Assembly: GCA_947500055.1 (NCBI GenBank)
Contig: CANMQO010000008.1
Span: forward strand, 186,001-250,000
Direction: 5' to 3'
From: an uncultured Paracoccaceae bacterium
GTDB lineage: Bacteria > Pseudomonadota > Alphaproteobacteria > Rhodobacterales > Rhodobacteraceae
DNA length: 64,000 nt
Shown here: piece by piece, positions 1-64,000 of the stretch
Numbering within the stretch: the first letter of the stretch is position 1
How the letters are laid out: the number at the start of each line of letters is the position of its first letter
Program-made: the position numbers and the translations under genes
Notes under the pieces: model-generated
What the model saw: only the letters and a program-made list of their open reading frames with translations
Told to the model about the DNA's origin: nothing
Database searches by the model: none

Positions 1-572
1 TAATCCGGATCCAGTCGGGGATAGGGGGTATCGCGCGGCGCCTCCTCCTCCCGCACAGCACCAAGCTTGACGAGGCCCTTCACCACAGAAGTGCCCACCC
101 CCGCCATCTCTGCCACCTCGCGCAAAGTGAAGGACAAACCACCATAATCGCGCAGCACCGCCAGCACCTTCTCGCGCGCGCCGGTCATCCGGTCAGGCTC
201 CTGATCACCCAGCCGATACACTTTGCGCATTGATTGCGCGTCGCCCAGACCGGGCGCACGGGTGCCAAGGCGCAGCATCGCGGGCATCGGTGTCAGCGTG
301 TAGTCGGCAGCACGGCCCAGAAATTCGCGCATCTCATCACGCATCGGGGCGACATCCAGCACCCGGATCACCGACCGGATCTTGGCACGATCATAATCGC
401 CCCGACCCGGCCCCCAAACGACGCCCAACACCTTGCGCGGGCCCAAAGGCACCTCGACAAAAGCACCCAGATGGCAACCACCCTCAGGCGCCTTGTAATC
501 CAGCAAACGATCCAGCGGCTGGGTTGTCAGCACGCCGATCAGATCACCTTCATGGAAATAGCTCTCAGTCAT
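1..572 (-). CDS. priA: Primosomal protein N' (PriA), N-terminal part, cut by the window edge
   Basis: About 190 N-terminal residues of PriA are present; the rest lies beyond base 1. PriA is the 3'-5' helicase that restarts stalled replication forks by loading the primosome. The N-terminus reads as the 3'-DNA-binding domain: after MTESYFHEGDLIGVLTTQPL come the segments DYKAPEGG, GAFVEVPLG and KVLGVVWG, matching the usual pattern of a beta-rich fold ending in G-V-V-W. Residues about 110-180 look like the winged-helix region. The Walker motifs and zinc-binding cysteines would be off the edge. The ATG at 570-572 is the first start. The gene diverges from the aldolase gene at 656, so the 83-nt gap holds both promoters. 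Confidence 0.85.
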   Translation of the reverse strand, partial: MTESYFHEGDLIGVLTTQPLDRLLDYKAPEGGCHLGAFVEVPLGPRKVLGVVWGPGRGDYDRAKIRSVIRVLDVAPMRDEMREFLGRAADYTLTPMPAMLRLGTRAPGLGDAQSMRKVYRLGDQEPDRMTGAREKVLAVLRDYGGLSFTLREVAEMAGVGTSVVKGLVKLGAVREEEAPRDTPYPRLDPD

Positions 573-655
573 GACCCGCCTTAAGGGTTTCCGCCGCCTG
601 CCCGATCAGGTAAACGCTAGGCCAACAAACACCAACCCATCTGCGGAGTGAAGAG

Positions 656-1309
656 ATGAAGTTTTTTGTAGACACAGCCGAGATCGACCAGATCAAAGAA
701 CTCAATGACCTTGGGATGGTGGACGGGGTCACGACCAACCCATCCCTGATCGCCAAATCAGGGCGCGATATCCTGGAAGTGACCAAGGAAATCTGCGACA
801 TGGTCGATGGCCCGGTATCGGCCGAGGTCGTGGCACTCGATGCCGACGACATGCTGGCCGAAGGCCGCAAACTGGCCAAGATCGCCGACAATATTGCCGT
901 CAAGGTTCCCTTGACATGGGCAGGCCTGAAAACCTGCAAAACCCTGACGGATGAAGGCATCATGGTCAACGTGACCTTGTGCTTCTCTGCCAATCAGGCG
1001 CTGCTCGCGGCCAAGGCCGGGGCCACCTTCATCAGCCCCTTTATCGGACGGCTTGATGATATCAACCTCGACGGGCTTGAACTGATCGAGGATATCCGCA
1101 CGATCTATGATAATTACGGTTTTGAAACCAACATCCTTGCCGCCTCCATCCGATCGGCCAACCACATGAGCGATTGCGCCAAGATCGGTGCCGATGTGGC
1201 GACCGCACCGCCAAACGTGATCAAGGCCATGGCCAACCACGTGCTGACGGATAAAGGGCTGGCAGCCTTCATGGCTGACGCGAAAAAGGCCGGGATCAAA
1301 ATCGTCTAA
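656..1309 (+). CDS. fsa: Fructose-6-phosphate aldolase / transaldolase-like, FSA-TalC family
   Basis: A 217-residue class I aldolase of the short transaldolase family, which cleaves or forms fructose 6-phosphate or carries out transaldolase chemistry by a lysine Schiff base. The N-terminus [16 protein letters not shown] and the [13 protein letters not shown] signature are typical. The Schiff-base lysine is K83 in [10 protein letters not shown], and the phosphate-binding [10 protein letters not shown] segment follows. Length is the normal 210-220 residues. The ATG has GGAG upstream. It lies 12 nt before a secreted-protein gene. Whether the main activity is aldolase or transaldolase cannot be told from sequence. 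Confidence 0.9.
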
Positions 1310-1321
1310 GGGAGCATAGCA

Positions 1322-2209
1322 ATGACCATCAGGGCCAAAACAACGCTGAGTGTTCTGGTCCTGATGGGCGCTCTCACCCCGGGCACGGCTGCCGCACGCC
1401 CCTGCACCTTCGACGAGACGATCCTGCTGTCTTGCACCGTCGAAGGCGGCGCACGAACACTCAACCTGTGCCTTGCAGGTGACACGCTGCATTACGCATT
1501 TGGCCCCACAGGTGGGACTCCAACACTGGAAATGACACGCAGCTTTGCAGATGTTGCCTACACGCCATTTGCGGGCACGGGCGCAACCATCTACGAAAAC
1601 GTCACACTTTATAACGGCAATTACGGGTACGAGATGTTCACATCGTCACGCCTGCGCGTTGACCCCGACGCAAAGGCCGAAGGCGGGATCATCGTGCGCC
1701 TGCCGGGTGGCGAAACGCAGACGCTGACCTGCGATGCGGGCGCCGTGCAACCGGACAACCCGTTTGACGGGATCGGCCAACTGGCGCTGCTGATGGGGGA
1801 TGGGCAGGATGACCCGCTCGGCTATTGTCTGGAACGGCTCAGCCCCGCGGCACCGGCCAGCACCTGCCTCGGGCGGCTGCGGGAACGGGATATCACGCGC
1901 GAAACCTGCGATCCGGCTACTGATAAAGCGCAGTGCTGGGGGTCAGAAGTGGCGGCGTGGGAGACTCTTGTCGACGCCCGTTTTGCTGCCGCGCTGGCCT
2001 ATCTGCCCACGCGCAGGGAGGTGATCTATGTCGAAACGTTCAAAGTGGCGCAGGACGCATGGAAAATCAGCCGCAACCTCGATTGCGATATCTACGGTCC
2101 AAACCCTTTTGCCGGCGACGGCGGCAAGGCCGAATGCCGGGCGCAATATGCCGCCCGTCGGGTGACATTTCTGCAAGAGATTATTGCGCAGGCCGAATTT
2201 GACGGGTGA
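1322..2209 (+). CDS. Secreted protein with LprI/DUF1311-like C-terminal half
   Basis: A 295-residue protein with a signal peptide (about residues 1-25, ending in GTAAA before RPCTF), so probably periplasmic. The first half has paired cysteines (CTF...LLSCTV...NLCLAG) and looks beta-rich. The second half (about 175-295) has spaced cysteines and tryptophans in the order CLGRLRE, ETCD, QCWGSEVAAW, QDAWKISRNLDCD and AECRAQYAARRVTFLQ, resembling the LprI-N/DUF1311 lysozyme-inhibitor-like domain. That resemblance is by motif pattern only. It begins 12 nt after the aldolase gene and may be cotranscribed. No specific substrate or partner is evident. Confidence 0.7.
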   Translation: MTIRAKTTLSVLVLMGALTPGTAAARPCTFDETILLSCTVEGGARTLNLCLAGDTLHYAFGPTGGTPTLEMTRSFADVAYTPFAGTGATIYENVTLYNGNYGYEMFTSSRLRVDPDAKAEGGIIVRLPGGETQTLTCDAGAVQPDNPFDGIGQLALLMGDGQDDPLGYCLERLSPAAPASTCLGRLRERDITRETCDPATDKAQCWGSEVAAWETLVDARFAAALAYLPTRREVIYVETFKVAQDAWKISRNLDCDIYGPNPFAGDGGKAECRAQYAARRVTFLQEIIAQAEFDG

Positions 2210-2503
2210 TGTCTGACCACATCAACCGCCATGCATGTAAGCCCCGATCCTATAAAGCAAGGATCAGCTGGGTGATCCCGCCAAGATTGTGGTGATACGT
2301 GAGAGATGTCTCAAACCTTTGACTCGATAGGGTGAAGTTTCCGGAAAAATCAGCCCGCCAAATCGTGCAATACTGATCGAAACGTCAAGCATTTCTAACC
2401 CAAAGCAGCCTTACCGTCCGCTGGGCAATATGTCTCACATGCGGACTTTGCTGCCCTTCGCTCCCCTAAAGTCCAACGTCGGCTTTGCGGTTGATCTTCT
2501 GCC
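2210..2503. other. Convergent intergenic region without a gene
   Basis: This 294-nt stretch separates two convergent genes and is more AT-rich than its surroundings. A small hairpin GGATCA-gctggg-TGATCC occurs near 2262-2280 without a U-tract. I see no convincing coding sequence, RNA gene or strong terminator. Confidence 0.5.
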
Positions 2504-3535
2504 TCACGCTTCCGCCTGTTTTCTACGGAAAAACTCAATCCTATTTCTCACACCAATATTTGGGTCGTTGTACAGCATCGCTGCGATGCAATCTAATTCT
2601 TCCTTTAAATCTAAATTATGTCGTTGAGCTATCAATCCATCGGCTGCACGTCTGCGAACCATGGCCGAACGATCTGAGGCTCCGGCGCGCAGGAGCTCTA
2701 GGAGATCTACCGCTACCGATAGTTCGCGTTCTCGAAAGCCGCGCTCGGTTCGAAACATACCCATCGAACGGTCAGTCCAAACACGAACCGTCTCCCCAGT
2801 CGGCCAGCGAGCCCTTTGTGAAAGAAGCATATCGAGGGCCATTGTTCGAATATGCGGGAGCGGTGCGGTAAAAAATACGTCGCTGATATACTGATCTACC
2901 CAATCGTTTCGGCAGAGTTCGCGAAATATTTCACCCAAACGTGGCTGTCGTGTCGTCCTGATATTCTCCAACAATTTCGTCGAAACATCTGGTCGGCATA
3001 GGGTTCTATGAACTGCCTCGGGTCCTTCGCGGGACCAACGCCCCCAGCTATTGAGGTGTGGCAATATTGCGTCTAACGCGGGAATAATGACCGCCGCCGA
3101 CGTACGCGGCATGACCCTTTCAAGCGCTTCATAGGCTGCTTGGTTCACCTGAGGCACCCAGTCGTTCAGGCGCCAGAACAGCCCATAGACATTGGCGGGC
3201 GTGGGCAATGGTCCTTCTAGACTACGGAGGGCTTCTTGTCTGATGCGGCCATCACCGTGAAACATAAATACAAAAGGAAGATTGGGGACATTTTGCACCG
3301 CCCAAAGCTCTTCGCGTGCAGCTTTCTCAATATCGAGTCTGTCAGAAGACCAGCGATAAAATAAATTCAGCTCTGCTCTGACCTTTCCTTCAACCTTGTT
3401 CAGGTGGGCAGGGTCATCGACGGAGTGTAAAATTCTCGCGCCCTGCTCTTGCATGCGAGAATACTTTTCAAACAGATCATTGCCTTGCACGACGAGTTTC
3501 TTTCCAAAAAAAGCATCGAATAACTTTCTTAGCAT
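2504..3535 (-). CDS. HEAT-repeat-like alpha-helical protein of unknown function
   Basis: About 343 residues, soluble, with no signal peptide. The middle and end consist of regularly spaced helical pairs (for example QVNQAAYEALERVMPRTSA, AVIIPALDAILPHL, MALDMLLSQRARW, MVRRRAADGLIAQRHNL), the appearance of HEAT/armadillo repeats that scaffold protein contacts. I chose the ATG at 3533-3535 because GTAAGG lies just upstream; an upstream in-frame TTG at 3568 would add 11 residues. The gene is noticeably more AT-rich than its neighbours and stands alone, which could mean acquisition from elsewhere or a lineage-specific gene. No function can be assigned. Confidence 0.65.
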   Translation of the reverse strand: MLRKLFDAFFGKKLVVQGNDLFEKYSRMQEQGARILHSVDDPAHLNKVEGKVRAELNLFYRWSSDRLDIEKAAREELWAVQNVPNLPFVFMFHGDGRIRQEALRSLEGPLPTPANVYGLFWRLNDWVPQVNQAAYEALERVMPRTSAAVIIPALDAILPHLNSWGRWSREGPEAVHRTLCRPDVSTKLLENIRTTRQPRLGEIFRELCRNDWVDQYISDVFFTAPLPHIRTMALDMLLSQRARWPTGETVRVWTDRSMGMFRTERGFRERELSVAVDLLELLRAGASDRSAMVRRRAADGLIAQRHNLDLKEELDCIAAMLYNDPNIGVRNRIEFFRRKQAEA

Positions 3536-4049
3536 GAACCTTACCAATATGTTTACATCCCAGACCAAGTTGATGTTTTGGTGGTCAGTTCACAAGGAAA
3601 AGGACGTTCGTACATCTCGCAGCATCCGTTACTCTTGGGCTCTTTCTGTGAGTCCGCTGCACCCGGCGCCAAAGTCCGCCATGCGGTTATCGGTGATCTT
3701 GGGTCTATGTCCTGACGTACAAGTCAAAGTCATCTGACATTCCACAAGACGGATAGCAACTCACATCTCCCACCGCACGCCCTGTTAAACGACCCCACCG
3801 TACGGTGGTGTCCGACGTTTTGCCGACGCATGGCCGACGTGATGCCGACCGCGTTTTTTGCCCCAAATGAGGCGTTAACCCATGACTCGCAGCAAAACGC
3901 ACGACCAGTTGAAACTTGGAGAGCACGCAACGCCCGTCCCAGACTGGTGAGACCGAAAAAACACCCTGCCCGGCTTTCGTGCAAATAAATGAAGAAATGC
4001 CCGCAACCGTCTGCTAATCTGACAAAAAAGCAAAAGCAGAGCAGGCAAA
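3536..4049. other. 514-nt divergent intergenic region holding a compound repeat element
   Basis: The region lies between the divergent HEAT-like gene and DUF484. It contains the perfect 14-nt palindrome CCACCGTACGGTGG (3795-3808) and, overlapping it, the compound repeat at 3784-3890 described separately. Short reading frames run through it in several directions but have no Shine-Dalgarno or protein-like composition. Nothing else is recognised. Confidence 0.55.
3784..3890 (+). repeat. Compound regulatory-type element, copy 1: four 11-nt phased CCGAC units plus TTAAC/GANTC block
   Basis: CCGAC cores start at 3812, 3823, 3834 and 3845, exactly 11 nt apart and all in the same orientation (TGCCGACG is the common core). 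TTAAACG lies 27 nt before the first core. TTAACCCATGACTCGC (3875-3890) lies 30 nt after the start of the last and contains a GANTC site (GACTC). The same arrangement recurs at 34219-34328. The spacing and orientation resemble binding arrays for OmpR/PhoB-family response regulators; that function is inferred. It lies about 160-270 nt upstream of the DUF484-xerC genes. Confidence 0.7.
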
Positions 4050-4745
4050 ATGAATAAAACACTGATGGCTGATGATCTTCGCGAGAAGATCATCGCAAAC
4101 CCCGATGTCCTATTGGAAGATCACGACGTCATGCGCGCCCTTGTGGGCGCAGGTGACGCAAATGTGGGCGGCAATATCGTTGACCTGCGATCCATCGCCA
4201 TGACCCGGCTGGAGGCGCGATTTGACCGGTTGGAAGACACACATCGCAACGTCATCGCCGCCGCTTATGACAATCTGGCAGGCACCAATCAGGTCCATCG
4301 CGCGATCCTGCGGATGATGGATGCCGCCGATTTTGATGTTTTCCTACAAGACCTTGCGGGCGATGTGTCCAATACATTGCGGGTTGATGCCATCCGCCTG
4401 GTGCTGGAAAGCGAAACGCCCAATGCCGAAAACACCATGGGCCCCGTCGTCAATCTGGCCGCCCCCGGTTTTGTTGATGAATACGTGACGCTCGGGCGCA
4501 ACATGCCCGCCCGTCAGGTCACCCTACGCCGGTTCCATGACACGGGTGCGGGGCTGTTCGGCGACCGCGCCGAATACATGCAGTCAGAGGCCTGCCTGAA
4601 ACTGGACCTCGGTGATGGGCGTCTGCCAGGCATGCTGGTCATGGGGTCCGAAGACCCGCAGCAATTCACCCCGCAACAGGGCACCGATCTGCTGACATTC
4701 TTTACCGGCGTGTTTGAACGGGTGATGCGCCGGTGGCTGGCCTGA
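4050..4745 (+). CDS. DUF484 family protein
   Basis: A 231-residue cytoplasmic protein of the DUF484 family, which is commonly encoded just before xerC in Proteobacteria. The N-terminal helix MADDLREKIIANPDVLLEDHD matches the family pattern of a helix with the phrase NPDVL. A helical section is followed by a GAF-like C-terminal half (LPGMLVMGSEDPQQFTPQQGTDLLTFFTGVFERVMRRWL). Its biochemical role is not known. It ends 4 nt before xerC, so the two are very probably one operon. The compound repeat element at 3784-3890 lies upstream. The ATG at 4050 is preceded by a weak GAGCAGG; an ATG at 4065 is an alternative start. Confidence 0.85.
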   Translation: MNKTLMADDLREKIIANPDVLLEDHDVMRALVGAGDANVGGNIVDLRSIAMTRLEARFDRLEDTHRNVIAAAYDNLAGTNQVHRAILRMMDAADFDVFLQDLAGDVSNTLRVDAIRLVLESETPNAENTMGPVVNLAAPGFVDEYVTLGRNMPARQVTLRRFHDTGAGLFGDRAEYMQSEACLKLDLGDGRLPGMLVMGSEDPQQFTPQQGTDLLTFFTGVFERVMRRWLA

Positions 4746-4749
4746 TCCG

Positions 4750-5664
4750 ATGATCTCCGCAGCGCTGAGCCACAGGTTGGGGCAATGGCTTGACCATCAG
4801 CGCGCCCTGTCCGGTGCGGCAGAGAATACGATCACGGCCTATCGGGCGGATGTGCTGGGGTTCCTGTCTTTCATGACCATGCATCAGGGCGACGCACAGG
4901 GGCTGGCCCCCATCGCCCGGATCGGGGTCCGCGATATGCGCGCCTGGATGGCCCATGAACGCGGGCGGGGCGTTGGGGCGCGGTCGCTGGCGCGCGCGCT
5001 CTCCGCGGTGAAGTCGTTCTATCGCTGGCTGGCTGAACGTGAAGGGTTTGAACCAACCGCTGTTCTGTCCACCCGGTCGCCAAAGTTCCAGCGCAAACTA
5101 CCGCGCCCACTGGCCGAACCATCTGCGAAAGCCATGATCGAAACGGTCCAGATGCAGGCGCGCGACCCTTGGGTGGGCGCACGGGACACCGCCGTTGTGA
5201 CCCTGCTTTACGGCTGCGGGCTGCGGATATCCGAAGCGCTTGGCCTGATGGGCAAGGATGCACCGCTGCCGCAAGTGCTGCGGATCACCGGGAAAGGTGG
5301 CAAGGAACGGATCGTGCCGGTGATTGACGCCGCGCGTGATGCGGTGGCGACCTATCTGCGGCTCTGCCCCCACCCGATTGAGACTGATGCACCCTTGTTC
5401 AAGGCCGTGCGTGGCGGGCCGCTCTCTCCCCGGGCGATCCAGAAAGCCATGCAGAATACACGCCTGCAATTGGGCCTGCCCGCCACGGCGACCCCCCATG
5501 CAATGCGGCATTCCTTTGCAACGCACCTGCTCTCGGCGGGTGGAGACTTGCGGGCTATTCAGGAATTGCTGGGGCATGCCTCCCTTTCCACCACCCAGGC
5601 TTATACCGCCGTTGATGCAGCGCGCCTGATGGATGTCTATGACAGGGCACACCCAAAAGCCTGA
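4750..5664 (+). CDS. xerC: Tyrosine recombinase XerC
   Basis: A 304-residue site-specific tyrosine recombinase. With XerD it would resolve chromosome dimers at dif near the terminus. The N-terminal SAM-like core-binding domain spans about residues 10-95 (NTITAYRADVLGFLSF). The catalytic set is complete: R159 in CGLRISEAL, K182 in the TGKGGKER loop, H250 and R253 in HAMRHSFATHLL, H276 in LLGHASLSTT, and the nucleophile Y285 in TQAYTAVD. Length is normal. It begins 4 nt after DUF484. No mobile-element context is seen, so a housekeeping Xer enzyme is much more likely than an integrase. Confidence 0.93.
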   Translation: MISAALSHRLGQWLDHQRALSGAAENTITAYRADVLGFLSFMTMHQGDAQGLAPIARIGVRDMRAWMAHERGRGVGARSLARALSAVKSFYRWLAEREGFEPTAVLSTRSPKFQRKLPRPLAEPSAKAMIETVQMQARDPWVGARDTAVVTLLYGCGLRISEALGLMGKDAPLPQVLRITGKGGKERIVPVIDAARDAVATYLRLCPHPIETDAPLFKAVRGGPLSPRAIQKAMQNTRLQLGLPATATPHAMRHSFATHLLSAGGDLRAIQELLGHASLSTTQAYTAVDAARLMDVYDRAHPKA

Positions 5665-5780
5665 ACCGCTTTTGACATGTTCTTCACACACTTGTGTCAG
5701 ATCGTCGGTAGCTATGGCGCATAACGATGTGCAAGGGTTTCACGGTATACAGTTTGCTTATGACCACCAAAGGAAGACCC

Positions 5781-6359
5781 ATGAAATTTCGCCTTACACT
5801 CGCCGCGCTCGCCGTCGTCTCTGGCGGTGCCGCCTCTGCACAGGATTGCACAGCCTACACCGCCGAGGACCCGTTTGACCTGACAGAGGCGGAAATCGTC
5901 GGGTTCTATGACTGCCTCAAAGATCGGATGGCCGAAGGCTACGCCGCCGAAGGTGATCCCGTTGGCAGCGTTTATCGCGAATGGACCATCACCCAAACCG
6001 CCCCCGGTCTTGCCGGTGTCCATGGCAACCGGCTGCTGATCACTTACGCCAATGACATTGCCGCCGAACAATATACGCAATATGCGGAAGATATCGAAAT
6101 GCCCGTGGGGTCGATCCTTGCCAAGGAAAGCATCACGCTCAGCTCCAAACGGCAGGCCGCGCGCCCCGGCCCACTTTTCGTGATGACAAAACTCGAAGAG
6201 GGTGGCGCACCGGAAACCGATGACTGGCTTTATGCCGGCGTGCAGCCCAATGGCAAGGTGATGCAGATCAAGCAGTCCTTCTGCCATGACTGCCATGTCG
6301 CCTATGACTATCAGGACAATCTGGGTTACCCGCTTGAAGAGGTGCGGCTGCCGCAATAG
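5781..6359 (+). CDS. Secreted cytochrome P460 family haem protein
   Basis: A 192-residue exported protein. The signal peptide is about residues 1-21 (MKFRLTLAALAVVSGGAASA before QDC). A C-terminal haem c attachment motif CHDCH (C168, C171, H172) lies in QSFCHDCHVAYDYQDN, the position typical of cytochrome P460/c'-beta. The middle (REWTITQTAPGLAGVHGN...ILAKESI) fits the family fold. P460 proteins bind a lysine-crosslinked haem and act on hydroxylamine, or bind NO. Which of these applies here is open. The ATG at 5781 is chosen for the AGGAAG eight bases upstream and for the signal peptide; an upstream start at 5727 would spoil the signal. A strong terminator follows. Confidence 0.82.
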   Translation: MKFRLTLAALAVVSGGAASAQDCTAYTAEDPFDLTEAEIVGFYDCLKDRMAEGYAAEGDPVGSVYREWTITQTAPGLAGVHGNRLLITYANDIAAEQYTQYAEDIEMPVGSILAKESITLSSKRQAARPGPLFVMTKLEEGGAPETDDWLYAGVQPNGKVMQIKQSFCHDCHVAYDYQDNLGYPLEEVRLPQ

Positions 6360-6382
6360 GCCCGCCCTGACCAATGCAAGAG

Positions 6383-6410
6383 AACCCGCCGCAATATCGG
6401 CGGGTTTTTT
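6383..6410 (+). terminator. Rho-independent terminator after the cytochrome P460 gene
   Basis: A perfect 9-bp stem AACCCGCCG / CGGCGGGTT (6383-6391 with 6398-6406), loop CAATAT, then a run of T to 6410, 24 nt after the stop codon. Confidence 0.9.
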
Positions 6411-6507
6411 GTGCCATTCGGATGATGCTGGACAGCCATGGTGATTTGCCTGAGCCGACGACGTTCCGACGGGCATTTGGGTCCGATTTTCTTTTGCATC
6501 CCGGTAC

Positions 6508-7224
6508 ATGATCGTTCATGACGGTCGGATGACATTACGTACCAAAGCCCTGCTTGTTCACCTCTTGACCGCCACCGGTGCCGTCTTCGCCATGCTGGCA
6601 ATGCTTGCCGCCGTCGAACAGAAATGGAGCCTGATGTTCCTGTGGCTCGTTGTGGCCTTCGCTGTTGACGGGGTCGACGGACCACTGGCACGAAAATACG
6701 ACGTGAAAGCCAATGCGCCGGTCTTTGACGGCGTGCTTCTGGACCTGATCATCGACTACCTGACCTATGTGTTTGTGCCAGCCTATGCGCTGTTCAAATC
6801 GGGGCTCTTGCCGGGCTGGACCGGCTGGTGCGCGATCATCATCATCACCTTTGCCTCGGCACTTTATTTTGCAGATACCCGGATGAAGACGCGCGATAAC
6901 TCGTTTTCCGGCTTTCCGGGCTGCTGGAACATGGTGGTTCTGGTCATTTTCGCGCTTGAGCCGAATTTCTGGGTTTCACTGGTGCTGGTTGGCATATTGG
7001 CTGCAGCGATGTTCATTCCGGTGAAATTCGTGCATCCGGTCCGAACAGAACGCTGGCGCCCTGTAACATTGCCGATGGCCTTGGCCTGGACATTCTTTGC
7101 AGGTTGGGCTGCCTGGGTCGACTTCCACCCCGAAAGCTGGGCGCATTGGGGGTTAGTGATCACCTCGATTTATCTATTATTTGCTGGTGCTGGTCAGCAG
7201 ATGATCCCGTTAAGGAAGGGTTGA
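6508..7224 (+). CDS. pcs: Phosphatidylcholine synthase (CDP-alcohol phosphatidyltransferase)
   Basis: A 238-residue integral membrane enzyme that condenses choline with CDP-diacylglycerol to phosphatidylcholine. The CDP-alcohol phosphotransferase signature is intact at DGVDGPLARKYDV...FDGVLLDLIIDY: DG-x2-DG-x2-AR-x12-G-x3-D-x3-D. The 12-residue gap between AR and G is the one usual for bacterial Pcs. About seven to eight hydrophobic segments are visible. The ATG at 6508 gives the normal length; an in-frame ATG at 6529 (MTLRTK) is possible. The gene stands alone, bounded by terminators on both sides. Confidence 0.92.
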   Translation: MIVHDGRMTLRTKALLVHLLTATGAVFAMLAMLAAVEQKWSLMFLWLVVAFAVDGVDGPLARKYDVKANAPVFDGVLLDLIIDYLTYVFVPAYALFKSGLLPGWTGWCAIIIITFASALYFADTRMKTRDNSFSGFPGCWNMVVLVIFALEPNFWVSLVLVGILAAAMFIPVKFVHPVRTERWRPVTLPMALAWTFFAGWAAWVDFHPESWAHWGLVITSIYLLFAGAGQQMIPLRKG

Positions 7225-7246
7225 AAAAATCTGTGCACAGATTTTT
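7225..7246 (+). terminator. Palindromic terminator after pcs
   Basis: A perfect 22-nt palindrome with arms AAAAATCTG / CAGATTTTT around TGCA, starting just after the pcs stop codon. With A-tract and T-tract on both sides it can work in either direction. Confidence 0.7.
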
Positions 7247-7293
7247 ATTCATGACCGATAGGTAACCCTTGTCGCCAACCCCTGCGAACATCA

Positions 7294-7318
7294 AAAAAAT
7301 CTGCGCCGCAGATTTTTT
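7294..7318 (-). terminator. Palindromic terminator after the DMT permease gene
   Basis: Arms AAAAAATCTGCG (7294-7305) and CGCAGATTTTTT (7307-7318) form a 12-bp stem about one base. It lies 24 nt beyond the end of the minus-strand permease gene. The arms share AAAAATCTG with the hairpin at 7225-7246. Confidence 0.75.
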
Positions 7319-7342
7319 CAGCCCGCAGCGCCAGCCGCCTGC

Positions 7343-8179
7343 CTAGACCCGGGTCAGCGCCACACCGCTGACAATCAACGTTGCTGCGATCACCTTGGCC
7401 GCACCCATCTTCTCTGCAAAAACGACCCGGCCAATCAACACCGCAAACAGGATCGAGGTCTCGCGCAGCGCCGCAACCAAGGCGATCGGGGCCTGCGTCA
7501 TGGCCCAGACCGCAATCGCATAAGCCCCATAGGACGCCGCCGCCGCCAGCCCCCCCATCAGCCAGGCGCGCAGGTCCGCGACCACCACGCCGCGCCCGCG
7601 CAGCAACAGGCAGGCCGGCGTAAAGAGCAAGGCATCCAGCGCAAAGAGCCAACCGACAAACGCCACCGCATCGCCAGACACCCGGGCCCCCAGCCCATCG
7701 ACCAGTGAATAGCCCGCCGTCGCAATGGCCGAGCCAAGGGCGAGCGGCACCAGCCGCCTGCTTTCACCTGATGCAAAGGCCCCTTGCGCCATGGTCAAAA
7801 TACCAAGGCCCAGAATGAACACCCCCAGATATTCCAAAGGCAGGATCACATCCGCCAGAAACATGGCCGAGATCAGGATGACAATCAGTGGTGCAGCGCC
7901 CCGCGCAATCGGGTAGACGCGGCTCAGATCGCCTTGTTCATAGGCATAGGCAAGAAACAGTTTATAGGCGGCATGAAACATGCCGGAGGCCAAAAGCCAT
8001 AACCAAACCTCTGCCGTGGGCCAGTCGCGGGTCATGGCGATGGCAAAGCCCGCCACCCCCTGCACCAATGTCATGATCAGCATGCCCGATAGTTTGGATG
8101 TGCCCTGCTTGATCAACGCATTCCAGGTTGCATGCAGCAATGCGGCCCCCATTACGGCCAGAAAAACCCCAAGGCTCAT
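7343..8179 (-). CDS. DMT superfamily (EamA) transporter
   Basis: A 278-residue inner-membrane protein with about ten hydrophobic segments in two repeated halves. Each half has the EamA-type start: GAALLHATWNALIKQG in the first, and a turn near LGSAIATAGYSLVDGLG in the second. EamA proteins export metabolites or take up small solutes; the substrate cannot be read from sequence. Phrases such as ARGAAPLIVILISAMFLADV are characteristic of this family. It lies 4 nt after ogt on the same strand (ogt ends at 8184) and ends at a strong hairpin, so it is likely the last gene of an ileS-thioesterase-ogt-permease transcription unit. Confidence 0.85.
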   Translation of the reverse strand: MSLGVFLAVMGAALLHATWNALIKQGTSKLSGMLIMTLVQGVAGFAIAMTRDWPTAEVWLWLLASGMFHAAYKLFLAYAYEQGDLSRVYPIARGAAPLIVILISAMFLADVILPLEYLGVFILGLGILTMAQGAFASGESRRLVPLALGSAIATAGYSLVDGLGARVSGDAVAFVGWLFALDALLFTPACLLLRGRGVVVADLRAWLMGGLAAAASYGAYAIAVWAMTQAPIALVAALRETSILFAVLIGRVVFAEKMGAAKVIAATLIVSGVALTRV

Positions 8180-8183
8180 GACA

Positions 8184-8633
8184 TCAGATCAGCAATGACG
8201 CTGCCCCTTCCAACCGCAACAGGGTCACCTTATCCTCGATCCCGCCAGCCCCGGAAAACCCGCCAAGCCCGTCTGCCGCAAGCACCCGGTGGCAGGGGAT
8301 CAGGATGGCGATCGGATTGGCCCCGCAGGCCTGCCCGATGGCTTGCGCGGATACGTCCAGTTCCTTCGCCAATTCACCGTAGGTCCGTGTTTCCCCAAAT
8401 GGGATCGCGCAGAGCGCCCGGTAGAATGCCTGCTGAAAATCACTGCCGCGCGGTGCAAGCGGCAGAGTGAATTTCGTCAACCTCCCGGCAAAATACGCCG
8501 TCAGTTCCGCTTGCGCCTGATCGTATAACGGCCCATCGGTCAGCGTGCCATCCCGCCCCCAGTAAAGCCGCGTGATCGCCCCATCCACAGCATCCAGCCC
8601 CAGTGGGCCGACCGGGGATTGCGGCGCAATCAC
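8184..8633 (-). CDS. ogt: Methylated-DNA--protein-cysteine methyltransferase (Ogt-type)
   Basis: A 149-residue suicide repair protein that moves the alkyl group from O6-alkylguanine to its own cysteine. The C-terminal DNA-binding domain is intact: IPFGETRTYGELAKEL, the recognition-helix region QAIGQACGANPIAI, and the active site IPCHRVLAADGLGGFSG with acceptor C114. The N-terminal domain is short, as in Ogt. Its start overlaps the end of the thioesterase gene (ATGA, 8630-8633). Confidence 0.92.
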   Translation of the reverse strand: MIAPQSPVGPLGLDAVDGAITRLYWGRDGTLTDGPLYDQAQAELTAYFAGRLTKFTLPLAPRGSDFQQAFYRALCAIPFGETRTYGELAKELDVSAQAIGQACGANPIAILIPCHRVLAADGLGGFSGAGGIEDKVTLLRLEGAASLLI

Positions 8634-9067
8634 CCTTTCAGCCCGCGCACGGCCATCATCGTGGCGGTCATCGTTGCGACAGTGGTTTCGGCATCACCGT
8701 CCAGCGCCACCGCACGCCCTTCGGTGAAGGTCAGCGTGCGCCCTGATTTGATAACATTGCCTTCAAACCGAAAACGCTCCCCCCTTGCGGGTGCCATGAA
8801 GTTGCATTTGAACTCGACGGTCAGCACCTCGGCCTCTGCATCCATCAGGGTGAAGGCCGCAAAACCACAGGCGCTGTCCATGCCGGAGGTGATCACACCA
8901 GCATGCATGAACCCGTGATGCTGGCTGAAATCCGCGTTGAACGGCATCTCCAGCACCACGCGGCCCGGGGCCACATCGGCCACCACAATCCCCATTGAGG
9001 CCATCGCACCCTGACGGTCAAAATCCGCCTTCATGCGCGCCACGGCCTCTGGGTTGCGGTATTCCAT
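8630..9067 (-). CDS. PaaI-type hotdog thioesterase
   Basis: A 145-residue single hotdog-fold protein. The segment SQHHGFMHAGVITSGMDSACGFAAF is the conserved core of the PaaI/YdiI acyl-CoA thioesterases, with the HHG turn and the helix starting at the catalytic acidic region. EVLTVEFKCNFMAPARGERF is the following beta strand pair. It probably hydrolyses small or aromatic acyl-CoAs; the substrate is unknown. Start and stop overlap ogt (4 nt) and ileS (1 nt), so it is translationally coupled between them. Confidence 0.88.
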   Translation of the reverse strand: MEYRNPEAVARMKADFDRQGAMASMGIVVADVAPGRVVLEMPFNADFSQHHGFMHAGVITSGMDSACGFAAFTLMDAEAEVLTVEFKCNFMAPARGERFRFEGNVIKSGRTLTFTEGRAVALDGDAETTVATMTATMMAVRGLKG

Positions 9068-12030
9068 CAGGTCAGCGCACCATCACAACGGCCACACACA
9101 CCTGTATGCGCATGGCTGCCGACATCGGGCAGGATTTTCCAGCAACGCTGGCATTTTTCGCCTTCTGCGCGGGCAAAAACCACAGCGATATCGGTGACGT
9201 CTTCCAGTCGGAACGCATCAGCCGGGGCGGCATCAGTGACAACCGTGATGCCGGAGGTGATGCACATATCGTCAAAGCTGACGGTCTCCAACACCGCCGC
9301 CACATCTGCGGGGACATAGACGGTTGGCGCCGCCTCCAACGATGCACCGATCACCTTGTTGGTCCGCTCGACCTCCAATGCCCCCGTCACGACCCGGCGC
9401 ACCTTGCGCACTGTCGCCCATTTCTCGGCCAATGCAGCATCATGCCAATCGGCTGGCGTCTGTGCAAAATCCTCCAGATGCACGGAACTGTCATCACCGG
9501 GGAACCGCTCCAGCCAGACCTCTTCCATGGTAAAGGTCAGCATCGGCGCCAACCATTTCGTCAGCCGGTGGAACAGGATATCCAGCACCGTGCGCGCCGC
9601 CTTGCGCCGGGCGGTATCGCCATCGCAATAAAGCGCATCCTTGCGGATATCGAAGTAAAACGCCGACAGATCGACCGTGGCAAAGGTAAAGATCGCCTGG
9701 AACACGCCCTGGAAATCATATTTGGCGTAACCGTCACGCACTGTCTGATCCAGTTCCGCCAGCCGATGCAGCACCCAACGCTCTAGCTCTGGCATCTCTG
9801 CCGGTTCAACCCGGTCAGCCTCTGTAAAGTCGCTCAGCGACCCCAGCATGAACCGCAGCGTATTGCGCAACCGGCGATAGCTGTCGGCCACCCCTTTCAG
9901 GATCTCGTCACCGATCCGGTGGTCATGCTTGTAATCTGTCGTGGCCACCCAAAGGCGCAGGATATCGGCACCATATTGCTGCACCACCTGCTCGGGCACG
10001 ATGGTGTTGCCGAGAGATTTCGACATCTTCTCGCCCTTGGCATCCAGCGTGAAGGCGTGCGTGACCACGGCCCGGTAGGGTGCGTGGCCCATCGTGCCAC
10101 AGGCCTGCAACATCGATGAATGGAACCAGCCGCGATGCTGGTCGGTGCCTTCGAGATAGACATCAGCCATCCCGTCCTCTGACCCGTCCGCGCGGTCGCG
10201 CAGGACGAAAGCATGGGTGGAGCCGCTATCAAACCACACATCCAGAATGTCGAACACCTGCTCATAGGCATCATGATCAACATCATTGCCAAGGAACCGG
10301 GCCTTGGCCCCATCCTTGTACCAGGCATCCGCGCCCTCCGCCTCAAATGCCTCAAGAATACGGGTATTCACGGCCTCATTGCGCAGCAGGTAGTCGGCGT
10401 CAGTCGGCTGCGCGCCTTTCTTGACAAAACAGGTCAGTGGCACACCCCAGGCGCGCTGGCGGGACAAGACCCAATCCGGGCGCGCCTCGATCATGGAATA
10501 AAGGCGGTTGCGCCCGGTCTTCGGCGTCCATGTCACCAACTCGTCGATAGAACGCAGCGCGCGTTCACGGATCGTGGTCCCATAAGTGTCGTTGCCGTCA
10601 CCGACGGCTCTGTCGATGGACGCAAACCATTGGGGGCGGTTCAGGCGGATGACCGGCGCTTTCGAGCGCCAGGAATGGGCGTCGGAGATCGTGATGCGCT
10701 TGCGGGCGAGCAGCGCGCCGACCTCGACCAGTTTCTCGATCACCGCCTTATTGGCGCCACCCGGTTTGCCATTCGGCTTGAGGATACACTCACCCCCAAA
10801 GAACGGCAGATCAGCCCGGTAAGAGCTGTCATCGAGGATGTTATAGGTCATCGGCAGGCCATGCTTGACCCCGATGGCGTAGTCATCATCACCGTGGGAC
10901 GGGGCGGTGTGGACCAGCCCGGTGCCCGCATCATCAGTAACGTGATCACCGGGCAGCAGCGGGACGTCGAAATCCCATTCGGCATCGGCTTCGGCTAGGG
11001 GGTGAGCGCAGACCAATGCCGACAATGCCTCGGAACTCACGTCGCACAGACGCTTGTACATACCGGCTTCCAGACGCGCCGTCGTCATGACGTCATCGGC
11101 CAACGCGTCGGCAACGATGTATTTGTCGCCAACACTCACCCAGCACTCTTCAGGGGTGCCCGTGATCTCGTAAAGTCCGTAGGCAATATCCGGTCCGTAA
11201 CAGATGGCTCTGTTCTGCGGTATTGTCCAAGGGGTTGTCGTGAAAATGAGAACGGACGCATTCCTCAAGCTTTCGCTGAGACTTGTAGCTTTCCCGTCCG
11301 AACCAAAGAAGCCGATGTCTTCGGCACCTGTTCGCACGATTTCTGCCAACGCACCGCGTTTAACCGGAAACTTCACCCAGATCGCATCCGTCTGGCGGTC
11401 GTGATACTCCACCTCCGCCTCCGCCAGTGCGGTCTTTTCCACCGGTGACCACATCACGGGTTTGGAGCCCTGATAGAGCGTGCCGTTCATCAGAAACTTC
11501 TGGAATTCCTCGGCGATCACACGTTCGGCGTGGAAATTCATCGTCAGATACGGCTCATCCCAGTTGCCGGTCACACCCAACCGCTTGAATTCCTCGCGCT
11601 GGATCTCCACCCAGCCTTCGGCGAACTTGCGGCATTCCTGCCGGAAATCAACCACGTCCACATCGTCCTTGTTGCGGCCCTTGGCGCGGTACTGCTCCTC
11701 GATCTTCCATTCGATAGGCAACCCGTGACAATCCCAGCCGGGGACATACCGGGCGTCATAACCCATCATCTGGCGGCTGCGCACAACCATGTCCTTGAGG
11801 ATCTTGTTCAGCGCGTGCCCGATATGCAGGTGGCCATTCGCATAGGGCGGGCCGTCATGCAGGGTGAAGGGTTTGCGCCCCTCCGCCCTTTCGCGCAGCT
11901 TGTCATAGACGCCAATCTGCGCCCAGCGCGCCAGCCAATCGGGTTCACGTTTGGGCAATCCGGCCCGCATCGGAAAATCAGTGCGGGGCAGGTTCAGGGT
12001 GTCTTTATAGTCGGTGGTCTCGGCGCACAT
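9067..12030 (-). CDS. ileS: Isoleucyl-tRNA synthetase
   Basis: A 987-residue class I synthetase that charges tRNA-Ile. Signature HIGH is at [19 protein letters not shown] near the N-terminus and KMSKS at [13 protein letters not shown]. The zinc-ribbon end is present as [10 protein letters not shown]...GVCGRCD. The editing (CP1) domain lies between, for example [16 protein letters not shown] and [15 protein letters not shown]. Length fits the family. It is the first gene of a tight unit with thioesterase, ogt and a permease. The 235-nt upstream gap shows no T-box leader, as expected for this group. Confidence 0.97.
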
Positions 12031-12265
12031 CGGGGGCGTCCTTTACATGTCGGGATAACGAAAGAAGAAGCGGTGCGCGCACGCAGACACCTTTTCCCGG
12101 CTGGCCTATGGTTCAGACCGCCGGGCAGATAATAGCTATGATCATCCGGTACATCATGCGCGCGCTTATAGGCAGCGATGCAAGCGGGGTAAAGACCGCG
12201 CATTGCGCTGCGACAGCAAATTGCGCTAGCGAAGGCGCGGGGGCCGGTTGAAGCAGGGTAAACAG

Positions 12266-13447
12266 GTGCAGGGCAGACAGAATATCGCCATCGCGGGTGC
12301 GGGGATCGGCGGGCTGACCGTCGCGGCCTTGCTGGCCGATCAGGGGCACCGGGTCAGCGTCTTTGATCAATTCGACAACCCCAAACCTGTTGGTTCGGGC
12401 CTTGTGATCCAGCCGGTTGGTCAGGCCGTGCTTGACCAGATTGGCGCGGGCGACCGCGCGCGCGCTCTGGGCAACCCGATCAAGCGGATGCTGGGGCATG
12501 AGGTCGATCACGGGCGCAAGGTTCTGAATGTCTGGTATGACCGGGCCGATGGCGGGCGTTACGGCCTTGGCATCCACCGCGCGAGCCTGTTTGACGCGAT
12601 CCATGCCGCAGCCTCCGCCCGCGATATCGCCATCCATCCGGGCAGCCGGGTGACCGGGCGCGATCGGCAGTACCTTCTCCTTGCAAACGGCGACAAGCCC
12701 GGCCCGTTTGACCTGATTATCGATGCGGCAGGGGCGCAATCCCCGCTTTCCCCGCTGAACGCGCGCGCCCTGCCCTATGGCGCGATCTGGGGCACGGTCG
12801 ATTGGCCGGACACCGACCTGCCGCTGACCCAACTGACGCAAGCCTACCGCAAGGCGGACCGGATGATCGGGGCGCTGCCCATCGGCAAACTGCCCGGTGA
12901 TGATCGGCAAAAAGCCGCGATCTTCTGGTCCATTCCGCGCGATACATATGCCAAATGGGAACAGGCGGGTCTGGAGGTATGGAAGGCCGAGGCAACAGCG
13001 CTTTGGCCCGCCTTCGCCCCTTTCGCCGAACAGATCACCAATCCGGCACAAATGACCATGGCGCGCTACAGCCACGGGACGATGCGCCAACCCTGGTCGC
13101 CCGGTCTGGTACATATCGGGGATGCCGCCCACCGGGCCAGCCCGCAATTGGGGCAAGGGGCCAATATGGCACTGCTGGATGCCATGGCTCTGGCCACCGC
13201 TTTGGGTCAGGCTGAGGGCGATGCCGCCTTGGCACTCTACTCCAAAGCACGGCGCTGGCACGTGATGGCCTATCAGGTGATGAGCGCGGTTTTCACCCCG
13301 CAATACCAATCAGACAGCCGCTGGCTGCCAGTCCTGCGCGATCGGGTACTCTATCCGATTTCCCAAATCCCGCCGGGGCCAAAGCTGCTGACCGCTATCG
13401 TCTGCGGCACGATGCTGTCGCCATTGGGGCGGCTATCGCAAAAATGA
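12266..13447 (+). CDS. FAD-dependent monooxygenase (UbiH/salicylate-hydroxylase type)
   Basis: About 393 residues, a class A flavoprotein monooxygenase. The FAD Rossmann motif opens the protein (NIAIAGAGIGGLTVAALLADQGHRVSVFDQF, GxGxxG), and the second FAD signature GDAAHRASPQLGQGANMALLDA is near residue 285. A DG-type middle motif is weak. Aromatic or quinone-like substrates are usual; nothing nearby identifies it. I chose the GTG at 12266, which places the Rossmann strand right at the N-terminus and has AGGG 8 nt upstream; a TTG at 12248 would add six residues. Its stop is immediately followed by a terminator facing the other way. Confidence 0.82.
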   Translation: MQGRQNIAIAGAGIGGLTVAALLADQGHRVSVFDQFDNPKPVGSGLVIQPVGQAVLDQIGAGDRARALGNPIKRMLGHEVDHGRKVLNVWYDRADGGRYGLGIHRASLFDAIHAAASARDIAIHPGSRVTGRDRQYLLLANGDKPGPFDLIIDAAGAQSPLSPLNARALPYGAIWGTVDWPDTDLPLTQLTQAYRKADRMIGALPIGKLPGDDRQKAAIFWSIPRDTYAKWEQAGLEVWKAEATALWPAFAPFAEQITNPAQMTMARYSHGTMRQPWSPGLVHIGDAAHRASPQLGQGANMALLDAMALATALGQAEGDAALALYSKARRWHVMAYQVMSAVFTPQYQSDSRWLPVLRDRVLYPISQIPPGPKLLTAIVCGTMLSPLGRLSQK

Positions 13448-13476
13448 AAAGGCCCGGAGCGTTGCACCGGGCCTTT
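13448..13476 (-). terminator. Terminator of trcR, abutting the convergent monooxygenase stop
   Basis: Arms AAAGGCCCGG (13448-13457) and CCGGGCCTTT (13467-13476) form a 10-bp stem with a 9-nt loop. The T-tract is on the minus strand, so it fits trcR. It begins directly after the monooxygenase stop. Confidence 0.85.
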
Positions 13477-13481
13477 CACAA

Positions 13482-14240
13482 TCAATCGTCCTGCTTATCG
13501 TCATCATCGTCGGGCAGGTTAAAGAAGCTGTCGGCATCGCTGACGTCGCGATTGTCATCCTCTTCATCCTCATCGCCGCGCGGGTCGGACAGGCTGAATG
13601 TTTCAAGCCCGGCCATGGCGGCGGGCATCTTGGGCTCGGGCTCCATGATCAGGGATTGTTCGGTGCTGACCAGCTTGCGGCGCTCATCATCGGACATGAC
13701 GGTGCCTTCCTTGGCCTTCTTGGCATTGGCTTTTTGCACGGCAGCATCCAGTTCGGACTGTTTGCACAGGCCAAGGGCAACAGGATCAATCGGATCGATA
13801 TTGTTGATGTTCCAATGGGTACGCTCGCGGATCGCCTGAATGGTCGGCTTGGTTGTGCCCACCAGTTTGGAAATCTGGCCATCAGATAATTCAGGATGGA
13901 ACTTCACCAGCCAATAGATCGAGGCCGGACGATCCTGTCGCTTGGACAGGGGGGTATAGCGGGGGCCACGGCGCTTTTCCTCACCGGCAGAGGCGGGATT
14001 ATACAGCAGTTTCAGTTTATGCAGCGGGTTTTCTTCGGCCTTTGTAATCTCGTCCTGGGTCAACTGCTTGTTGGCAATCGGGTCGAAGCCCTTGACCCCC
14101 GCAGCCACGTCGCCATCGGCGATCCCCTGGACCTCCAGCTCATGCAGGCCGCAGAAATCGGCGATCTGCTTGAAGGTGATTGTTGTATTGTCACATAGCC
14201 AGACAGCGGTCGCCTTGGCCATAATCGGTGTATTAGACAT
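13482..14240 (-). CDS. trcR: Cell-cycle transcriptional regulator TrcR (DUF1013)
   Basis: A 252-residue DUF1013 protein. The N-terminus MSNTPIMAKATAVWLCDNTT and the helix-turn-helix-like segments TFKQIADFCGLHELEVQGIADGD and LSDGQISKLVGTTKPTIQAIRERTHWN are the conserved parts. The C-terminus is strongly acidic (about residues 220-252, DEDEEDDNRD then DDDDDKQDD). DUF1013 proteins are restricted to Alphaproteobacteria and are named TrcR for a link to cell-cycle transcription; I treat the exact mechanism as unsettled. It has its own terminator and is divergent from an RNase T2 gene. Its presence fits the GANTC/CtrA-type sites noted elsewhere in the window. Confidence 0.92.
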   Translation of the reverse strand: MSNTPIMAKATAVWLCDNTTITFKQIADFCGLHELEVQGIADGDVAAGVKGFDPIANKQLTQDEITKAEENPLHKLKLLYNPASAGEEKRRGPRYTPLSKRQDRPASIYWLVKFHPELSDGQISKLVGTTKPTIQAIRERTHWNINNIDPIDPVALGLCKQSELDAAVQKANAKKAKEGTVMSDDERRKLVSTEQSLIMEPEPKMPAAMAGLETFSLSDPRGDEDEEDDNRDVSDADSFFNLPDDDDDKQDD

Positions 14241-14375
14241 CGCATCTCTCCTGATCTGCAGACAAAGCTCTCCCGCGCCCTTCCAACTGGGCAGACCGCG
14301 TATCGGGCCGGGTTCGCATTGTCAGGGAACTTGACGCCTATATAAGGGCCCAAACACCGATATGAAAGATCAAAA

Positions 14376-15005
14376 ATGCGCCGTCTCCTTGCCCTTTTCG
14401 CCCTTTGGACATCACCCGCAATGGCGCAGGATATCGCGGGAGAGTTCGACTACTACGTGCTGTCCCTGTCATGGTCGGCCAATTGGTGCGCGCTGGAAGG
14501 GGACGCGCGGCGATCTCAGCAATGCGACGCCGAAAAGGATCATGGCTGGATCCTGCACGGACTCTGGCCACAATATGAAAGCGGCTACCCGGCCAATTGC
14601 CGGACCAGCTTTGCCCCGCCAAGCCGCAGCGATACTGCCGCGATGGCCGATATCATGGGCACCTCCGGTCTGGCCTGGCATCAATGGCGCAAACACGGCG
14701 TCTGCACCGGGTTGTCACCTGATGACTACTACGCCTTGTCGCGCGCGGCATATGGACAAATCACCCGGCCCGAGGTTTTCCGCAAGCTGGACAATCCAGT
14801 GACGCTGCCCGCATCCGTCATTGAAGAGGCTTTCATACGCGACAACCCAAACCTGATGCCCGATCACATCACCATCACCTGCAAACAAGGGTATATTCAG
14901 GAAGCACGCATCTGCATGGACCGCGACCTAAGCCCGAGGCTTTGCGGCAGTGACGTCGTGCGAGATTGCACACTCGACGATGCACAGTTCGATCCGATGC
15001 GGTGA
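14376..15005 (+). CDS. Ribonuclease T2 family protein, secreted
   Basis: A 209-residue exported endoribonuclease of the T2 family. Signal peptide about residues 1-17 (MRRLLALFALWTSPAMA). Both conserved active-site segments are present: CAS I as WILHGLWPQ with H61, and CAS II as HQWRKHGVC with H102, K106 and H107. Six or more cysteines suggest disulfides in the periplasm. It would cleave RNA non-specifically to 2',3'-cyclic phosphates. A HAD-family gene starts 4 nt after its stop, so the two are probably cotranscribed. Confidence 0.92.
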   Translation: MRRLLALFALWTSPAMAQDIAGEFDYYVLSLSWSANWCALEGDARRSQQCDAEKDHGWILHGLWPQYESGYPANCRTSFAPPSRSDTAAMADIMGTSGLAWHQWRKHGVCTGLSPDDYYALSRAAYGQITRPEVFRKLDNPVTLPASVIEEAFIRDNPNLMPDHITITCKQGYIQEARICMDRDLSPRLCGSDVVRDCTLDDAQFDPMR

Positions 15006-15009
15006 AGGA

Positions 15010-15639
15010 ATGACTGGTTCTATGCAGAAAAGACCGGTGCTGCTTGTCGATGTGGACGGGGTGTTGATCATCGGGCGCGACGCGGAACGGACCCCTTGGG
15101 CGACAGATCTTCAAAAAACATTCGGCTTCGATAAGGCTGCACTGCAGGCACATTTTTTCGCGCCCTACTGGTCGGATATCGTGACCGGCAAAGACGCGTT
15201 GTTACCACGGCTTGACCAGGCGCTCAAAGTGATGGGAAGCAGTATCACTGCCACTGAGTTACGCGATTACTGGTTCGCGAACGATGCATACAAAAACACT
15301 GAAATGATCAGATGGTTGGACTGCCAAAGACAACGCGGATCACGGGTGATGCTGGCAACGAACCAAGATCATGAAAGAGCAGATTACCTGATGCAAGACC
15401 TTGGACTTTGTGATCATGTGGACGGAATCTATTACTCGGCGGCACTTGGTGTCGCCAAACCGGACCGCGTGTTCTTTGACAAAATCGCAACCCGTGAGCG
15501 GCAGAACGTATCACAACTTATCCTCATCGACGACACCGCAGCGAATGTCGAAGCCGCACAACAGGCGGGCTGGCGCGCAATACACTACACAGGTCAATCA
15601 CCCGATCAGCTGACCAAAGCCGTGGTCAATGGCGACTGA
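15010..15639 (+). CDS. HAD-IA family hydrolase
   Basis: About 209 residues, a haloacid-dehalogenase-type phosphatase. Motif I is VDVDGVLI with nucleophile D14 and D16; motif II is MLATNQ; motif III/IV is around KPDRVFF and LILIDDTAANVEAAQQAGW. The cap is the small alpha-helical type between motifs I and II. Substrate unknown; sugar phosphates and similar small molecules are common. ATG 15010 follows the RNase T2 stop by 4 nt with GAAGGA very close; ATG 15022 is an alternative. The 3' end overlaps the convergent hydrolase gene by 34 nt. Confidence 0.8.
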   Translation: MTGSMQKRPVLLVDVDGVLIIGRDAERTPWATDLQKTFGFDKAALQAHFFAPYWSDIVTGKDALLPRLDQALKVMGSSITATELRDYWFANDAYKNTEMIRWLDCQRQRGSRVMLATNQDHERADYLMQDLGLCDHVDGIYYSAALGVAKPDRVFFDKIATRERQNVSQLILIDDTAANVEAAQQAGWRAIHYTGQSPDQLTKAVVNGD

Positions 15640-16358
15640 GGATCAGCAAACGCCTCAACCACATTGAAATGATGCAAACCGGGCGCGATCACCTGCGCAC
15701 ATCCCCATGCGTCGGTCAGCGCCTGCGCCTGCTCCAAGAACACGGGGCGCTCCTTGGCCCCGACCCACACGGTCACCGAGCAGGCCGGGGGTGGCAGATG
15801 CACCGGGCTTTCGGCCAATGCCTCATCCGCATCAATCCGCAAACCCTTGTTCATGCTGGTTTTCATCAGCGGGGCCAAATCAGCCACCGGGGAAACCGGT
15901 ACCACCTTCTCTACCCGATCGGCATAGGCCTGACGGGCAACCAGATGCCCTCCGGCCGAATGGCCACATAACCGGATCGGACCAACAGTCCGGGCCGCGA
16001 TGGCTGCAATCGCCTGCCCGACTTGCGCAACGATCTGCCCGATCCGCACTTCGGGGCACAAGTCATAGGACGGCATCGCCACGCACCAGCCATGGGCCAG
16101 AGGACCAGCCGCCAGATGCGACCAAAAGGATTTGTCAAAATTCAGCCAGTAACCGCCATGCACAAAGATCACGACACCTTTGGCGAGCCTTTGGGGATGA
16201 AAGATATCAAACCGCTGGCGGGGGCTTTCGCCATAAGGCAAATCCAGCTCGCATAACGCCCCTTCGCGAAAGGTCGCGGCGAGGTTCGCCCATTTCTCCG
16301 GATAATCCGCAGCGCCCGGAATATAAGCACCATTGGCATAGGCATCGTCTAATTCCAT
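15606..16358 (-). CDS. Alpha/beta hydrolase, arylformamidase (kynurenine formamidase)-like
   Basis: A 250-residue alpha/beta hydrolase. The oxyanion motif HGGYW (67-71, in VVIFVHGGYWLNFDKS) and nucleophile elbow GHSAGG (S134) are those of the esterase/arylformamidase group; a late histidine in GLHHFNVVEAF completes the likely triad. Such enzymes hydrolyse N-formylkynurenine or related esters and amides, but no tryptophan-degradation genes are nearby. ATG 16358 is chosen for the strong GGGGGA upstream; an ATG at 16403 is further up. It overlaps the convergent HAD gene by 34 nt. Confidence 0.78.
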   Translation of the reverse strand: MELDDAYANGAYIPGAADYPEKWANLAATFREGALCELDLPYGESPRQRFDIFHPQRLAKGVVIFVHGGYWLNFDKSFWSHLAAGPLAHGWCVAMPSYDLCPEVRIGQIVAQVGQAIAAIAARTVGPIRLCGHSAGGHLVARQAYADRVEKVVPVSPVADLAPLMKTSMNKGLRIDADEALAESPVHLPPPACSVTVWVGAKERPVFLEQAQALTDAWGCAQVIAPGLHHFNVVEAFADPQSPLTTALVS

Positions 16359-16421
16359 ATGTCCCCCTTTACGTCGGCGCAGTTTTACAGGCAGATAGCG
16401 CAACGGCTAAGGGAGGCTACC

Positions 16422-17900
16422 ATGCTTGACGACAAAACCAACCTGACATCCATGCTGTCACGTCCTGATCTGGTTTGTGACACCACTTTGGTCGCCGGTG
16501 CATGGATCGGCGCCGACGATGGGGCCACACTCGATGTCACCAATCCGGCGCGCGGCGATGTGATTGCCACGGTCCCTGATTTGGGGCGTGCCGAAACGGC
16601 GCGCGCCATCGAAGCAGCCCGGAAAGCCCAAAAGGACTGGGCCGCCCAAACCGCCAAAACCCGGGCCAATATCCTGCGCAAATGGTTTGACCTGCTGATC
16701 GCCAATACCGAAGACCTCGCCATCATCATGACAGCTGAGCAGGGCAAACCACTGGCCGAAGCGCGCGGCGAAGTCGGCTATGGCGCCTCCTTCGTCGAAT
16801 GGTTCGCCGAAGAGGCCAAGCGGATTTATGGTGAAACCGTCCCCGGCCATATGGCGGACAAGCGCATCACGGTAATCAAGCAACCGATCGGGGTCGCTGC
16901 GGGTATCACCCCCTGGAACTTCCCAAACGCGATGATCGCCCGCAAGGTCGCGCCCGCATTGGCGGCAGGCTGCGCATTTGTGATCAAACCTTCTGAGCTG
17001 ACCCCGCTGTCCGCGCTCGCCATGGCAAAGCTGGCCGAGGAAGCAGGCGTGCCGTCGGGCCTCTTCTCGGTCATCACCTCCAGCGATTCCTCGGCCATCG
17101 GCAAGGAGTTCTGCGAAAATCACACCGTGCGGAAACTGACCTTTACCGGGTCGACGCAAGTGGGGCGCATCCTGCTGCGGCAAGCGGCCGATCAGGTCAT
17201 GAAATGCTCCATGGAATTGGGGGGCAACGCCCCGTTCATCGTGTTTGACGATGCCGATCTGGATGCCGCCGTCGAAGGGGCCATTGCTTGCAAATTCCGC
17301 AATAACGGGCAGACCTGCGTCTGTGCGAACCGGATTTACGTGCAGGCCGGGGTCTATGATGCCTTCGCTGCAAAGTTCAAAACCGCCGTCGAAGCGCTCA
17401 AGGTCGGGGACGGGATGACTGATGGTACAACCCTGGGCCCACTGATCGAACCAAAAGCGGTGGACAAGGTAAAATCGCATCTCAAAGATGCCCTGTCCAA
17501 AGGCGGCGAAGTCCTGACCGGGGGCAAACCGCATGATTTGGGGGGGCAGTTCTTTGAACCCACGATCATCACCAACGCCACCAAGGACATGGTCGTCAGC
17601 ACCGATGAAACCTTCGGTCCCTTCGCCCCGCTCTTCAAATTCGAGGATGAGGATGACGTGATCGCACAGGCTAATGACACGATTTTCGGGCTGGCCAGCT
17701 ATTTCTACGCCAATGACCTCAGCCGGGTGACCAAAGTCGCCGAAGCGCTGGAATACGGGATCGTGGGCGTGAATACCGGCATCATCTCAACCGAGGTGGC
17801 CCCGTTCGGCGGGGTCAAACAATCCGGGCTGGGCCGCGAAGGATCACATCACGGGATCGAAGATTATCTGGAGATGAAGTATATCTGCACCGGGGTTTGA
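16422..17900 (+). CDS. gabD: NAD(P)-dependent succinate-semialdehyde dehydrogenase
   Basis: A 492-residue aldehyde dehydrogenase, GabD subgroup, oxidising succinate semialdehyde to succinate in 4-aminobutyrate breakdown. Conserved parts are the cofactor region [22 protein letters not shown], the catalytic glutamate in MELGGNAPF, and the nucleophile cysteine in NNGQTCVCANR (near residue 290). The C-terminal EVAPFGGVKQSGLGREG is typical. ATG 16422 is chosen for GGGAGG just upstream. It is divergent from the arylformamidase-like gene. No GABA transaminase is adjacent. Confidence 0.92.
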   Translation: MLDDKTNLTSMLSRPDLVCDTTLVAGAWIGADDGATLDVTNPARGDVIATVPDLGRAETARAIEAARKAQKDWAAQTAKTRANILRKWFDLLIANTEDLAIIMTAEQGKPLAEARGEVGYGASFVEWFAEEAKRIYGETVPGHMADKRITVIKQPIGVAAGITPWNFPNAMIARKVAPALAAGCAFVIKPSELTPLSALAMAKLAEEAGVPSGLFSVITSSDSSAIGKEFCENHTVRKLTFTGSTQVGRILLRQAADQVMKCSMELGGNAPFIVFDDADLDAAVEGAIACKFRNNGQTCVCANRIYVQAGVYDAFAAKFKTAVEALKVGDGMTDGTTLGPLIEPKAVDKVKSHLKDALSKGGEVLTGGKPHDLGGQFFEPTIITNATKDMVVSTDETFGPFAPLFKFEDEDDVIAQANDTIFGLASYFYANDLSRVTKVAEALEYGIVGVNTGIISTEVAPFGGVKQSGLGREGSHHGIEDYLEMKYICTGV

Positions 17901-18219
17901 CGAGCGACGGCCCCCTGCCTGTTTCAAGATCACGTGCACAAAACCACGTCAGGGCAGGATCCCGCCCGATCAGCATGGGTTGAGATGGCGTCCGGAGCAA
18001 AGCCAGAGTGCGACGGGGGCCAATGGTGACTGGGCGGGACAAAGTGAGCATTCGCTGCGGTCGTGCGAATGTCAGCTTTGCGAGATTATCGCCTTGAAGA
18101 ACGGCCCAAAGGTAGGTCGTTTGCGGGAAGTGTCGAGTAACCAAGAATCGTACCATACCAGCCCGAATTATTGTCATTCAGGGCTAAATCTACTTTGCGT
18201 TTTTGGACGGAGTATCACG
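17901..18219. other. 319-nt intergenic region with a degenerate hairpin
   Basis: No gene is supported. A 7-bp inverted repeat CATTCGC / GCGAATG (18049-18055 and 18065-18071) lies within a stretch reading TTCGCTGCGG...GCGAATGTCAGCTTTG, a style of degenerate intergenic sequence I associate with this bacterial group. A reading frame from 17980 into the next gene runs through it but lacks protein-like composition before the signal peptide. Confidence 0.45.
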
Positions 18220-18804
18220 TTGTCTAAATTTTCATGCAGGTGCAATACGCCTCTCTTTGTCGCATTCGCTTTGGTCTTCGCTATTGAGAGCAGGCCGCTT
18301 TTTGCGCAAGGTCAGTCAATGTTCGAGGGGTTTTGGGCCTATTGCGTCGAGCAAGCCGTCGAAGGCACCCAAATCCCTCGCACAAACCTCTTTGAGTTTA
18401 GCGAAGAACAAGTCGTACAGTTGGGTGGAAGCTTGGGCTGGTCTGATTTGCCTGAAGCCGTTTGGGCGTCCGAAGATGGTCAATGGTTCATTGTCGATAT
18501 GAGAGTAGAAGAAACGCGACTTTGCTCGGCAATGTCACTCAAAAGTCCGGTGGATCATAACGTTGTTGAGTGGAACGAGAAAATTGAGATTGATGGAAGT
18601 TTCAGATCACACGGATTGGCAGAAGTAGTGACCAATCGATCAAGTGGTTGGGCGACAAAGGCTGTCGACGATGAGTTTGTGCAAATCAGCTTGCGGAACG
18701 TTTTGTTTGGCGCCGACCCATTTACAACTTTGTCGATCCTAACCGTTGTCCGCGTTGGTCCGACACCCGCTTCCTGCGAACTGTTTCCATCCAAGTGTAA
18801 CTGA
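18220..18804 (+). CDS. Secreted protein of unknown function, AT-rich
   Basis: About 194 residues with a signal peptide ending near residue 30 (PLFVAFALVFAIESRPLFAQ before GQSMFEGFW). I place the start at the TTG at 18220, with GGACGGAG about 8 nt upstream; a start further up would bury the signal peptide. Mature part has cysteines in WAYCVEQ, RLCSAM and at the very end (SCELFPSKCN), so disulfides are possible. No family recognised. Base composition and codon use are more AT-rich than neighbours, like the HEAT gene at 2504-3535, suggesting recent acquisition or a fast-evolving gene. Confidence 0.55.
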   Translation: MSKFSCRCNTPLFVAFALVFAIESRPLFAQGQSMFEGFWAYCVEQAVEGTQIPRTNLFEFSEEQVVQLGGSLGWSDLPEAVWASEDGQWFIVDMRVEETRLCSAMSLKSPVDHNVVEWNEKIEIDGSFRSHGLAEVVTNRSSGWATKAVDDEFVQISLRNVLFGADPFTTLSILTVVRVGPTPASCELFPSKCN

Positions 18805-19084
18805 TGCAACACCCACTTCTAGTGGGCCGACTGTTGTTGGATATATAATTATGCAGGGAAGTCATGCTCTCTCCGCAGATGCCCGTAGCCCGGAGAACTT
18901 TTCAAAGCTCACGTCTACAAACGCTTGGCAAGTCCGTCTACGAATTCTTTCACCTGTCAGGAAACACAGTGAAGCAGACATTCACTGCCTTCAAGCATTT
19001 TGGCAGAGTGGGCTCAAACCACCCCTCACCAAAAAAATCGCGCACCGCCCCAAGGATTGACGAACCAGCCGCGTCCAACCAAAT
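18805..19084. other. 280-nt intergenic region upstream of the sigma factor gene
   Basis: AT-richer at its left half, with no clear gene. It must hold the promoter of the sigma-factor/vWA operon, but I cannot point to a convincing ECF-type -35/-10 pair. Confidence 0.4.
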
Positions 19085-19630
19085 GTGATGCGCATGACAA
19101 CAAGCGATGAAGATCTTGCAGCTGCGGCGGCCCATGGCGATGGTGTGGCCTTCGCCAGCCTGCTTGATCGCCATTATGACCGGCTGTTTGCCTTTTGCTT
19201 CCGTCTGACCGGTGCGCGGGCAGAGGCAGAGGATCTGACACAGGATATCTGCGCCGCCCTGCCCGCCAAGCTTGCCAGCTATCAGCGGCGGGCAAAGGTC
19301 ACCACATGGCTCTACCGCGTCGCAGTGAACGCCGCACATGATCGCAGGCGCAAACGCGCCACCTATAGAAAAGCAACCGAGGGCTGGGGCGATTGGGAGA
19401 CGAACCGGACTGCTGCCAACCGCGACACGAACGACCAAATCGACTGGCTGACCGCCGCCATGAACCAACTGACCGATGACCTGCGCGATACACTTGCCCT
19501 TGTGCTGGACGATATGACCCATGCACAGGCCGCCGACATCCTTGGCGTGTCAGAAGGCACCATCAGCTGGCGGATATCCGAAGCCAAAAAAGCCCTGCGG
19601 GCGATCAAGGAAAAGGAGGACGTGGCATGA
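19085..19630 (+). CDS. ECF-type RNA polymerase sigma factor
   Basis: About 181 residues. Region 2 is clear (LLDRHYDRLFAFCFRLTGARAEAEDLTQDI and the -10-melting segment TWLYRVAVNAAHDRRR). Region 4 is a helix-turn-helix (MTHAQAADILGVSEGTISWRISEAKKALR). It lacks region 1 and 3, as ECF factors do. The start is uncertain: GTG 19085, ATG 19088 and ATG 19094 are all in frame and none has a strong Shine-Dalgarno. Its stop overlaps the start of the vWA protein gene by 4 nt (ATGA), the usual arrangement for a sigma/anti-sigma pair, so the vWA protein is its probable regulator or partner. Confidence 0.88.
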   Translation: MMRMTTSDEDLAAAAAHGDGVAFASLLDRHYDRLFAFCFRLTGARAEAEDLTQDICAALPAKLASYQRRAKVTTWLYRVAVNAAHDRRRKRATYRKATEGWGDWETNRTAANRDTNDQIDWLTAAMNQLTDDLRDTLALVLDDMTHAQAADILGVSEGTISWRISEAKKALRAIKEKEDVA

Positions 19631-21783
19631 ATGATGACCTCAGCGACCTCAAGGCCATGATGGATGAGGCAACACCCCGGCCCGATGCGGCACGGCGGGC
19701 GGAAAATCTCGGCTTGGCGCAGAAAAACTTCGAAGACCTCCAAGGATCGCGGCAGACCGCGCGTCCCACTCCTGCAACCGAGGCAAAGGGCCTCTGGACA
19801 GGAGTAAAGACCATGCTGAACACGCTGACCTCAAAAGGGGCACTGACAACCACAACCGCGCTCGTCGCCTGCGGCTTTCTGTTTCTGACACCACAAGGGC
19901 AGGATTTGCTGGCACCGGGTACAGGGGTCGAAAATCTCGCGAGCGAAGCCCAGCACAATCTCACAGAAACGACCATTCCATCCGAGCTGGAGGCGCGTCG
20001 CGAGCCGGTTGCGTCGGCTGATAGTAACCCACAGCCCATCGACGAGATAATCGCTGTTGCACCGCCCGCGCCCGCGCAATCAACGACCGGTCCTATCGCC
20101 GAAGCGGTGCCGCAATTGGGTACCAACTCACCAGAGGTGACCGAGGGCGACGCTTTGCAGACACTGGATGATATCATCGCCTATCAGGCAGATGAAGCAT
20201 TTGAAGCCGAAATCGCCCCCGCACGTCCACAAGCAAGCATTGCAGCCACACCAGCACCCGAAAGCACCGCACCACAGCAGCCGCGACGTATTGTGAATGC
20301 TGCTACCGACGGGGTTGCTGACTCAACTGAACAGGGACTGAAATCAACAACCCGCGCGGCCCTGCCCGATATCATCTTAGCACCGGAACCCAACACCGAA
20401 GCCTTCCCAACAGAGGCCCCCAACGACTTGAAAATCACCTCCGAAGAACCCGTCTCCACCTTCTCCATTGACGTGGACACGGCGGCTTACAGTGTCGTCC
20501 GTTCCTCTCTGACCCGTGGCCAACTGCCCCCATCACAGGCCGTCCGGATCGAGGAGATGATCAATTACTTCCCCTACGCCTACCCGGCCCCCGACCCAGG
20601 CGAGGCGCCATTTCGGCCCACAATCAGCACGTTCCAGACCCCGTGGAACGTCGACACGCAACTGGTCCATATCGCTCTGCAAGGCGAGATGCCCGCGCTG
20701 GACGACCGGCCACCGCTGAACCTCGTCTTCCTGATCGACACATCCGGCTCCATGGACGACCCGACCAAATTACCACTCCTGAAGCAATCCTTCCGGCTGA
20801 TGCTCGACCAACTCCGGCCAGAGGATGAGGTGGCCATCGTCGAATATGCAGGCAGCGCCGGTCAGGTCCTCGCCCCCACCGCAGCATCCGAACGGACAAC
20901 GATCCTGCAGGCGATCCAATCGCTTGGCGCGGGCGGATCCACCAATGGCCAAGGCGGGCTGCAACAGGCCTATGCCGTGGCGGAGACGATGAAAGAGGAC
21001 GGTCAGGTCAGCCGCATCATCCTTGCCACCGATGGGGATTTCAACGTCGGGCTCAGCAACCCCGACGCGCTGAAGGATTTCATCGCCGACAAGCGGGACA
21101 CCGGTACATATCTCTCCGTCCTCGGCTTCGGACGCGGCAATCTGGACGATGCCACCATGCAGGCGCTGGCGCAGAACGGCAACGGGACGGCAGCCTATAT
21201 CGACACGCTGTCCGAGGCACAGAAGGTGCTGGTGGATCAACTCACCGGCGCGCTTTTCCCCATCGCAGGTGATGTGAAAGTGCAGGTCGAATTCAACCCC
21301 GTCCAAATCGCCGAATACCGGCTGATCGGCTATGAAACCCGCAGCCTAAACCGCGAGGATTTCAACAATGACAAGGTGGATGCGGGCGAATTGGGCGCGG
21401 GCCATTCGGTCACGGCGATCTACGAAATCATCCCCGTGGGCAGCCCCGCGCAACTCAGCGACCCGCTGCGCTACGCGCCCAACACGGTGGCCGCCAGCTC
21501 GGATGAGCTGGGCTATGTCAAACTGCGCTACAAGGAACCCGGGGCCTCGGTCAGCCAGTTGATCGAAACCCCGATCATCGGGCAATCCATCCCGGGAACA
21601 GAGGCGAACTTCGCCGCCGCCATCGCCGGTTTCGGACAGCTTCTGCGTGATGACACATACCTTGGCGATTGGGGCTATGATGACGCCATCGCGTTGGCCA
21701 ATGCAAACCGGGGCGAAGACCCGTTCGGCTATCGGACCGAAGCGGTGCAACTGATGCGGCTGGCACAAAGCCTGTCGCGGTAA
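19627..21783 (+). CDS. Membrane-anchored von Willebrand factor A protein with DUF3520 (YfbK-like)
   Basis: A 718-residue protein. Residues 1-70 are cytoplasmic and polar, one transmembrane segment lies at about 71-89 (GALTTTTALVACGFLFLTPQ), followed by a Pro/Ala/Glu-rich linker to about 250. Then comes the vWF_A N-terminal region (PVSTFSIDVDTAAYSVVRS...MINYFPYAYP), the vWA domain with a complete MIDAS start DTSGS at D371, and a C-terminal DUF3520-like region (LIGYETRSLNREDFNNDKVDAGELGAGHSVTAIYEI). The vWA part would face the periplasm. The cytoplasmic head plus coupling to the sigma gene suggests an anti-sigma-type role, which is inference; no ASD/ZAS motif HxxxCxxC is present. Confidence 0.85.
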   Translation: MNDDLSDLKAMMDEATPRPDAARRAENLGLAQKNFEDLQGSRQTARPTPATEAKGLWTGVKTMLNTLTSKGALTTTTALVACGFLFLTPQGQDLLAPGTGVENLASEAQHNLTETTIPSELEARREPVASADSNPQPIDEIIAVAPPAPAQSTTGPIAEAVPQLGTNSPEVTEGDALQTLDDIIAYQADEAFEAEIAPARPQASIAATPAPESTAPQQPRRIVNAATDGVADSTEQGLKSTTRAALPDIILAPEPNTEAFPTEAPNDLKITSEEPVSTFSIDVDTAAYSVVRSSLTRGQLPPSQAVRIEEMINYFPYAYPAPDPGEAPFRPTISTFQTPWNVDTQLVHIALQGEMPALDDRPPLNLVFLIDTSGSMDDPTKLPLLKQSFRLMLDQLRPEDEVAIVEYAGSAGQVLAPTAASERTTILQAIQSLGAGGSTNGQGGLQQAYAVAETMKEDGQVSRIILATDGDFNVGLSNPDALKDFIADKRDTGTYLSVLGFGRGNLDDATMQALAQNGNGTAAYIDTLSEAQKVLVDQLTGALFPIAGDVKVQVEFNPVQIAEYRLIGYETRSLNREDFNNDKVDAGELGAGHSVTAIYEIIPVGSPAQLSDPLRYAPNTVAASSDELGYVKLRYKEPGASVSQLIETPIIGQSIPGTEANFAAAIAGFGQLLRDDTYLGDWGYDDAIALANANRGEDPFGYRTEAVQLMRLAQSLSR

Positions 21784-21785
21784 GC

Positions 21786-21833
21786 GTGGGTTTCACCCAC
21801 CCTACACACTGTCGTAGGGTGGGTGAAACCCAC
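21786..21833. repeat. Perfect 20-bp inverted repeat (GTAGGGTGGGT type)
   Basis: Arms GTGGGTTTCACCCACCCTAC (21786-21805) and its exact complement (21814-21833) flank an 8-nt loop, just after the vWA gene stop and before the convergent WYL regulator. Sequences of this GTAGGGTGGGT...ACCCAC type recur as dispersed palindromes in many proteobacteria. It can also act as a bidirectional terminator, though it has no T-tract. Confidence 0.85.
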
Positions 21834-21855
21834 ATTGCCAAACACCATTTGCCGT

Positions 21856-22539
21856 CTACCGACAATACGCCTCCTGCGCGATGAAATCGCGCAATGTCTG
21901 CCCTTTCACAGGGCGATAGCGGTCCAGTTCTGTCAGCGCTGCCACCCGGTCCAGCCGGAACATCCGGAAATCATCGCGCAACTCGCACCAGCACACCGCC
22001 GTCCAGACCTTGCCCCAGAACCAGACGCCCAAGGGGCGGACAACACGCTCCGTCGCCTCACCCGCCTCATCCTGATAGGCAATATGCAAGCGGGTCAGGC
22101 TTTCGGATGCGGCCTCGACTTGGTCCAGATAGCAGCGCCAATTGCCGCCCTGCCAAGGGGTCTGGATCGCGTGAATACTGATATGACCAACCCGTTCACG
22201 CGCCTCTTCCGGCAGCACAGCGTCAATCTTGACCATCGCCTCCTGGGCAGAGGCCGCCATTTTGGAGCCGCCCCAGCTTTGCAGAATGCGGGCACCGGCC
22301 ACAAGGGCCACCATCTCATCATGGGTGAACATCAGCGGCGGCAGGTCATAGCCGTCGCGCATCAGATATCCGACGCCCGCCTCACCCTCAATCGGAACGC
22401 CGGAGCCGATCAGATGCGCCACGTCACGATAAATCGTGCGCGGCGTCACCTCCAGCTTTTCGGCCAGCTGGGCCGCCGTGGTCAGCCGACCGCCACGCAG
22501 ATATTGCAATATCTGGAACAGACGGTCGGCGCGGCGCAT
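21856..22539 (-). CDS. YafY/WYL-domain transcriptional regulator
   Basis: A 227-residue regulator. The N-terminal winged HTH (about 1-60) reads RADRLFQILQYLRGGRLTTAAQLAEKLEVTPRTIYRDVAHLI, the DeoR/HTH_11 start of the YafY family. The C-terminal WYL domain (about 140-215) carries the signature variant WRCYLDQVEA...VVRPLGVWFWGKVWTAVCWCELRDDFRMFRLDRV. Such proteins sense small ligands or nucleotides. Its start overlaps the stop of the VOC gene by one base, so they form an operon; the VOC protein may be its regulated product. Confidence 0.88.
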   Translation of the reverse strand: MRRADRLFQILQYLRGGRLTTAAQLAEKLEVTPRTIYRDVAHLIGSGVPIEGEAGVGYLMRDGYDLPPLMFTHDEMVALVAGARILQSWGGSKMAASAQEAMVKIDAVLPEEARERVGHISIHAIQTPWQGGNWRCYLDQVEAASESLTRLHIAYQDEAGEATERVVRPLGVWFWGKVWTAVCWCELRDDFRMFRLDRVAALTELDRYRPVKGQTLRDFIAQEAYCR

Positions 22540-22904
22540 TATTTGGCCGCCTCGAACAGGCCAATCGAATTGCCATCGGGATCCTTGGCATAGGCAAAGC
22601 GGCCAAAGGGCATGGCGATCACATCGCCGACAATCTCACCCCCGGCGGTTTTGCAGCGCTCCATGCCGGCTTCCAGACTGTCTTCCAGACCCAGATGGAT
22701 CGTGTTGCCACCATCCGGCGCAGGTGTGCCGGGATAAAGATGGCCACCGGCATCGTCCATTGACCCGCCCAGCACCGCCATCGGATTGGGGCCGGAATTG
22801 TCGATTGTCATCTCATAGCCAAAAACCTTGTTGTAAAAGGCCACCGACTTTTCCATATCCGTCACCGGAATTTCACCCCAAACGATAATATTGCGTCCGC
22901 TCAT
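22539..22904 (-). CDS. VOC family protein (glyoxalase/bleomycin-resistance fold)
   Basis: A 121-residue single-domain VOC protein. The pattern IIVWGEIPVTDMEKSVAFYNKVFGYEM at the start and GRFAYAKDPDGNSIGLFEA at the end is that of the YaeR/PhnB-like members, with the end glutamate as a metal ligand. Function unknown. ATG 22904 is chosen because GGAGAT precedes it; a start at 22949 would add a non-conserved tail. It is coupled to the downstream WYL regulator. Confidence 0.85.
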   Translation of the reverse strand: MSGRNIIVWGEIPVTDMEKSVAFYNKVFGYEMTIDNSGPNPMAVLGGSMDDAGGHLYPGTPAPDGGNTIHLGLEDSLEAGMERCKTAGGEIVGDVIAMPFGRFAYAKDPDGNSIGLFEAAK

Positions 22905-22981
22905 CTTTCCATCTCCTTGATTGATCGGTTGATGAGCCGCTTTAATCATACCCCTGCTGACAGCGTTATGTCAGCATGATT

Positions 22982-23743
22982 TCAGGAGCCGGCATTTGGC
23001 AGCCAGCCAAGGCCCGCGTGGGTATCGTTGCGAGGTTTGTATTCGGCAGAAACCCAGCCGTCATAGCCATCGGCATCAAGCGCTGCAAAGAAGGCGGGAT
23101 AGTCGATCTCACCCTTGTCAGGCTCAGACCGGTCCGGGGGCTGGGCGATCTGCACATGGGTGGTGATGTCACGCATCTCGGCCCAGAGGGCGATGGGATC
23201 ACCATGAATGCGGGCGGCGTGATAGGCATCAAACTGCAACCGGAGATTCGGGGCATTCACTGCCTCAATCACCTCGCGGGCCAGATAGAAGTCGGACAGG
23301 AAATATCCGAGCTTGTCGGCCGGGTTCAGCGGCTCGATCGTCAGGCTTTGTTGCGGGGCCTCGGCAGCGGCCCAGCGGAGGTTCTCGATCAGCATCGCCT
23401 TGGCCTCATCGCCCGACGCCTCACCCGCCATGACATGCAGGTGGCGGGCATGCAGGGTGCGGGCATAGCGGGCGGCACGAGGAAAGTCGCGGCGAAACCG
23501 GGCTTGCAGATCAGGCACAGCCGCCCAACCCGGATCGCCGCCGGTATAGTTCGGGGGCGGGCAATTGATCAGCGCCATGCTCTGCTCATAGCGGGCCAAT
23601 TCGTTGACGATGTCCTGCGCGTTGACATCATAGGGGGACAGCACCTCCACCGCATCAAACCCGGCCTCCTTGGCGGCGGCAAAACGTTCGATGAACGGCA
23701 ATTCGGTAAAGAGCCATGTCAGGTTGGCACAGAATTTCGGCAT
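22982..23743 (-). CDS. hyi: Hydroxypyruvate isomerase family TIM-barrel protein
   Basis: A 253-residue xylose-isomerase-like TIM barrel. MPKFCANLTWLFTELPFIERFAAAKEAGFDAVEVLSPYD is the usual Hyi N-terminus, and catalytic glutamates are expected in LTIEPLN and WVSAEYKPRNDT. Hyi interconverts hydroxypyruvate and tartronate semialdehyde in glyoxylate metabolism, but related members act on other ketoses. The start ATG at 23743 is chosen from family alignment by eye; an upstream ATG at 23809 is less likely. It lies 77 nt upstream of the VOC gene on the same strand, with no terminator seen between. Confidence 0.85.
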   Translation of the reverse strand: MPKFCANLTWLFTELPFIERFAAAKEAGFDAVEVLSPYDVNAQDIVNELARYEQSMALINCPPPNYTGGDPGWAAVPDLQARFRRDFPRAARYARTLHARHLHVMAGEASGDEAKAMLIENLRWAAAEAPQQSLTIEPLNPADKLGYFLSDFYLAREVIEAVNAPNLRLQFDAYHAARIHGDPIALWAEMRDITTHVQIAQPPDRSEPDKGEIDYPAFFAALDADGYDGWVSAEYKPRNDTHAGLGWLPNAGS

Positions 23744-23861
23744 ATCGGGCGTCCTTCGGTCAATCCGGTAAGTTTTCACGAAAGTCAGCCGATCATGCAA
23801 TAGTTGCAAAACGAAACCAGTACATTACGGTCATCGGCAATCCACCGGGAGCAGATAATAA

Positions 23862-24053
23862 ATGAAGTCATTCGTTCGGTTTATCGTCAGTCTGCTTATG
23901 CCGATTATCCTCATCGCGGGGGGCGGGATGCTGACGGGGTGGGGCATTACCAATGAATGGGACTACGTCGCCTGGGCGGGTATCGGCATGCTGGCGGCGG
24001 GGATCATCTGGGGGCTGGTCCTTTGGCTTTGGGTCGACCTGAACAGCTGGTAG
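23862..24053 (+). CDS. Small two-TM membrane protein
   Basis: A 63-residue hydrophobic protein with two membrane segments, about 7-27 (FIVSLLMPIILIAGGGMLTG) and 36-57 (AWAGIGMLAAGIIWGLVLWL), and the end WVDLNSW. GGGAG lies 10 nt upstream of the ATG. No family recognised. The composition and ribosome-binding site make it a real gene rather than a chance frame. Confidence 0.6.
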   Translation: MKSFVRFIVSLLMPIILIAGGGMLTGWGITNEWDYVAWAGIGMLAAGIIWGLVLWLWVDLNSW

Positions 24054-24156
24054 GGACCCAACCGGCGCCGCCCAACAATAAAAGGTCCACTTTGGCCGGC
24101 TTGACTGCTTCAAAACGAACATCCGCTTGCACGCTGCAAATCGCCTTATGGAATCT

Positions 24157-24930
24157 TCATTGTTCGCCGAGACCGTCCTTGAGTTGCTTTCGGACAATCA
24201 AGTCGATCCTCGTGTCTTGAAACGAAAAGATCCCCGTCTGCCTAAGCGCTTCGCGGGTCGAGATTCTCTCGGGTAGTTTTTTCCAGATTGTGGCCGATGC
24301 ATACGGCGCCATGCGCGGTCGTGTGGCGACACCCATCGTCATGCCGTTCAGGTATCTGATCTGTTGCCGGTGCGCGGGAAAAAGGATCGATTCAGACAGA
24401 AAGCCGTCCTCGCTGTTTGCGCTTTCCAGGAGATAAATCCGATTGCCTTTGTAGGCCGCGAGTCCTGCATATTTGGTCTTTTGAACGATGCTTTCGTCTT
24501 CGCTCAGCGCGCGCTCGAAGGTATGGGACACGATGTAACCGCCTTCCTCGCGCAACCAGATCAGCGTGCGCATGATCTTGTCTTCCCAAGTGGGCGTCAT
24601 GAAGTGACCGTGATAAAAGCCCAGGTAACGCCGCAAGGGTCCGGCCTGATTTTCGAATATGCTGGAGAGAAGGCCCGCGGGTCCCTTTCTGGTTGGATTT
24701 TGCAGGCGGGTACGCTTTGCCGCGAAGGCTGCGCCATCAGCGTCCAGATCCTCTTCGCTGACATTGAAATGCTGCGCAATGCGCCGCAGGTTGTGGGCGG
24801 ACGGCATACCGCCGCCGTTCAGATAGCGATTGAACTGCTGGCGGTTCAGACCAATGTCGCGGCAGACCTGGGCGATACTGCCATAGTCTGCACACAGCGA
24901 CCTGAGGTTTCGCGAGAAATTTTCTGACAT
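24157..24930 (-). CDS. XRE-type helix-turn-helix regulator
   Basis: A 257-residue regulator. The N-terminal HTH (about residues 5-60) reads NLRSLCADYGSIAQVCRDIGLNRQQFNRYLNGGGMPSAHNLRRIAQHFNV, a clear XRE domain. The remaining 190 residues are an uncharacterised domain rich in aromatics (RRYLGFYHGHFMTPTWEDKIMRTLIW, YIVSHTFERAL), likely a ligand- or dimerisation domain. ATG 24930 has AAGGAA upstream; an ATG further up at 25038 is not supported. It is divergent from the CocE/ABC-transporter operon and is the likely local regulator of it. Confidence 0.85.
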   Translation of the reverse strand: MSENFSRNLRSLCADYGSIAQVCRDIGLNRQQFNRYLNGGGMPSAHNLRRIAQHFNVSEEDLDADGAAFAAKRTRLQNPTRKGPAGLLSSIFENQAGPLRRYLGFYHGHFMTPTWEDKIMRTLIWLREEGGYIVSHTFERALSEDESIVQKTKYAGLAAYKGNRIYLLESANSEDGFLSESILFPAHRQQIRYLNGMTMGVATRPRMAPYASATIWKKLPERISTREALRQTGIFSFQDTRIDLIVRKQLKDGLGEQ

Positions 24931-24964
24931 TCTGCAAATTCCTTCGCAACTGTTCGCCAATATG

Positions 24965-24991
24965 CTTACATTTGCGTACAATAGTGTAAAG
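24965..24991. promoter_or_regulatory. Possible operator between the XRE regulator and the CocE operon
   Basis: CTTACA (24965-24970) and TGTAAAG (24985-24991) form an imperfect inverted repeat spaced by 14 nt, with TGCGTACA between them and a further CTTACT at 24995. It sits in the AT-rich divergent promoter gap. The assignment as an operator is inference. Confidence 0.4.
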
Positions 24992-25074
24992 TCGCTTACT
25001 TGGTAGAATGTCCAAACTGCGCCACGCTGTGCTTGCAACTTGCGGGTGGTGGAAGCGTGCTGGACAGCATCAAT

Positions 25075-27039
25075 ATGATCGAGAACGAATGGATCGTTCT
25101 GCCCGACGGGCGAAGGCTGGCTGCCCGGATCTGGCTCCCCAATGTCAAAGAACCCGCGCCGGCAATTCTAGAATACCTCCCCTATCGCAAGCGTGACGGC
25201 ACGGCCCCACGCGACGAAACCACGCATCGGGTGTTTGCCGCGAATGGCTACGCCTGTGTGCGTGTCGACATCGCCGGAACCGGCGACAGCGAAGGGCGCT
25301 TTGACGACGAATACTCTGAGCAGGAGTTGTCGGACGGCGAAGCGGTGCTGGCGTGGATCGCAGCGCAGGACTGGTGTGACGGCAACGTCGGAATGATCGG
25401 GATCAGCTGGGGTGGGTTCAACGGCTTGCAACTGGCCTATCGCCGCCCACCTGAACTGAAAGCTGTGGTGAGCATCGCCTCGACCACCGACCGCTATGCT
25501 GACGACATTCATTTCATGGGCGGCTGTCTGCTAAGCGACAATGCCAATTGGGCGGCACAGATGTTCGCCTATCTGTCGCGCCCTGCGGACCCTGAATTGC
25601 GGCCTGACTGGCGCGAGGACTGGATCGCGCGAATGGAGAACTTGCCGGATCTGGCGGCCGATTGGCTGGCGCATCCAACCCGTGACAAGTTCTGGGAACA
25701 TGGGTCGGTTTGCGAGGACTGGACCCGGATCGAGGTGCCGGTTCTGGCGATCACCGGTTGGGCGGATGCTTATGTCAATACGCCTTTGACATTGGTGGAA
25801 AAGCTGAGTTCTCCGACAAAAGCGCTGATCGGCCCGTGGGAGCATCGCTATCCGCATATCTCCAAAATCGCGGCCGCAGATGCCCATTCCGAGATATTGG
25901 GATGGTTCGACCGATGGCTGAAGGGCGAATTGAACGGTGCCGAAATGCTGCCCGATTTCAGGACATTCGTGCAGGAACATGACGATCCGTCCAGCAAGAA
26001 CAAGCCGCGCAAAGGGCGGTGGGTGGCCGAGGACGTCTGGCCTTCGGAAAACATTCAAGAACACAGCTATTATCTGGGCAAACGTGCGCTTTGCGTGGAA
26101 CCCGAAGTTGCCGATGTTCGGATTTCCACCCCCGCTGACCTCGGCGCGGCCAGTGGGTATTTCTGCGCCGGGATGCGGATCGACAATGAATTGCCCAAGG
26201 ACCAGCAACACGACGACGCGCTATCAACATGCTTTGATGTGGAGCTGCCCGCCGCGCTTGAGATTGTCGGCCGCCCACGCCTGAAACTTGCGTTCCGCGT
26301 GGATCAGCCTATCGCGCAAGTGGTGGCAAGGCTGTGTGACGTCGCGCCCGATGAGGTGTCGCAACGGATCACTTATCGACCTTTCAATCTGACACACCAC
26401 CGCGGTCATGAAGCGCCTGAAGCCTTGGAACCCGGCAAGCTCTATGAGGTTGAGTTCGAACTGAACGCCTGCGCGCATCGGCTGCAACCGGGACATCGTT
26501 TGAGGCTGGCGCTGTCAACGTCATATTGGCCGATTGTCTGGCCCGCCCCGAAACCCGTTGAGATCACGCTTGCTTGCGACGGATGCCAATTGGTCCTGCC
26601 GGTGCGCCAAGTCGAGGTAGAGCCGGAGCCCGCCAATCCCGGACCGCCTGACAGCTTTCCCGTGCTCAATGCGGATGTGCTGCGTGCACCGTTGAGTTCG
26701 GTGCAGCGGGGCACGGATGATAAGGGGCACACAACGCTTGATACGTTCGATGATTTCGGCATGTCACGCGATCCCTACCATGGCCTTGTCAGCGGTAGTG
26801 ATGTGAGGATGCACTATGCAGTTCATCCCGAGAATCCTGCTTCTGCGGAATTCAGCGCGGACTGGACCTTTGAGTTCCAGCGCGATGACTGGCAAGTCCA
26901 GATTGACACTCATTCGCGCATGTCCTGCGACGAGATCAATTTTTACCTGCACCGCGAACTACGGGCCACCGAAGGGCCGAATGAAACTGAAGTCCTGACA
27001 AAGGAATGGTCAAGGACCATTCCACGTGGACTTCTTTAA
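25075..27039 (+). CDS. CocE/NonD family serine hydrolase (X-Pro dipeptidyl-peptidase-like)
   Basis: About 654 residues. The alpha/beta hydrolase part starts IENEWIVLPDGRRLAARIWLP and carries the nucleophile elbow GISWGGFNGLQLA, the acid in ITGWADAYVNTP and the histidine in GPWEHRYPHIS; the C-terminal third is the jelly-roll domain of this family. These enzymes cleave acyl-ester or proline-peptide bonds. There is no signal peptide, so it is cytoplasmic. Start is uncertain: ATG 25075 fits the family N-terminus, GTG 25057 is in frame upstream. It opens an operon with a peptide-type ABC transporter and an amidohydrolase, so it probably acts on an imported amide, ester or peptide. Confidence 0.87.
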   Translation: MIENEWIVLPDGRRLAARIWLPNVKEPAPAILEYLPYRKRDGTAPRDETTHRVFAANGYACVRVDIAGTGDSEGRFDDEYSEQELSDGEAVLAWIAAQDWCDGNVGMIGISWGGFNGLQLAYRRPPELKAVVSIASTTDRYADDIHFMGGCLLSDNANWAAQMFAYLSRPADPELRPDWREDWIARMENLPDLAADWLAHPTRDKFWEHGSVCEDWTRIEVPVLAITGWADAYVNTPLTLVEKLSSPTKALIGPWEHRYPHISKIAAADAHSEILGWFDRWLKGELNGAEMLPDFRTFVQEHDDPSSKNKPRKGRWVAEDVWPSENIQEHSYYLGKRALCVEPEVADVRISTPADLGAASGYFCAGMRIDNELPKDQQHDDALSTCFDVELPAALEIVGRPRLKLAFRVDQPIAQVVARLCDVAPDEVSQRITYRPFNLTHHRGHEAPEALEPGKLYEVEFELNACAHRLQPGHRLRLALSTSYWPIVWPAPKPVEITLACDGCQLVLPVRQVEVEPEPANPGPPDSFPVLNADVLRAPLSSVQRGTDDKGHTTLDTFDDFGMSRDPYHGLVSGSDVRMHYAVHPENPASAEFSADWTFEFQRDDWQVQIDTHSRMSCDEINFYLHRELRATEGPNETEVLTKEWSRTIPRGLL

Positions 27040-27060
27040 CTATCCAAAGGGAGACGAGAC

Positions 27061-28623
27061 ATGAAAATCGAATGGATGAAGGCACCCACTGGGCGCCGCA
27101 GTTTTTTGAAAGGGGCGACAGCGCTTGGCGCAGCGGCCGCAATGCCGATGGGCTGGGCCGGGCACGCCTTTGCCCAGGACGCCGGCACGCTGCGGGTGCG
27201 GGCCTATGGCGACGCGCCGAACATGGATCCGGCACACAGCGTCGGCGTGGTAGAAGAAGAGATCCACGCGTCGATCTACAATAAGCTGATCCAATACAAA
27301 CCTGGGTCCGAATGGGGCTGGCAACTGGATGCCGCCGCGATGATCGAACAGGTCGACCCGACCCATGTCAAATTCGCGCTGCGCGACGATATCGGTTTCA
27401 CCAACGGCCATGGCGCGATGACCGCCGAGGACGTGAAGTTCAGCTTTGAACGCATCGTGGCGGATGCCACCGAAAGCCCGAACAAGCCGGATATGGGACC
27501 GCTCAGCCATGTCGAAGTCACTGGCGAACGCGAAGGCACAATCGTTCTGAACGAACCTTTCGCGCCGCTCTGGTCGATTGCTTTGCCTTACATCACAGGC
27601 AACATCGTATCGAAGGCTGCCGTCGAAGCGGCAGGCGGTCGGATCGGCTCTGATCCCGTCGCCGAAAGTGGCCCCTACTTGCGCGCAAGCTGGAGCCCCA
27701 AGGAAAAGACGGTGCTGCAGCGCAACCCCGACTGGAAAGGCGATGCACCTGCCTGGGACACAATCGAGATTTATCCGATCGACGATGAAAACACCGCCGA
27801 GATCGCATTTGAAGCGGGTGAACTGGATCTGACCCGCGTGTCTCTGGGTTCGGTCGCGCGTTACCGTGACGGCGTGCCGAATGGTGGGACACTCGTTGAG
27901 AATCCGTCGCTGTTTTATGTCTGGCTGGGGATGAACCTGGATCACCCCAAATTGCAGAACAAAAAGCTGCGTCAGGCAATCCAGCACGCCATTGATGTGC
28001 CGACGATCCTGGAGGCTTCCTATTTTGGCGCAGCCGAACCTTCGACTGGCATCATCGCGCCGGGACTGGCGGGGAACCGCGCCCAAGGCATGGTGGCACC
28101 GCAGGCCAACATTGAAAAGGCAATGGCGCTGTTGGCAGAATCCGGCGAAACGAATGTCACCCTGTCGCTCGATATCCTGAACAAGACGACCTACACCACG
28201 ATGGCGCAGGTCATTCAGGCGATGCTGGCGCAAATCGGGATCACGCTGGAAATCAACGTGCTTGAATCCGGGGCTTTCTGGGCCAGCGGCGACAATGAGG
28301 ACTTGCAGCTTGTGCTCAACCGGTTCTCGATGGCACCCGATCCGTCCTATGCCACCGCCTGGTTCACCACCGAGCAGGCAGGCATCTGGAATTGGGAGCG
28401 CTTCCGCAACGAGGAGTTCGATCAGCTTCATGCCGCAGCCTCGGCAGAAACTGACACGGCAAAACGTGCTGAAATGTATCAGCGCGCGCAGGATCTGATG
28501 GAAGAAAGCGGCGCCTATCGCTTTATCACCCACGAGGCGACGCCGGTTGTGCATTCCTCACGCGTGGTTCCCGCATTGCGCCCGGACGGGCTGTCGCTGC
28601 TGCGGTACTTCGGCAAGGCGTGA
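27061..28623 (+). CDS. ABC transporter solute-binding protein, SBP_bac_5 family (peptide/opine type)
   Basis: A 520-residue periplasmic binding protein of the dipeptide/oligopeptide/nickel class. A twin-arginine signal is present: RRSFLKGATALGAAAAMPMG with R12-R13, cleavage near AFA before QDAG. The family signature region FTNGHGAMTAEDVKFSFERIV and the lobe-closure segment VAESGPYLRASWSPKEKTVLQRNPDW are clear. It begins 21 nt after the CocE gene. A hairpin follows before the permease genes, which commonly sets the higher mRNA level of binding protein over permease. Confidence 0.92.
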   Translation: MKIEWMKAPTGRRSFLKGATALGAAAAMPMGWAGHAFAQDAGTLRVRAYGDAPNMDPAHSVGVVEEEIHASIYNKLIQYKPGSEWGWQLDAAAMIEQVDPTHVKFALRDDIGFTNGHGAMTAEDVKFSFERIVADATESPNKPDMGPLSHVEVTGEREGTIVLNEPFAPLWSIALPYITGNIVSKAAVEAAGGRIGSDPVAESGPYLRASWSPKEKTVLQRNPDWKGDAPAWDTIEIYPIDDENTAEIAFEAGELDLTRVSLGSVARYRDGVPNGGTLVENPSLFYVWLGMNLDHPKLQNKKLRQAIQHAIDVPTILEASYFGAAEPSTGIIAPGLAGNRAQGMVAPQANIEKAMALLAESGETNVTLSLDILNKTTYTTMAQVIQAMLAQIGITLEINVLESGAFWASGDNEDLQLVLNRFSMAPDPSYATAWFTTEQAGIWNWERFRNEEFDQLHAAASAETDTAKRAEMYQRAQDLMEESGAYRFITHEATPVVHSSRVVPALRPDGLSLLRYFGKA

Positions 28624-28640
28624 CCTCCCCACGCCTGGAT

Positions 28641-28666
28641 GTGCGGCTGCCTCCGGGTGGCCGCAC
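28641..28666 (+). promoter_or_regulatory. Intra-operon hairpin between binding protein and permease genes
   Basis: Arms GTGCGGC (28641-28647) and GCCGCAC (28660-28666) with a 12-nt loop. No T-tract follows, so it looks like an mRNA-stabilising or attenuating stem-loop that would keep the binding protein in excess. Confidence 0.65.
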
Positions 28667-28697
28667 GTAATCTCCCATCTGGGGAAAGGAAAGACCC

Positions 28698-29636
28698 ATG
28701 CTGAGCTTTGCTCTGAGGCGGTTCGCGCTGGCTGCGCTGATACTGCTTGTGGCCGTAACTTTGATGTTCCTGATGATCCGCGCAGTTCCCGGTGATCCGG
28801 TACAGATCATGCTCGGGCCACGCGCGACGCCGGAACTTCAGGCCCGGTTGACTGCGGAACTGGCGCTGGATCAGCCAATCTGGCGACAGTTGGTGATCTT
28901 CTATGGCAATATGCTTCAGGGTGATCTTGGCACCGATGTCTTTTCGGGGCGCTCGGTCACGCAAATCGTGTTTCAGCAGCTGCCTTTCACGCTGGAGTTG
29001 ATCTTTGCCTCCATCATCTGGTCGGCCGCATTGGGTATCCTGCTTGGGGCATATGCTGCAGCTCATCCCAACACAGTGATCGACCGGACTGTCGCCGTCC
29101 TTTCGGTGAGTTTTGTCGCGGCCCCGGCGTTTGTCGTGGCCCTTTTGTCGTTACTTCTCTTTGCCGTCCATCTTCAATGGTTCCCGGCCATCGGCGTCGG
29201 CGACGGGTTCTGGGACAGGCTGGATCATCTGGTGTTACCGGCCTTTGCGATCGGGCTGAGTTGGGTCGGATACATCGCCCGTCTCGTGCGGGCCTCGATG
29301 CTTGAGGTGCTGGGCGAAAACCACATCCGCACCGCTCGCGCGTTTGGGCTGGCCGAACGGCGCATCGTGATGGTCTATGCCCTTCGGATCGCCATTCTTC
29401 CCGTCGTCACGGTGATCGGCGTCGGTATGGGGTTCCTCCTGAGCGCCGCCGTTTTTGCCGAGATCGTCTTTGCTCGCCCGGGCCTGGGCAAACTTGTGAT
29501 CGACAGTATCACCACCCGCAACTACCCCATTGTCATGGGCTCGGTCCTGATCTCAACCGGCCTGTTTGTTGTGTCAACAGCCCTCGCTGACCTGATTAAC
29601 GCATGGCTTGATCCACGCGCGAGGACATCGACATGA
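28698..29636 (+). CDS. ABC transporter permease, DppB/OppB type
   Basis: A 312-residue inner-membrane permease with about six hydrophobic segments. The N-terminal LRRFALAALILLVAVTLMFLMIRAVPGDPVQIMLGPRATPE is the classic DppB start, and the EAA loop (LRIAILPVVTVIGVGMGFLLSAAVFAEIVFARPGLG) is intact. GGAAAG precedes the ATG. Its stop overlaps the next permease by 4 nt. Confidence 0.93.
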   Translation: MLSFALRRFALAALILLVAVTLMFLMIRAVPGDPVQIMLGPRATPELQARLTAELALDQPIWRQLVIFYGNMLQGDLGTDVFSGRSVTQIVFQQLPFTLELIFASIIWSAALGILLGAYAAAHPNTVIDRTVAVLSVSFVAAPAFVVALLSLLLFAVHLQWFPAIGVGDGFWDRLDHLVLPAFAIGLSWVGYIARLVRASMLEVLGENHIRTARAFGLAERRIVMVYALRIAILPVVTVIGVGMGFLLSAAVFAEIVFARPGLGKLVIDSITTRNYPIVMGSVLISTGLFVVSTALADLINAWLDPRARTST

Positions 29637-30505
29637 CTGACGCCACCATCGAAAAACCCCGTTCCGAACTCGGGATCATCCTGACTGGAGTGGCCAGGAA
29701 CCCGCTTGGACTGATGGGGCTGATCATCGTCGGCGCCATAGTGTTCAGCGCGATCTTCGCTGCATGGATCGTTCCCTACGACCCAATTGCCATGAATATT
29801 CAGGACCGGATGCAGGGCCCATCGGCCAGCCATTGGCTGGGCACGGATCAGTTAGGCCGCGACACACTCAGCCGTGTCATCATGGGGGGGCAAGTGGCGC
29901 TCAAGGTCGCCCTGCCGGCCGTCTTCGGTGCCATGGTCATTGGCCTGACGCTGGGCATGATCGCAGGTTACGGGCCCAAATGGCTCGACAACATGCTGAT
30001 GCTGCTTTTTGACACCATCCGGTCCTTCCCGACCGTGATGTTCGCGCTCGCTGTTGTCGCACTGGTCGGCCCCAGCCTGCAAACGGTGGTCTTTGTGGTC
30101 ATGGCAACCTCGATCCCGACCTATGGCCGGGTCGCGCGCACTCAGACGCTCACATTGCGCAATTCGGAATTCATTCTGGCGGAACGCTCCATGGGGGCCA
30201 GCATGGCCCGCATTCTGGGCGTGCATATGTTGCCCAACATCATTGGCGTGCTGGCGGTTCTGGCCGCAATGGACATTCCGACGGTGATTGCGCTTGAGGC
30301 AGGGCTGTCCTTCCTCGGTCTTGGGGTAAAACCACCCACACCAAGCTGGGGCGCACTATTGAAAGACGGCTATGCTCTGATCCGCCAGACCCCCTGGCTT
30401 GTCGTTGGTGGCGGCCTGCCGATCATCATAGCCACCCTCGGCTTCACGTTCCTGGGTGAATCCCTGCGCGACGTGGTTGATCCCAAATTGAGGAAGAACA
30501 GATGA
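29633..30505 (+). CDS. ABC transporter permease, DppC/OppC type
   Basis: A 290-residue permease of the partner subunit. The start region GVARNPLGLMGLIIVGAIVFSAIFAAWIVPYDPIAMN and the motif HWLGTDQLGRDTLSRVIMGGQVAL are characteristic, as is the C-terminal PSWGALLKDG. It overlaps both neighbours by 4 nt (ATGA), so the four transport genes are translationally coupled. Confidence 0.93.
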   Translation: MTDATIEKPRSELGIILTGVARNPLGLMGLIIVGAIVFSAIFAAWIVPYDPIAMNIQDRMQGPSASHWLGTDQLGRDTLSRVIMGGQVALKVALPAVFGAMVIGLTLGMIAGYGPKWLDNMLMLLFDTIRSFPTVMFALAVVALVGPSLQTVVFVVMATSIPTYGRVARTQTLTLRNSEFILAERSMGASMARILGVHMLPNIIGVLAVLAAMDIPTVIALEAGLSFLGLGVKPPTPSWGALLKDGYALIRQTPWLVVGGGLPIIIATLGFTFLGESLRDVVDPKLRKNR

Positions 30506-31482
30506 CCGAGACCTTGTTGGAAATCGACGGTCTCAGCGTCGACTACGAAACCGAGCGCGGAGATCTGAAGGCGCTGCGCGATATCAGTTTCGATGTCCGC
30601 AAAGGGGAAATCGTGGGCATCGTCGGCGAAAGCGGCTGTGGAAAATCGACGCTGATATCTTCGATACTGCGGCTGACCGCGCCGAATACGCGGTTTCGTC
30701 AGGGTGAGGTGCGGTTCAAGGGGCAGAACCTGTTACAGGCGACCGAACGCCAGATGCGCGACCTGCGCGGTGATGATATCTCGATCGTTTTTCAGGACCC
30801 GATGCAAACCCACAACCCGGTTCTGTCGGTGGGTCAGCAGATGGTGGACATTCAGCATCGTTCTTCTGCATCCAAGGCCGAGAAACGCGCCAAAGCCGCC
30901 AAGATGCTGGGCGCCGTCGGCATTCCCGATCCTGAGGCAAGACTGAGCCAGTTCCCACACGAATTCTCCGGCGGAATGCGCCAGCGGATCGCCATTGCCA
31001 TGGCGCTTATGTCGGAACCTGATCTGCTGATTGCCGACGAACCGACAACGGCGCTCGACGCCACGCTTGAAGTGCAGATCATCGAGCGATTGCGGGAACT
31101 TCAGCGCGAGATGCATTGCGCGGTCCTGTTCATCTCGCACCATCTGGGCGTGATCGCGGAACTCTGCGACCGGGTGGTGGTGATGTATGCGGGGGCAGTC
31201 GTGGAAAGCGGCGATGTCCGCGAGATTTTCCACAACCCGAAACATCCATATACCCGCCGTCTGATCGAATGCGATCCGGGGCATATCAAGACCCGCGCGC
31301 GCGTATTGCCCACAATTCCGGGCGAGGTGCCCGATCTGGCCAACCTGCCCGGCGGCTGCATCTTTCGTGACCGCTGCGATCAGGCGATGGATCGCTGTGC
31401 GCAAGAGGTTCCGCCGCTGGAACGATTGGGCGAAGGTCACCTTGCTGCCTGCTGGCTGAACCACGAGGAGGTATCGGCATGA
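30502..31482 (+). CDS. ABC transporter ATPase, DppD/OppD type
   Basis: A 326-residue ATPase. Walker A GESGCGKST, signature FSGGMRQR, Walker B LLIADEPTTALD and switch histidine in ISHHLGVIAELCD are present. The C-terminal CIFRDRC(D)QAMDRCAQEVPPL contains the spaced cysteines common to OppD/DppD-type subunits, which bind a [4Fe-4S]-like site in some members. Overlaps neighbours by 4 nt on both sides. Confidence 0.95.
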   Translation: MTETLLEIDGLSVDYETERGDLKALRDISFDVRKGEIVGIVGESGCGKSTLISSILRLTAPNTRFRQGEVRFKGQNLLQATERQMRDLRGDDISIVFQDPMQTHNPVLSVGQQMVDIQHRSSASKAEKRAKAAKMLGAVGIPDPEARLSQFPHEFSGGMRQRIAIAMALMSEPDLLIADEPTTALDATLEVQIIERLRELQREMHCAVLFISHHLGVIAELCDRVVVMYAGAVVESGDVREIFHNPKHPYTRRLIECDPGHIKTRARVLPTIPGEVPDLANLPGGCIFRDRCDQAMDRCAQEVPPLERLGEGHLAACWLNHEEVSA

Positions 31483-32402
31483 GCTTGCTTTCCGTTTCAG
31501 ATCTGCAAACCAGCTATGGAGCTGTCAATGTTCTGGCCGGCGTCAGCTTCGATGTGGCCCCCGGAGAGACCTATGCGTTGGTGGGTGAAAGCGGATCCGG
31601 CAAAACCACCGTCATCCGCGCGATTGCCGGACTGGCCCCGGCGCAGGCGGGCTCGGTCACCTTCGACGGGCAGGAGATCCGCGGGTTGCCGGAGCGGTCG
31701 TTCCGCCCCCTACGCAAGAACATCGCCATGATGTTTCAGGACCCGGTCGGCAGCCTGTCGCCTCGGCTGACCATCGGCAGCCTGATCACCGAACCCTACC
31801 GGATACAGGGCATGAAGGACCGCGACCTTCAAGCGGAAGCCAAGCGGCTTCTGGAGATGGTGAACCTGCCGGCGCATTTTGCCAACCGCTACCCCTATCA
31901 ATTGTCGGGTGGTCAGGCACGCCGGGTCGGCGTGGCTCGGGCGTTGGCGTTGGAACCCAAGCTTATCCTGGCGGATGAGCCGACGGCTGGGCTGGACGTA
32001 TCGGTGCAGGGCGAGCTTCTGAACCTTCTCAATGACTTGCGCGAACGGCTTGGGCTGGCGATGGTGATCATCACCCACAACCTGAGCGTTGTGCGCCATG
32101 TGGCGGACCGCATGGGGATCATGTATCTTGGCCGACTGGTTGAGGAAGGCACGACCGAGGACATTTTCGATAGCCCCCGCCACCCCTACACCCGTTGCCT
32201 GTTGAGTGCGAACCCGGAACCCGATCCCGACGCGCGGCTGGAGCGGATCGCGCTGAAGGGCGAACCGCCGAGCCTGCTGAACCGGCCCACGGGCTGCGAG
32301 TTCCGCGAGCGCTGCCCCTTTGCACAGGATGTCTGTTCTCAAACGCCCAAATGGGAGGTGTCAGACGGCCATGGCCTCAGATGCCTTGCACCGTTGTCAT
32401 AG
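31479..32402 (+). CDS. ABC transporter ATPase, DppF/OppF type
   Basis: A 307-residue second ATPase. Walker A GESGSGKTT, signature LSGGQARR, Walker B LILADEPTAGLD and ITHNLSVVRHVADR are all intact. The C-terminus again has the CEFRERCPFAQDVC cysteine cluster. It is coupled to the DppD-type gene by ATGA and is followed 10 nt later by the amidohydrolase gene. Confidence 0.95.
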   Translation: MSLLSVSDLQTSYGAVNVLAGVSFDVAPGETYALVGESGSGKTTVIRAIAGLAPAQAGSVTFDGQEIRGLPERSFRPLRKNIAMMFQDPVGSLSPRLTIGSLITEPYRIQGMKDRDLQAEAKRLLEMVNLPAHFANRYPYQLSGGQARRVGVARALALEPKLILADEPTAGLDVSVQGELLNLLNDLRERLGLAMVIITHNLSVVRHVADRMGIMYLGRLVEEGTTEDIFDSPRHPYTRCLLSANPEPDPDARLERIALKGEPPSLLNRPTGCEFRERCPFAQDVCSQTPKWEVSDGHGLRCLAPLS

Positions 32403-32412
32403 CGAGGTCCGG

Positions 32413-34014
32413 ATGACTGCAACGCTCTACTACAACGGCACCATCCTGACGATGGATGAGACCAATTCACAGGCTGAATCCGTGTTGACGGTAGGCGATA
32501 GGATACATTCCGTTGGCGATGAGGCCACATTGCGGGCCGAAATGCCGGGGAACACGCAGCTTCACGACCTGCAGGGCCAGACGCTCATTCCGGCCTTTAT
32601 CGACCCGCATGGACACTTTCCGGATCCGGGGTTCATCGCCCTGTTTCGTGTCGATCTTTCCTCGCCACCGCGTGGTGATTGCATGGACATGGCCGCGGCG
32701 CTGGACCGACTGCGCGCAAAAGCTGCAGAAACGCCCAAGGGCGAATGGGTCATGGGGGTTCTTTTTGACAACACCGCCATCGCCGAGGGCAGGATGCCAA
32801 CGCGGGCCGAACTGGACAGCGTATCGACCGACCATCCTGTCTGGGTGCTTCACGCCTCGGGGCATAACGGTGTCGCAAACTCATTCGCCCTGTCCCTCCG
32901 TGGCATCTCTCGCAACACGCCGGACCCGGTGGGTGGGCGCTATGGCCGCTCGGAAGACGGCAATCTGACCGGCCTGATCGAGGGCCTTTCCGCCATGGGA
33001 GAGATGGGGGACACGGATTTCCTTATTGATCGCAAGCGGTTCTGGGAAGGGTTCGCCGCGTGCCGCGACGAATACCTGGCACATGGCGTGACCTATGCGC
33101 AAAACGCCTGGTCGTCTCGGGTGATGCTGGAGCATTTCGCGTCGCTCGGGCGCGACGAAGACCCGGGCATCGACCTGATGTTGCTTCCAATCGGAGAACT
33201 TGAACCGGGACTGATGGACACGCTTGACTGGCCGGGCAATCCGCACTTGACGCTCGGTCCTCGCAAGCTGTTCACCGATGGGGCATTCCAGCTTCAGACG
33301 GCCTTTCTCTCGAAACCCTATTACCAGCCCATCGACATGAGACATCCCTGCGGCATGTCTTATGTCTCTGAGGAAGAGCACCGCCGCGAAGTCAAGAAGC
33401 TGCACGATCTCGGTCACCAGATCCATTGCCACTGCAATGGCGATGCCGGGGCTGACATGTTCATTGAGGCCGTGGCCGCCGCTCTGGCTGACAATCCACG
33501 CCCAGATCACCGCCACACGATCATACATGGCCAGACCCTGCGCGACGATCAGCTTGAACGCATGGCTGAACTTGGCATGACGGTCAGTTTCTTTTCGGCC
33601 CATATCCATTTCTGGGGCGATCGGCACTATAACACGTTTCTGGGGCCTGAACGCGCCAACCGTTTGTCCCCTGCGGCTTCGGCGGAACGATATGGGGTCC
33701 GCTACACGTTGCACAACGACGCGTCTGTCACACCCACAAGACCGCTTCATCTGGCGCATTGCGCTGTTAACCGTACAACTTCAAACGGGCGGGTATTGGG
33801 CGACGAGCAGAAAATCAGCGTCCTCTCCGCATTGCGGGCACAGACAATCGACGCCGCCTGGCAGGTTTTTCAAGAGGACCATCGTGGATCGATTGAGCCG
33901 GGAAAGATCGCCGATCTGGCGGTCCTTTCAGGCAATCTGGTTGACGCTCCGGAGCGGTTGGCGGGTTTGAAGGTAACGACCACGGTTCGGAAAGGTGAGG
34001 TCATTTCACTTTGA
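32413..34014 (+). CDS. YtcJ-like amidohydrolase family protein
   Basis: About 533 residues. The N-terminal strand MTATLYYNGTILTMDETN and the HxH motif in FIDPHGHFPDPG open the amidohydrolase fold. Later metal and catalytic positions are in HCHCNGD, TIIHGQTL and LHNDASVTPTRPLHLA. The end PGKIADLAVLSGNLVDAPERLAGLKVTTTVRKGEVI is the usual closing beta-sandwich. YtcJ-type members hydrolyse N-acyl or formamide substrates, though the group is broad. The start ATG at 32413 follows GAGGTCCGG; an upstream ATG at 32320 lies inside the ATPase gene. Last gene of the operon. Confidence 0.88.
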   Translation: MTATLYYNGTILTMDETNSQAESVLTVGDRIHSVGDEATLRAEMPGNTQLHDLQGQTLIPAFIDPHGHFPDPGFIALFRVDLSSPPRGDCMDMAAALDRLRAKAAETPKGEWVMGVLFDNTAIAEGRMPTRAELDSVSTDHPVWVLHASGHNGVANSFALSLRGISRNTPDPVGGRYGRSEDGNLTGLIEGLSAMGEMGDTDFLIDRKRFWEGFAACRDEYLAHGVTYAQNAWSSRVMLEHFASLGRDEDPGIDLMLLPIGELEPGLMDTLDWPGNPHLTLGPRKLFTDGAFQLQTAFLSKPYYQPIDMRHPCGMSYVSEEEHRREVKKLHDLGHQIHCHCNGDAGADMFIEAVAAALADNPRPDHRHTIIHGQTLRDDQLERMAELGMTVSFFSAHIHFWGDRHYNTFLGPERANRLSPAASAERYGVRYTLHNDASVTPTRPLHLAHCAVNRTTSNGRVLGDEQKISVLSALRAQTIDAAWQVFQEDHRGSIEPGKIADLAVLSGNLVDAPERLAGLKVTTTVRKGEVISL

Positions 34015-34218
34015 ACATACCCGGACAACATCGCCACATGTCGGAGCGATATTATCAGGGTCCTGACCCTAACGTCAGTCGAAACGCATTTCACATTGCG
34101 GGATCGATTAAGCGGTCAATCGTGATGAGTACCGCATCCGGCAACTTGGGCTCCGACCGGGCATTGGTCAAAGCTGACCAATCCTTAACGCCGCCTTCAT
34201 CTTTGCACCGTCCGCTGC

Positions 34219-34328
34219 ATTAAACGGGGCATTTTGCGAAAACGGGTCCGACGTTTTGCCGACATGTCGCCGACGCTTTGCCGACAGCCATTTTTGGCCC
34301 CTATTCCCAGCATTAACACATGATTCGC
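34219..34328 (+). repeat. Compound regulatory-type element, copy 2
   Basis: CCGAC cores start at 34248, 34259, 34270 and 34281, again exactly 11 nt apart in one orientation. ATTAAACG lies 28 nt before the first and TTAACACATGATTCGC starts at 34313, 32 nt after the last. The final block matches copy 1 at 14 of 16 positions, including a GANTC site (GATTC). Outside these blocks the two copies differ, so the conserved parts look selected rather than simply duplicated. Confidence 0.7.
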
Positions 34329-34505
34329 GGTGATTGCCGAAACGGCGGCGTTGCGCGGCCCGGTGCAGGGCACCGAACGTTGCGCCCCCTGTCACAAAAC
34401 CGTCGTCAAAACGGCGCAGGCTGCCATCACCACGCGGATCAGATTCGCTCTGCTTCGCGGTCGCAGCAGGTGACGCTTCCCGTCACATATGTCACCGCAT
34501 GCGCT

Positions 34506-34537
34506 GCGTGTTCGATGTTCCCCGGCATCGAACACGC
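34506..34537. promoter_or_regulatory. 12-bp inverted repeat upstream of the class IV aminotransferase
   Basis: Perfect arms GCGTGTTCGATG (34506-34517) and CATCGAACACGC (34526-34537) with an 8-nt loop, ending 57 nt before the start codon. It may be an operator or a 5'-UTR hairpin; nothing chooses between them. Confidence 0.5.
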
Positions 34538-34594
34538 ACCCCGCTTTACCTTCACAGACCATGGGCATAGTTTGCCGCCAGGGGAGGGCCGCAG

Positions 34595-35458
34595 ATGGCA
34601 ACCGGTACGCAGATACGCACCTATTTCAACGGAACATGGCATGACGGGGATGTCCCGATCATGCGGGCGGCGGACCACGGATCATGGCTTGGCACCACCG
34701 TTTTTGACGGCGCGCGCTCCGTGGGCGGGCTGACGCCTGATCTGGACAAACATTGCGCACGGGCCAACCATTCTGCGAAGGCGCTGATGATCACGCCCAC
34801 GGTCAGCACCCTGGACATGGTGGCCATCGTGCATGAGGGGCTGAAAGCCTACGCGCCCGACGCCGCCGTCTATATCCGGCCCATGTATTGGGCGATCCAT
34901 GGCGACAGCACGGCAATCATCCCGCTGGCGGACGAAACCGGCTTTGCCATCTGTCTTGAGGAAATCCCCCTCGCCCCGCCCAGTGCCAGCACGACGCTGG
35001 GGCGCACCCGGTTCCGCAGGCCGGTGTTGGAAGACGCCGTGGTCAACGCCAAGGCGGGCTGCCTTTATCCCAACAATGCCCGTATGTTAGCCGAGGTTCG
35101 CGCCCGCGGGTTTGGCAACGCGCTGGTGGCGGATGCGCTGGGCAACGTGGCCGAAACGGCAACGGCCAACATCTTTATGGTCAAGGACGGGGCGGTCTTC
35201 ACCCCCGTCGCCAACGGCACATTTCTGGCGGGGATCACCCGCGCGCGCCATATCACCAACATGCAGACCGACGGGATGGAGGTGCATGAAACCGTGCTCA
35301 GCTTCGCCGATTTCGAGGCAGCGGATGAGGTGTTCATGACCGGCAACATGTCCAAGATCACCCCTGTTACCGCCTTCGAGGACACGCAATACCAGATCGG
35401 GCCTGTCACCCGTAGGCTGCGCGATATGTATTGGGACTGGGCGGCCAGCGCCTCTTGA
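34595..35458 (+). CDS. Class IV aminotransferase (branched-chain type)
   Basis: A 287-residue fold-type IV PLP enzyme related to IlvE and D-amino-acid aminotransferase. The N-terminal YFNGTWHDGDVPIMRAADHGSWLGTTVFDGARSV is characteristic. The likely PLP lysine is in VVNAKAGCLYPNNARMLAEVRARG, and the cofactor glutamate in NVAETATANIFMVKDG; GTFLAGITRARHI follows. Transaminates branched-chain or related amino acids; the exact substrate is unclear. ATG 34595 has AGGGGAGG upstream. It overlaps the permease gene at its end (TTGA), so the two may be cotranscribed. Confidence 0.88.
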   Translation: MATGTQIRTYFNGTWHDGDVPIMRAADHGSWLGTTVFDGARSVGGLTPDLDKHCARANHSAKALMITPTVSTLDMVAIVHEGLKAYAPDAAVYIRPMYWAIHGDSTAIIPLADETGFAICLEEIPLAPPSASTTLGRTRFRRPVLEDAVVNAKAGCLYPNNARMLAEVRARGFGNALVADALGNVAETATANIFMVKDGAVFTPVANGTFLAGITRARHITNMQTDGMEVHETVLSFADFEAADEVFMTGNMSKITPVTAFEDTQYQIGPVTRRLRDMYWDWAASAS

Positions 35459-36486
35459 ACCGGCAACTCGCGCTCGCGCCAAGGCTTGTGCTTCTGGCGG
35501 TTCTGACCGGGGTGGGAACGGCGCTGGCGATCCTGTTGAACCTGCCCATCCCGCTTTTGATCGGGCCCGCGCTGGCAACGACGTTGGGCGGGCTTTGCGG
35601 GCTGGACCTGCGGTTTCCGGTGCCACTGCGCAATGCGGTGTTTCTGGTGGCCGGTGTGGCTATCGGGGCAACTGTTTCACCGGCATCGGTCGCGGCCTTT
35701 ACCAATTGGCCACTGGCCTTTGCCATTCTGGGTATTTCAATCGTGGCCATGATGTTGCTGGGGCAACAGCTGATGCAGCGGATGATGCAGACCACACCAC
35801 GCGCAGCCCTTCTTGCCGCCACGCCGGGGCATCTGAGCTACGTGATTGCATTGGGCGAGGACCTCAAACTCCCGACCGAGCGGGTGGCCATCGTGCAATC
35901 GATCCGGCTTTTGACGCTGACCCTGCTTGTCCCGCTTGCGGCCTATCTGTGGGGCATCGAAACCGGAATCGGGATCATACCCGATGACACAACCGAAATG
36001 ACCCTGCTGCAAACGGTGCTTTGCCTTGCGGCAGCATTGGCATTGGCACCAATACTGATGCGGTTGCGGGTCCCGGCGGCTATGCTGATCGCGGGGATGG
36101 TGATCGGGGTTGCCGCGCGGCTCAGCGGCTTTACCCCCGGTACGCTCAGCCATTGGATCGCCTATCCTGCGCTCGCGGCCATCGGGGCGCTGATCGGCAC
36201 GCGTTTCGTCGGGATCAGCCTGCAAGACCTGCGGCAATCGGCCAAGGCGGGGCTGGCCGGCACCACCCTTGCGGCATCCATCACACTGGTTGCGGCGTTG
36301 GCGGCAATGGGTCTTGTCGACATGCCGCTTTTACATGTTTTGGTGGCTTTCGCGCCCGGCGGACTGGAAACCATGACAGTGATGGGCGTCGCGCTTGGGG
36401 CCAATCCCGGTTTCGTGGCTGCCGCCCATGTGTTCCGGTTACTGATCCTCGCGGTCCTTGTCCCGCTTGTCATTGGACGGTCATAA
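35455..36486 (+). CDS. AbrB family (ammonia monooxygenase-like) membrane protein
   Basis: About 343 residues with around ten hydrophobic segments. The two-repeat pattern and phrases LLIGPALATTLGGLCGL, RLPTE/QSIRLLTL and AAHVFRLLILAVLVPLVI fit the AbrB_dom (old name AmoA-like) family of putative transporters. These are not true ammonia monooxygenases. I place the start at the TTG at 35455, overlapping the aminotransferase stop as TTGA; a TTG at 35431 would add eight residues. Substrate unknown, perhaps linked to amino-acid or keto-acid export given the neighbour. Confidence 0.75.
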   Translation: MNRQLALAPRLVLLAVLTGVGTALAILLNLPIPLLIGPALATTLGGLCGLDLRFPVPLRNAVFLVAGVAIGATVSPASVAAFTNWPLAFAILGISIVAMMLLGQQLMQRMMQTTPRAALLAATPGHLSYVIALGEDLKLPTERVAIVQSIRLLTLTLLVPLAAYLWGIETGIGIIPDDTTEMTLLQTVLCLAAALALAPILMRLRVPAAMLIAGMVIGVAARLSGFTPGTLSHWIAYPALAAIGALIGTRFVGISLQDLRQSAKAGLAGTTLAASITLVAALAAMGLVDMPLLHVLVAFAPGGLETMTVMGVALGANPGFVAAAHVFRLLILAVLVPLVIGRS

Positions 36487-36544
36487 GGGTCGTTGCCAGT
36501 CCCGTGATGATACGCCAATATCAGCGCGAATAGGGGAGACTGTG

Positions 36545-37000
36545 ATGCGCAAGTTTTTGGTCGTGCTTGATGACAGCCGCGAATGCCTGAACGCCATGCG
36601 CTTTGCCGCGATGCGGGCGGCGCATACCGGGGGAGGGGTCGCAATCTTGTCGATTATCCCGCCGGATGAATTCAACCACTGGATCGGCGTGGGCGAGATC
36701 ATGCGCGCTGAGGCGCGTGAACGGATCGAGGTCCATTACGAGGTCTTCGCCAAATGGATGCGCGACAAGCAGAATGTGCATCCCGAACTGATCATCCGCG
36801 AAGGTGAACCGCTGGTCGAAATCATGGCACAGGTCAATGAAGACCCGGATATCGGTGTCTTGGTCCTTGGTGCAGGCACCGACAACAAGGGTCCTGGGCC
36901 TCTGGTCACGCAACTCAGCCGTCAATCAGGCAGTCTGCCAATCCCGATTACCATTGTCCCCGGCGATCTGGCGAAAGAACGGCTCGAAGCCATTACCTGA
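36545..37000 (+). CDS. Universal stress protein UspA family
   Basis: A 151-residue Usp-fold protein. MRKFLVVLDDSRECLNAMRFAAMRA opens the Rossmann-like domain and VLVLGAGTDNKGPGPLVTQLSRQ resembles the ATP-binding loop G2xG9xG(S/T), though the second half is altered. GGGGAG precedes the ATG at 36545. It follows the AbrB gene by 58 nt. Confidence 0.88.
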   Translation: MRKFLVVLDDSRECLNAMRFAAMRAAHTGGGVAILSIIPPDEFNHWIGVGEIMRAEARERIEVHYEVFAKWMRDKQNVHPELIIREGEPLVEIMAQVNEDPDIGVLVLGAGTDNKGPGPLVTQLSRQSGSLPIPITIVPGDLAKERLEAIT

Positions 37001-37430
37001 CAGACAGGACAATGCGCTCCTCTCGGAGAATCGGCCCAGCATGCGTTGGTCGAGGTACTCCGTCTGCGTTTCAAAACCGGCAAATGCATTGATTTGGGTT
37101 TCATTTGCCTCACGGGGTCGCGATTGGGTGAAAATATTGGCCGCTCACGCATTTGGGTGCGCCTGTAATCTGTGATCGGCTGAAAGGTGCCGGGCTGACC
37201 CAGGGGCAGCCTGCGCACAGATCATCCCGCGCTTCTGTGCGCTGTTGCACAGTAACCCGCCACTGGGCAATCCTCCTGCGTGTCAAGCACCAAACCTCAT
37301 CACAATTGTCACCGTTTTCGTGATCGCCCCGGCCCTACAAATCACCGGGCAGAGCATCAATCTTAGCTTCATCAAACGAACGCAGACACGCTCTGCTCAA
37401 CACCGCAAACACATATAAAGGAACGAAACC
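37001..37430. other. 430-nt intergenic region without a recognised feature
   Basis: No coding sequence with a ribosome-binding site, no RNA gene and no strong hairpin is seen. A GCACAG-like string recurs but without pattern. It separates the UspA gene from the small secreted-protein gene and must hold the latter's promoter. Confidence 0.4.
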
Positions 37431-37760
37431 ATGTCCGTTAAAACATTCATCTTCGCTGCTGCCGCTGCCGCTGTGACCGCCACTGCCGGTGCCGCTGACA
37501 CCTATTTCGAGAACGGCAAGAACCTGGAAGGCGGCGACGTGCTCGAGCTGGGCCTGATCACCGCTGACAGCGCTGGCGTGCTGGAAATCTACGACTATCA
37601 CACAGGTCAGCAAGGCAAACTGGTCGGGACCGAGCGTCTGACAGCCGGTGCCAACACAAATGTCCGCGTCAACACAGGCCTGCCTCAGACACGTGATGTG
37701 ATCGCCGTGGTCAAGATCGACGGTCAGGTCGTCGCCTCCAAGCAGTTCGACGTGAACTAA
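37431..37760 (+). CDS. Small secreted beta-rich protein (DUF7282-like)
   Basis: A 109-residue protein with a signal peptide (MSVKTFIFAAAAAAVTATAGA) and a mature part of about 88 residues with alternating valines and polar residues (VLELGLITADSAGVLEIYDYHTGQQGK...NVRVNTGLPQTRDVIAVVKIDGQVVASKQFDVN), suggesting a small beta sandwich like the DUF7282 secreted domain. AAGGAA lies before the ATG. It has its own terminator. Role unknown; composition suggests an abundant periplasmic protein. Confidence 0.72.
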   Translation: MSVKTFIFAAAAAAVTATAGAADTYFENGKNLEGGDVLELGLITADSAGVLEIYDYHTGQQGKLVGTERLTAGANTNVRVNTGLPQTRDVIAVVKIDGQVVASKQFDVN

Positions 37761-37780
37761 GCCACCCTTCCTCCCCTCCC

Positions 37781-37816
37781 GCAAAGAGCTGGCGCAAAAC
37801 GCGCTGGCTCTTTTGC
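37781..37816 (+). terminator. Terminator after the small secreted protein
   Basis: GCAAAGAGC pairs with GCTCTTTTGC across an interior section (GGCGC/GCGCT partly paired), followed by TTTT at 37811. Lies 20 nt after the stop. Confidence 0.75.
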
Positions 37817-37893
37817 AGTTTAGAACGATTCCAAACCTTGACTCACGGCATGGCCAGGCGCATATGTAAAGCCTGACAAAAAAGGTTGGCCCC

Positions 37894-38457
37894 ATGTTCA
37901 TCCAGACTGAATCGACCCCAAACCCTGCAACACTGAAATTCCTGCCCGGCCAGAACGTGCTTGAAGTCGGCACCGCCGATTTCCCGACGGCAGTAGCGGC
38001 TGAAAAATCACCTCTTGCCCAGCGCATCTTTGCATCCGGCGATGTGACGGGCGTGTTTTTCGGGCGCGATTTCGTGACCGTGACCAAGGCTGATCAGGTG
38101 GAATGGGATCATATCAAACCCGGCATTCTGGGTGCGATCATGGAGCATTACCAATCCGGCCAGCCGGTCATGCAGGACGATCACACACCTGCCAGCGGCC
38201 ACGCGGAACATAGCGGCGAGGATGGAGAAATTGTCAATCAGATCAAAGAATTGCTGGATACGCGGGTGCGCCCGGCAGTGGCACAGGACGGTGGTGATAT
38301 CACGTTCCACGGCTTTGACCGGGGCATCGTCTATCTGCACATGCAAGGGGCCTGCGCAGGCTGCCCGTCTTCAACGCTGACATTGAAAATGGGTATCGAA
38401 AACCTGCTGCGCCATTATATCCCCGAAGTGGTCGAGGTGCGGCCCGTTGCCGCCTGA
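37894..38457 (+). CDS. NfuA-like Fe-S cluster carrier (Nfu_N plus NifU)
   Basis: A 187-residue two-domain protein that delivers [4Fe-4S] clusters. The Nfu_N domain opens it (MFIQTESTPNPATLKFLPGQ), and the C-terminal NifU domain has the cluster cysteines C154 and C157 in MQGACAGCPSSTLTLKMGIENLL. The order Nfu_N-NifU is that of the alphaproteobacterial/mitochondrial NFU1 type. It overlaps tsaB by 11 nt. Confidence 0.92.
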   Translation: MFIQTESTPNPATLKFLPGQNVLEVGTADFPTAVAAEKSPLAQRIFASGDVTGVFFGRDFVTVTKADQVEWDHIKPGILGAIMEHYQSGQPVMQDDHTPASGHAEHSGEDGEIVNQIKELLDTRVRPAVAQDGGDITFHGFDRGIVYLHMQGACAGCPSSTLTLKMGIENLLRHYIPEVVEVRPVAA

Positions 38458-39109
38458 CACCAAGCTGATTGCCTTTGACACATCGGCGGCGCATTGCGCC
38501 GCCGCTTTGCTATTGGGCGACCGGGTAATCACACGGGTTGATGAAATGGCCAGGGGGCAGGCAGAACATCTGATGCCCATGCTTGAAAATATGCTGATTG
38601 CCGCAGGGCTGAACTGGCGCGATCTTGATGCCATTGGTGTGGGTATCGGTCCCGGCAATTTTACAGGTATCCGTATCTCGGTGAGTGCAGCGCGCGGGCT
38701 CGCGCTGGGGCTTGGCAAACCGGCGATTGGTGTTTCGACCCTCGAAGCCCAAACATTCGGCTTGGATGGCGCTGTCCTCTCCTGCCTCGATGCGCGCGGG
38801 GACCGAGCCTACATCCAGACGTTCGTTCCTGAACGCGACTTGCCGCCTCCGGCCCTCGTCGAAATGGCGGCAGAGGCGTTCCCCTGCGATTTTGGCGATC
38901 TCACCCCCCGGATTGTCGGCCCAAATGCGGCTAAGGTCGCTGAATTGACAGGGTATCAAATGGTGCAACCCACCTGCCCCACAATCGAAGCCATCGCGCG
39001 GCTTGCCGCCGCCCGGATCGGCACGGCCCATGGCCGCCCTGCCCCGCTCTATATCCGCAGCGCCGATGCCGCCCCGCCGAAAGATCCCGCGCCGGTGCTG
39101 CTGTCGTGA
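38447..39109 (+). CDS. tsaB: tRNA threonylcarbamoyladenosine biosynthesis protein TsaB
   Basis: A 220-residue ASKHA-fold partner of TsaD, needed for t6A at position 37 of ANN-decoding tRNAs. LIAFDTSAAHCAAALLLGDRV, EHLMPMLENMLIAAGL and VGIGPGNFTGIRISVSAARGLALGLG are the usual motifs. It starts at TTG 38447, overlapping the NfuA gene, and is coupled to the following rimI by a 4-nt overlap (GTGA). Confidence 0.9.
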   Translation: MPPDTKLIAFDTSAAHCAAALLLGDRVITRVDEMARGQAEHLMPMLENMLIAAGLNWRDLDAIGVGIGPGNFTGIRISVSAARGLALGLGKPAIGVSTLEAQTFGLDGAVLSCLDARGDRAYIQTFVPERDLPPPALVEMAAEAFPCDFGDLTPRIVGPNAAKVAELTGYQMVQPTCPTIEAIARLAAARIGTAHGRPAPLYIRSADAAPPKDPAPVLLS

Positions 39110-39537
39110 CACCGGTTGAACTGGCAACCTTGCATGGGGCCGCCTTCGATGCTGGCCGGGGGTGGTCCGCCGTGGAGTTTGCCCAGCTTCTGGAGCAGAA
39201 GGGCGTCTTCCTTAGCCACAACACGCAGGCATTTGCGCTCATCCGGGTGACATTGGATGAGGCGGAGTTGCTGACATTGGCAACCAATCCCGCGCATCGC
39301 AGACAGGGGCACGCCAAAACCGCGCTGACCAAAGCCGAATCTATTGCGACCCAAAACGGGGCTTGTGAAATGTTTCTGGAAGTGGCCGAAGACAACGCAG
39401 CCGCACGGGCGCTTTATACCAGGACCGGTTACAAACAGGTGGGACGCCGACCGGGCTATTATGCGACGAATGCCGCCGCACCCGTTGCAGCACTGGTCCT
39501 GCGCAAGGAATTGCCCCTAGGTCAAGCGCCGGAATAA
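39106..39537 (+). CDS. rimI: GNAT acetyltransferase, RimI-like
   Basis: A 143-residue GNAT domain. The acetyl-CoA loop reads LTLATNPAHRRQGHAKTALTKAESIA with the RRxGxA pattern, followed by LEVAEDNAAARALYTRTGYKQVGRRPGYY, typical of RimI (N-acetylation of ribosomal protein S18). The GTG start is at 39106. Coupled to tsaB, the usual neighbour. Confidence 0.88.
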   Translation: MTPVELATLHGAAFDAGRGWSAVEFAQLLEQKGVFLSHNTQAFALIRVTLDEAELLTLATNPAHRRQGHAKTALTKAESIATQNGACEMFLEVAEDNAAARALYTRTGYKQVGRRPGYYATNAAAPVAALVLRKELPLGQAPE

Positions 39538-39707
39538 CGAACATTAGCGGCCATGTTCCGGCCAGAAATGTCAAAAACCGGTTGATCTTCGCTGCTGGGA
39601 AGGGCCTTATCTTGTGATGGACCGGCAACGACCGGCTCGGTTTTATTCAAAAGGGTGACTGGCATTGGTCGCAGTCACCCAATGTTCAACGACCTGGGAG
39701 ACGATAT

Positions 39708-40703
39708 ATGACCCTTATGCAAAAATTCCTCGGCGCTTCTGCTGCACTGGCCCTGACGGCAGGTGCCGCGGCTGCCGATCCCGCGATTTTGTTCGATCTT
39801 GGCGGCAAGTTCGACAAATCCTTTAACGAAAGCGCCTATACCGGGGCAGAGCGTTGGGCGGCCGAAACCGGCGGCAAATATGCCGAAGTTGAAATTCAGT
39901 CCGATGCGCAGCGTGAACAGGCGATCCGCCGTTTTGCCGAATCTGGCGCCAATCCAATTGTGATGGCTGGTTTTTCATGGGCGACACCGCTCGCCGAAGT
40001 GGCTGCGGACTATCCTGACACAAAATTCGCAATCATCGACATGGTTGTGGATGCGCCAAACGTGCGCTCTGTCGTTTTCAACGAGCATGAAGGATCTTAC
40101 CTCGTTGGCATGATGGCGGCGATGGCGTCTGAGACCGGCACTGTTTCCTTTGTTGGCGGTATGGATATCCCACTGATCCGGAAATTCGCCTGTGGCTATG
40201 CCCAGGGCGTCAAGTCCGTGAACCCGGACGCAACCGTGATTGCCAACATGACCGGCACCACACCTGCCGCATGGAATGATCCGGTGAAGGGTTCCGAACT
40301 GACGCTGGCGCAGATCAGCCAGGGTTCTGACGTTGTCTTTGCGGCCGCTGGTGGCACCGGCGTTGGTGTCCTGCAAACCGCAGCTGACGAAGGTATCTAT
40401 TCCATCGGCGTTGATGCAAACCAGAACTACCTGCATCCCGGTCAGGTTCTGACATCCATGCTCAAGCGCGTTGATAACGCGGTTTACGAGGCGATGCTTG
40501 CAGGCGAAGATCTCGAAACCGGCTTTAACGTCATGAGCGTGGGCAATCGTGGTGTCGGGTTTGCCATGGACGCAAATAACGAGCCTATCGTCGGCTACGA
40601 CATGCTGTCCGCGACATATGCCGCCGCTGCCGAAATGTCCGCTGGCACATTGAGCGTTCACGACTACACAAGCGACGAAAGCTGCCCCGCGCTCGACTTC
40701 TAA
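39708..40703 (+). CDS. BMP family nucleoside-binding lipoprotein-like periplasmic protein
   Basis: A 331-residue substrate-binding protein of the Bmp/PnrA-like family, which binds purine nucleosides. The signal peptide is MTLMQKFLGASAALALTAGAAA before DPAI; there is no lipobox cysteine, so it is likely soluble. The motifs ILFDLGGKFDKSFNESAYTGAERW, SQGSDVVFAAAGGTGVGVLQTA and SIGVDANQNYLHPGQVLTSMLKRVDNAVY are family features. GGGAGA precedes the ATG. It is followed by a hairpin and then the transporter genes. Confidence 0.9.
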   Translation: MTLMQKFLGASAALALTAGAAAADPAILFDLGGKFDKSFNESAYTGAERWAAETGGKYAEVEIQSDAQREQAIRRFAESGANPIVMAGFSWATPLAEVAADYPDTKFAIIDMVVDAPNVRSVVFNEHEGSYLVGMMAAMASETGTVSFVGGMDIPLIRKFACGYAQGVKSVNPDATVIANMTGTTPAAWNDPVKGSELTLAQISQGSDVVFAAAGGTGVGVLQTAADEGIYSIGVDANQNYLHPGQVLTSMLKRVDNAVYEAMLAGEDLETGFNVMSVGNRGVGFAMDANNEPIVGYDMLSATYAAAAEMSAGTLSVHDYTSDESCPALDF

Positions 40704-40729
40704 GCGCGGCGATTGGCAGACGAAATTGG

Positions 40730-40755
40730 GGTCGCGCCGAGCAATTGGCGCGGCC
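40730..40755 (+). promoter_or_regulatory. Hairpin between the nucleoside-binding protein and the transporter genes
   Basis: GGTCGCGCC (40730-40738) pairs with GGCGCGGCC (40747-40755) through nine base pairs with one G-U, loop GAGCAATT. It comes directly before an AGGAGG site and a small ORF. Confidence 0.7.
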
Positions 40756-40778
40756 TCACACTTTAGGAGGAGTGGACC

Positions 40779-40913
40779 ATGGATAATGGGGTGTGGCCGA
40801 CATGCATACCACAACCGTTGCCGAAATGGCGCCAGATCAATACTCTACCTAATATGACAACAAAAAAACGGACCAAGGCAATCGGCTTTGCAGGCATGGG
40901 AGATGCAGGATGA
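40779..40913 (+). CDS. Possible 44-residue leader ORF coupled to the nucleoside-transporter ATPase
   Basis: AGGAGG (40765-40770) lies 8 nt before ATG 40779, and the frame runs 44 codons to a TGA that overlaps the ATPase start (ATGA, 40910-40913). It begins MDNGVWPTCIPQP and ends FAGMGDAG. No family is recognised and it is too short for most gene finders. It may be a leader peptide that couples translation to the ATPase, or the AGGAGG may be only a decoy site. I regard it as a candidate. Confidence 0.45.
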   Translation: MDNGVWPTCIPQPLPKWRQINTLPNMTTKKRTKAIGFAGMGDAG

Positions 40914-42514
40914 CGGAACAAGCCCCCGCGATTGAGCTGAAAGGCATCTCAAAGGCGTTTGGCCCGGTACAGGCCAACAAGGATATCTCGATCCGGGTGA
41001 TGCCCGGCACAATCCACGGCATCATCGGAGAGAATGGCGCAGGCAAGTCGACCCTGATGTCGATCCTATACGGGTTCTACAAGGCAGATGCGGGCGAAGT
41101 CTTTATCGCTGGCCAAAAAACATCCATTCCCGACAGCCAGGCCGCCATTGCAGCCGGTATCGGCATGGTTTTCCAGCATTTCAAGCTGGTGGAAAACTTC
41201 ACTGTGCTCGAAAACGTCATTCTGGGGGCCGAGGATAGCGGGTTGCTGCGCCCATCCCTCGCCCGTGCGCGCCGCGAGTTGAAATCGCTGGCAGAAGAAT
41301 ATGAACTGAACGTCGACCCCGACGCGCTGATCGAAGAGGTCGGCGTCGGCATGCAGCAGCGGGTCGAGATCCTCAAAGCCTTGTATCGCAAGGCAGATAT
41401 CCTGATCTTGGACGAGCCCACCGGCGTGCTGACCCCGGCAGAGGCCGACCACCTGTTCCGCATTCTTGAGAACCTCAAGCGCGAGGGCAAGACGATCATC
41501 CTGATCACCCACAAGCTGCGTGAAATTATGGAGATCACGGACACCGTCAGCGTGATGCGACGGGGTGAGATGACGGCGACCGTCAAAACAACTGATACCA
41601 GCCCGGCAGAACTGGCCGAACTGATGGTTGGCCGCAAGGTCCTGTTGCGCGTTGACAAGGCACCGGCCCAGATCGGCCGCAAAATCCTTGAAGTGCGCGA
41701 CTTGAACGTCACCGATGACAAGGGCGTGCATCGCCTTAAAGGCGTCAGCTTTGATGTGCATGCGGGAGAAATTCTGGGAATCGCCGGGGTTGCGGGCAAC
41801 GGCCAGTCCGAATTGCTCGAAGTGCTGGGCGGCTATGAACGCGCCACCGGATCCATCAAAGTGAATGGTGAGGAAATTGACCTGACCGGCGCGAAATCCG
41901 ACGGGCAAAGCCGCCGTCTGCGTGGCATTGCCCATGTGCCGGAGGATCGGCAACGCGAAGGGCTGATCATGGATTACGCGGCATGGGAAAACACCGCCTT
42001 TGGCTATCATCATGCTGATGAGTATCAGCGATCAAGCCTGTTCATGGACAATGCCGCCATCCGCAAGGATACCGAGGAAAAGATGGCCCGTTTCGACGTG
42101 CGCCCCCCCGATCCAAAGCTGGCGGCCAAGAATTTTTCCGGTGGGAACCAGCAGAAAATCGTGCTCGCGCGCGAGATTGAGCGAAACCCGGACCTGCTTT
42201 TGATCGGTCAACCAACACGCGGCGTGGACATCGGGGCCATCGAATTCATCCACCAGCAAATTGTTGCACTAAGGGATCAGGGCAAGGCAATTTTGTTGGT
42301 TTCTGTGGAGTTAGAGGAAATTTTGTCGCTCTCTGACCGGATCGCCGTTATGTTTGACGGAAAAATGATGGGCGAGCGGATGCCTCAAGAAACGGACGAA
42401 AAAGAGCTTGGTCTGCTTATGGCAGGGATGACAACCGAGCCGCAGGGATCGCTGCACGAAGCGGTTGAGGCCAATCTGGCCCATGCTGGCGGTGACGCCA
42501 GCAAGGAGGTTTGA
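40910..42514 (+). CDS. Nucleoside ABC transporter ATPase, two-domain (NupA/YufO-like)
   Basis: A 534-residue tandem ATPase. The first half has Walker A GENGAGKST, signature-like VGVGMQQRVEILKALYR, and Walker B ILILDEPTGVLTPAE; the second half has the weaker site GVAGNGQSELLEVLGG and a clear signature FSGGNQQK with DLLLIGQPTRGVD. The substitution of the second Walker A is normal in sugar/nucleoside (Rbs/Nup) type ATPases. Its start overlaps a 44-codon ORF. Substrate is probably purine nucleosides given the binding protein and downstream PNP. Confidence 0.93.
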   Translation: MTEQAPAIELKGISKAFGPVQANKDISIRVMPGTIHGIIGENGAGKSTLMSILYGFYKADAGEVFIAGQKTSIPDSQAAIAAGIGMVFQHFKLVENFTVLENVILGAEDSGLLRPSLARARRELKSLAEEYELNVDPDALIEEVGVGMQQRVEILKALYRKADILILDEPTGVLTPAEADHLFRILENLKREGKTIILITHKLREIMEITDTVSVMRRGEMTATVKTTDTSPAELAELMVGRKVLLRVDKAPAQIGRKILEVRDLNVTDDKGVHRLKGVSFDVHAGEILGIAGVAGNGQSELLEVLGGYERATGSIKVNGEEIDLTGAKSDGQSRRLRGIAHVPEDRQREGLIMDYAAWENTAFGYHHADEYQRSSLFMDNAAIRKDTEEKMARFDVRPPDPKLAAKNFSGGNQQKIVLAREIERNPDLLLIGQPTRGVDIGAIEFIHQQIVALRDQGKAILLVSVELEEILSLSDRIAVMFDGKMMGERMPQETDEKELGLLMAGMTTEPQGSLHEAVEANLAHAGGDASKEV

Positions 42515-42518
42515 GGCC

Positions 42519-43613
42519 ATGGACGTGATGCCAAAATGGGCCGATGTAGTCCTGATTCCGCTCATCTCGATATTTCTGGCGGCGATCCTGTCGGCGCTTG
42601 TTATTCTGGCCATCGGGGAAAACCCCTGGGAGGCGCTCAAACTGATGGTTCAGGGCGCGCTAGGGTCCACCTATGGCTGGGGCTACACGCTTTATTACGC
42701 CACCAACTTCATCTTTACCGGGTTGGCGGTTGCCATCGCCTTTCACGCCCGGATGTTCAATATCGGCGGTGAAGGTCAGGCCCTTTTGGGCGGGCTTGGC
42801 GTGGCCATCATCTGCCTTTATATTCCCTGGCCACATTGGTCACTTGCCCTGCTGGGGGCGGCGATTGGTGCTGCGATTTTCGGAGCCGCATGGGCGGCGA
42901 TCCCGGCCTTTTTGCAGGCCAAACGCGGCAGCCACATCGTGATCACCACGATCATGTTCAACTTTATCGCGGCTGCATTGCTGAACTATTTCCTGATCGG
43001 CGCATTGAAAGTGCCCGGTTCGATGGAACCCGCATCGGCCAAATTTCCCGAGGCAACGCATCTGCCATCCTTTCAGGACATGTTCAGCTTTGGCGAAAGC
43101 ACGCTGTTCCGCGGCGCTCCGGCGAATATCACATTTTTTGTCGCGCTCGCGGCCTGTTTCGGCCTTTGGGCGCTGATCTGGCGGACCCGACTGGGTTATG
43201 AAATCCGGGCATTCGGACATTCGGAATCCGCAGCAAAATACGCGGGCATCAGCCCGACCAAGATCATTATGGTTGCCATGCTTATCTCAGGCGCTCTTGC
43301 CGGCATGATGGCCATCAACAACGTCCAGGGCGAGGCCGAACGGCTGGTCCTGAACGCAGTGGAGGGGGCGGGCTTTATCGGCATCGCCGTCGCACTGATG
43401 GGGCGCAGCCATCCTTTTGGGGTGTTTCTGGCGGCCCTTCTTTTCGGCTTTCTATATCAAGGCGGCGCAGAACTCGCCCTATGGACGTCGATCCCCCGTG
43501 AATTGATCATCGTAATACAGGCATTGGTGATCCTGTTCACGGGCGCACTGGATAACATGGTGCGCATGCCGCTTGAGCGGCTATTCCTATCAATGAGGAG
43601 AGCAAGAAAATGA
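42519..43613 (+). CDS. Nucleoside ABC transporter permease 1 (NupB/YufP-like)
   Basis: A 364-residue membrane permease with about nine hydrophobic stretches. The central motif FHARMFNIGGEGQALLGGLG is the family fingerprint and the C-terminal VEGAGFIGIAVALMGRSHPFGVFLAALLFGFLYQGGAEL is conserved. Start ATG 42519 follows AAGGAGG, so the earlier frame is not used. It is coupled by ATGA to a 140-residue unknown gene. Confidence 0.92.
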   Translation: MDVMPKWADVVLIPLISIFLAAILSALVILAIGENPWEALKLMVQGALGSTYGWGYTLYYATNFIFTGLAVAIAFHARMFNIGGEGQALLGGLGVAIICLYIPWPHWSLALLGAAIGAAIFGAAWAAIPAFLQAKRGSHIVITTIMFNFIAAALLNYFLIGALKVPGSMEPASAKFPEATHLPSFQDMFSFGESTLFRGAPANITFFVALAACFGLWALIWRTRLGYEIRAFGHSESAAKYAGISPTKIIMVAMLISGALAGMMAINNVQGEAERLVLNAVEGAGFIGIAVALMGRSHPFGVFLAALLFGFLYQGGAELALWTSIPRELIIVIQALVILFTGALDNMVRMPLERLFLSMRRARK

Positions 43614-44032
43614 TGGCAGGATCATTCAAAGTCGGTGTTGAGGATGACACCGGTGCCGATCTGGGCTTTGTGCTCAGTTGTCTCGCACTAGGCATGGTTA
43701 CGATGCAGGAATTCCACCAATGGATCCGGCATGTGATCGCGCAATCACCGGGCGGTGATATCCCCCCGCATCTGGACGCGATGCTGGCGTTGCAAAAACC
43801 CGCAAGCGTTTTTCGCCCTAATCAAGCGGTGATGCGCCGTATCCCGCATGACCCGTTCATTACTGATGACCGGTTCGATGCAATGCTGGGGCTGCAATTT
43901 TTTCTGCGCCGGGACAAAACCCAGGCCGTTGATATGACGCAGGCCGAAGCCGAAGCCGCATTGCGCACGCACCCCGAAGTGGCGGATCGCTTTTTCGCGC
44001 TCTTCCCCTTCCTGATGGAGAAAGTAGCCTAA
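43610..44032 (+). CDS. Unrecognised 140-residue cytoplasmic protein inside the nucleoside operon
   Basis: A soluble protein without membrane segments or signal peptide, located between the two permease genes. It overlaps the first permease gene by 4 nt and ends 2 nt before the second. Composition is helical: TGADLGFVLSCLALGMVTMQEFHQWIRHVIAQ and QAEAEAALRTHPEVADRFFALFPF. No known family is recognised. The tight position suggests a role with the transporter, such as assembly or regulation, but that is inference. Confidence 0.7.
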   Translation: MMAGSFKVGVEDDTGADLGFVLSCLALGMVTMQEFHQWIRHVIAQSPGGDIPPHLDAMLALQKPASVFRPNQAVMRRIPHDPFITDDRFDAMLGLQFFLRRDKTQAVDMTQAEAEAALRTHPEVADRFFALFPFLMEKVA

Positions 44033-44034
44033 AG

Positions 44035-45003
44035 ATGGACTTTGCCACCCTTCTGCAAATGCTGGACGCCACGATGCGTCTGGCAACGCCGCTTTTGCTG
44101 GCCTGCCTTGCGGGCCTTTATTCCGAGCGTGCCGGTATCTTTGATATCGGGCTGGAAGGGAAAATGCTGGCCGCCGCGTTTCTGTCAGCAGCCATTGCAT
44201 CTGTTACCGGCAATGTCTGGGTTGGTCTTCTGGCCGGGATCGGGGCATCAATGGCCCTGTCGGTCGTGCATGGGCTTGCCTCGATCACGTTTCGGGGCAA
44301 CCAGTTGATATCGGGTGTCGCCATCAACTTTCTGGCGGCAGGTTTGACAGTTGTCGTGGCACAAAGCTGGTTCCGCCAGGGCGGGCGAACCCCGCAGCTA
44401 ACCGATGGTGGCCGGTTTGAACCGATCACCCTGCCCTTTGCAGAAGCCCTGCGTGATGTACCGGTCATTGGCCCCATCTATTATGAGCTGATCTCTGGCC
44501 ATACACCCCTTGTTTACGTCGCCATTCTGATGGTGCCGCTGACATGGTGGATTCTGTATCGGACACGGTTTGGCCTGCGACTGCGGGCCGTCGGTGAAAA
44601 CCCCGCTGCGGTGGATACGGCAGGCGTATCAGTCATCTATCTACGCTATGTCGCGGTGGCGATTTGCGGTGTGCTATGCGGTATTGCGGGTGCTTATCTG
44701 GCAACTGCCCTGCAGGCCGGTTTCGTCAAAGACATGAGCGCCGGACGTGGCTTTATCGCGCTCGCCGCCCTGATTTTCGCAAAATGGCGGCCATGGTACG
44801 CGCTTTATGCCTGCCTGCTGTTTGGGTTCCTGCAAGCCATGTCGTTGCGCCCGGACGTGATCGAAGGCGTCTTGAACTTCAAAGTCAACGGTCAATTCCT
44901 TGACGTGCTGCCCTATATCCTGACGGTTGTGATTCTGGCCGGTTTTGTTGGCAAGGCGATCCCGCCACGGGCGGGGGGCGAACCCTATGTCAAAGAACGC
45001 TGA
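44035..45003 (+). CDS. Nucleoside ABC transporter permease 2 (NupC/YufQ-like)
   Basis: A 322-residue permease. LLLACLAGLYSERAGIFDIGLEGKMLAAAFLSAAIA carries the paired FDIGLEGK motif of this subunit, and YLATALQAGFVKDMSAGRGFIALAALIFAKWRPWYAL is the conserved late loop. Its 3' end overlaps the purine nucleoside phosphorylase gene by 17 nt. Confidence 0.93.
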   Translation: MDFATLLQMLDATMRLATPLLLACLAGLYSERAGIFDIGLEGKMLAAAFLSAAIASVTGNVWVGLLAGIGASMALSVVHGLASITFRGNQLISGVAINFLAAGLTVVVAQSWFRQGGRTPQLTDGGRFEPITLPFAEALRDVPVIGPIYYELISGHTPLVYVAILMVPLTWWILYRTRFGLRLRAVGENPAAVDTAGVSVIYLRYVAVAICGVLCGIAGAYLATALQAGFVKDMSAGRGFIALAALIFAKWRPWYALYACLLFGFLQAMSLRPDVIEGVLNFKVNGQFLDVLPYILTVVILAGFVGKAIPPRAGGEPYVKER

Positions 45004-45793
45004 GGGTCTCGCGGCCCAGATTAAGGCCATCGTGGGCGAGGCGCCTGTCCGCGTTGGACTGATCCTTGGGTCCGGTCTGGGCCATATTGCCAATTCCGTT
45101 GACGGAACAGCGATCCCTTATGGCGACCTGCCCGGGTTTCCCCATGCAGGTGTGTCGGGTCATAACCCGAACCTTGTCATCGGCGATCTGGAAGGGACGC
45201 GCGTCGCCGTCTTTGGTGGCCGGTCGCATTACTACGAACATGGCAAAGCCGATGCGATGCGTCTGCCGTTGGAGGTGCTGCGTGCATTAGGCGCCGAGAT
45301 GATGATCGCCACCAATGCAGCCGGATCAATGCGCCCTGACATGCCCACCGGGTCAATCATGTGCCTGTCTGACCACATCAACTTTTCCGGGCTGAACCCG
45401 TTGATCGGTGAACCGACCGATGCCCGGTTTGTCCCGATGATGCACGCATATGATCCGCAGATCAGGACCAACCTGCGTGCCGCAGCCGATGCAACCGGCA
45501 CCGACATGGCCGACGGTGTCTATGCCTGGTATTCCGGCCCCTCATTTGAAACGCCAGCCGAGATCAAGGCGATTGCCACATTGGGCGCCGATGCGGTTGG
45601 CATGTCGACAGTGCCCGAAGTGATCCTCGCCCGGTTTCTTGGGCTGAAATCCGCGGCGATTTCAACGATTACAAATATGGCTGCGGGCATGAGCGACGAA
45701 GCGATCAGCCATGAACACACAAAGGCCATGGCGCCCATCGGTGCGGCCAAGCTGGAAACCGTGCTCAGGCAATTTCTGCGCGACCTGAAATAG
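44987..45793 (+). CDS. Purine nucleoside phosphorylase, class II (PunA/XapA type)
   Basis: A 268-residue trimeric-type PNP that splits purine nucleosides with phosphate. VGLILGSGLGHIANSVDG has the GSGLG phosphate-binding loop, and FGGRSHYYEHG, TNAAGSMRPDMPTGSIMCLSDHIN and the late motif AVGMSTVPEVILARFLGLKSAAISTITNMAAGM are complete. Start ATG 44987 lies inside the permease gene. It is the cytoplasmic enzyme that uses what the transporter imports. Confidence 0.92.
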   Translation: MSKNAEGLAAQIKAIVGEAPVRVGLILGSGLGHIANSVDGTAIPYGDLPGFPHAGVSGHNPNLVIGDLEGTRVAVFGGRSHYYEHGKADAMRLPLEVLRALGAEMMIATNAAGSMRPDMPTGSIMCLSDHINFSGLNPLIGEPTDARFVPMMHAYDPQIRTNLRAAADATGTDMADGVYAWYSGPSFETPAEIKAIATLGADAVGMSTVPEVILARFLGLKSAAISTITNMAAGMSDEAISHEHTKAMAPIGAAKLETVLRQFLRDLK

Positions 45794-45831
45794 GTCCAAA
45801 AGTTAACAGTTGATAAGTCCACGTGGCGGAA

Positions 45832-45849
45832 ATGCTGCGTTTGCAGCAT
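45832..45849 (+). terminator. Short hairpin after the nucleoside operon
   Basis: ATGCTGC / GCAGCAT (7 bp) with a 4-nt loop, then TAAAATG. No real T-run, so it is a weak terminator or an mRNA 3'-end hairpin. Confidence 0.45.
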
Positions 45850-45928
45850 AAAATGACCTCAGCCATTTGACAGGCTCGTCAGAAAGTTCTTTGTTGCGGC
45901 CAGCGGCACAAGCGCCCCGGACCAGTTC

Positions 45929-46852
45929 ATGCAGATTTATCTTCCTATCGCCGAAGTTTCGGTGAACGCTTTTTTGCTCCTCGGGCTTGGCGGGATTGTG
46001 GGCATATTATCTGGCATGTTTGGCGTCGGCGGCGGCTTTTTGATGACGCCGCTTTTGTTCTTTATCGGCATCCCACCCGCCGTAGCTGTTGCGACCGAGG
46101 CCAATCAAATCGTCGCCTCATCCTTTTCAGGCGTGCTGGCGCATCTGAAACGAAAAACCGTCGATCTGAAAATGGGGACGGTGTTACTTGTCGGTGGTCT
46201 CTTCGGGTCCGGCCTTGGGATCATCCTGTTCAATTACCTCAAGGCGTTGGGGCAGGTCGAGCTGCTGGTGCAGCTATGTTACGTGGTCTTTCTTGGCATG
46301 ATCGGCACGTTGATGTTCGTCGAAAGCCTCAAGGCCATTCGAAAGGCCAACAAAGCGGGCGGCAGCCCGGTGCCCACACGGCGCAAACACAATTGGGTGC
46401 ACAACCTGCCCCTCAAAATGAAGTTCCGGGTATCGGGGCTCTATATTTCGGTGATCCCGCCGCTTTTGGTCGGCGTTTCGGTTGGTGTTCTGGCCGCCAT
46501 CATGGGTGTCGGCGGCGGATTTATCATGGTGCCTGCGATGATTTACCTGCTCGGCATGCCAACCAAGGTGGTCGTCGGGACATCGCTTTTTCAGATCATA
46601 TTTGTAACCGCCTTCACCACGATGCTGCACGCCACAACAAACTACACGGTGGATGTGGTCCTCGCTGTCCTGTTGCTGGTCGGCGGTGTTGTTGGCGCCC
46701 AGATCGGCACGCGGATCGGGGTTAAGATGAAAGCCGAACAACTGCGCATCTGGCTCGCCATCATGGTTCTCGCTGTTTGTGGCAAGCTGGCATTCGACCT
46801 GTTGATCACACCGGCGGAGCTGTATTCGCTGGGCGCAGGGGGTGGTCACTGA
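45929..46852 (+). CDS. TauE/SafE family sulfite exporter-like membrane protein
   Basis: A 307-residue protein with about eight hydrophobic segments. The repeated GxGGGFLMTPLL element occurs as GMFGVGGGFLMTPLLFFIGIP and later IMGVGGGFIMVPAMIYLLGMP, the duplicated TauE/SafE signature. It may export sulfite or sulfonate-derived anions. Its stop shares one base with the next gene's start (TGATG), a strong sign that TIGR02186 acts with it. Confidence 0.9.
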   Translation: MQIYLPIAEVSVNAFLLLGLGGIVGILSGMFGVGGGFLMTPLLFFIGIPPAVAVATEANQIVASSFSGVLAHLKRKTVDLKMGTVLLVGGLFGSGLGIILFNYLKALGQVELLVQLCYVVFLGMIGTLMFVESLKAIRKANKAGGSPVPTRRKHNWVHNLPLKMKFRVSGLYISVIPPLLVGVSVGVLAAIMGVGGGFIMVPAMIYLLGMPTKVVVGTSLFQIIFVTAFTTMLHATTNYTVDVVLAVLLLVGGVVGAQIGTRIGVKMKAEQLRIWLAIMVLAVCGKLAFDLLITPAELYSLGAGGGH

Positions 46853-47601
46853 TGATCCGTCTTGCCGCCCTCCTGATGCTGCTTGCATTGCCAGCCAAGG
46901 CCGAAGAGATCGTTCTTGGCCTGAGCCGAGACGAAGTTGCCATCACGGCGACTTTCGAAGGCTCTGAGATACTTATTTTTGGCGCGATCAAAAGGGATGC
47001 GCCCGCACCTGACGACGAAGATCTTGGCGTTATTGTCACCGTTGCCGGACCTGATGAACCGGTCACCGTGCGCAAAAAGGATCGCCGCCTCGGGATTTGG
47101 GTTAATACACAATCCGTTGATGTTGATGTCGCACCAACTTTCTATGCCGTGGCAACAAACCGCCCGTTGGCCGAAATCCTGACATTCACTGAAGACCTGA
47201 ACACCCGGATCAGCACACAGCGGGCGATCCGCTCTGTAGGGGCGACAATTGAAAACGCAGAAAGCTTTACCCGCGCGTTGATCCGCATCCGTGCTGGCCA
47301 GGGGTTATATCAAACACTGCCGACCGGCGTTCTCGTCGAAGAGGAAACCCTGTTTCGAACGCTGATTCCACTGCCTGCGAACCTGACCGAGGGCGACTAC
47401 AAGGCCGAGATTTACCTCACCCGTGGCCGCCAGATCGTGGATCTTTATACAACGGTCATCCCCGTCAAGAAAGTCGGATTGGAGCGGTGGCTGTATAACC
47501 TGGCCCATGACAACCCTTTTCTTTATGGGTTGATGTCGCTTTCAATCGCGATTGCGGCAGGCTGGGGCGCATCAGCGGTTTTCACAATGCTGCGGCGCTA
47601 A
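46852..47601 (+). CDS. TIGR02186 family membrane protein, partner of TauE
   Basis: A 249-residue protein with a signal peptide (MIRLAALLMLLALPAKA before EEIVLG), a large periplasmic part and one C-terminal membrane segment (LYGLMSLSIAIAAGWGASAVF). EIVLGLSRDEVAITATFEGSEILIFGAIKRD is the conserved TIGR02186 start. The family is regularly encoded next to sulfite-exporter-like genes. Function unknown. It ends in a 4-nt convergent overlap with the SDR gene (CTAA). Confidence 0.85.
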   Translation: MIRLAALLMLLALPAKAEEIVLGLSRDEVAITATFEGSEILIFGAIKRDAPAPDDEDLGVIVTVAGPDEPVTVRKKDRRLGIWVNTQSVDVDVAPTFYAVATNRPLAEILTFTEDLNTRISTQRAIRSVGATIENAESFTRALIRIRAGQGLYQTLPTGVLVEEETLFRTLIPLPANLTEGDYKAEIYLTRGRQIVDLYTTVIPVKKVGLERWLYNLAHDNPFLYGLMSLSIAIAAGWGASAVFTMLRR

Positions 47602-48308
47602 CCGCGCCCGATATGCGGCATCGCCGATGCCATCACCATCATGGTTTGAACATTTGCCTCTGGCGGCAGGTTCGCCATGTGAAGAACCGATCGTGCCACA
47701 TCCTCAACCGCCATGCTGGGCATCGGTTCGAGGCCTTGTGCCGCACGCTTCTTGTCCAGATTTTCCACCATAATTGTGCGGGCGTTTCCGATATCAATCT
47801 GGCCACAGGCGATGTTGAATGCCCGCCCATCAAGGGACAAGGTTTTGGTCAACCCCGACACCCCGTGCTTCGTCGTGGTGTAACACGTTGACCCCTCGCG
47901 CGGGGTGTGTGCAGAGATTGAGCCGTTATTGATAATCCGGCCACCCTGTGGCGACTGGTTGCGCATCTGCCGGAACGCCGCACGGGCACATAGAAACATC
48001 CCCGTCAGATTCACATCCACAACCTGCTGCCACTCAGACAGTTTGATGTCGTCTATCGTGGTCTGCGGGCCAAACGTGCCCGCGTTGTTGAACAGCACAT
48101 CAAGATGCCCAAATCGGGCGAAAGCCGCATCCACTGCGTCTTCATCCGTCACGTCACAGGGTAAGGCAACGGCGTTCGCATGGGTGATGTCGGCCAGTTT
48201 ATCGGCGCGGCGGGCGATCAGACCAACCCGCCATCCACTGGCCAGGAAATGTTCTGCCGTGATCCGCCCGATGCCGCTGCTGGCGCCCGTGATGATGATC
48301 GATTTCAT
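47598..48308 (-). CDS. Short-chain dehydrogenase/reductase
   Basis: A 236-residue SDR. The cofactor motif ITGASSGIGRITAEHF (TGxxxGIG) opens it, the NNAG motif is LFNNAGTFGPQTTI, and the catalytic serine, tyrosine and lysine are in NNGSISAHTPREGSTCYTTTKHGV (Y-x3-K). Substrate unknown. Its start codon overlaps the stop of the RecD-like gene by 4 nt, so it belongs to the tail of the quorum-sensing gene cluster. Confidence 0.9.
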   Translation of the reverse strand: MKSIIITGASSGIGRITAEHFLASGWRVGLIARRADKLADITHANAVALPCDVTDEDAVDAAFARFGHLDVLFNNAGTFGPQTTIDDIKLSEWQQVVDVNLTGMFLCARAAFRQMRNQSPQGGRIINNGSISAHTPREGSTCYTTTKHGVSGLTKTLSLDGRAFNIACGQIDIGNARTIMVENLDKKRAAQGLEPMPSMAVEDVARSVLHMANLPPEANVQTMMVMASAMPHIGRG

Positions 48309-49831
48309 GTCGCCTCGCTTTTCAATTCGAGTGGGGCCGCAGGAACCTCAAGATCATCGATACGCAAGGAACCTTGCGGGCGGGCAAGACGATTGCGCAC
48401 GACCCAGCGCAATTGCGTTTCCGCGCGGGTGATCGCCACATAGGCCAGACGTTTCCACAATGGTTGACCTGCCTCAACCCGACCCATACGCGCGGCCACC
48501 TGAATATCCGGGGCGAACACCTGTACTGTGTCCCATTGCGACCCCTGCGCCTTGTGAATGGTCACGGCGGCCCCGTGCAAGAAAGTGGCCCCCATGCGTG
48601 CGGCGAAGGGGATGAACGGTTCTTCATCCCCCTCCTGTTCGATCTTCACGATACTCGCCGCACTGATCTGCGGATCTTCGGCACCAACAACATGCAACCG
48701 GGAAAATCCCGGTTTACGCCCCGGCCCCAAATAGATGACCTGCGCGCCCTTGATCAATCCGCGCGCTTCCAGATCAAGGCGCTTCTTGCGATGTTTAAGC
48801 GGCAGTTCTATCCCGTCACAAATCAACGGCTCGCCTGAGACCAGTTCATCCACCGGGGCATCATAAGCCGCGCGAAAGGCGTGGATCAGGCGGATGCGCG
48901 TCTTGTTCATCCAGACAAGGCAGGGTGAGCGGGCCATCAGTTCCGCCTCAACCCTTTGCGCCACGACGACGCGCTCATCGGTCTTCGCCGCCTCCTCGAT
49001 CATCTTTTCAAACGCATAGAAATCAAGTTGGGGATCAGCGAGCGCATGGGCAAGATCAAGGATCGGGTTACCGGCATCCTGCCGGTGAATACGGTTCAGC
49101 GTCAGAACCCGTTTCTCTGGCAGCGTTTCGAACACCATCCCACCAGAGGATTGCACGGGTGGCAACTGTGCCGGATCGCCAAACAGCAGCAATGTCGGGA
49201 AAATCTCTTGCAGGTCTTCGAATTGCTTCGCATCCAGCATGGAGCTCTCATCGACAAACCCGATATCCAGCGCCTCTTCGCGGCGCTTCCAGCCGGTGAT
49301 GAAATCGCTGCCACGCAACCCGGCCGCCGCAAGGGCGGCAGGAATGGATTTATTCGCCTCGTAGGAGGCCAGTGCGCGGTCCAGCGCGATATCGGTCAGC
49401 CCTTCGATCTCGGGCCGCTCGCCCTGCCCGGCCAGCCATTCGGCGACCTTTTCATATTCGGGATCGTAAACCGGGGTGTAAAGGATGCGGTGAATGGTGG
49501 TAGCCGGCACGCCGCGATTGCGCAAGACGCTGGCCGCCTTGTTGGTCGGTGCGAGGATGGCAAGGGTCCGTCGGTCGCGCCGCTTGCGCCCTTCCCAATC
49601 GCCCGAAATAACGTCGACGCCCGCCTCATCCAAAGCCTCATAAAGCCGGGCCAGAAGCATTGTTTTGCCTGACCCGGCCTTGCCGATCACGGCCATGACC
49701 GATGATGTATCCGATTGCGGGGGTTGCAGCAGGCTGTCATCAAGATCGACACCCGCCTGGCGCAATGCGATGGCAACATTGTCCCAGGCCTCGGCCTGAT
49801 CGCTGGAAAAAGTGATGGTCGGTGCGTTCAT
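48305..49831 (-). CDS. RecD-like ATP-dependent DNA helicase (AAA family, UvrD C-terminal)
   Basis: About 508 residues. Walker A is GKAGSGKTMLLARL near residue 48; motif Ia TNKAASVLRNRGVPATTIHRIL; Walker B-like IGFVDESSMLDAKQF; motif III TLLLFGDPAQLPPV; and the C-terminal motifs VTIHKAQGSQWDTVQVFAPD and LAYVAITRAETQLRWV. These are superfamily 1B features, like TraA/RecD2. It would unwind DNA 5'-3' in recombination or repair. It is cotranscribed downstream of luxI (40-nt gap) and coupled to the SDR gene. Confidence 0.9.
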   Translation of the reverse strand: MNAPTITFSSDQAEAWDNVAIALRQAGVDLDDSLLQPPQSDTSSVMAVIGKAGSGKTMLLARLYEALDEAGVDVISGDWEGRKRRDRRTLAILAPTNKAASVLRNRGVPATTIHRILYTPVYDPEYEKVAEWLAGQGERPEIEGLTDIALDRALASYEANKSIPAALAAAGLRGSDFITGWKRREEALDIGFVDESSMLDAKQFEDLQEIFPTLLLFGDPAQLPPVQSSGGMVFETLPEKRVLTLNRIHRQDAGNPILDLAHALADPQLDFYAFEKMIEEAAKTDERVVVAQRVEAELMARSPCLVWMNKTRIRLIHAFRAAYDAPVDELVSGEPLICDGIELPLKHRKKRLDLEARGLIKGAQVIYLGPGRKPGFSRLHVVGAEDPQISAASIVKIEQEGDEEPFIPFAARMGATFLHGAAVTIHKAQGSQWDTVQVFAPDIQVAARMGRVEAGQPLWKRLAYVAITRAETQLRWVVRNRLARPQGSLRIDDLEVPAAPLELKSEAT

Positions 49832-49871
49832 GCCGCGACAGTATCCGGACCATCGCGGCACGACCAGCGGA

Positions 49872-50507
49872 TTACGCGGCTTGTTGTGTCTGATACACGG
49901 TCCGTCCAAATGACCGGTTGAACCAATGTTCGGAAATCTCTGATGACAGCCCGGCGCGGCGCAACACTTTCATCCGGTCCTCGGGTCGGAAAGCCCACAA
50001 ACCAACACTGATCTTGTCGCGGCCTTCGCCAGAACTGCCCAGTACTTCGGGCGAGGCGCCGATCATGGAATAAATACGCACCATGCGTGGATCAAAAACC
50101 CCAAGCAGATGGGTCAGGGAAAAGGCCCGCATCAGTTCCCCGCCAGCCAGCATCATCGCGGCGGCCACCCGTGGGTTGGATTTCCGGCCAAGGCAAAACC
50201 GGGTGCACTCCCAGATGAATGGGCTGCGAATATCTTCGCCTTGCAGGAGTTCTGCGAAATGGTCATTGACCATCGTGCGTTCCGTCGTTGGCAGAAACCG
50301 CATGGAGCCGCCATGCGTGCCATCACCATTCACCCAGATGACATAAAGCGGGTTCATGTCATCATATTCGTCCCGCTCCCACCCGTTTTCATCGACTTTG
50401 ACCGCCCACTTTAACCGTTCAGAAAACTGAACAGCGCGATCGCGATGCATGGAGGCTTGCAAAACCGGATACTGAGACAACTCATTTGCGTAAATATACC
50501 GAAGCAT
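49872..50507 (-). CDS. luxI: Acyl-homoserine-lactone synthase (LuxI family)
   Basis: A 211-residue AHL synthase. The invariant positions R24, F28 and W34 are in RDRAVQFSERLKWAVKV, the acidic pair follows near residues 46-50 (RDEYDDMNPLYVIWV), R70 is in GGSMRF, and E100 and R103 are in IWECTRFCLGR. These match the LuxI numbering almost exactly. The product makes AHL from S-adenosylmethionine and acyl-ACP; chain length cannot be inferred safely. It lies just downstream of luxR with CtrA-type sites between them. Its Shine-Dalgarno is in a possible hairpin. Confidence 0.95.
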   Translation of the reverse strand: MLRYIYANELSQYPVLQASMHRDRAVQFSERLKWAVKVDENGWERDEYDDMNPLYVIWVNGDGTHGGSMRFLPTTERTMVNDHFAELLQGEDIRSPFIWECTRFCLGRKSNPRVAAAMMLAGGELMRAFSLTHLLGVFDPRMVRIYSMIGASPEVLGSSGEGRDKISVGLWAFRPEDRMKVLRRAGLSSEISEHWFNRSFGRTVYQTQQAA

Positions 50508-50512
50508 AACTG

Positions 50513-50549
50513 CTACCCTTTCAAAGACTACCGAGTAGCTTCAGGGTAG
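50513..50549 (-). promoter_or_regulatory. Possible Shine-Dalgarno-sequestering hairpin before luxI
   Basis: On the minus-strand mRNA, CUACCCU (bases 50549-50543) can pair perfectly with AGGGUAG (50519-50513), closing a loop that has its own short CUAC/GUAG stem. AGGG in this stem is the only good Shine-Dalgarno, 8 nt before the luxI ATG. Pairing would hide it. A DNA operator is the alternative reading. Confidence 0.5.
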
Positions 50550-50566
50550 GTCGTCGGATCACAGCA

Positions 50567-50574
50567 ATGGTTAA
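50567..50574 (-). promoter_or_regulatory. CtrA half-site TTAACCAT upstream of luxI
   Basis: Exact TTAACCAT on the minus strand, oriented towards luxI and 60 nt from its start codon. This is the consensus half-site for CtrA. Confidence 0.5.
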
Positions 50575-50590
50575 CGCACAGCTCGCCGCA

Positions 50591-50605
50591 TTAATGATTC
50601 GTTAA
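50591..50605. promoter_or_regulatory. Perfect CtrA full box TTAA-N7-TTAA with an internal GANTC site, before luxI
   Basis: TTAATGATTCGTTAA matches TTAA-N7-TTAA exactly. Its spacer contains GATTC (50596-50600), a target of the CcrM methyltransferase. It lies between the luxR stop and luxI start, 84-98 nt upstream of luxI. A further TTAA at 50612 overlaps the luxR stop. Confidence 0.6.
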
Positions 50606-50611
50606 GGTTTC

Positions 50612-51400
50612 TTAACTCGCCGCAGATTTCTTGACTTTGCCGTCTTCTTCGCGCCCGGGCCAGCCGCCAGGGGCAGCACGGGCTGCCCCTCCGATGATGA
50701 TGAGCCCTTCGGTGAGTGCGCGGGCAACGGCGTGAGTGGTGTTTTGGGCACCAAGTTTGAAACGTGCGCTTTCGATATACGCGCGCAGCGTATGTTCAGA
50801 GATACAGAGCAAATCCGCAACCTGCCCCCGGCTATAACCCATACCAAGATAAGTCAGCGCGTCGGTCTCACGCGGGGATAGCGATTTGACAGGTTCGGGC
50901 GTGCGCCCCTTCTCAAGCTGCAGCGCCTTTTGGTTCAGATAATGCGCAATCAAGATCCAATCACGCTGGTGAGTGGCCATAAATCGCGACCAGGTTTCAT
51001 CATCGGTCGAATGGGACGCGGTCAAAAGGGCTAATTGACCATTGGGGCCGCGAATGGGAATAGAAAACCCTTGATTTCCAACACCATGCGCGATGGCATC
51101 CTCCCGAAATGCCCGCGCGGCCTTGGACGACCAGTCCAGCTTTTTCCAATCAACCGGGTCAAAGCGCTGAAAGCAACCAATGACAACCGGATCGATCCGC
51201 AGATATTCTTTTTCCGTATAGCGCTGCGCCCAAGCCGGATCATATGTCCCAAACCCGTATTGCTCCCCATCGGCGCTGACCCAGTGATAAACGACGTGAT
51301 CAATCTGAAACTGATCGCGAAGCCCGACGGTCAGATCATGTATTTGCTCAAGCGCGTCTGCCCGCTCCAGAGCTTGCAAAAATTTTTCGAGTTCCAGCAC
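50612..51400 (-). CDS. luxR: LuxR-family quorum-sensing transcriptional regulator
   Basis: A 262-residue regulator. The N-terminal autoinducer-binding domain (about 15-165) includes QIDHVVYHWVSADGEQYGFGTYDPAWAQRY and the DPVV segment, and the C-terminal GerE HTH (about 185-240) reads LSPRETDALTYLGMGYSRGQVADLLCISEHTLRAYIESARFKLG. It starts at GTG 51400 behind GAGGGG. A short basic tail follows the HTH. It should bind the AHL made by the adjacent luxI product. It overlaps the end of a small upstream ORF by 53 nt. Confidence 0.93.
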   Translation of the reverse strand: MLELEKFLQALERADALEQIHDLTVGLRDQFQIDHVVYHWVSADGEQYGFGTYDPAWAQRYTEKEYLRIDPVVIGCFQRFDPVDWKKLDWSSKAARAFREDAIAHGVGNQGFSIPIRGPNGQLALLTASHSTDDETWSRFMATHQRDWILIAHYLNQKALQLEKGRTPEPVKSLSPRETDALTYLGMGYSRGQVADLLCISEHTLRAYIESARFKLGAQNTTHAVARALTEGLIIIGGAARAAPGGWPGREEDGKVKKSAAS

Positions 51401-51563
51401 AATCCCCTCGCTTTATTGGAGACGTGTTTCCGACCACAGTGGCAATCTCAGCCGACGCAACAAGTGCAGTTTCTTCCAGTTGAACCGCCAAAAGTGGCAG
51501 ATCATTTTGTTTGGCGAAGGATTTCAAGTCGGCGAGAACGTCGATGATCCATTCATGTCCCAT
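51348..51563 (-). CDS. Small conserved-looking protein overlapping luxR
   Basis: A 71-residue ORF. MGHEWIIDVLADLKSFAKQNDLPLLAVQLEETALVASAEI has the amphipathic, alanine-rich look of a real small helical protein; I recall similar short proteins before luxR genes in Rhodobacteraceae, but this is memory, not a search. The last part overlaps the luxR start in another frame, so the two would be translationally coupled. A weak GAGAGA precedes the ATG. Its upstream gap holds a CtrA-type box. Role unknown. Confidence 0.55.
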   Translation of the reverse strand: MGHEWIIDVLADLKSFAKQNDLPLLAVQLEETALVASAEIATVVGNTSPIKRGDCAGTRKIFASSGAGRRA

Positions 51564-51584
51564 TACTAGTCTCTCTATTAATGA

Positions 51585-51599
51585 TTAACGGAGCGTTAA
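51585..51599. promoter_or_regulatory. Perfect CtrA full box TTAA-N7-TTAA upstream of the luxR unit
   Basis: TTAACGGAGCGTTAA is an exact TTAA-N7-TTAA box, 22-36 nt before the start of the small ORF that precedes luxR. A possible minus-strand -10 hexamer TATAAG lies at 51608-51603, so the box would overlap the transcription start, a position usual for repression. Confidence 0.6.
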
Positions 51600-51704
51600 C
51601 AACTTATAGTAGCATTTTAATAATGTGATATTTACCCGCATGTTCATACCCCCCAGAAATAGCGAGTAGACAAAGCCAGACCCAACTGTTCCGGGAATAG
51701 CGGC

Positions 51705-51739
51705 AAAAAAATGGGCCCAGGTCGTGACGACCAAGGCCC
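51705..51739 (-). terminator. Terminator of ccr
   Basis: On the minus strand GGGCC pairs with GGCCC outside an inner GGTCGT/ACGACC stem, followed by seven T residues (complement of A at 51705-51711). It is 23 nt after the ccr stop. Confidence 0.85.
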
Positions 51740-51761
51740 TTTCTTGAGTAGCGGCAAGTAG

Positions 51762-53054
51762 TTACCGGTTCTGCGATGCTTCGACCGTATCTTCCAGCGT
51801 GCGCAAACCCATCTTTGGTGACTGCACAAGCACCGCCATATTGCCGGGTTTGTGCTGGTTCTGGCGCATTTTAGTATGCGCCTCCGGAATTTGCGACCAA
51901 TCAAAACATTCTGACATACAGGGATCCAAACGCTGTTCAACCATAAGGTTATTCGCAGCGCTCGCCTGCTTGAGATGTGCAAAGTGGCTGCCTTGCAAAC
52001 GCTTCTGGTGCATCCACATATAGCGCACGTCGAAAGTACAATTGAAACCGGAGGTGCCGGCGCAAATCACGACCATCCCGCCCTTTTTACAGACCAGTGC
52101 CGATACCGGAAATGTGGCCTCCCCAGGGTGTTCGAACACCATATCGACATTGACGCCCTTGCCGGTGATGTCCCAGATCGCCTTGCCGAATTTGCGCGCC
52201 TCTTTCAGCCACACATTATATTCGGGCGTGTTCACGGTAGGCAATTGCCCCCAGCAATCAAAATCATTGCGGTTGATCACGCCTTTCGCACCCAGCGACA
52301 TCACGAATTCACGTTTGCTTTCGTCGCTGATGACGCCAATGGCATTTGCGCCAGCCGTATTGATCAGCTGGATCGCATAGGAACCCAATCCACCTGAAGC
52401 ACCCCAGACCAGAACATTCTGGCCGGGCTTCAGATCATGCGGTTCATGACCAAACAGCATTCGGTACGCCGTCGCGAGGGTGAGTGTATAACACGCACTT
52501 TCTTCCCAGGTCAGGTGCTGTGGGCGACGCATCAATTGTTGCGATTGCACGCAAGTGAATTGGGCAAATGATCCGTCCGGCGTTTCATAGCCCCAGATCC
52601 GCTGGCTGTCGGAAAACATCGGATCGCCGCCGTTGCAGTGTTCATCATCGCCATCATCCTGATTGCAATGGATGACCACCTCATCCCCGACCTTCCAGCG
52701 CTTGACCTTGTCACCCACCGCCCAGACGATACCAGAGGCATCGGACCCGGCGATGTGATAATCAGCCTTATGCACATCAAACGGGCTGATCGGGATACCA
52801 AGACCGGCCCAGACACCGTTATAATTCACGCCCGCCGCCATCACGAGAACAAGCACCTCATGGCTGTCCGGCTTGGGGCAATCGACGGTTTCGATCTGAA
52901 ACGCCTGATCAGGTTCACCATGCCGTTCGCGACGGATCGTCCACGCATACATTTGATTTGGCACATGACCCAAAGGCGGCATTTCGCCCACTTCATAAAG
53001 ATCCTTTTGCGGTGCGTCATACGCGGCCACATCGGCAGATTGATCAAGGGCCAT
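51762..53054 (-). CDS. ccr: Crotonyl-CoA carboxylase/reductase
   Basis: A 430-residue medium-chain dehydrogenase family enzyme that reductively carboxylates crotonyl-CoA with CO2 and NADPH to ethylmalonyl-CoA, the key step of the ethylmalonyl-CoA pathway for acetyl-CoA assimilation. VLVLVMAAGVNYNGVWAGLGIPISPFD, the NADPH region LVWGASGGLGSYAIQLINTAGANAIGVISDE and VFEHPGEATFPVSALVCKKGGMVVICAGTSGFNCTFDVRYMWMHQKRLQGSHFA are characteristic of Ccr. ATG 53054 is preceded by GGAG. A palindrome lies about 118 nt upstream. Confidence 0.96.
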   Translation of the reverse strand: MALDQSADVAAYDAPQKDLYEVGEMPPLGHVPNQMYAWTIRRERHGEPDQAFQIETVDCPKPDSHEVLVLVMAAGVNYNGVWAGLGIPISPFDVHKADYHIAGSDASGIVWAVGDKVKRWKVGDEVVIHCNQDDGDDEHCNGGDPMFSDSQRIWGYETPDGSFAQFTCVQSQQLMRRPQHLTWEESACYTLTLATAYRMLFGHEPHDLKPGQNVLVWGASGGLGSYAIQLINTAGANAIGVISDESKREFVMSLGAKGVINRNDFDCWGQLPTVNTPEYNVWLKEARKFGKAIWDITGKGVNVDMVFEHPGEATFPVSALVCKKGGMVVICAGTSGFNCTFDVRYMWMHQKRLQGSHFAHLKQASAANNLMVEQRLDPCMSECFDWSQIPEAHTKMRQNQHKPGNMAVLVQSPKMGLRTLEDTVEASQNR

Positions 53055-53165
53055 TCCAGTCTCCATCACTCAAGTTCCATAAATTTGCCGCACCGCAGAA
53101 TCGGGGGCTTTCTGGTTGAATACTAGATGGAAGAGTAACGATGCAACCCTATGTGTGCATTTTTT

Positions 53166-53178
53166 GTAATTTAATTAC
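53166..53178. promoter_or_regulatory. Palindrome GTAATTTAATTAC upstream of ccr
   Basis: A perfect 13-nt palindrome (6 bp per arm about one base), about 112-124 nt before the ccr start. Its minus-strand core AATTAAATTAC is found again upstream of ecm at 54674-54684. Confidence 0.6.
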
Positions 53179-53198
53179 TTTGCGAGCGCAGCAATTTC

Positions 53199-54572
53199 CT
53201 AGCTTCTTTCTGCGCCTGCATCGAAATGATGGGCGATTGAGCTGGCGTAGAACTCCAAAACATCGTGACCTTTTGCGGTGACGCCGATCTGGTCCCCGGA
53301 TTCGGAAATCAGTTCGCGTGTGCTTAGACGCAATATTGCATCGGCGACAACTTCCACGGGTTGCCGCCGGGGACGGGGCAGTCCTCGCTCTGCCAGTGCC
53401 GCGGCAGATTTCGTGACAGCGGCAACCAGATCAGCCCTTCCAGTCGTGCCCTCGGCCAGAATATGCCGTGCCACCAGTGGAACACCCAAAACCGGGATGA
53501 CCGCATTGATCCGCTGCATCAATTCCAGCGCCACCGCCTCGGTCAAATCGTCGGATGTGCCCGCAATGAACGTCGATAGCTCAAGCGGCTCTCCAAAGCT
53601 GACGGAGGCCGTGCCGAACCCTTTGAAACGGCGAGTCACACGGGCAAGAAAATGTCCGCTCACGGCGCGGATAACCGTCCAAAGCGGCGGGCGAAACCGC
53701 CGCTTGCCGGATTTGCCTGCTGCGATCAGGAAATTGTCTTCCAGCACGCGGTCATAGTTCAGTGCGACAGGAACGAAGATGACCTCGCGCACCTCCGGGT
53801 CAAAATCTTCGACGATGTAGCTGAGCAATCCCAACTTCGGTGGCGCGGTGCGCCCGGTCAGGCTCAGCCCACCTTCGGGAAACATGGCCTGACTGACACC
53901 GCCACGCGTCGCCATCTGCACATAGCGCGCAAGAACCTTACGATACAGGGCACCACGCGATCTGCGCCTGATAAAATAGGCCCCCATCGCCCGGATAATT
54001 CCCGATAGCGGCCAGACCCGCGCCCATTCACCCACCGCATAGGATAACGCACCAGCATTGGCAGCAAGATAGGTGACCAATACATAATCCATGTTACTGC
54101 GATGGTTCATCACAAAGATGACCGTGGCATCGGGATCAATCTCGGACAAACGTTTGCGATCAAATGTGCCCAGCTTGATCCGGTAAAGAGATTTCGAAAG
54201 CCAACGTGCAATCCGGATACCAAAGCTGAAATATGCTGTGGCCGAAAATGATGGCACAATCTCGCGGGCATAGCGCTGCGCCTGCTCAAAGGCGACATTC
54301 TCGGGGATTTTTTCGGCTTTCGCATGGTCCACAATGGCCTGCGTCACCTCGGGGTCATAAATCAATCGCTGGATCATGTCATAGCGTCGCGACAGCTTGA
54401 AAGGCTCGATCGGGCGCTGCAAACGTTCATTCAACCGCGCGATGGCACGCTCTGCCCGTTTTCGGAAAAACCACCGGACGGATGGGAACAGAAAATGAGA
54501 GGCGAAAGTGACACCCGCGAACAAAACAATCAACAAGAACGCCCAAAGGGGCATGGAAACAGTCTGCGTCAT
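53199..54572 (-). CDS. Glycerol-3-phosphate acyltransferase-like (PlsB-type) protein
   Basis: About 457 residues. The N-terminus is one membrane anchor (PLWAFLLIVLFAGVTFASHFLF). The acyltransferase block has the HX4D motif NHRSNMDYV (H-x4-D), a second block around ALYRKVLARYVQMATRGG and the third motif MFPEGGLSLTG. The last 60 residues are not typical of PlsB. Acylates glycerol phosphate or lysophosphatidate at the inner membrane. It is upstream of ccr on the same strand. The start MTQTVS at 54572 is chosen; an earlier start at 54623 gives a non-conserved tail. Confidence 0.82.
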   Translation of the reverse strand: MTQTVSMPLWAFLLIVLFAGVTFASHFLFPSVRWFFRKRAERAIARLNERLQRPIEPFKLSRRYDMIQRLIYDPEVTQAIVDHAKAEKIPENVAFEQAQRYAREIVPSFSATAYFSFGIRIARWLSKSLYRIKLGTFDRKRLSEIDPDATVIFVMNHRSNMDYVLVTYLAANAGALSYAVGEWARVWPLSGIIRAMGAYFIRRRSRGALYRKVLARYVQMATRGGVSQAMFPEGGLSLTGRTAPPKLGLLSYIVEDFDPEVREVIFVPVALNYDRVLEDNFLIAAGKSGKRRFRPPLWTVIRAVSGHFLARVTRRFKGFGTASVSFGEPLELSTFIAGTSDDLTEAVALELMQRINAVIPVLGVPLVARHILAEGTTGRADLVAAVTKSAAALAERGLPRPRRQPVEVVADAILRLSTRELISESGDQIGVTAKGHDVLEFYASSIAHHFDAGAERS

Positions 54573-54632
54573 AAGGGGACCGTGACAGGCTATGCGCAAA
54601 TGGTAAATCCCGTCATGCCGCAACGCAGCGAA

Positions 54633-54662
54633 TTGACAGCGCCATAAAGTGTCCGATAGACG
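54633..54662 (+). promoter_or_regulatory. Possible ecm promoter
   Basis: TTGACA at 54633-54638 is a consensus -35. Hexamers 16-18 nt downstream (GATAGA, ATAGAC, TAGACG) are weak -10 candidates. The palindrome at 54669-54687 would then lie at or just after the start of transcription. Confidence 0.45.
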
Positions 54663-54668
54663 TACCAG

Positions 54669-54687
54669 TGCGAAATTAAATTACGCA
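54669..54687. promoter_or_regulatory. Imperfect 19-nt palindrome upstream of ecm
   Basis: TGCGAAATTAAATTACGCA: eight of nine arm positions pair. The core AATTAAATTAC is identical to the minus-strand core at ccr (53166-53178). It ends 23 nt before the ecm start codon. Confidence 0.6.
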
Positions 54688-54709
54688 GACTGATTCAGGA
54701 GAGCCCGCC

Positions 54710-56677
54710 ATGTCGCAACCGCAGAAAGATCGCCCCTGGCTGTTTCGGACCTATGCCGGGCATTCAACGGCTGCGGCCTCAAATGCGCTTTATCGTGGCA
54801 ACCTTGCAAAAGGGCAAACCGGGCTTTCAGTGGCTTTCGATCTGCCGACACAGACAGGTTATGACAGCGACCATCTTTTGGCGAAGGGCGAGGTCGGCAA
54901 AGTTGGCGTGCCGATCAGCCATCTGGGCGACATGCGCGCATTGTTCAAAGACATTCCGCTGGATCAGATGAACACCTCAATGACGATCAATGCGACCGCG
55001 CCTTGGTTGCTCTCGCTCTATATCGCCGTGGCCGAGGAACAGGGTGCCGATATCAGTACGCTGCAGGGCACCGTACAAAACGACATCATCAAGGAATACC
55101 TGTCGCGTGGCACCTATATCTGCCCGCCAGAGCCTTCTTTGCGAATGATCACCGATGTTGCCGCATACACCCGCACGCATCTGCCAAAATGGAACCCGAT
55201 GAATGTGTGTTCCTACCATCTGCAAGAGGCGGGGGCGACACCTGAGGAAGAGCTTGCATTTGCACTGGCCACCGCCACCGCTGTGCTGGATGATCTGAAA
55301 GGCAAAGTCCCTGCCGAACATTTCCCAGCCATGGTTGGGCGCATTTCGTTTTTTGTGAATGCAGGTATTCGTTTCGTGACGGAGCTTTGCAAAATGCGGG
55401 CATTCGTCGAATTGTGGGATGAGATTTGCGAAGCCCGTTACGGGGTCGAGGACCCGAAATACCGCCGTTTCCGCTATGGCGTACAGGTCAATTCGCTCGG
55501 CCTGACAGAACAGCAGCCGGAAAACAACGTCTATCGGATTTTGCTGGAAACGCTGGCGGTCACGCTATCGAAAAAGGCGCGTGCCCGGGCAGTACAATTA
55601 CCCGCCTGGAACGAAGCACTCGGCCTGCCCCGCCCTTGGGACCAGCAATGGTCGCTGCGCATGCAGCAGATTCTGGCCTACGAAACGGACCTTCTGGAAT
55701 TTGATGATCTGTTCGATAAAAACCCTGCCATCGAGCGCAAAGTGAATGAACTGAAGGTGGGCGCACGTGCAGAACTGGCGCAAATTGACGGAATGGGCGG
55801 TGCGGTAGGCGCAATTGCCTATATGAAATCGCGCCTTGTGGAAAGTAACGCTGCCCGCATCAGCGGAATTGAAAAGGGCGACACCACCGTTGTCGGTGTC
55901 AATAAATGGCAAATGGGCGAACCTTCACCTCTGACGGCCGGGGATGACGCAATCATGGTGTCCGATCCAGAAGCGGAGGCAGATCAGCTGCAGCGTTTGA
56001 AATCGTGGAAAGCGGGCCGCAATGATAGCGAGGTGCGAACAGCCCTGTCCGCGTTGCGTGAAGCCGCGAAAACCGGCACCAACATCATGCCGCCATCCAT
56101 CGCCTGCGCAAAGGCAGGTGTCACAACGGGGGAATGGGCCGAGGTCATCCGGGCTGTCTTTGGTCAATATCGCGCGCCGACAGGGGTGAGCAGCAATCCG
56201 TCAAACCAGACCGAAGGGCTGGATGACTTGCGCAATCAGGTTGATTTGGTGAGCCAGGCCCTGGGTCGCCGATTGAAATTCCTGGTCGGCAAGCCGGGCC
56301 TTGACGGGCATTCCAACGGCGCCGAACAAATTGCAACACGCGCCCGCGATTGCGGCATGGATATTTCCTATGAAGGTATTCGCCTGACACCCGACGAAAT
56401 AGTAGAGGCGGCCAAAAATGATGACGCCCATGTCATCGGGCTTTCAATTCTGTCAGGTTCACATATTCCGCTTGTGCGTGATATCATCGAAAAACTGAAA
56501 GTGGCCGGCATCGGGCATATTCCGGTTATTGCCGGCGGTATTATCCCGGATGAAGACGCAGCAGAACTGCGCGCCATGGGGGTCGCAAAAGTCTATACAC
56601 CAAAGGACTTTGAATTGAACAAAATCATGATAGATATTGTGGCGATCGTTGACCCCCGCTTGGTCGCAGCTGAATAG
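54710..56677 (+). CDS. ecm: Ethylmalonyl-CoA mutase (MeaA type)
   Basis: A 655-residue adenosylcobalamin enzyme converting ethylmalonyl-CoA to methylsuccinyl-CoA. The N-terminal part carries RPWLFRTYAGHSTAAASNALYRGNLAKGQTGLSVAFDLPTQTGYD, the mutase barrel start, and the B12 domain has the DxHxxG cobalt-ligand motif at D532-G-H534-S-N-G in GKPGLDGHSNGAEQIA. The single-chain form with both domains and the 655 length match ethylmalonyl-CoA mutase (former MeaA) rather than methylmalonyl-CoA mutase, which is an inference from order and neighbourhood with ccr. Confidence 0.9.
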   Translation: MSQPQKDRPWLFRTYAGHSTAAASNALYRGNLAKGQTGLSVAFDLPTQTGYDSDHLLAKGEVGKVGVPISHLGDMRALFKDIPLDQMNTSMTINATAPWLLSLYIAVAEEQGADISTLQGTVQNDIIKEYLSRGTYICPPEPSLRMITDVAAYTRTHLPKWNPMNVCSYHLQEAGATPEEELAFALATATAVLDDLKGKVPAEHFPAMVGRISFFVNAGIRFVTELCKMRAFVELWDEICEARYGVEDPKYRRFRYGVQVNSLGLTEQQPENNVYRILLETLAVTLSKKARARAVQLPAWNEALGLPRPWDQQWSLRMQQILAYETDLLEFDDLFDKNPAIERKVNELKVGARAELAQIDGMGGAVGAIAYMKSRLVESNAARISGIEKGDTTVVGVNKWQMGEPSPLTAGDDAIMVSDPEAEADQLQRLKSWKAGRNDSEVRTALSALREAAKTGTNIMPPSIACAKAGVTTGEWAEVIRAVFGQYRAPTGVSSNPSNQTEGLDDLRNQVDLVSQALGRRLKFLVGKPGLDGHSNGAEQIATRARDCGMDISYEGIRLTPDEIVEAAKNDDAHVIGLSILSGSHIPLVRDIIEKLKVAGIGHIPVIAGGIIPDEDAAELRAMGVAKVYTPKDFELNKIMIDIVAIVDPRLVAAE

Positions 56678-56711
56678 ACAAGAATCTCTTATCCTTACAC
56701 TTTTGTATACG

Positions 56712-56731
56712 GGCAGGCATTTTTGGCTGCC
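56712..56731 (+). terminator. Weak hairpin after ecm
   Basis: GGCAG (56712-56716) with CTGCC (56727-56731), loop including ATTTTT, followed by TTTG. Stem is short, so confidence is limited. Confidence 0.45.
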
Positions 56732-56782
56732 TTTGTCTGCGATTGGCTGGTAATGACCGGATGCTGAATACTGGAGACAATA

Positions 56783-57124
56783 ATGAAACCTGATCTGAAA
56801 TCCATGACCCGCAAGGAGCTGGAAAAGCTCAAGGCAGATGTGGAAAAGGCGCTGACGAAGGTGGCCGAAAAAGAAAAGAAGGCTGCACTTGCCGCCGCCC
56901 AAAAAGCAGCTGCTGCGCATGGGTATTCTTTGGCTGAAATCACCGGCGACGCACCAGCGCCCAAGAAACGCCGCAAGGGGAAACCCGGTCCGAAAAAGGC
57001 TGCTGTCCCCAAGTACCGTAACCCGAATGATGCCGACCAGACCTGGACTGGAAAAGGTCGTCAGCCACAATGGTTCAAGGATGCGATTTCCGCTGGTACG
57101 TCCCCGGATGCGATGGAAATCTAA
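56783..57124 (+). CDS. H-NS family nucleoid-associated protein (HvrA-like)
   Basis: A 113-residue H-NS-type protein. The N-terminal coiled helices (MTRKELEKLKADVEKALTKVAEKEKKAALAAAQ) serve for dimerisation, a basic linker KKRRKGKPGPKK (61-72) follows, and the C-terminal DNA-binding core is KYRNPNDADQTWTGKGRQPQWF, with the TWTGKGRQP loop at 87-95. HvrA in Rhodobacter is the related protein. It would silence AT-rich genes; no target is evident here, although AT-rich islands occur in this window. Confidence 0.92.
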   Translation: MKPDLKSMTRKELEKLKADVEKALTKVAEKEKKAALAAAQKAAAAHGYSLAEITGDAPAPKKRRKGKPGPKKAAVPKYRNPNDADQTWTGKGRQPQWFKDAISAGTSPDAMEI

Positions 57125-57230
57125 GGCAGCCTACGGCGCTCCTTTGCAATGATGGGGCGCTGTGGGATTTTCGCCCTCCCCCTTTCCGGTTTGAGCGCCT
57201 AAACTGGCGTGAAATCGAAAGGATCCTCGC

Positions 57231-57935
57231 ATGACAATTCATATTGGCGCCCAAAAAGGTGACATCGCCCCGACCGTCCTGATGCCCGGTGACCCATACC
57301 GCGCAAAATGGGCGGCCGAGACGTTTCTGGACAATCCCAAATGCATCAATGAGGTGCGGGGCATGCTGGGGTTCACCGGCACCTGGCAAGGACACCCGGT
57401 CACAATCCAGGGTTCGGGTATGGGCATGCCCTCCCTGTCGATCTACGCCAACGAATTGATTTCCGAATATGACGTCCAAACGCTGATCCGCATCGGGTCA
57501 TGCGGTGGCATGCAGGACAAGGTGGGCATTCGGGATGTGGTCCTTGCAATGACAGCATCCACCCTGTCCACACCGTCGCGCGGGATATTCAAGGAACTGA
57601 ACTTCGCGCCATGTGCGGATTACGCATTGCTTGCCGCCGCCCATCAGGCCGCAACCGACAAGCAGGTGCCTGTTCATGTTGGCGGCATCTATTCGTCAGA
57701 TGTGTTTTACGATGAACGCCCTGACCTGAACGAACAAATGATGCGGCACGGCATTCTCGGGGTCGAGATGGAAGCGGCGGAATTGTATAATCTCGCCGCG
57801 CGCCATGGTCGGCGGGCACTGGCCGTCCTGACGGTCAGCGATCACCTGATCACGCATGAAGCCCTGCCCGCCGAGGATCGCGAAAAATCCTTTGGTGATA
57901 TGGTTGAGATCGCGCTGACAGCCGCCTTCGCATGA
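57231..57935 (+). CDS. deoD: Purine nucleoside phosphorylase, DeoD type
   Basis: A 234-residue hexameric-type [36 protein letters not shown], the central [32 protein letters not shown] and the C-terminal [16 protein letters not shown] are the DeoD pattern. This family is distinct from the class II enzyme at 44987-45793, so the window has two PNPs. It overlaps the aldo/keto reductase gene by 4 nt. GGATCC-spaced AAAGGA precedes the ATG. Confidence 0.93.
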
Positions 57936-58918
57936 AACAGCGCAGGTTGGGTAGCGGCGGACCTGAGGTCGGCGCGATTGGCCTGGGGTGCATGTCTTTT
58001 GGCGGCAGCGCTTCGGGGCTGACCGATGATCGCACCAGTTTCAGCGCGATGGATCAGGCGTGGGAAATGGGCATCACGCATTTCGATACCGCCAACGTCT
58101 ATGGTCCGCTGGCCTCCGAGCAGGTCATGGGCAAGTGGATCGCGGATCGTGGGCACAGGCCCCGTATCGCGACAAAGGCCAGCATTCAGCGTAACCCCGA
58201 ACATCCAGTCAATAATGATCCCGCCTATCTGGAGAAGGAGCTGAACGGATCATTGCAGCGTTTGGGTGTGGAGTATGTCGATCTGTTCTACATCCACCGG
58301 CGCGAACAGGCCGTACCCATTGCCGATGTGGCCGGGTTCATGGGACGCATGATTGAGAAAGGCAAGATCGGCGGCTGGGGTCTATCCGAAATTTCGCCAA
58401 CAACGCTGCGCCGGGCGCATGCCGAAACGCCCGTCCGAGCGGTGCAAAACGAATATTCACTTTGGACGCGGCAACCCGAATTGGGACTGTTGCAGGAATG
58501 CGGCCGGCTGGGCGTAGCCTTTGTCGCGTTTTCGCCGCTGGCCCGAGGCGTCTTCGGGCGTGACATTATTAACCCAAAGGATGAAGATTTCGGACCGTTC
58601 CGGGCTGAAATGCCCCGTTTTCATCCCGAAAACTGGCGCAAGAACAAGAAACAGGCCGCAAAGCTGCATGCGCTCGCGGAAGAACTCTGCGTGCCGGCCC
58701 CGGTGCTGGCCCTCGCGTGGATCCTTGCGCAGGGTGACCACATCATTCCGATCCCGGGCAGCCGCACGGCAGATCATATCGGGGACTGGGATGCGGCGGA
58801 TGGGATCGAGATGACAGGCGACCTGCTTGATCGGATCGAAGCCATCCTGCCCGTCGGCTGGGCATGGGGCGACAGATATAGCGCGGGGCAATCACGCGCA
58901 CCGGAGCGGTATTGCTAG
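57932..58918 (+). CDS. Aldo/keto reductase
   Basis: A 328-residue AKR. The opening [20 protein letters not shown] and [17 protein letters not shown] give the start of the barrel with the catalytic tyrosine (VYG); [13 protein letters not shown] is near the catalytic lysine and [20 protein letters not shown] carries the catalytic histidine. Late phrase [13 protein letters not shown] is the NADPH region. Substrate unknown. It follows deoD with a 4-nt overlap. Confidence 0.9.
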
Positions 58919-58947
58919 ATGTACCGCCGTCCCGGGACGCGTTGCGC

Positions 58948-59727
58948 TTAGACGACGCGCTCGACCATCATCTTTTTGATATGCGCAATTGCCTTGGCGG
59001 GGTTCAGACCTTTCGGGCAAGTCTTGGCGCAGTTCATGATCGTGTGGCAGCGATAGAGCTTGAACGGGTCTTCCAACTCGTCCAGACGCTCGCCCGTGGC
59101 CTCATCCCGGCTGTCGATGATCCAGCGATAGGCATGCAGCAGGGCTGCCGGCCCCAGATAGCGGTCGCCATTCCACCAATAGGACGGGCATGATGTGGAA
59201 CAGGAGGCACACATGACACATTCATATAGGCCGTCCAGTTTCTTGCGGTCCTCAATGGATTGCTTCCATTCCTTGGCAGGCCGGTTCGTCTTTGTCTCAA
59301 GCCATGGCATGATAGAGGCGTGCTGCGCATAGAAATGGGTCAGATCAGGAATCAGATCCTTCACCACCGGCATATGTGGCAGCGGATAGATTTTCACATC
59401 ACCCTTCACATCATCCATTCCATAGATACAGGCCAATGTGTTGATACCGTCGATATTCATCGCACAGGACCCGCAAATTCCTTCGCGGCAAGACCGGCGG
59501 AAGGTCAGGGTCGGGTCAATCTCGTTCTTGATCTTGATCAGCGCGTCAAGAACCATCGGGCCACAGCTATCCATATCGACGAAATAGGTATCCAGCGACG
59601 GGTTCTTGCCATCATCAGGGTTCCAGCGATAAATCTGCACCTTCCGCAGATTGGTGGCCCCTTCGGGTTTCGGCCATGTCTTGCCCACGGTCATCCGGGA
59701 ATTCTTGGGCAGGGTCAGTTGTACCAT
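58948..59727 (-). CDS. sdhB: Succinate dehydrogenase iron-sulfur subunit
   Basis: A 259-residue subunit linking FAD to the quinone. The [2Fe-2S] site is in [19 protein letters not shown] with a further cysteine in TLACIYG. The [4Fe-4S] and [3Fe-4S] sites are in [20 protein letters not shown] and [19 protein letters not shown]. Length is normal. It is the last gene of sdhCDA-x-x-B and is convergent to the aldo/keto reductase gene. Confidence 0.97.
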
Positions 59728-59766
59728 TTTTCAGTTCCTTCCGCTCAAGGCCTTCGCCTCAAATCG

Positions 59767-60057
59767 TCAAATCGCGCGCAGGCGGGCTGGCCGGATCGGC
59801 GGCTCACCTGTCAATTCAAACACACATGTTTCATAGACTTCCAACGGGTCACGCCCGCGCAACAGGTCAGAACTCAGACCGATGCTGGCGCTGGCAAAAG
59901 GGCCCCCATTGCTGCTCGCCCCGATTGTCAGATCCACCTCGGGTGCCTGCGCCGCACGCGCGCGTTCTTCGCAACGCGCCGCCGCCTGTTCGGGTGTCGG
60001 TGCCGCACAGCCAGTAACCAGCGCCGCCAGGCCAAGGAGGAGCCCGCTTCGGATCAC
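59767..60057 (-). CDS. Small lipoprotein within the sdh operon (second)
   Basis: A 96-residue protein. The lipobox LVTGC is at residues 13-17 (LAALVTGC before AAPTPEQ). The mature part has an early CEERARAAQ and a late CVFELTG, so one cysteine pair could bridge. ASIGLSSDLLRGRDPLEVYETCVFEL is conserved-looking. No family recognised. It starts at GTG 60057, overlapping the previous gene (GTGA). It is placed between sdhA and sdhB. Confidence 0.6.
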   Translation of the reverse strand: MIRSGLLLGLAALVTGCAAPTPEQAAARCEERARAAQAPEVDLTIGASSNGGPFASASIGLSSDLLRGRDPLEVYETCVFELTGEPPIRPARLRAI

Positions 60058-60395
60058 AACGCGCCCAGCGCCCCGATCAGGTTACCCGCTGTCAGCGTTT
60101 TTTCCGCGATACATTGCACCGTCTGCGGCCGTTGCGCGATGCCAAGGACCAGTTCGGTCGTCTGCGCCGTGGTGCCAACAACCGCTGCCTGCGCAATCTG
60201 CAGCACCTCGGCGCCCGTAGCGTTATCGATCACGCAATCGGTTACGTTGCTCAGGTCCGCGCCGGGAAAACGCGCCGCCAGCACGTTATTAACCACTCCT
60301 TTTGCAGCCTCGCGCGCCAGACGATCCGCATCACCGCCACCATCAGCACAAGCGGTCAACACAAATAGACCCAGCATAAACGTCAATGCACGCAT
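60054..60395 (-). CDS. Small lipoprotein within the sdh operon (first)
   Basis: A 113-residue protein. Lipobox LTAC is in [19 protein letters not shown]. The mature region is small-residue rich (GDADRLAREAAKGVVNNVLAARFPGADLSNVTDCVIDNATGAEVLQIAQAAVVGTTAQT). I do not recognise the family, although succinate-dehydrogenase neighbours of this kind occur in this bacterial group. Its start shares one base with the sdhA stop (TGATG). Confidence 0.65.
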   Translation of the reverse strand: MRALTFMLGLFVLTACADGGGDADRLAREAAKGVVNNVLAARFPGADLSNVTDCVIDNATGAEVLQIAQAAVVGTTAQTTELVLGIAQRPQTVQCIAEKTLTAGNLIGALGAL

Positions 60396-62200
60396 CAGAA
60401 TGTCCTCTCTTTTGGCGCAATCTTCGCCTCCGAAATCCCGCCTTGCTTCTCCGTCGTCAAAGGAGCGGTGATCACCGGGCGATAGCTCAGCTTCACTTTG
60501 GCTCCATCCACATGGGAAATCGTGTGGACCCGCCATTTTTCATCATCACGGGTGGCGTAGTCTTCATGCGCATGGGCACCGCGACTTTCCTTGCGCGCCT
60601 CCGCACCAACAATGGTGGCCAGGGCATTCGGCATCAGGTTGGCCAACTCCAGCGTTTCCATCAGGTCGCTGTTCCAGACAAGGCTGTGGTCAGTGACCTT
60701 AAGATCATCCATCTTGCCCGCGATATCGGTCATCTTCTTGACGCCTTCGCCAAGCGTCTTGTCGGTGCGGAACACGGCTGCATCGGCCTGCATCGCTTTT
60801 TGCATTTCCAACCGCAACTCGGCTGTACCGGTGGTCCCCTTGGCGTGGCGCAATCCGTCAAAGCGGTCAAAGCACTGGTCAACCGACGCCTGATTCAATG
60901 TTGGATTGGGCGCGGCCCGGTCCACCACTTCGCCTGCACGAATGGCCGCCGCACGGCCAAACACCACAAGGTCGATCAGACTGTTTGATCCCAACCGGTT
61001 CGCGCCATGAACGGATGCACACCCCGCCTCACCCACAGCCATCAGGCCAGGAACCACTCTGTTGGGGTCTTTTTTGGTCGGGTGCAGTACCTCACCATGA
61101 TAGTTGGTCGGAATGCCACCCATGTTGTAGTGGACTGTCGGCAGAACCGGGATCGCCTCTTTCGTTACATCAACCCCGGCGAAGATCCGGGCACTTTCCG
61201 AAATACCGGGCAACCGTTCGGCAAGCGCCTCTTTCGGCAGGTGGTTGAGGTTGAGGTGGATGTGGTCTCCATTTGCCCCAACGCCGCGCCCTTCGCGGAT
61301 TTCCATGGTCATGCAGCGGCTGACGTAATCGCGGGGGGCCAAATCCTTGTAGTTCGGCGCGTAGCGTTCCATGAAACGCTCGCCCTCTGAATTGGTCAGA
61401 TAGCCACCCTCACCGCGCGCACCCTCGGTAATCAGGCAGCCCGCCCCATAAATGCCTGTCGGGTGAAACTGGACGAATTCCATGTCTTGCAGCGGCAATC
61501 CCTGACGGGCGACCATACCGCCGCCGTCACCAGTGCAGGTATGAGCCGAAGTGGCACTGAAATAGGCGCGGCCATAGCCGCCTGTGGCCAAAACAACTGT
61601 CTTGGCGTTGAACACATGCATGGTCCCATCGTCCAGCTTCCACGCGATCACACCCTGACAGATGCCATCATCGGACATGATCAGATCAAGGGCGAAATAT
61701 TCGATATAGAACTCCGCCTGCTGTTTCAGCGACTGACCGTAAAGCGTGTGCAGAATGGCATGACCGGTGCGGTCAGCGGCGGCGCAGGTACGCTGTACGG
61801 GTGGACCTTCACCAAACTCGGTTGTGTGGCCGCCAAAGGGGCGCTGATAAATCTTGCCCTCTTCGGTGCGGCTGAAAGGAACGCCGTAATGCTCCAGCTC
61901 ATAAACCGCCTTCGGGGCCTCGCGGGCGAGATACTCCATCGCGTCCGTGTCACCCAGCCAGTCTGACCCTTTGACCGTGTCATACATGTGCCACTGCCAG
62001 CTATCCGGGCCCATATTGCCCAGCGACGCGGCAATGCCGCCCTGGGCGGCCACGGTATGCGACCGGGTCGGAAAAACCTTGGTGATGCAGGCGGTGCGCA
62101 ACCCCTGCTCTGCCAGTCCCAATGTGGCGCGCAATCCAGCGCCGCCTGCCCCTACGACAATCGCGTCATAGGTATGGGTTTCGTATTCGTATGCTGCCAT
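60395..62200 (-). CDS. sdhA: Succinate dehydrogenase flavoprotein subunit
   Basis: A 601-residue flavoprotein. The FAD Rossmann motif [19 protein letters not shown] and the covalent-FAD histidine in [18 protein letters not shown] are present. [23 protein letters not shown] and the late EVVDRAAP... segments are typical. It oxidises succinate to fumarate in the TCA cycle and complex II. It lies 21 nt after sdhD and is followed by the two lipoprotein genes. Confidence 0.97.
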
Positions 62201-62221
62201 CTTGAGGTTGCTCCGGACGAA

Positions 62222-62599
62222 TTAAAGGGCGATGCGCACGATTGCGAAAATCGCAAAGGCGGCAGCGGCATAGGATACGCAGATCATCAGGATAATCGCG
62301 ACTTTGCGGGCCAGACCATGCACATAATCTTCGATCAGTGTCTGCACCCCGTGGCGAAAGTGCAGCCAGCCAACCAACATGGTCAGGATCGCCACAACAG
62401 CCGGGAATGGCCGCTGATAGTAGGCGATCACCTCTGCATAGGGGGCGCCCAGAATGGCACCGAATGTGAAAACAAAAAATGGGATCAGGATCAAAAGTGC
62501 AACGGAGGTCACCATCATCTGCCAATGATGCTGTGTTCCGGTTTTTGCCGAACCCATGCCAACGGCGCGCTTGCGGTCAGTCAGAAATGCCATTGCCAT
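62222..62599 (-). CDS. sdhD: Succinate dehydrogenase membrane anchor subunit
   Basis: A 125-residue protein with three hydrophobic segments (about 30-52, 64-85, 100-122). The conserved helix with the haem/quinone region is GWLHFRHGVQTLIEDYVHG (histidine at the membrane edge and the DYVHG motif). ATG 62599 or 62593 are both possible, preceded by AAGGGG. It ends 21 nt before sdhA and is preceded closely by sdhC. Confidence 0.92.
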   Translation of the reverse strand: MAMAFLTDRKRAVGMGSAKTGTQHHWQMMVTSVALLILIPFFVFTFGAILGAPYAEVIAYYQRPFPAVVAILTMLVGWLHFRHGVQTLIEDYVHGLARKVAIILMICVSYAAAAFAIFAIVRIAL

Positions 62600-62605
62600 A
62601 TCCCC

Positions 62606-62989
62606 TTACAGCACAATCACAGTGAAGATGGTCATCAGAACCGATGCAATGATCATGATTTGACCGGCCGTCTCCGACTTGTCGACGTCAAGCATATGGC
62701 CGCTATCCCAGATCAGGTGCCGGATGCCGCCAAAGGTATGATACCAAAGGCACAAGACCGACCCGAGCAACACCAAATCGCCAAACCAGCTGGTCAGAAC
62801 GGCATTGGCCCGCGCGAATGCCTCTGGCCCGCTTGCCGCTGCGACAAACCACCAAACGATCAACAATCCAGCAAGGACCAGGGCGTTACCGGTTATGCGT
62901 ACAAAGATCGATGTGATGGATGTCAATTGTGGACGATAGATCGTCAAATGCGGCGAAAGGGGTCTGTTGCCCCGGTTCACATCAGCCAT
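62606..62989 (-). CDS. sdhC: Succinate dehydrogenase cytochrome b556 subunit
   Basis: A 127-residue anchor subunit. RPLSPHLTIYRPQLTSITSIFVRITGNALVL is the family N-terminal signature and YHTFGGIRHLIWDSGH carries the haem-ligand histidine. Three hydrophobic segments follow. ATG 62989 is chosen for AAGGGA upstream. It is the first gene of sdhCDA-lipoproteins-sdhB. Confidence 0.95.
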   Translation of the reverse strand: MADVNRGNRPLSPHLTIYRPQLTSITSIFVRITGNALVLAGLLIVWWFVAAASGPEAFARANAVLTSWFGDLVLLGSVLCLWYHTFGGIRHLIWDSGHMLDVDKSETAGQIMIIASVLMTIFTVIVL

Positions 62990-63123
62990 GTGTGTTCCCT
63001 TCTTGGCCACTGCCGCCATGCGAAGGCGGCGCCGTTGAACCTTTTTGCACCATTCGTTTCAGAGAGTCACGTACACCAAGGCCAACAATCAGTGAAAAAT
63101 GATCGCGAATTGATCAAATTGGC

Positions 63124-63162
63124 GATTTGTGATCACGGTTCCAAAATGTGTGATCACAAATC
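63124..63162. promoter_or_regulatory. Inverted repeat upstream of the sdh operon
   Basis: GATTTGTGATCAC (63124-63136) and GTGATCACAAATC (63150-63162) are a perfect 13-bp inverted pair with 13 nt between. Each arm also holds the self-palindrome GTGATCAC. The pair sits 135-175 nt before sdhC. No T-tract follows on either strand, so an operator pair is more likely than a terminator. Confidence 0.55.
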
Positions 63163-63182
63163 TTTGGTGTCCATCAAATGAT

Positions 63183-63605
63183 CTAGTGCAGTTTGTCCAA
63201 AACCGCGCTCACCGATGTATCATAAGTGAACTCCAGCACCCGAAACACGCCATCCACTTCACTCCCGACCATATGCAGGGCCAAGGGCGTATTACTGCCG
63301 CGCGGATAGAAAAAGACGATCTCCTGCGCGAATGACGGCGCCTCGCGGCGCTGCAAGACAGTGCGACACTGGCTGAACCCGCGGGGTTCAAAAACGTCCA
63401 ACGGTCCAAATAGCTGATCGAACTGGGCGTCGATATTGGGGATGTAATCGTCGACCAATCCCGCAAAAGCGCGGTAATCAGTCTTTAGAAAGGCCGTTTT
63501 GGCCGCTTCGAACACCTGAATATCAGCGTCTGTCGATGGGGCGCAGGATTGGGCTGCCGCCGAAACCGGGGAAATCAGCAAGACAAGGGCGGCAAGCAAT
63601 CTCAT
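63183..63605 (-). CDS. Secreted protein of unknown function
   Basis: A 140-residue protein with a signal peptide (MRLLAALVLLISPVSAAAQ before SCAPST). The mature part has SCAPSTDADIQVFEAAKTAFLKTDYRAFAGLVDDYIP and a central RGFSQCRTVLQRREAPSFAQEIVFFYP. No known family recognised. Start ATG 63605 overlaps the stop of the hydratase gene (ATGA). It lies upstream of the sdh operon. Confidence 0.65.
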   Translation of the reverse strand: MRLLAALVLLISPVSAAAQSCAPSTDADIQVFEAAKTAFLKTDYRAFAGLVDDYIPNIDAQFDQLFGPLDVFEPRGFSQCRTVLQRREAPSFAQEIVFFYPRGSNTPLALHMVGSEVDGVFRVLEFTYDTSVSAVLDKLH

Positions 63606-64000
63606 GTGGGCATCAAGGCCCAATAATCCAGATCAAGCAAGACATCCGGCGCATATTTCCCGTCCGCCCCCCGCAATGGCCCTGCCTGAGCCTTTGTTGC
63701 AACCAGCCGCAACCGGACAGCCCCCACCCCCGGGGCATCCGTTTCGGCCACATCCAGCACCTCTGACCAGGCCCGCACCGTATCACCGGCGAAACAGGGG
63801 TTGGCATGCGCACCTGCGTTCAACGCGACGATCATCTGGGCGTTGGCAAGACCGTTAAACGACAAGGCCCGCGCCAGGGAAATAACATGTCCCCCATAGA
63901 TCAGCCTCTTGCCATCGGGCCTGTTGGTCGCGTCGAAATGCACCTTTGCGGTATTCTGCCACAGACGGGTGGCCAGCATGTGCTCCGCCTCTTCGATGGT
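63602..64000 (-). CDS. mch: Mesaconyl-CoA hydratase (MaoC family), C-terminal part, cut by the window edge
   Basis: The last 132 residues are visible; the start lies past base 64000. The segment ATRLWQNTAKVHFDATNRPDG, GKRLIYGGHVISLARALSFNGLANAQM and HANPCFAGDTVRAWSEVLDVAE is the C-terminal hotdog of mesaconyl-CoA hydratase, with the active histidine expected around YGGH. This is a step of the ethylmalonyl-CoA pathway, the same pathway as ccr and ecm here. The identification rests on segment resemblance by eye. Confidence 0.75.
   Translation of the reverse strand, partial: TIEEAEHMLATRLWQNTAKVHFDATNRPDGKRLIYGGHVISLARALSFNGLANAQMIVALNAGAHANPCFAGDTVRAWSEVLDVAETDAPGVGAVRLRLVATKAQAGPLRGADGKYAPDVLLDLDYWALMPT

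Follow-up and report, generated by a model that had tools for sequence, protein, structure and literature searches.

Two places in the window, the 64,000-nt stretch of DNA analysed here, carry four CCGAC words in an exact 11-nt phase, raising the question of which protein reads such an array and what the array is for. The preliminary description placed the units of copy 1 at 3812, 3823, 3834 and 3845, with TTAACCCATGACTCGC following at 3875-3890, and reported that the element recurs 30 kb away with the same spacing and block order but different filler. Both copies are confirmed in the sequence, the second with CCGAC x4 at 34248-34285 and TTAACACATGATTCGC at 34313-34328, and in both TTAAC-N4-GANTC begins 25-27 nt past the last CCGAC unit. 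The features of the two copies are as follows.

3771-3780, plus strand: copy 1 left block CACCGCACGC, read in the sequence and recurring in the genome alignment
3785-3788, plus strand: copy 1 left TTAA, 27 nt ahead of the array start, from the sequence and the composite alignment
3795-3808, no strand assigned: copy 1 palindrome CCACCGTACGGTGG adjoining the array, from the sequence; partly altered in the orthologue of the related genome G026
3812-3849, plus strand: copy 1 array of four CCGAC units in 11-nt phase, putative operator of a BrnA-like protein
3875-3879, plus strand: copy 1 right TTAAC, from the sequence and the composite spacing
3884-3888, no strand assigned: copy 1 GACTC (GANTC type), from the sequence and the composite spacing
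34206-34215, plus strand: copy 2 left block CACCGTCCGC, read in the sequence
34220-34223, plus strand: copy 2 left TTAA, 28 nt ahead of the array start, from the sequence and the composite spacing
34248-34285, plus strand: copy 2 array of four CCGAC units in 11-nt phase, from a pattern match
34313-34317, plus strand: copy 2 right TTAAC, read in the sequence
34322-34326, no strand assigned: copy 2 GATTC (GANTC type), read in the sequence
34371-34384, plus strand: copy 2 right end block CACCGAACGTTGCG, read in the sequence and recurring in the genome alignment

The window has seven CCGAC-N6-CCGAC pairs against 0.14 expected, and none of 100 shuffles reached seven; one of these pairs, at 6455, is isolated. 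The 16-mer block carries information only in the company of the array, since by itself it is not above chance (four occurrences with up to three mismatches against 5.5 expected). The palindrome at 3795-3808 reads CCTCGGTACGGAGG in G026, with one base pair changed on both sides and one pair broken.

The genome that holds the window, G000, comprises 3.97 Mb in 22 contigs. It has 127 matches to a three-unit CCGAC pattern and 60 exact matches to the four-unit pattern, and the reversed controls have none. Including near matches and the two window copies, 70 array places were collected and their flanks read; they derive from 79 rows, of which eight overlapping shifted ones and a second frame at C4:159080 were absorbed by merging; C1:755173, with one mismatch, was excluded, and C1:108023, with three units, was included. 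The earlier view of a phased, conserved element resembling a protein-binding site is thereby supported, with 70 places in the genome and not two. The same description knew of no named element of this form, and literature and Rfam searches likewise gave no name for such arrays. A full-text literature search, covering few subscription papers, found nothing on such arrays or on a BrnA-like protein in this group.

About half of the 70 places are a composite element whose parts stand at strict distances from one another. By loose criteria, downstream blocks accompany 56 of the places and are missing at 14, and a strict rule (a TTAAC-like block, then GANTC) gave 36 composite copies, or 34 when one more base was required. 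The left TTAA of these 34 copies starts at -28 in 29 cases and between -29 and -27 in 32, and the right TTAAC starts 26 nt past the array in 25 cases and 25-27 nt past it in 33. The gap from TTAAC to GANTC has two main lengths, 4 (26 of 34) and 12 (six of 34). Of 2557 window 75-mers, 9 show the downstream grammar, and 6 of 6382 positions show the two-sided grammar. Many of the G000 places also have the left block CACCGcrCGC and the right block CACCGAACGTTGCG, and the spacers vary between copies. GANTC is present in all 34 composite copies, and its middle base is T in 32, G in one and C in one, which leaves room for a motif that is not a methylation site. By eye, both orientations of the right module (GTGTTGCG...CCACCGaaCG) seem to be in use, with CACCGnnCGGTGGGGGTCACGCAAC read in other G000 copies. 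Another palindrome, approximately GTAAGRTGGRTC-N-GAYCCAYCTTAC, is repeated between genes in G000 and its congeners, and was seen at L036, L045 and the DUF484 upstream regions L407-L420.

The arrays show no promoter preference. They were sorted by gap type for 174 distinct arrays of several genomes, namely those outside predicted genes as called by a simple gene finder. The 64 composite arrays among them lie in 24 convergent, 34 tandem and six divergent gaps, and the other 110 in 23 convergent, 68 tandem and 15 divergent gaps, with four lacking a neighbour. When the genes that start toward an array within 300 nt were clustered, few families recurred; besides the BrnA-like family described below, a small number of them, ABC transporters for example, are found beside arrays across genera. 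Copy 1 had been proposed to control DUF484-xerC. The DUF484 gene was found in 40 of 40 genomes, and the element stands upstream of it in three of the 30 regions read by eye (G000, G026 and, in degenerate form, G005). With arrays in all gap types and so few DUF484 regions carrying one, the proposed link was removed.

The preliminary description also suggested binding by an OmpR/PhoB-family response regulator, which would control the genes next to the arrays. Head-to-tail sites in an 11-bp geometry are known for this family, as in the pho boxes of PhoB, and the direct repeats here have that geometry. Pho boxes are bound by their response regulator at promoters, however, and such a placement is not seen over the 174 arrays, which moreover co-occur with, and adjoin, the gene of a BrnA-like protein. 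A response regulator is therefore a very unlikely reader, and the evidence points to a ribbon-helix-helix (RHH) protein of the BrnA family instead. Loading of Rho at the spaced YC pairs was also dropped, because the orientation of the arrays to the left gene's transcript appears barely biased (they face it barely more than half the time).

An RNA element or a transcription terminator would suit the frequent position of the element beside 3' ends, including the 24 of 64 composite copies in convergent gaps, but the element gives no RNA-structure signal: the mean fold z over 36 copies is -0.14 on the plus strand and -0.72 on the minus strand. Rfam matches in the window at the gathering threshold number zero. 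On these two grounds such a role was rejected as extremely improbable, and with no folding signal the blocks look like protein sites on DNA.

The CCGAC word has a narrow distribution in the genus. Among 36 genus genomes the three-unit pattern counts 127, 177, 113 and 119 in G000, G012, G015 and G026, nine in each of G008, G023 and G030, and between 0 and 5 in the remaining 29. The preliminary description would have taken absence from other strains as evidence against a selected element. The CCGAC word is indeed nearly or wholly missing from 26 of the 36 genomes (no triplet or one), but in six of those 26 the element is present and is written with a different word. R1, a sequence model built from 28 copies of the composite, finds at least 72 copies in G000, at least 86 in G012, at least 84 in G015 and at least 80 in G026, against 0-6 in the other 36 congeners, with up to 86 candidates scored per genome. 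The best R1 matches in G011, G006, G019, G003, G017 and G004 represent this element, its array reading TGTACG or CATACG, the assignment of these loci to the six congeners resting on the order of the matches. YRTACG-N5 x3 occurs in 17 of 40 congeners, once in G012 and never in G000, G015 or G026, and the controls have none; with at most 14 matches in any one genome, the TACG word is not seen at the density of the CCGAC word. By eye, the array preceding one ABC-transporter gene is of the CCGAC type in G000 (L078) and of the TACG type in G033 (L573). Both flank blocks are found by the strict rule in only two of 28 TACG arrays.

Of 395 genomes in the wider family, 32 carry a four-unit CCGAC match; some of these matches are simple repeats, as in G178. 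G246 gave 33 matches to the reversed control, which led to a CAGCC x4 array at 11 nt, the word of a third lineage. The strict rule finds no flank blocks around the arrays of G246 (29), G118 (8) and G089 (5), so the composite layout is not general. A pattern scan of genome contigs had unrelated phyla among the matches listed, and the flanks of 39 loci that are Rhodobacterales-like by name were read. The arrays form a phased family with a fixed composite layout in the genus and a word that differs between lineages.

The DNA-binding family that adjoins arrays in G000, in Sedimentitalea (L153) and in G246, with its CAGCC arrays, matches Pfam BrnA_antitoxin. The PF14384 profile scores are 51.6, 50.7, 64.5 and 48.8 bits, with a cut-off of 26.1. 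The gene in G000 is outside the window:

C5:264177-264560: BrnA-family candidate gene of G000

A close orthologue of this protein (identity of 71-100% across 127 aa) is encoded in G000, G012, G015, G026, G008, G023 and G030; no such orthologue was found in the remaining 33 of the 40 congeners searched. These seven are exactly the genomes, of the 36 counted, that have nine or more CCGAC triplets, a ranking that has a chance of 1.2e-7 if genomes are independent, which they are not. Five others (G455, G018, G005, G033 and G022) have 2-5 element matches yet lack a close orthologue. Phased CCGAC units, two to four of them exact, start 78-79 nt before the protein match in seven of seven cases, and YRTACG is there in none. 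At 20 loci of more distant BrnA-like proteins the CCGAC array is never present, a YRTACG array is present in 11, and nine have neither. The Fisher p for the link of protein and word, uncorrected for relatedness, is 1e-6 for CCGAC and 0.02 for YRTACG. Since the array stands at a near-fixed distance ahead of its own gene, the BrnA-like protein very likely controls its own expression, presumably by autorepression. The available text of PMC11980606 describes a Brucella BrnA with a C-terminal RHH domain and autoregulation.

Like the BrnA antitoxins of BrnT-BrnA modules, the protein matches PF14384 above the Pfam cut-off. It differs from them in having dozens of dispersed phased arrays of several words, and no BrnT was recognised by eye among the ORFs around the G000 gene; one neighbour was scanned against profiles and matched no family. 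No relatives were found among viral contigs, plasmids and phages at the thresholds used, and a phage or plasmid origin of the protein was rejected on that result. A sequence search of the PDB found no solved relative, and a single-sequence model of the monomer is of too poor a quality to reveal an RHH fold (mean pLDDT 67.7, no strand).

The co-occurrence extends to the family, where the test covered 18 of the 30 genomes with a CCGAC match (besides G000 and G015), G246, and the first 30 genomes with zero matches. Homologues at E <= 1e-15 are present in eight of the nine tested genomes with at least ten CCGAC arrays, and all 30 zero-array genomes lack them. The eight are G089, G118, G194, G270, G308, G349, G407 and G422 (14-66 arrays), and homologues at this threshold are also found in G289, G296, G250 and G245 (2-5 arrays). 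There is no homologue match in G219 (10 arrays), G215 (3) or G109 (2), and G293, G360 and G178 have weak matches only. In the zero-array genomes the best E is 1.1e-12, with weaker BrnA-like matches in 11 of 30. Two or more phased CCGAC units adjoin 12 of 13 such homologue genes and the thirteenth (G270) has a related run, and in G246 it is CAGCC x4 that adjoins the BrnA-like gene.

A single residue of the protein also varies with the array. Eight proteins have Tyr in the predicted RHH strand (TLYLD or SLYLD), and A precedes CCGAC in every counted unit of their arrays. Seven have Arg or Leu at the same strand position, and there the preceding base is G, T or C, save for one A among 23 units in G349. 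This count comprises 15 proteins; the own-gene arrays of G270, G245 and G250, which have fewer than three exact units, were left uncounted. The Tyr proteins may be one clade, so the residue-base match is support and not proof. At the level of sequence comparison, word and BrnA-like protein are coupled in three ways: in their presence, in the position of the array beside the gene, and in this one residue. The word of the array follows the resident protein (CCGACG, TGTACG or CATACG, CAGCC), with phase and fourfold layout unchanged.

Taken as a whole, CCGAC x4 is probably the operator array of an orphan BrnA-family RHH protein, which would combine autocontrol with reading of arrays chromosome-wide. 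The protein is predicted to bind the four-unit array directly, with RHH dimers probably side by side on one helix face, one per 11-bp unit. About 70 further arrays sit between genes regardless of promoter direction. About half of them are part of the rigid composite of left TTAA at -28, array, TTAAC at +26, and GANTC 4 or 12 nt on. Since the arrays are blind to promoters and the composite is rigid, the BrnA-like protein is most likely a chromosome-wide DNA-structuring or boundary factor, and would not be a classical activator of the next gene.

The arrays could also be the internal part of a mobile or selfish interspersed repeat of the MITE, REP or CIR type. About 70 dispersed intergenic copies, a recurring right end, and copy numbers of at least 72 to at least 86 in four congeners against 0-6 in 36 would fit such a repeat. 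According to the available text of PMC2229807, the CIR repeats of Caulobacter and Brucella are long intergenic repeats with GANTC and inverted arms, their function being given there as undetermined. GANTC within a long intergenic repeat is shared with the element; in place of inverted arms the element has a phased direct array, and its fold z is near 0. The flank comparison took in 20 R1 sites with high scores from each of G026 and G015, eight arrays in a 400-kb part of G026, and the full set of 70 places in G000. Pairs of elements among G000, G015 and G026 share both flanks in 18 cases, the right only in 28 and the left only in four, which by hand count is about 14 distinct loci for right-only to two for left-only. 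Elements stay with the right-hand gene and the genomes differ on the left. In one case a 24-kb stretch of G026 genes lies immediately to the left of the element. All eight arrays in the 400 kb of G026 share at least one flank with a G000 element. Such shared positions, variable spacers and a word that follows the resident protein argue against a mobile repeat, which is an improbable explanation.

The orphan RHH protein as reader leaves room for a more specific role. The dispersed arrays may be replication-coupled landmarks, for segregation, nucleoid organisation or timing of methylation, with the protein acting as an RHH-type ParB-like factor on a centromere array. Such a function would narrow down the chromosome-wide role put forward above. 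On the strand that bears the word, local GC skew is negative at 40 of 56 sites in G000, 28 of 30 in G012, G015 and G026, and 24 of 30 in G246; minus-strand loci of G012, G015 and G026 were turned by their recorded strand, and two of the G246 rows are one site. GANTC together with TTAAC at a fixed spacing is also consistent with landmarks. Array orientation is biased but not strict, and strict replication polarity was rejected: array strands are mixed in G349, and in G089 they do not fit two replichores. The patchy occurrence in the family, and a ParA not having been noticed among the ORFs adjoining the G000 gene, also weigh against landmarks, which makes this role possible but rather doubtful. 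In the available text of PMC9499535, the RHH ParB of pSM19035 works only with four or more contiguous repeats. The likeness to that ParB-parS system would consist of the four array units and the BrnA-family RHH candidate, with binding predicted. The pSM19035 repeats are 7 bp long and lie at a plasmid parS, whereas the units here are 11 bp long and lie at about 70 chromosomal places. The fourfold array may thus be set beside parS as a parallel only, and no membership is claimed.

In its broadest form, the proposal is that an antitoxin-family RHH protein has been domesticated as a chromosome-wide landmark reader at some 70-80 rigid, non-promoter, replication-oriented intergenic elements. The 5-6-bp word of dozens of sites would have changed with the protein in separate lineages (CCGACG, TGTACG, CAGCC), with the 11-bp phase and fourfold layout kept. 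This is put forward tentatively, at somewhat below an even chance. If it is true, a chromosome-scale DNA-binding system has been built from an antitoxin-type protein, one that readily escapes notice, since close relatives have different target words. It would also be a natural experiment in which a regulator and dozens of its sites change code together, with matched protein-word pairs at hand. The alphaproteobacterial long intergenic GANTC repeats, to which the available text of PMC2229807 assigns no role, would gain one testable meaning.

Two further observations concern other BrnA-like genes. Short 11-nt phased arrays of different words occur with two of them, ATGCA x3 in G087 (L635) and TGCAC x3 in G076 (L643). 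In congeners with BrnA-like genes of group 2, the second gene is often about 6-11 kb from DUF484, an arrangement not seen in the window.
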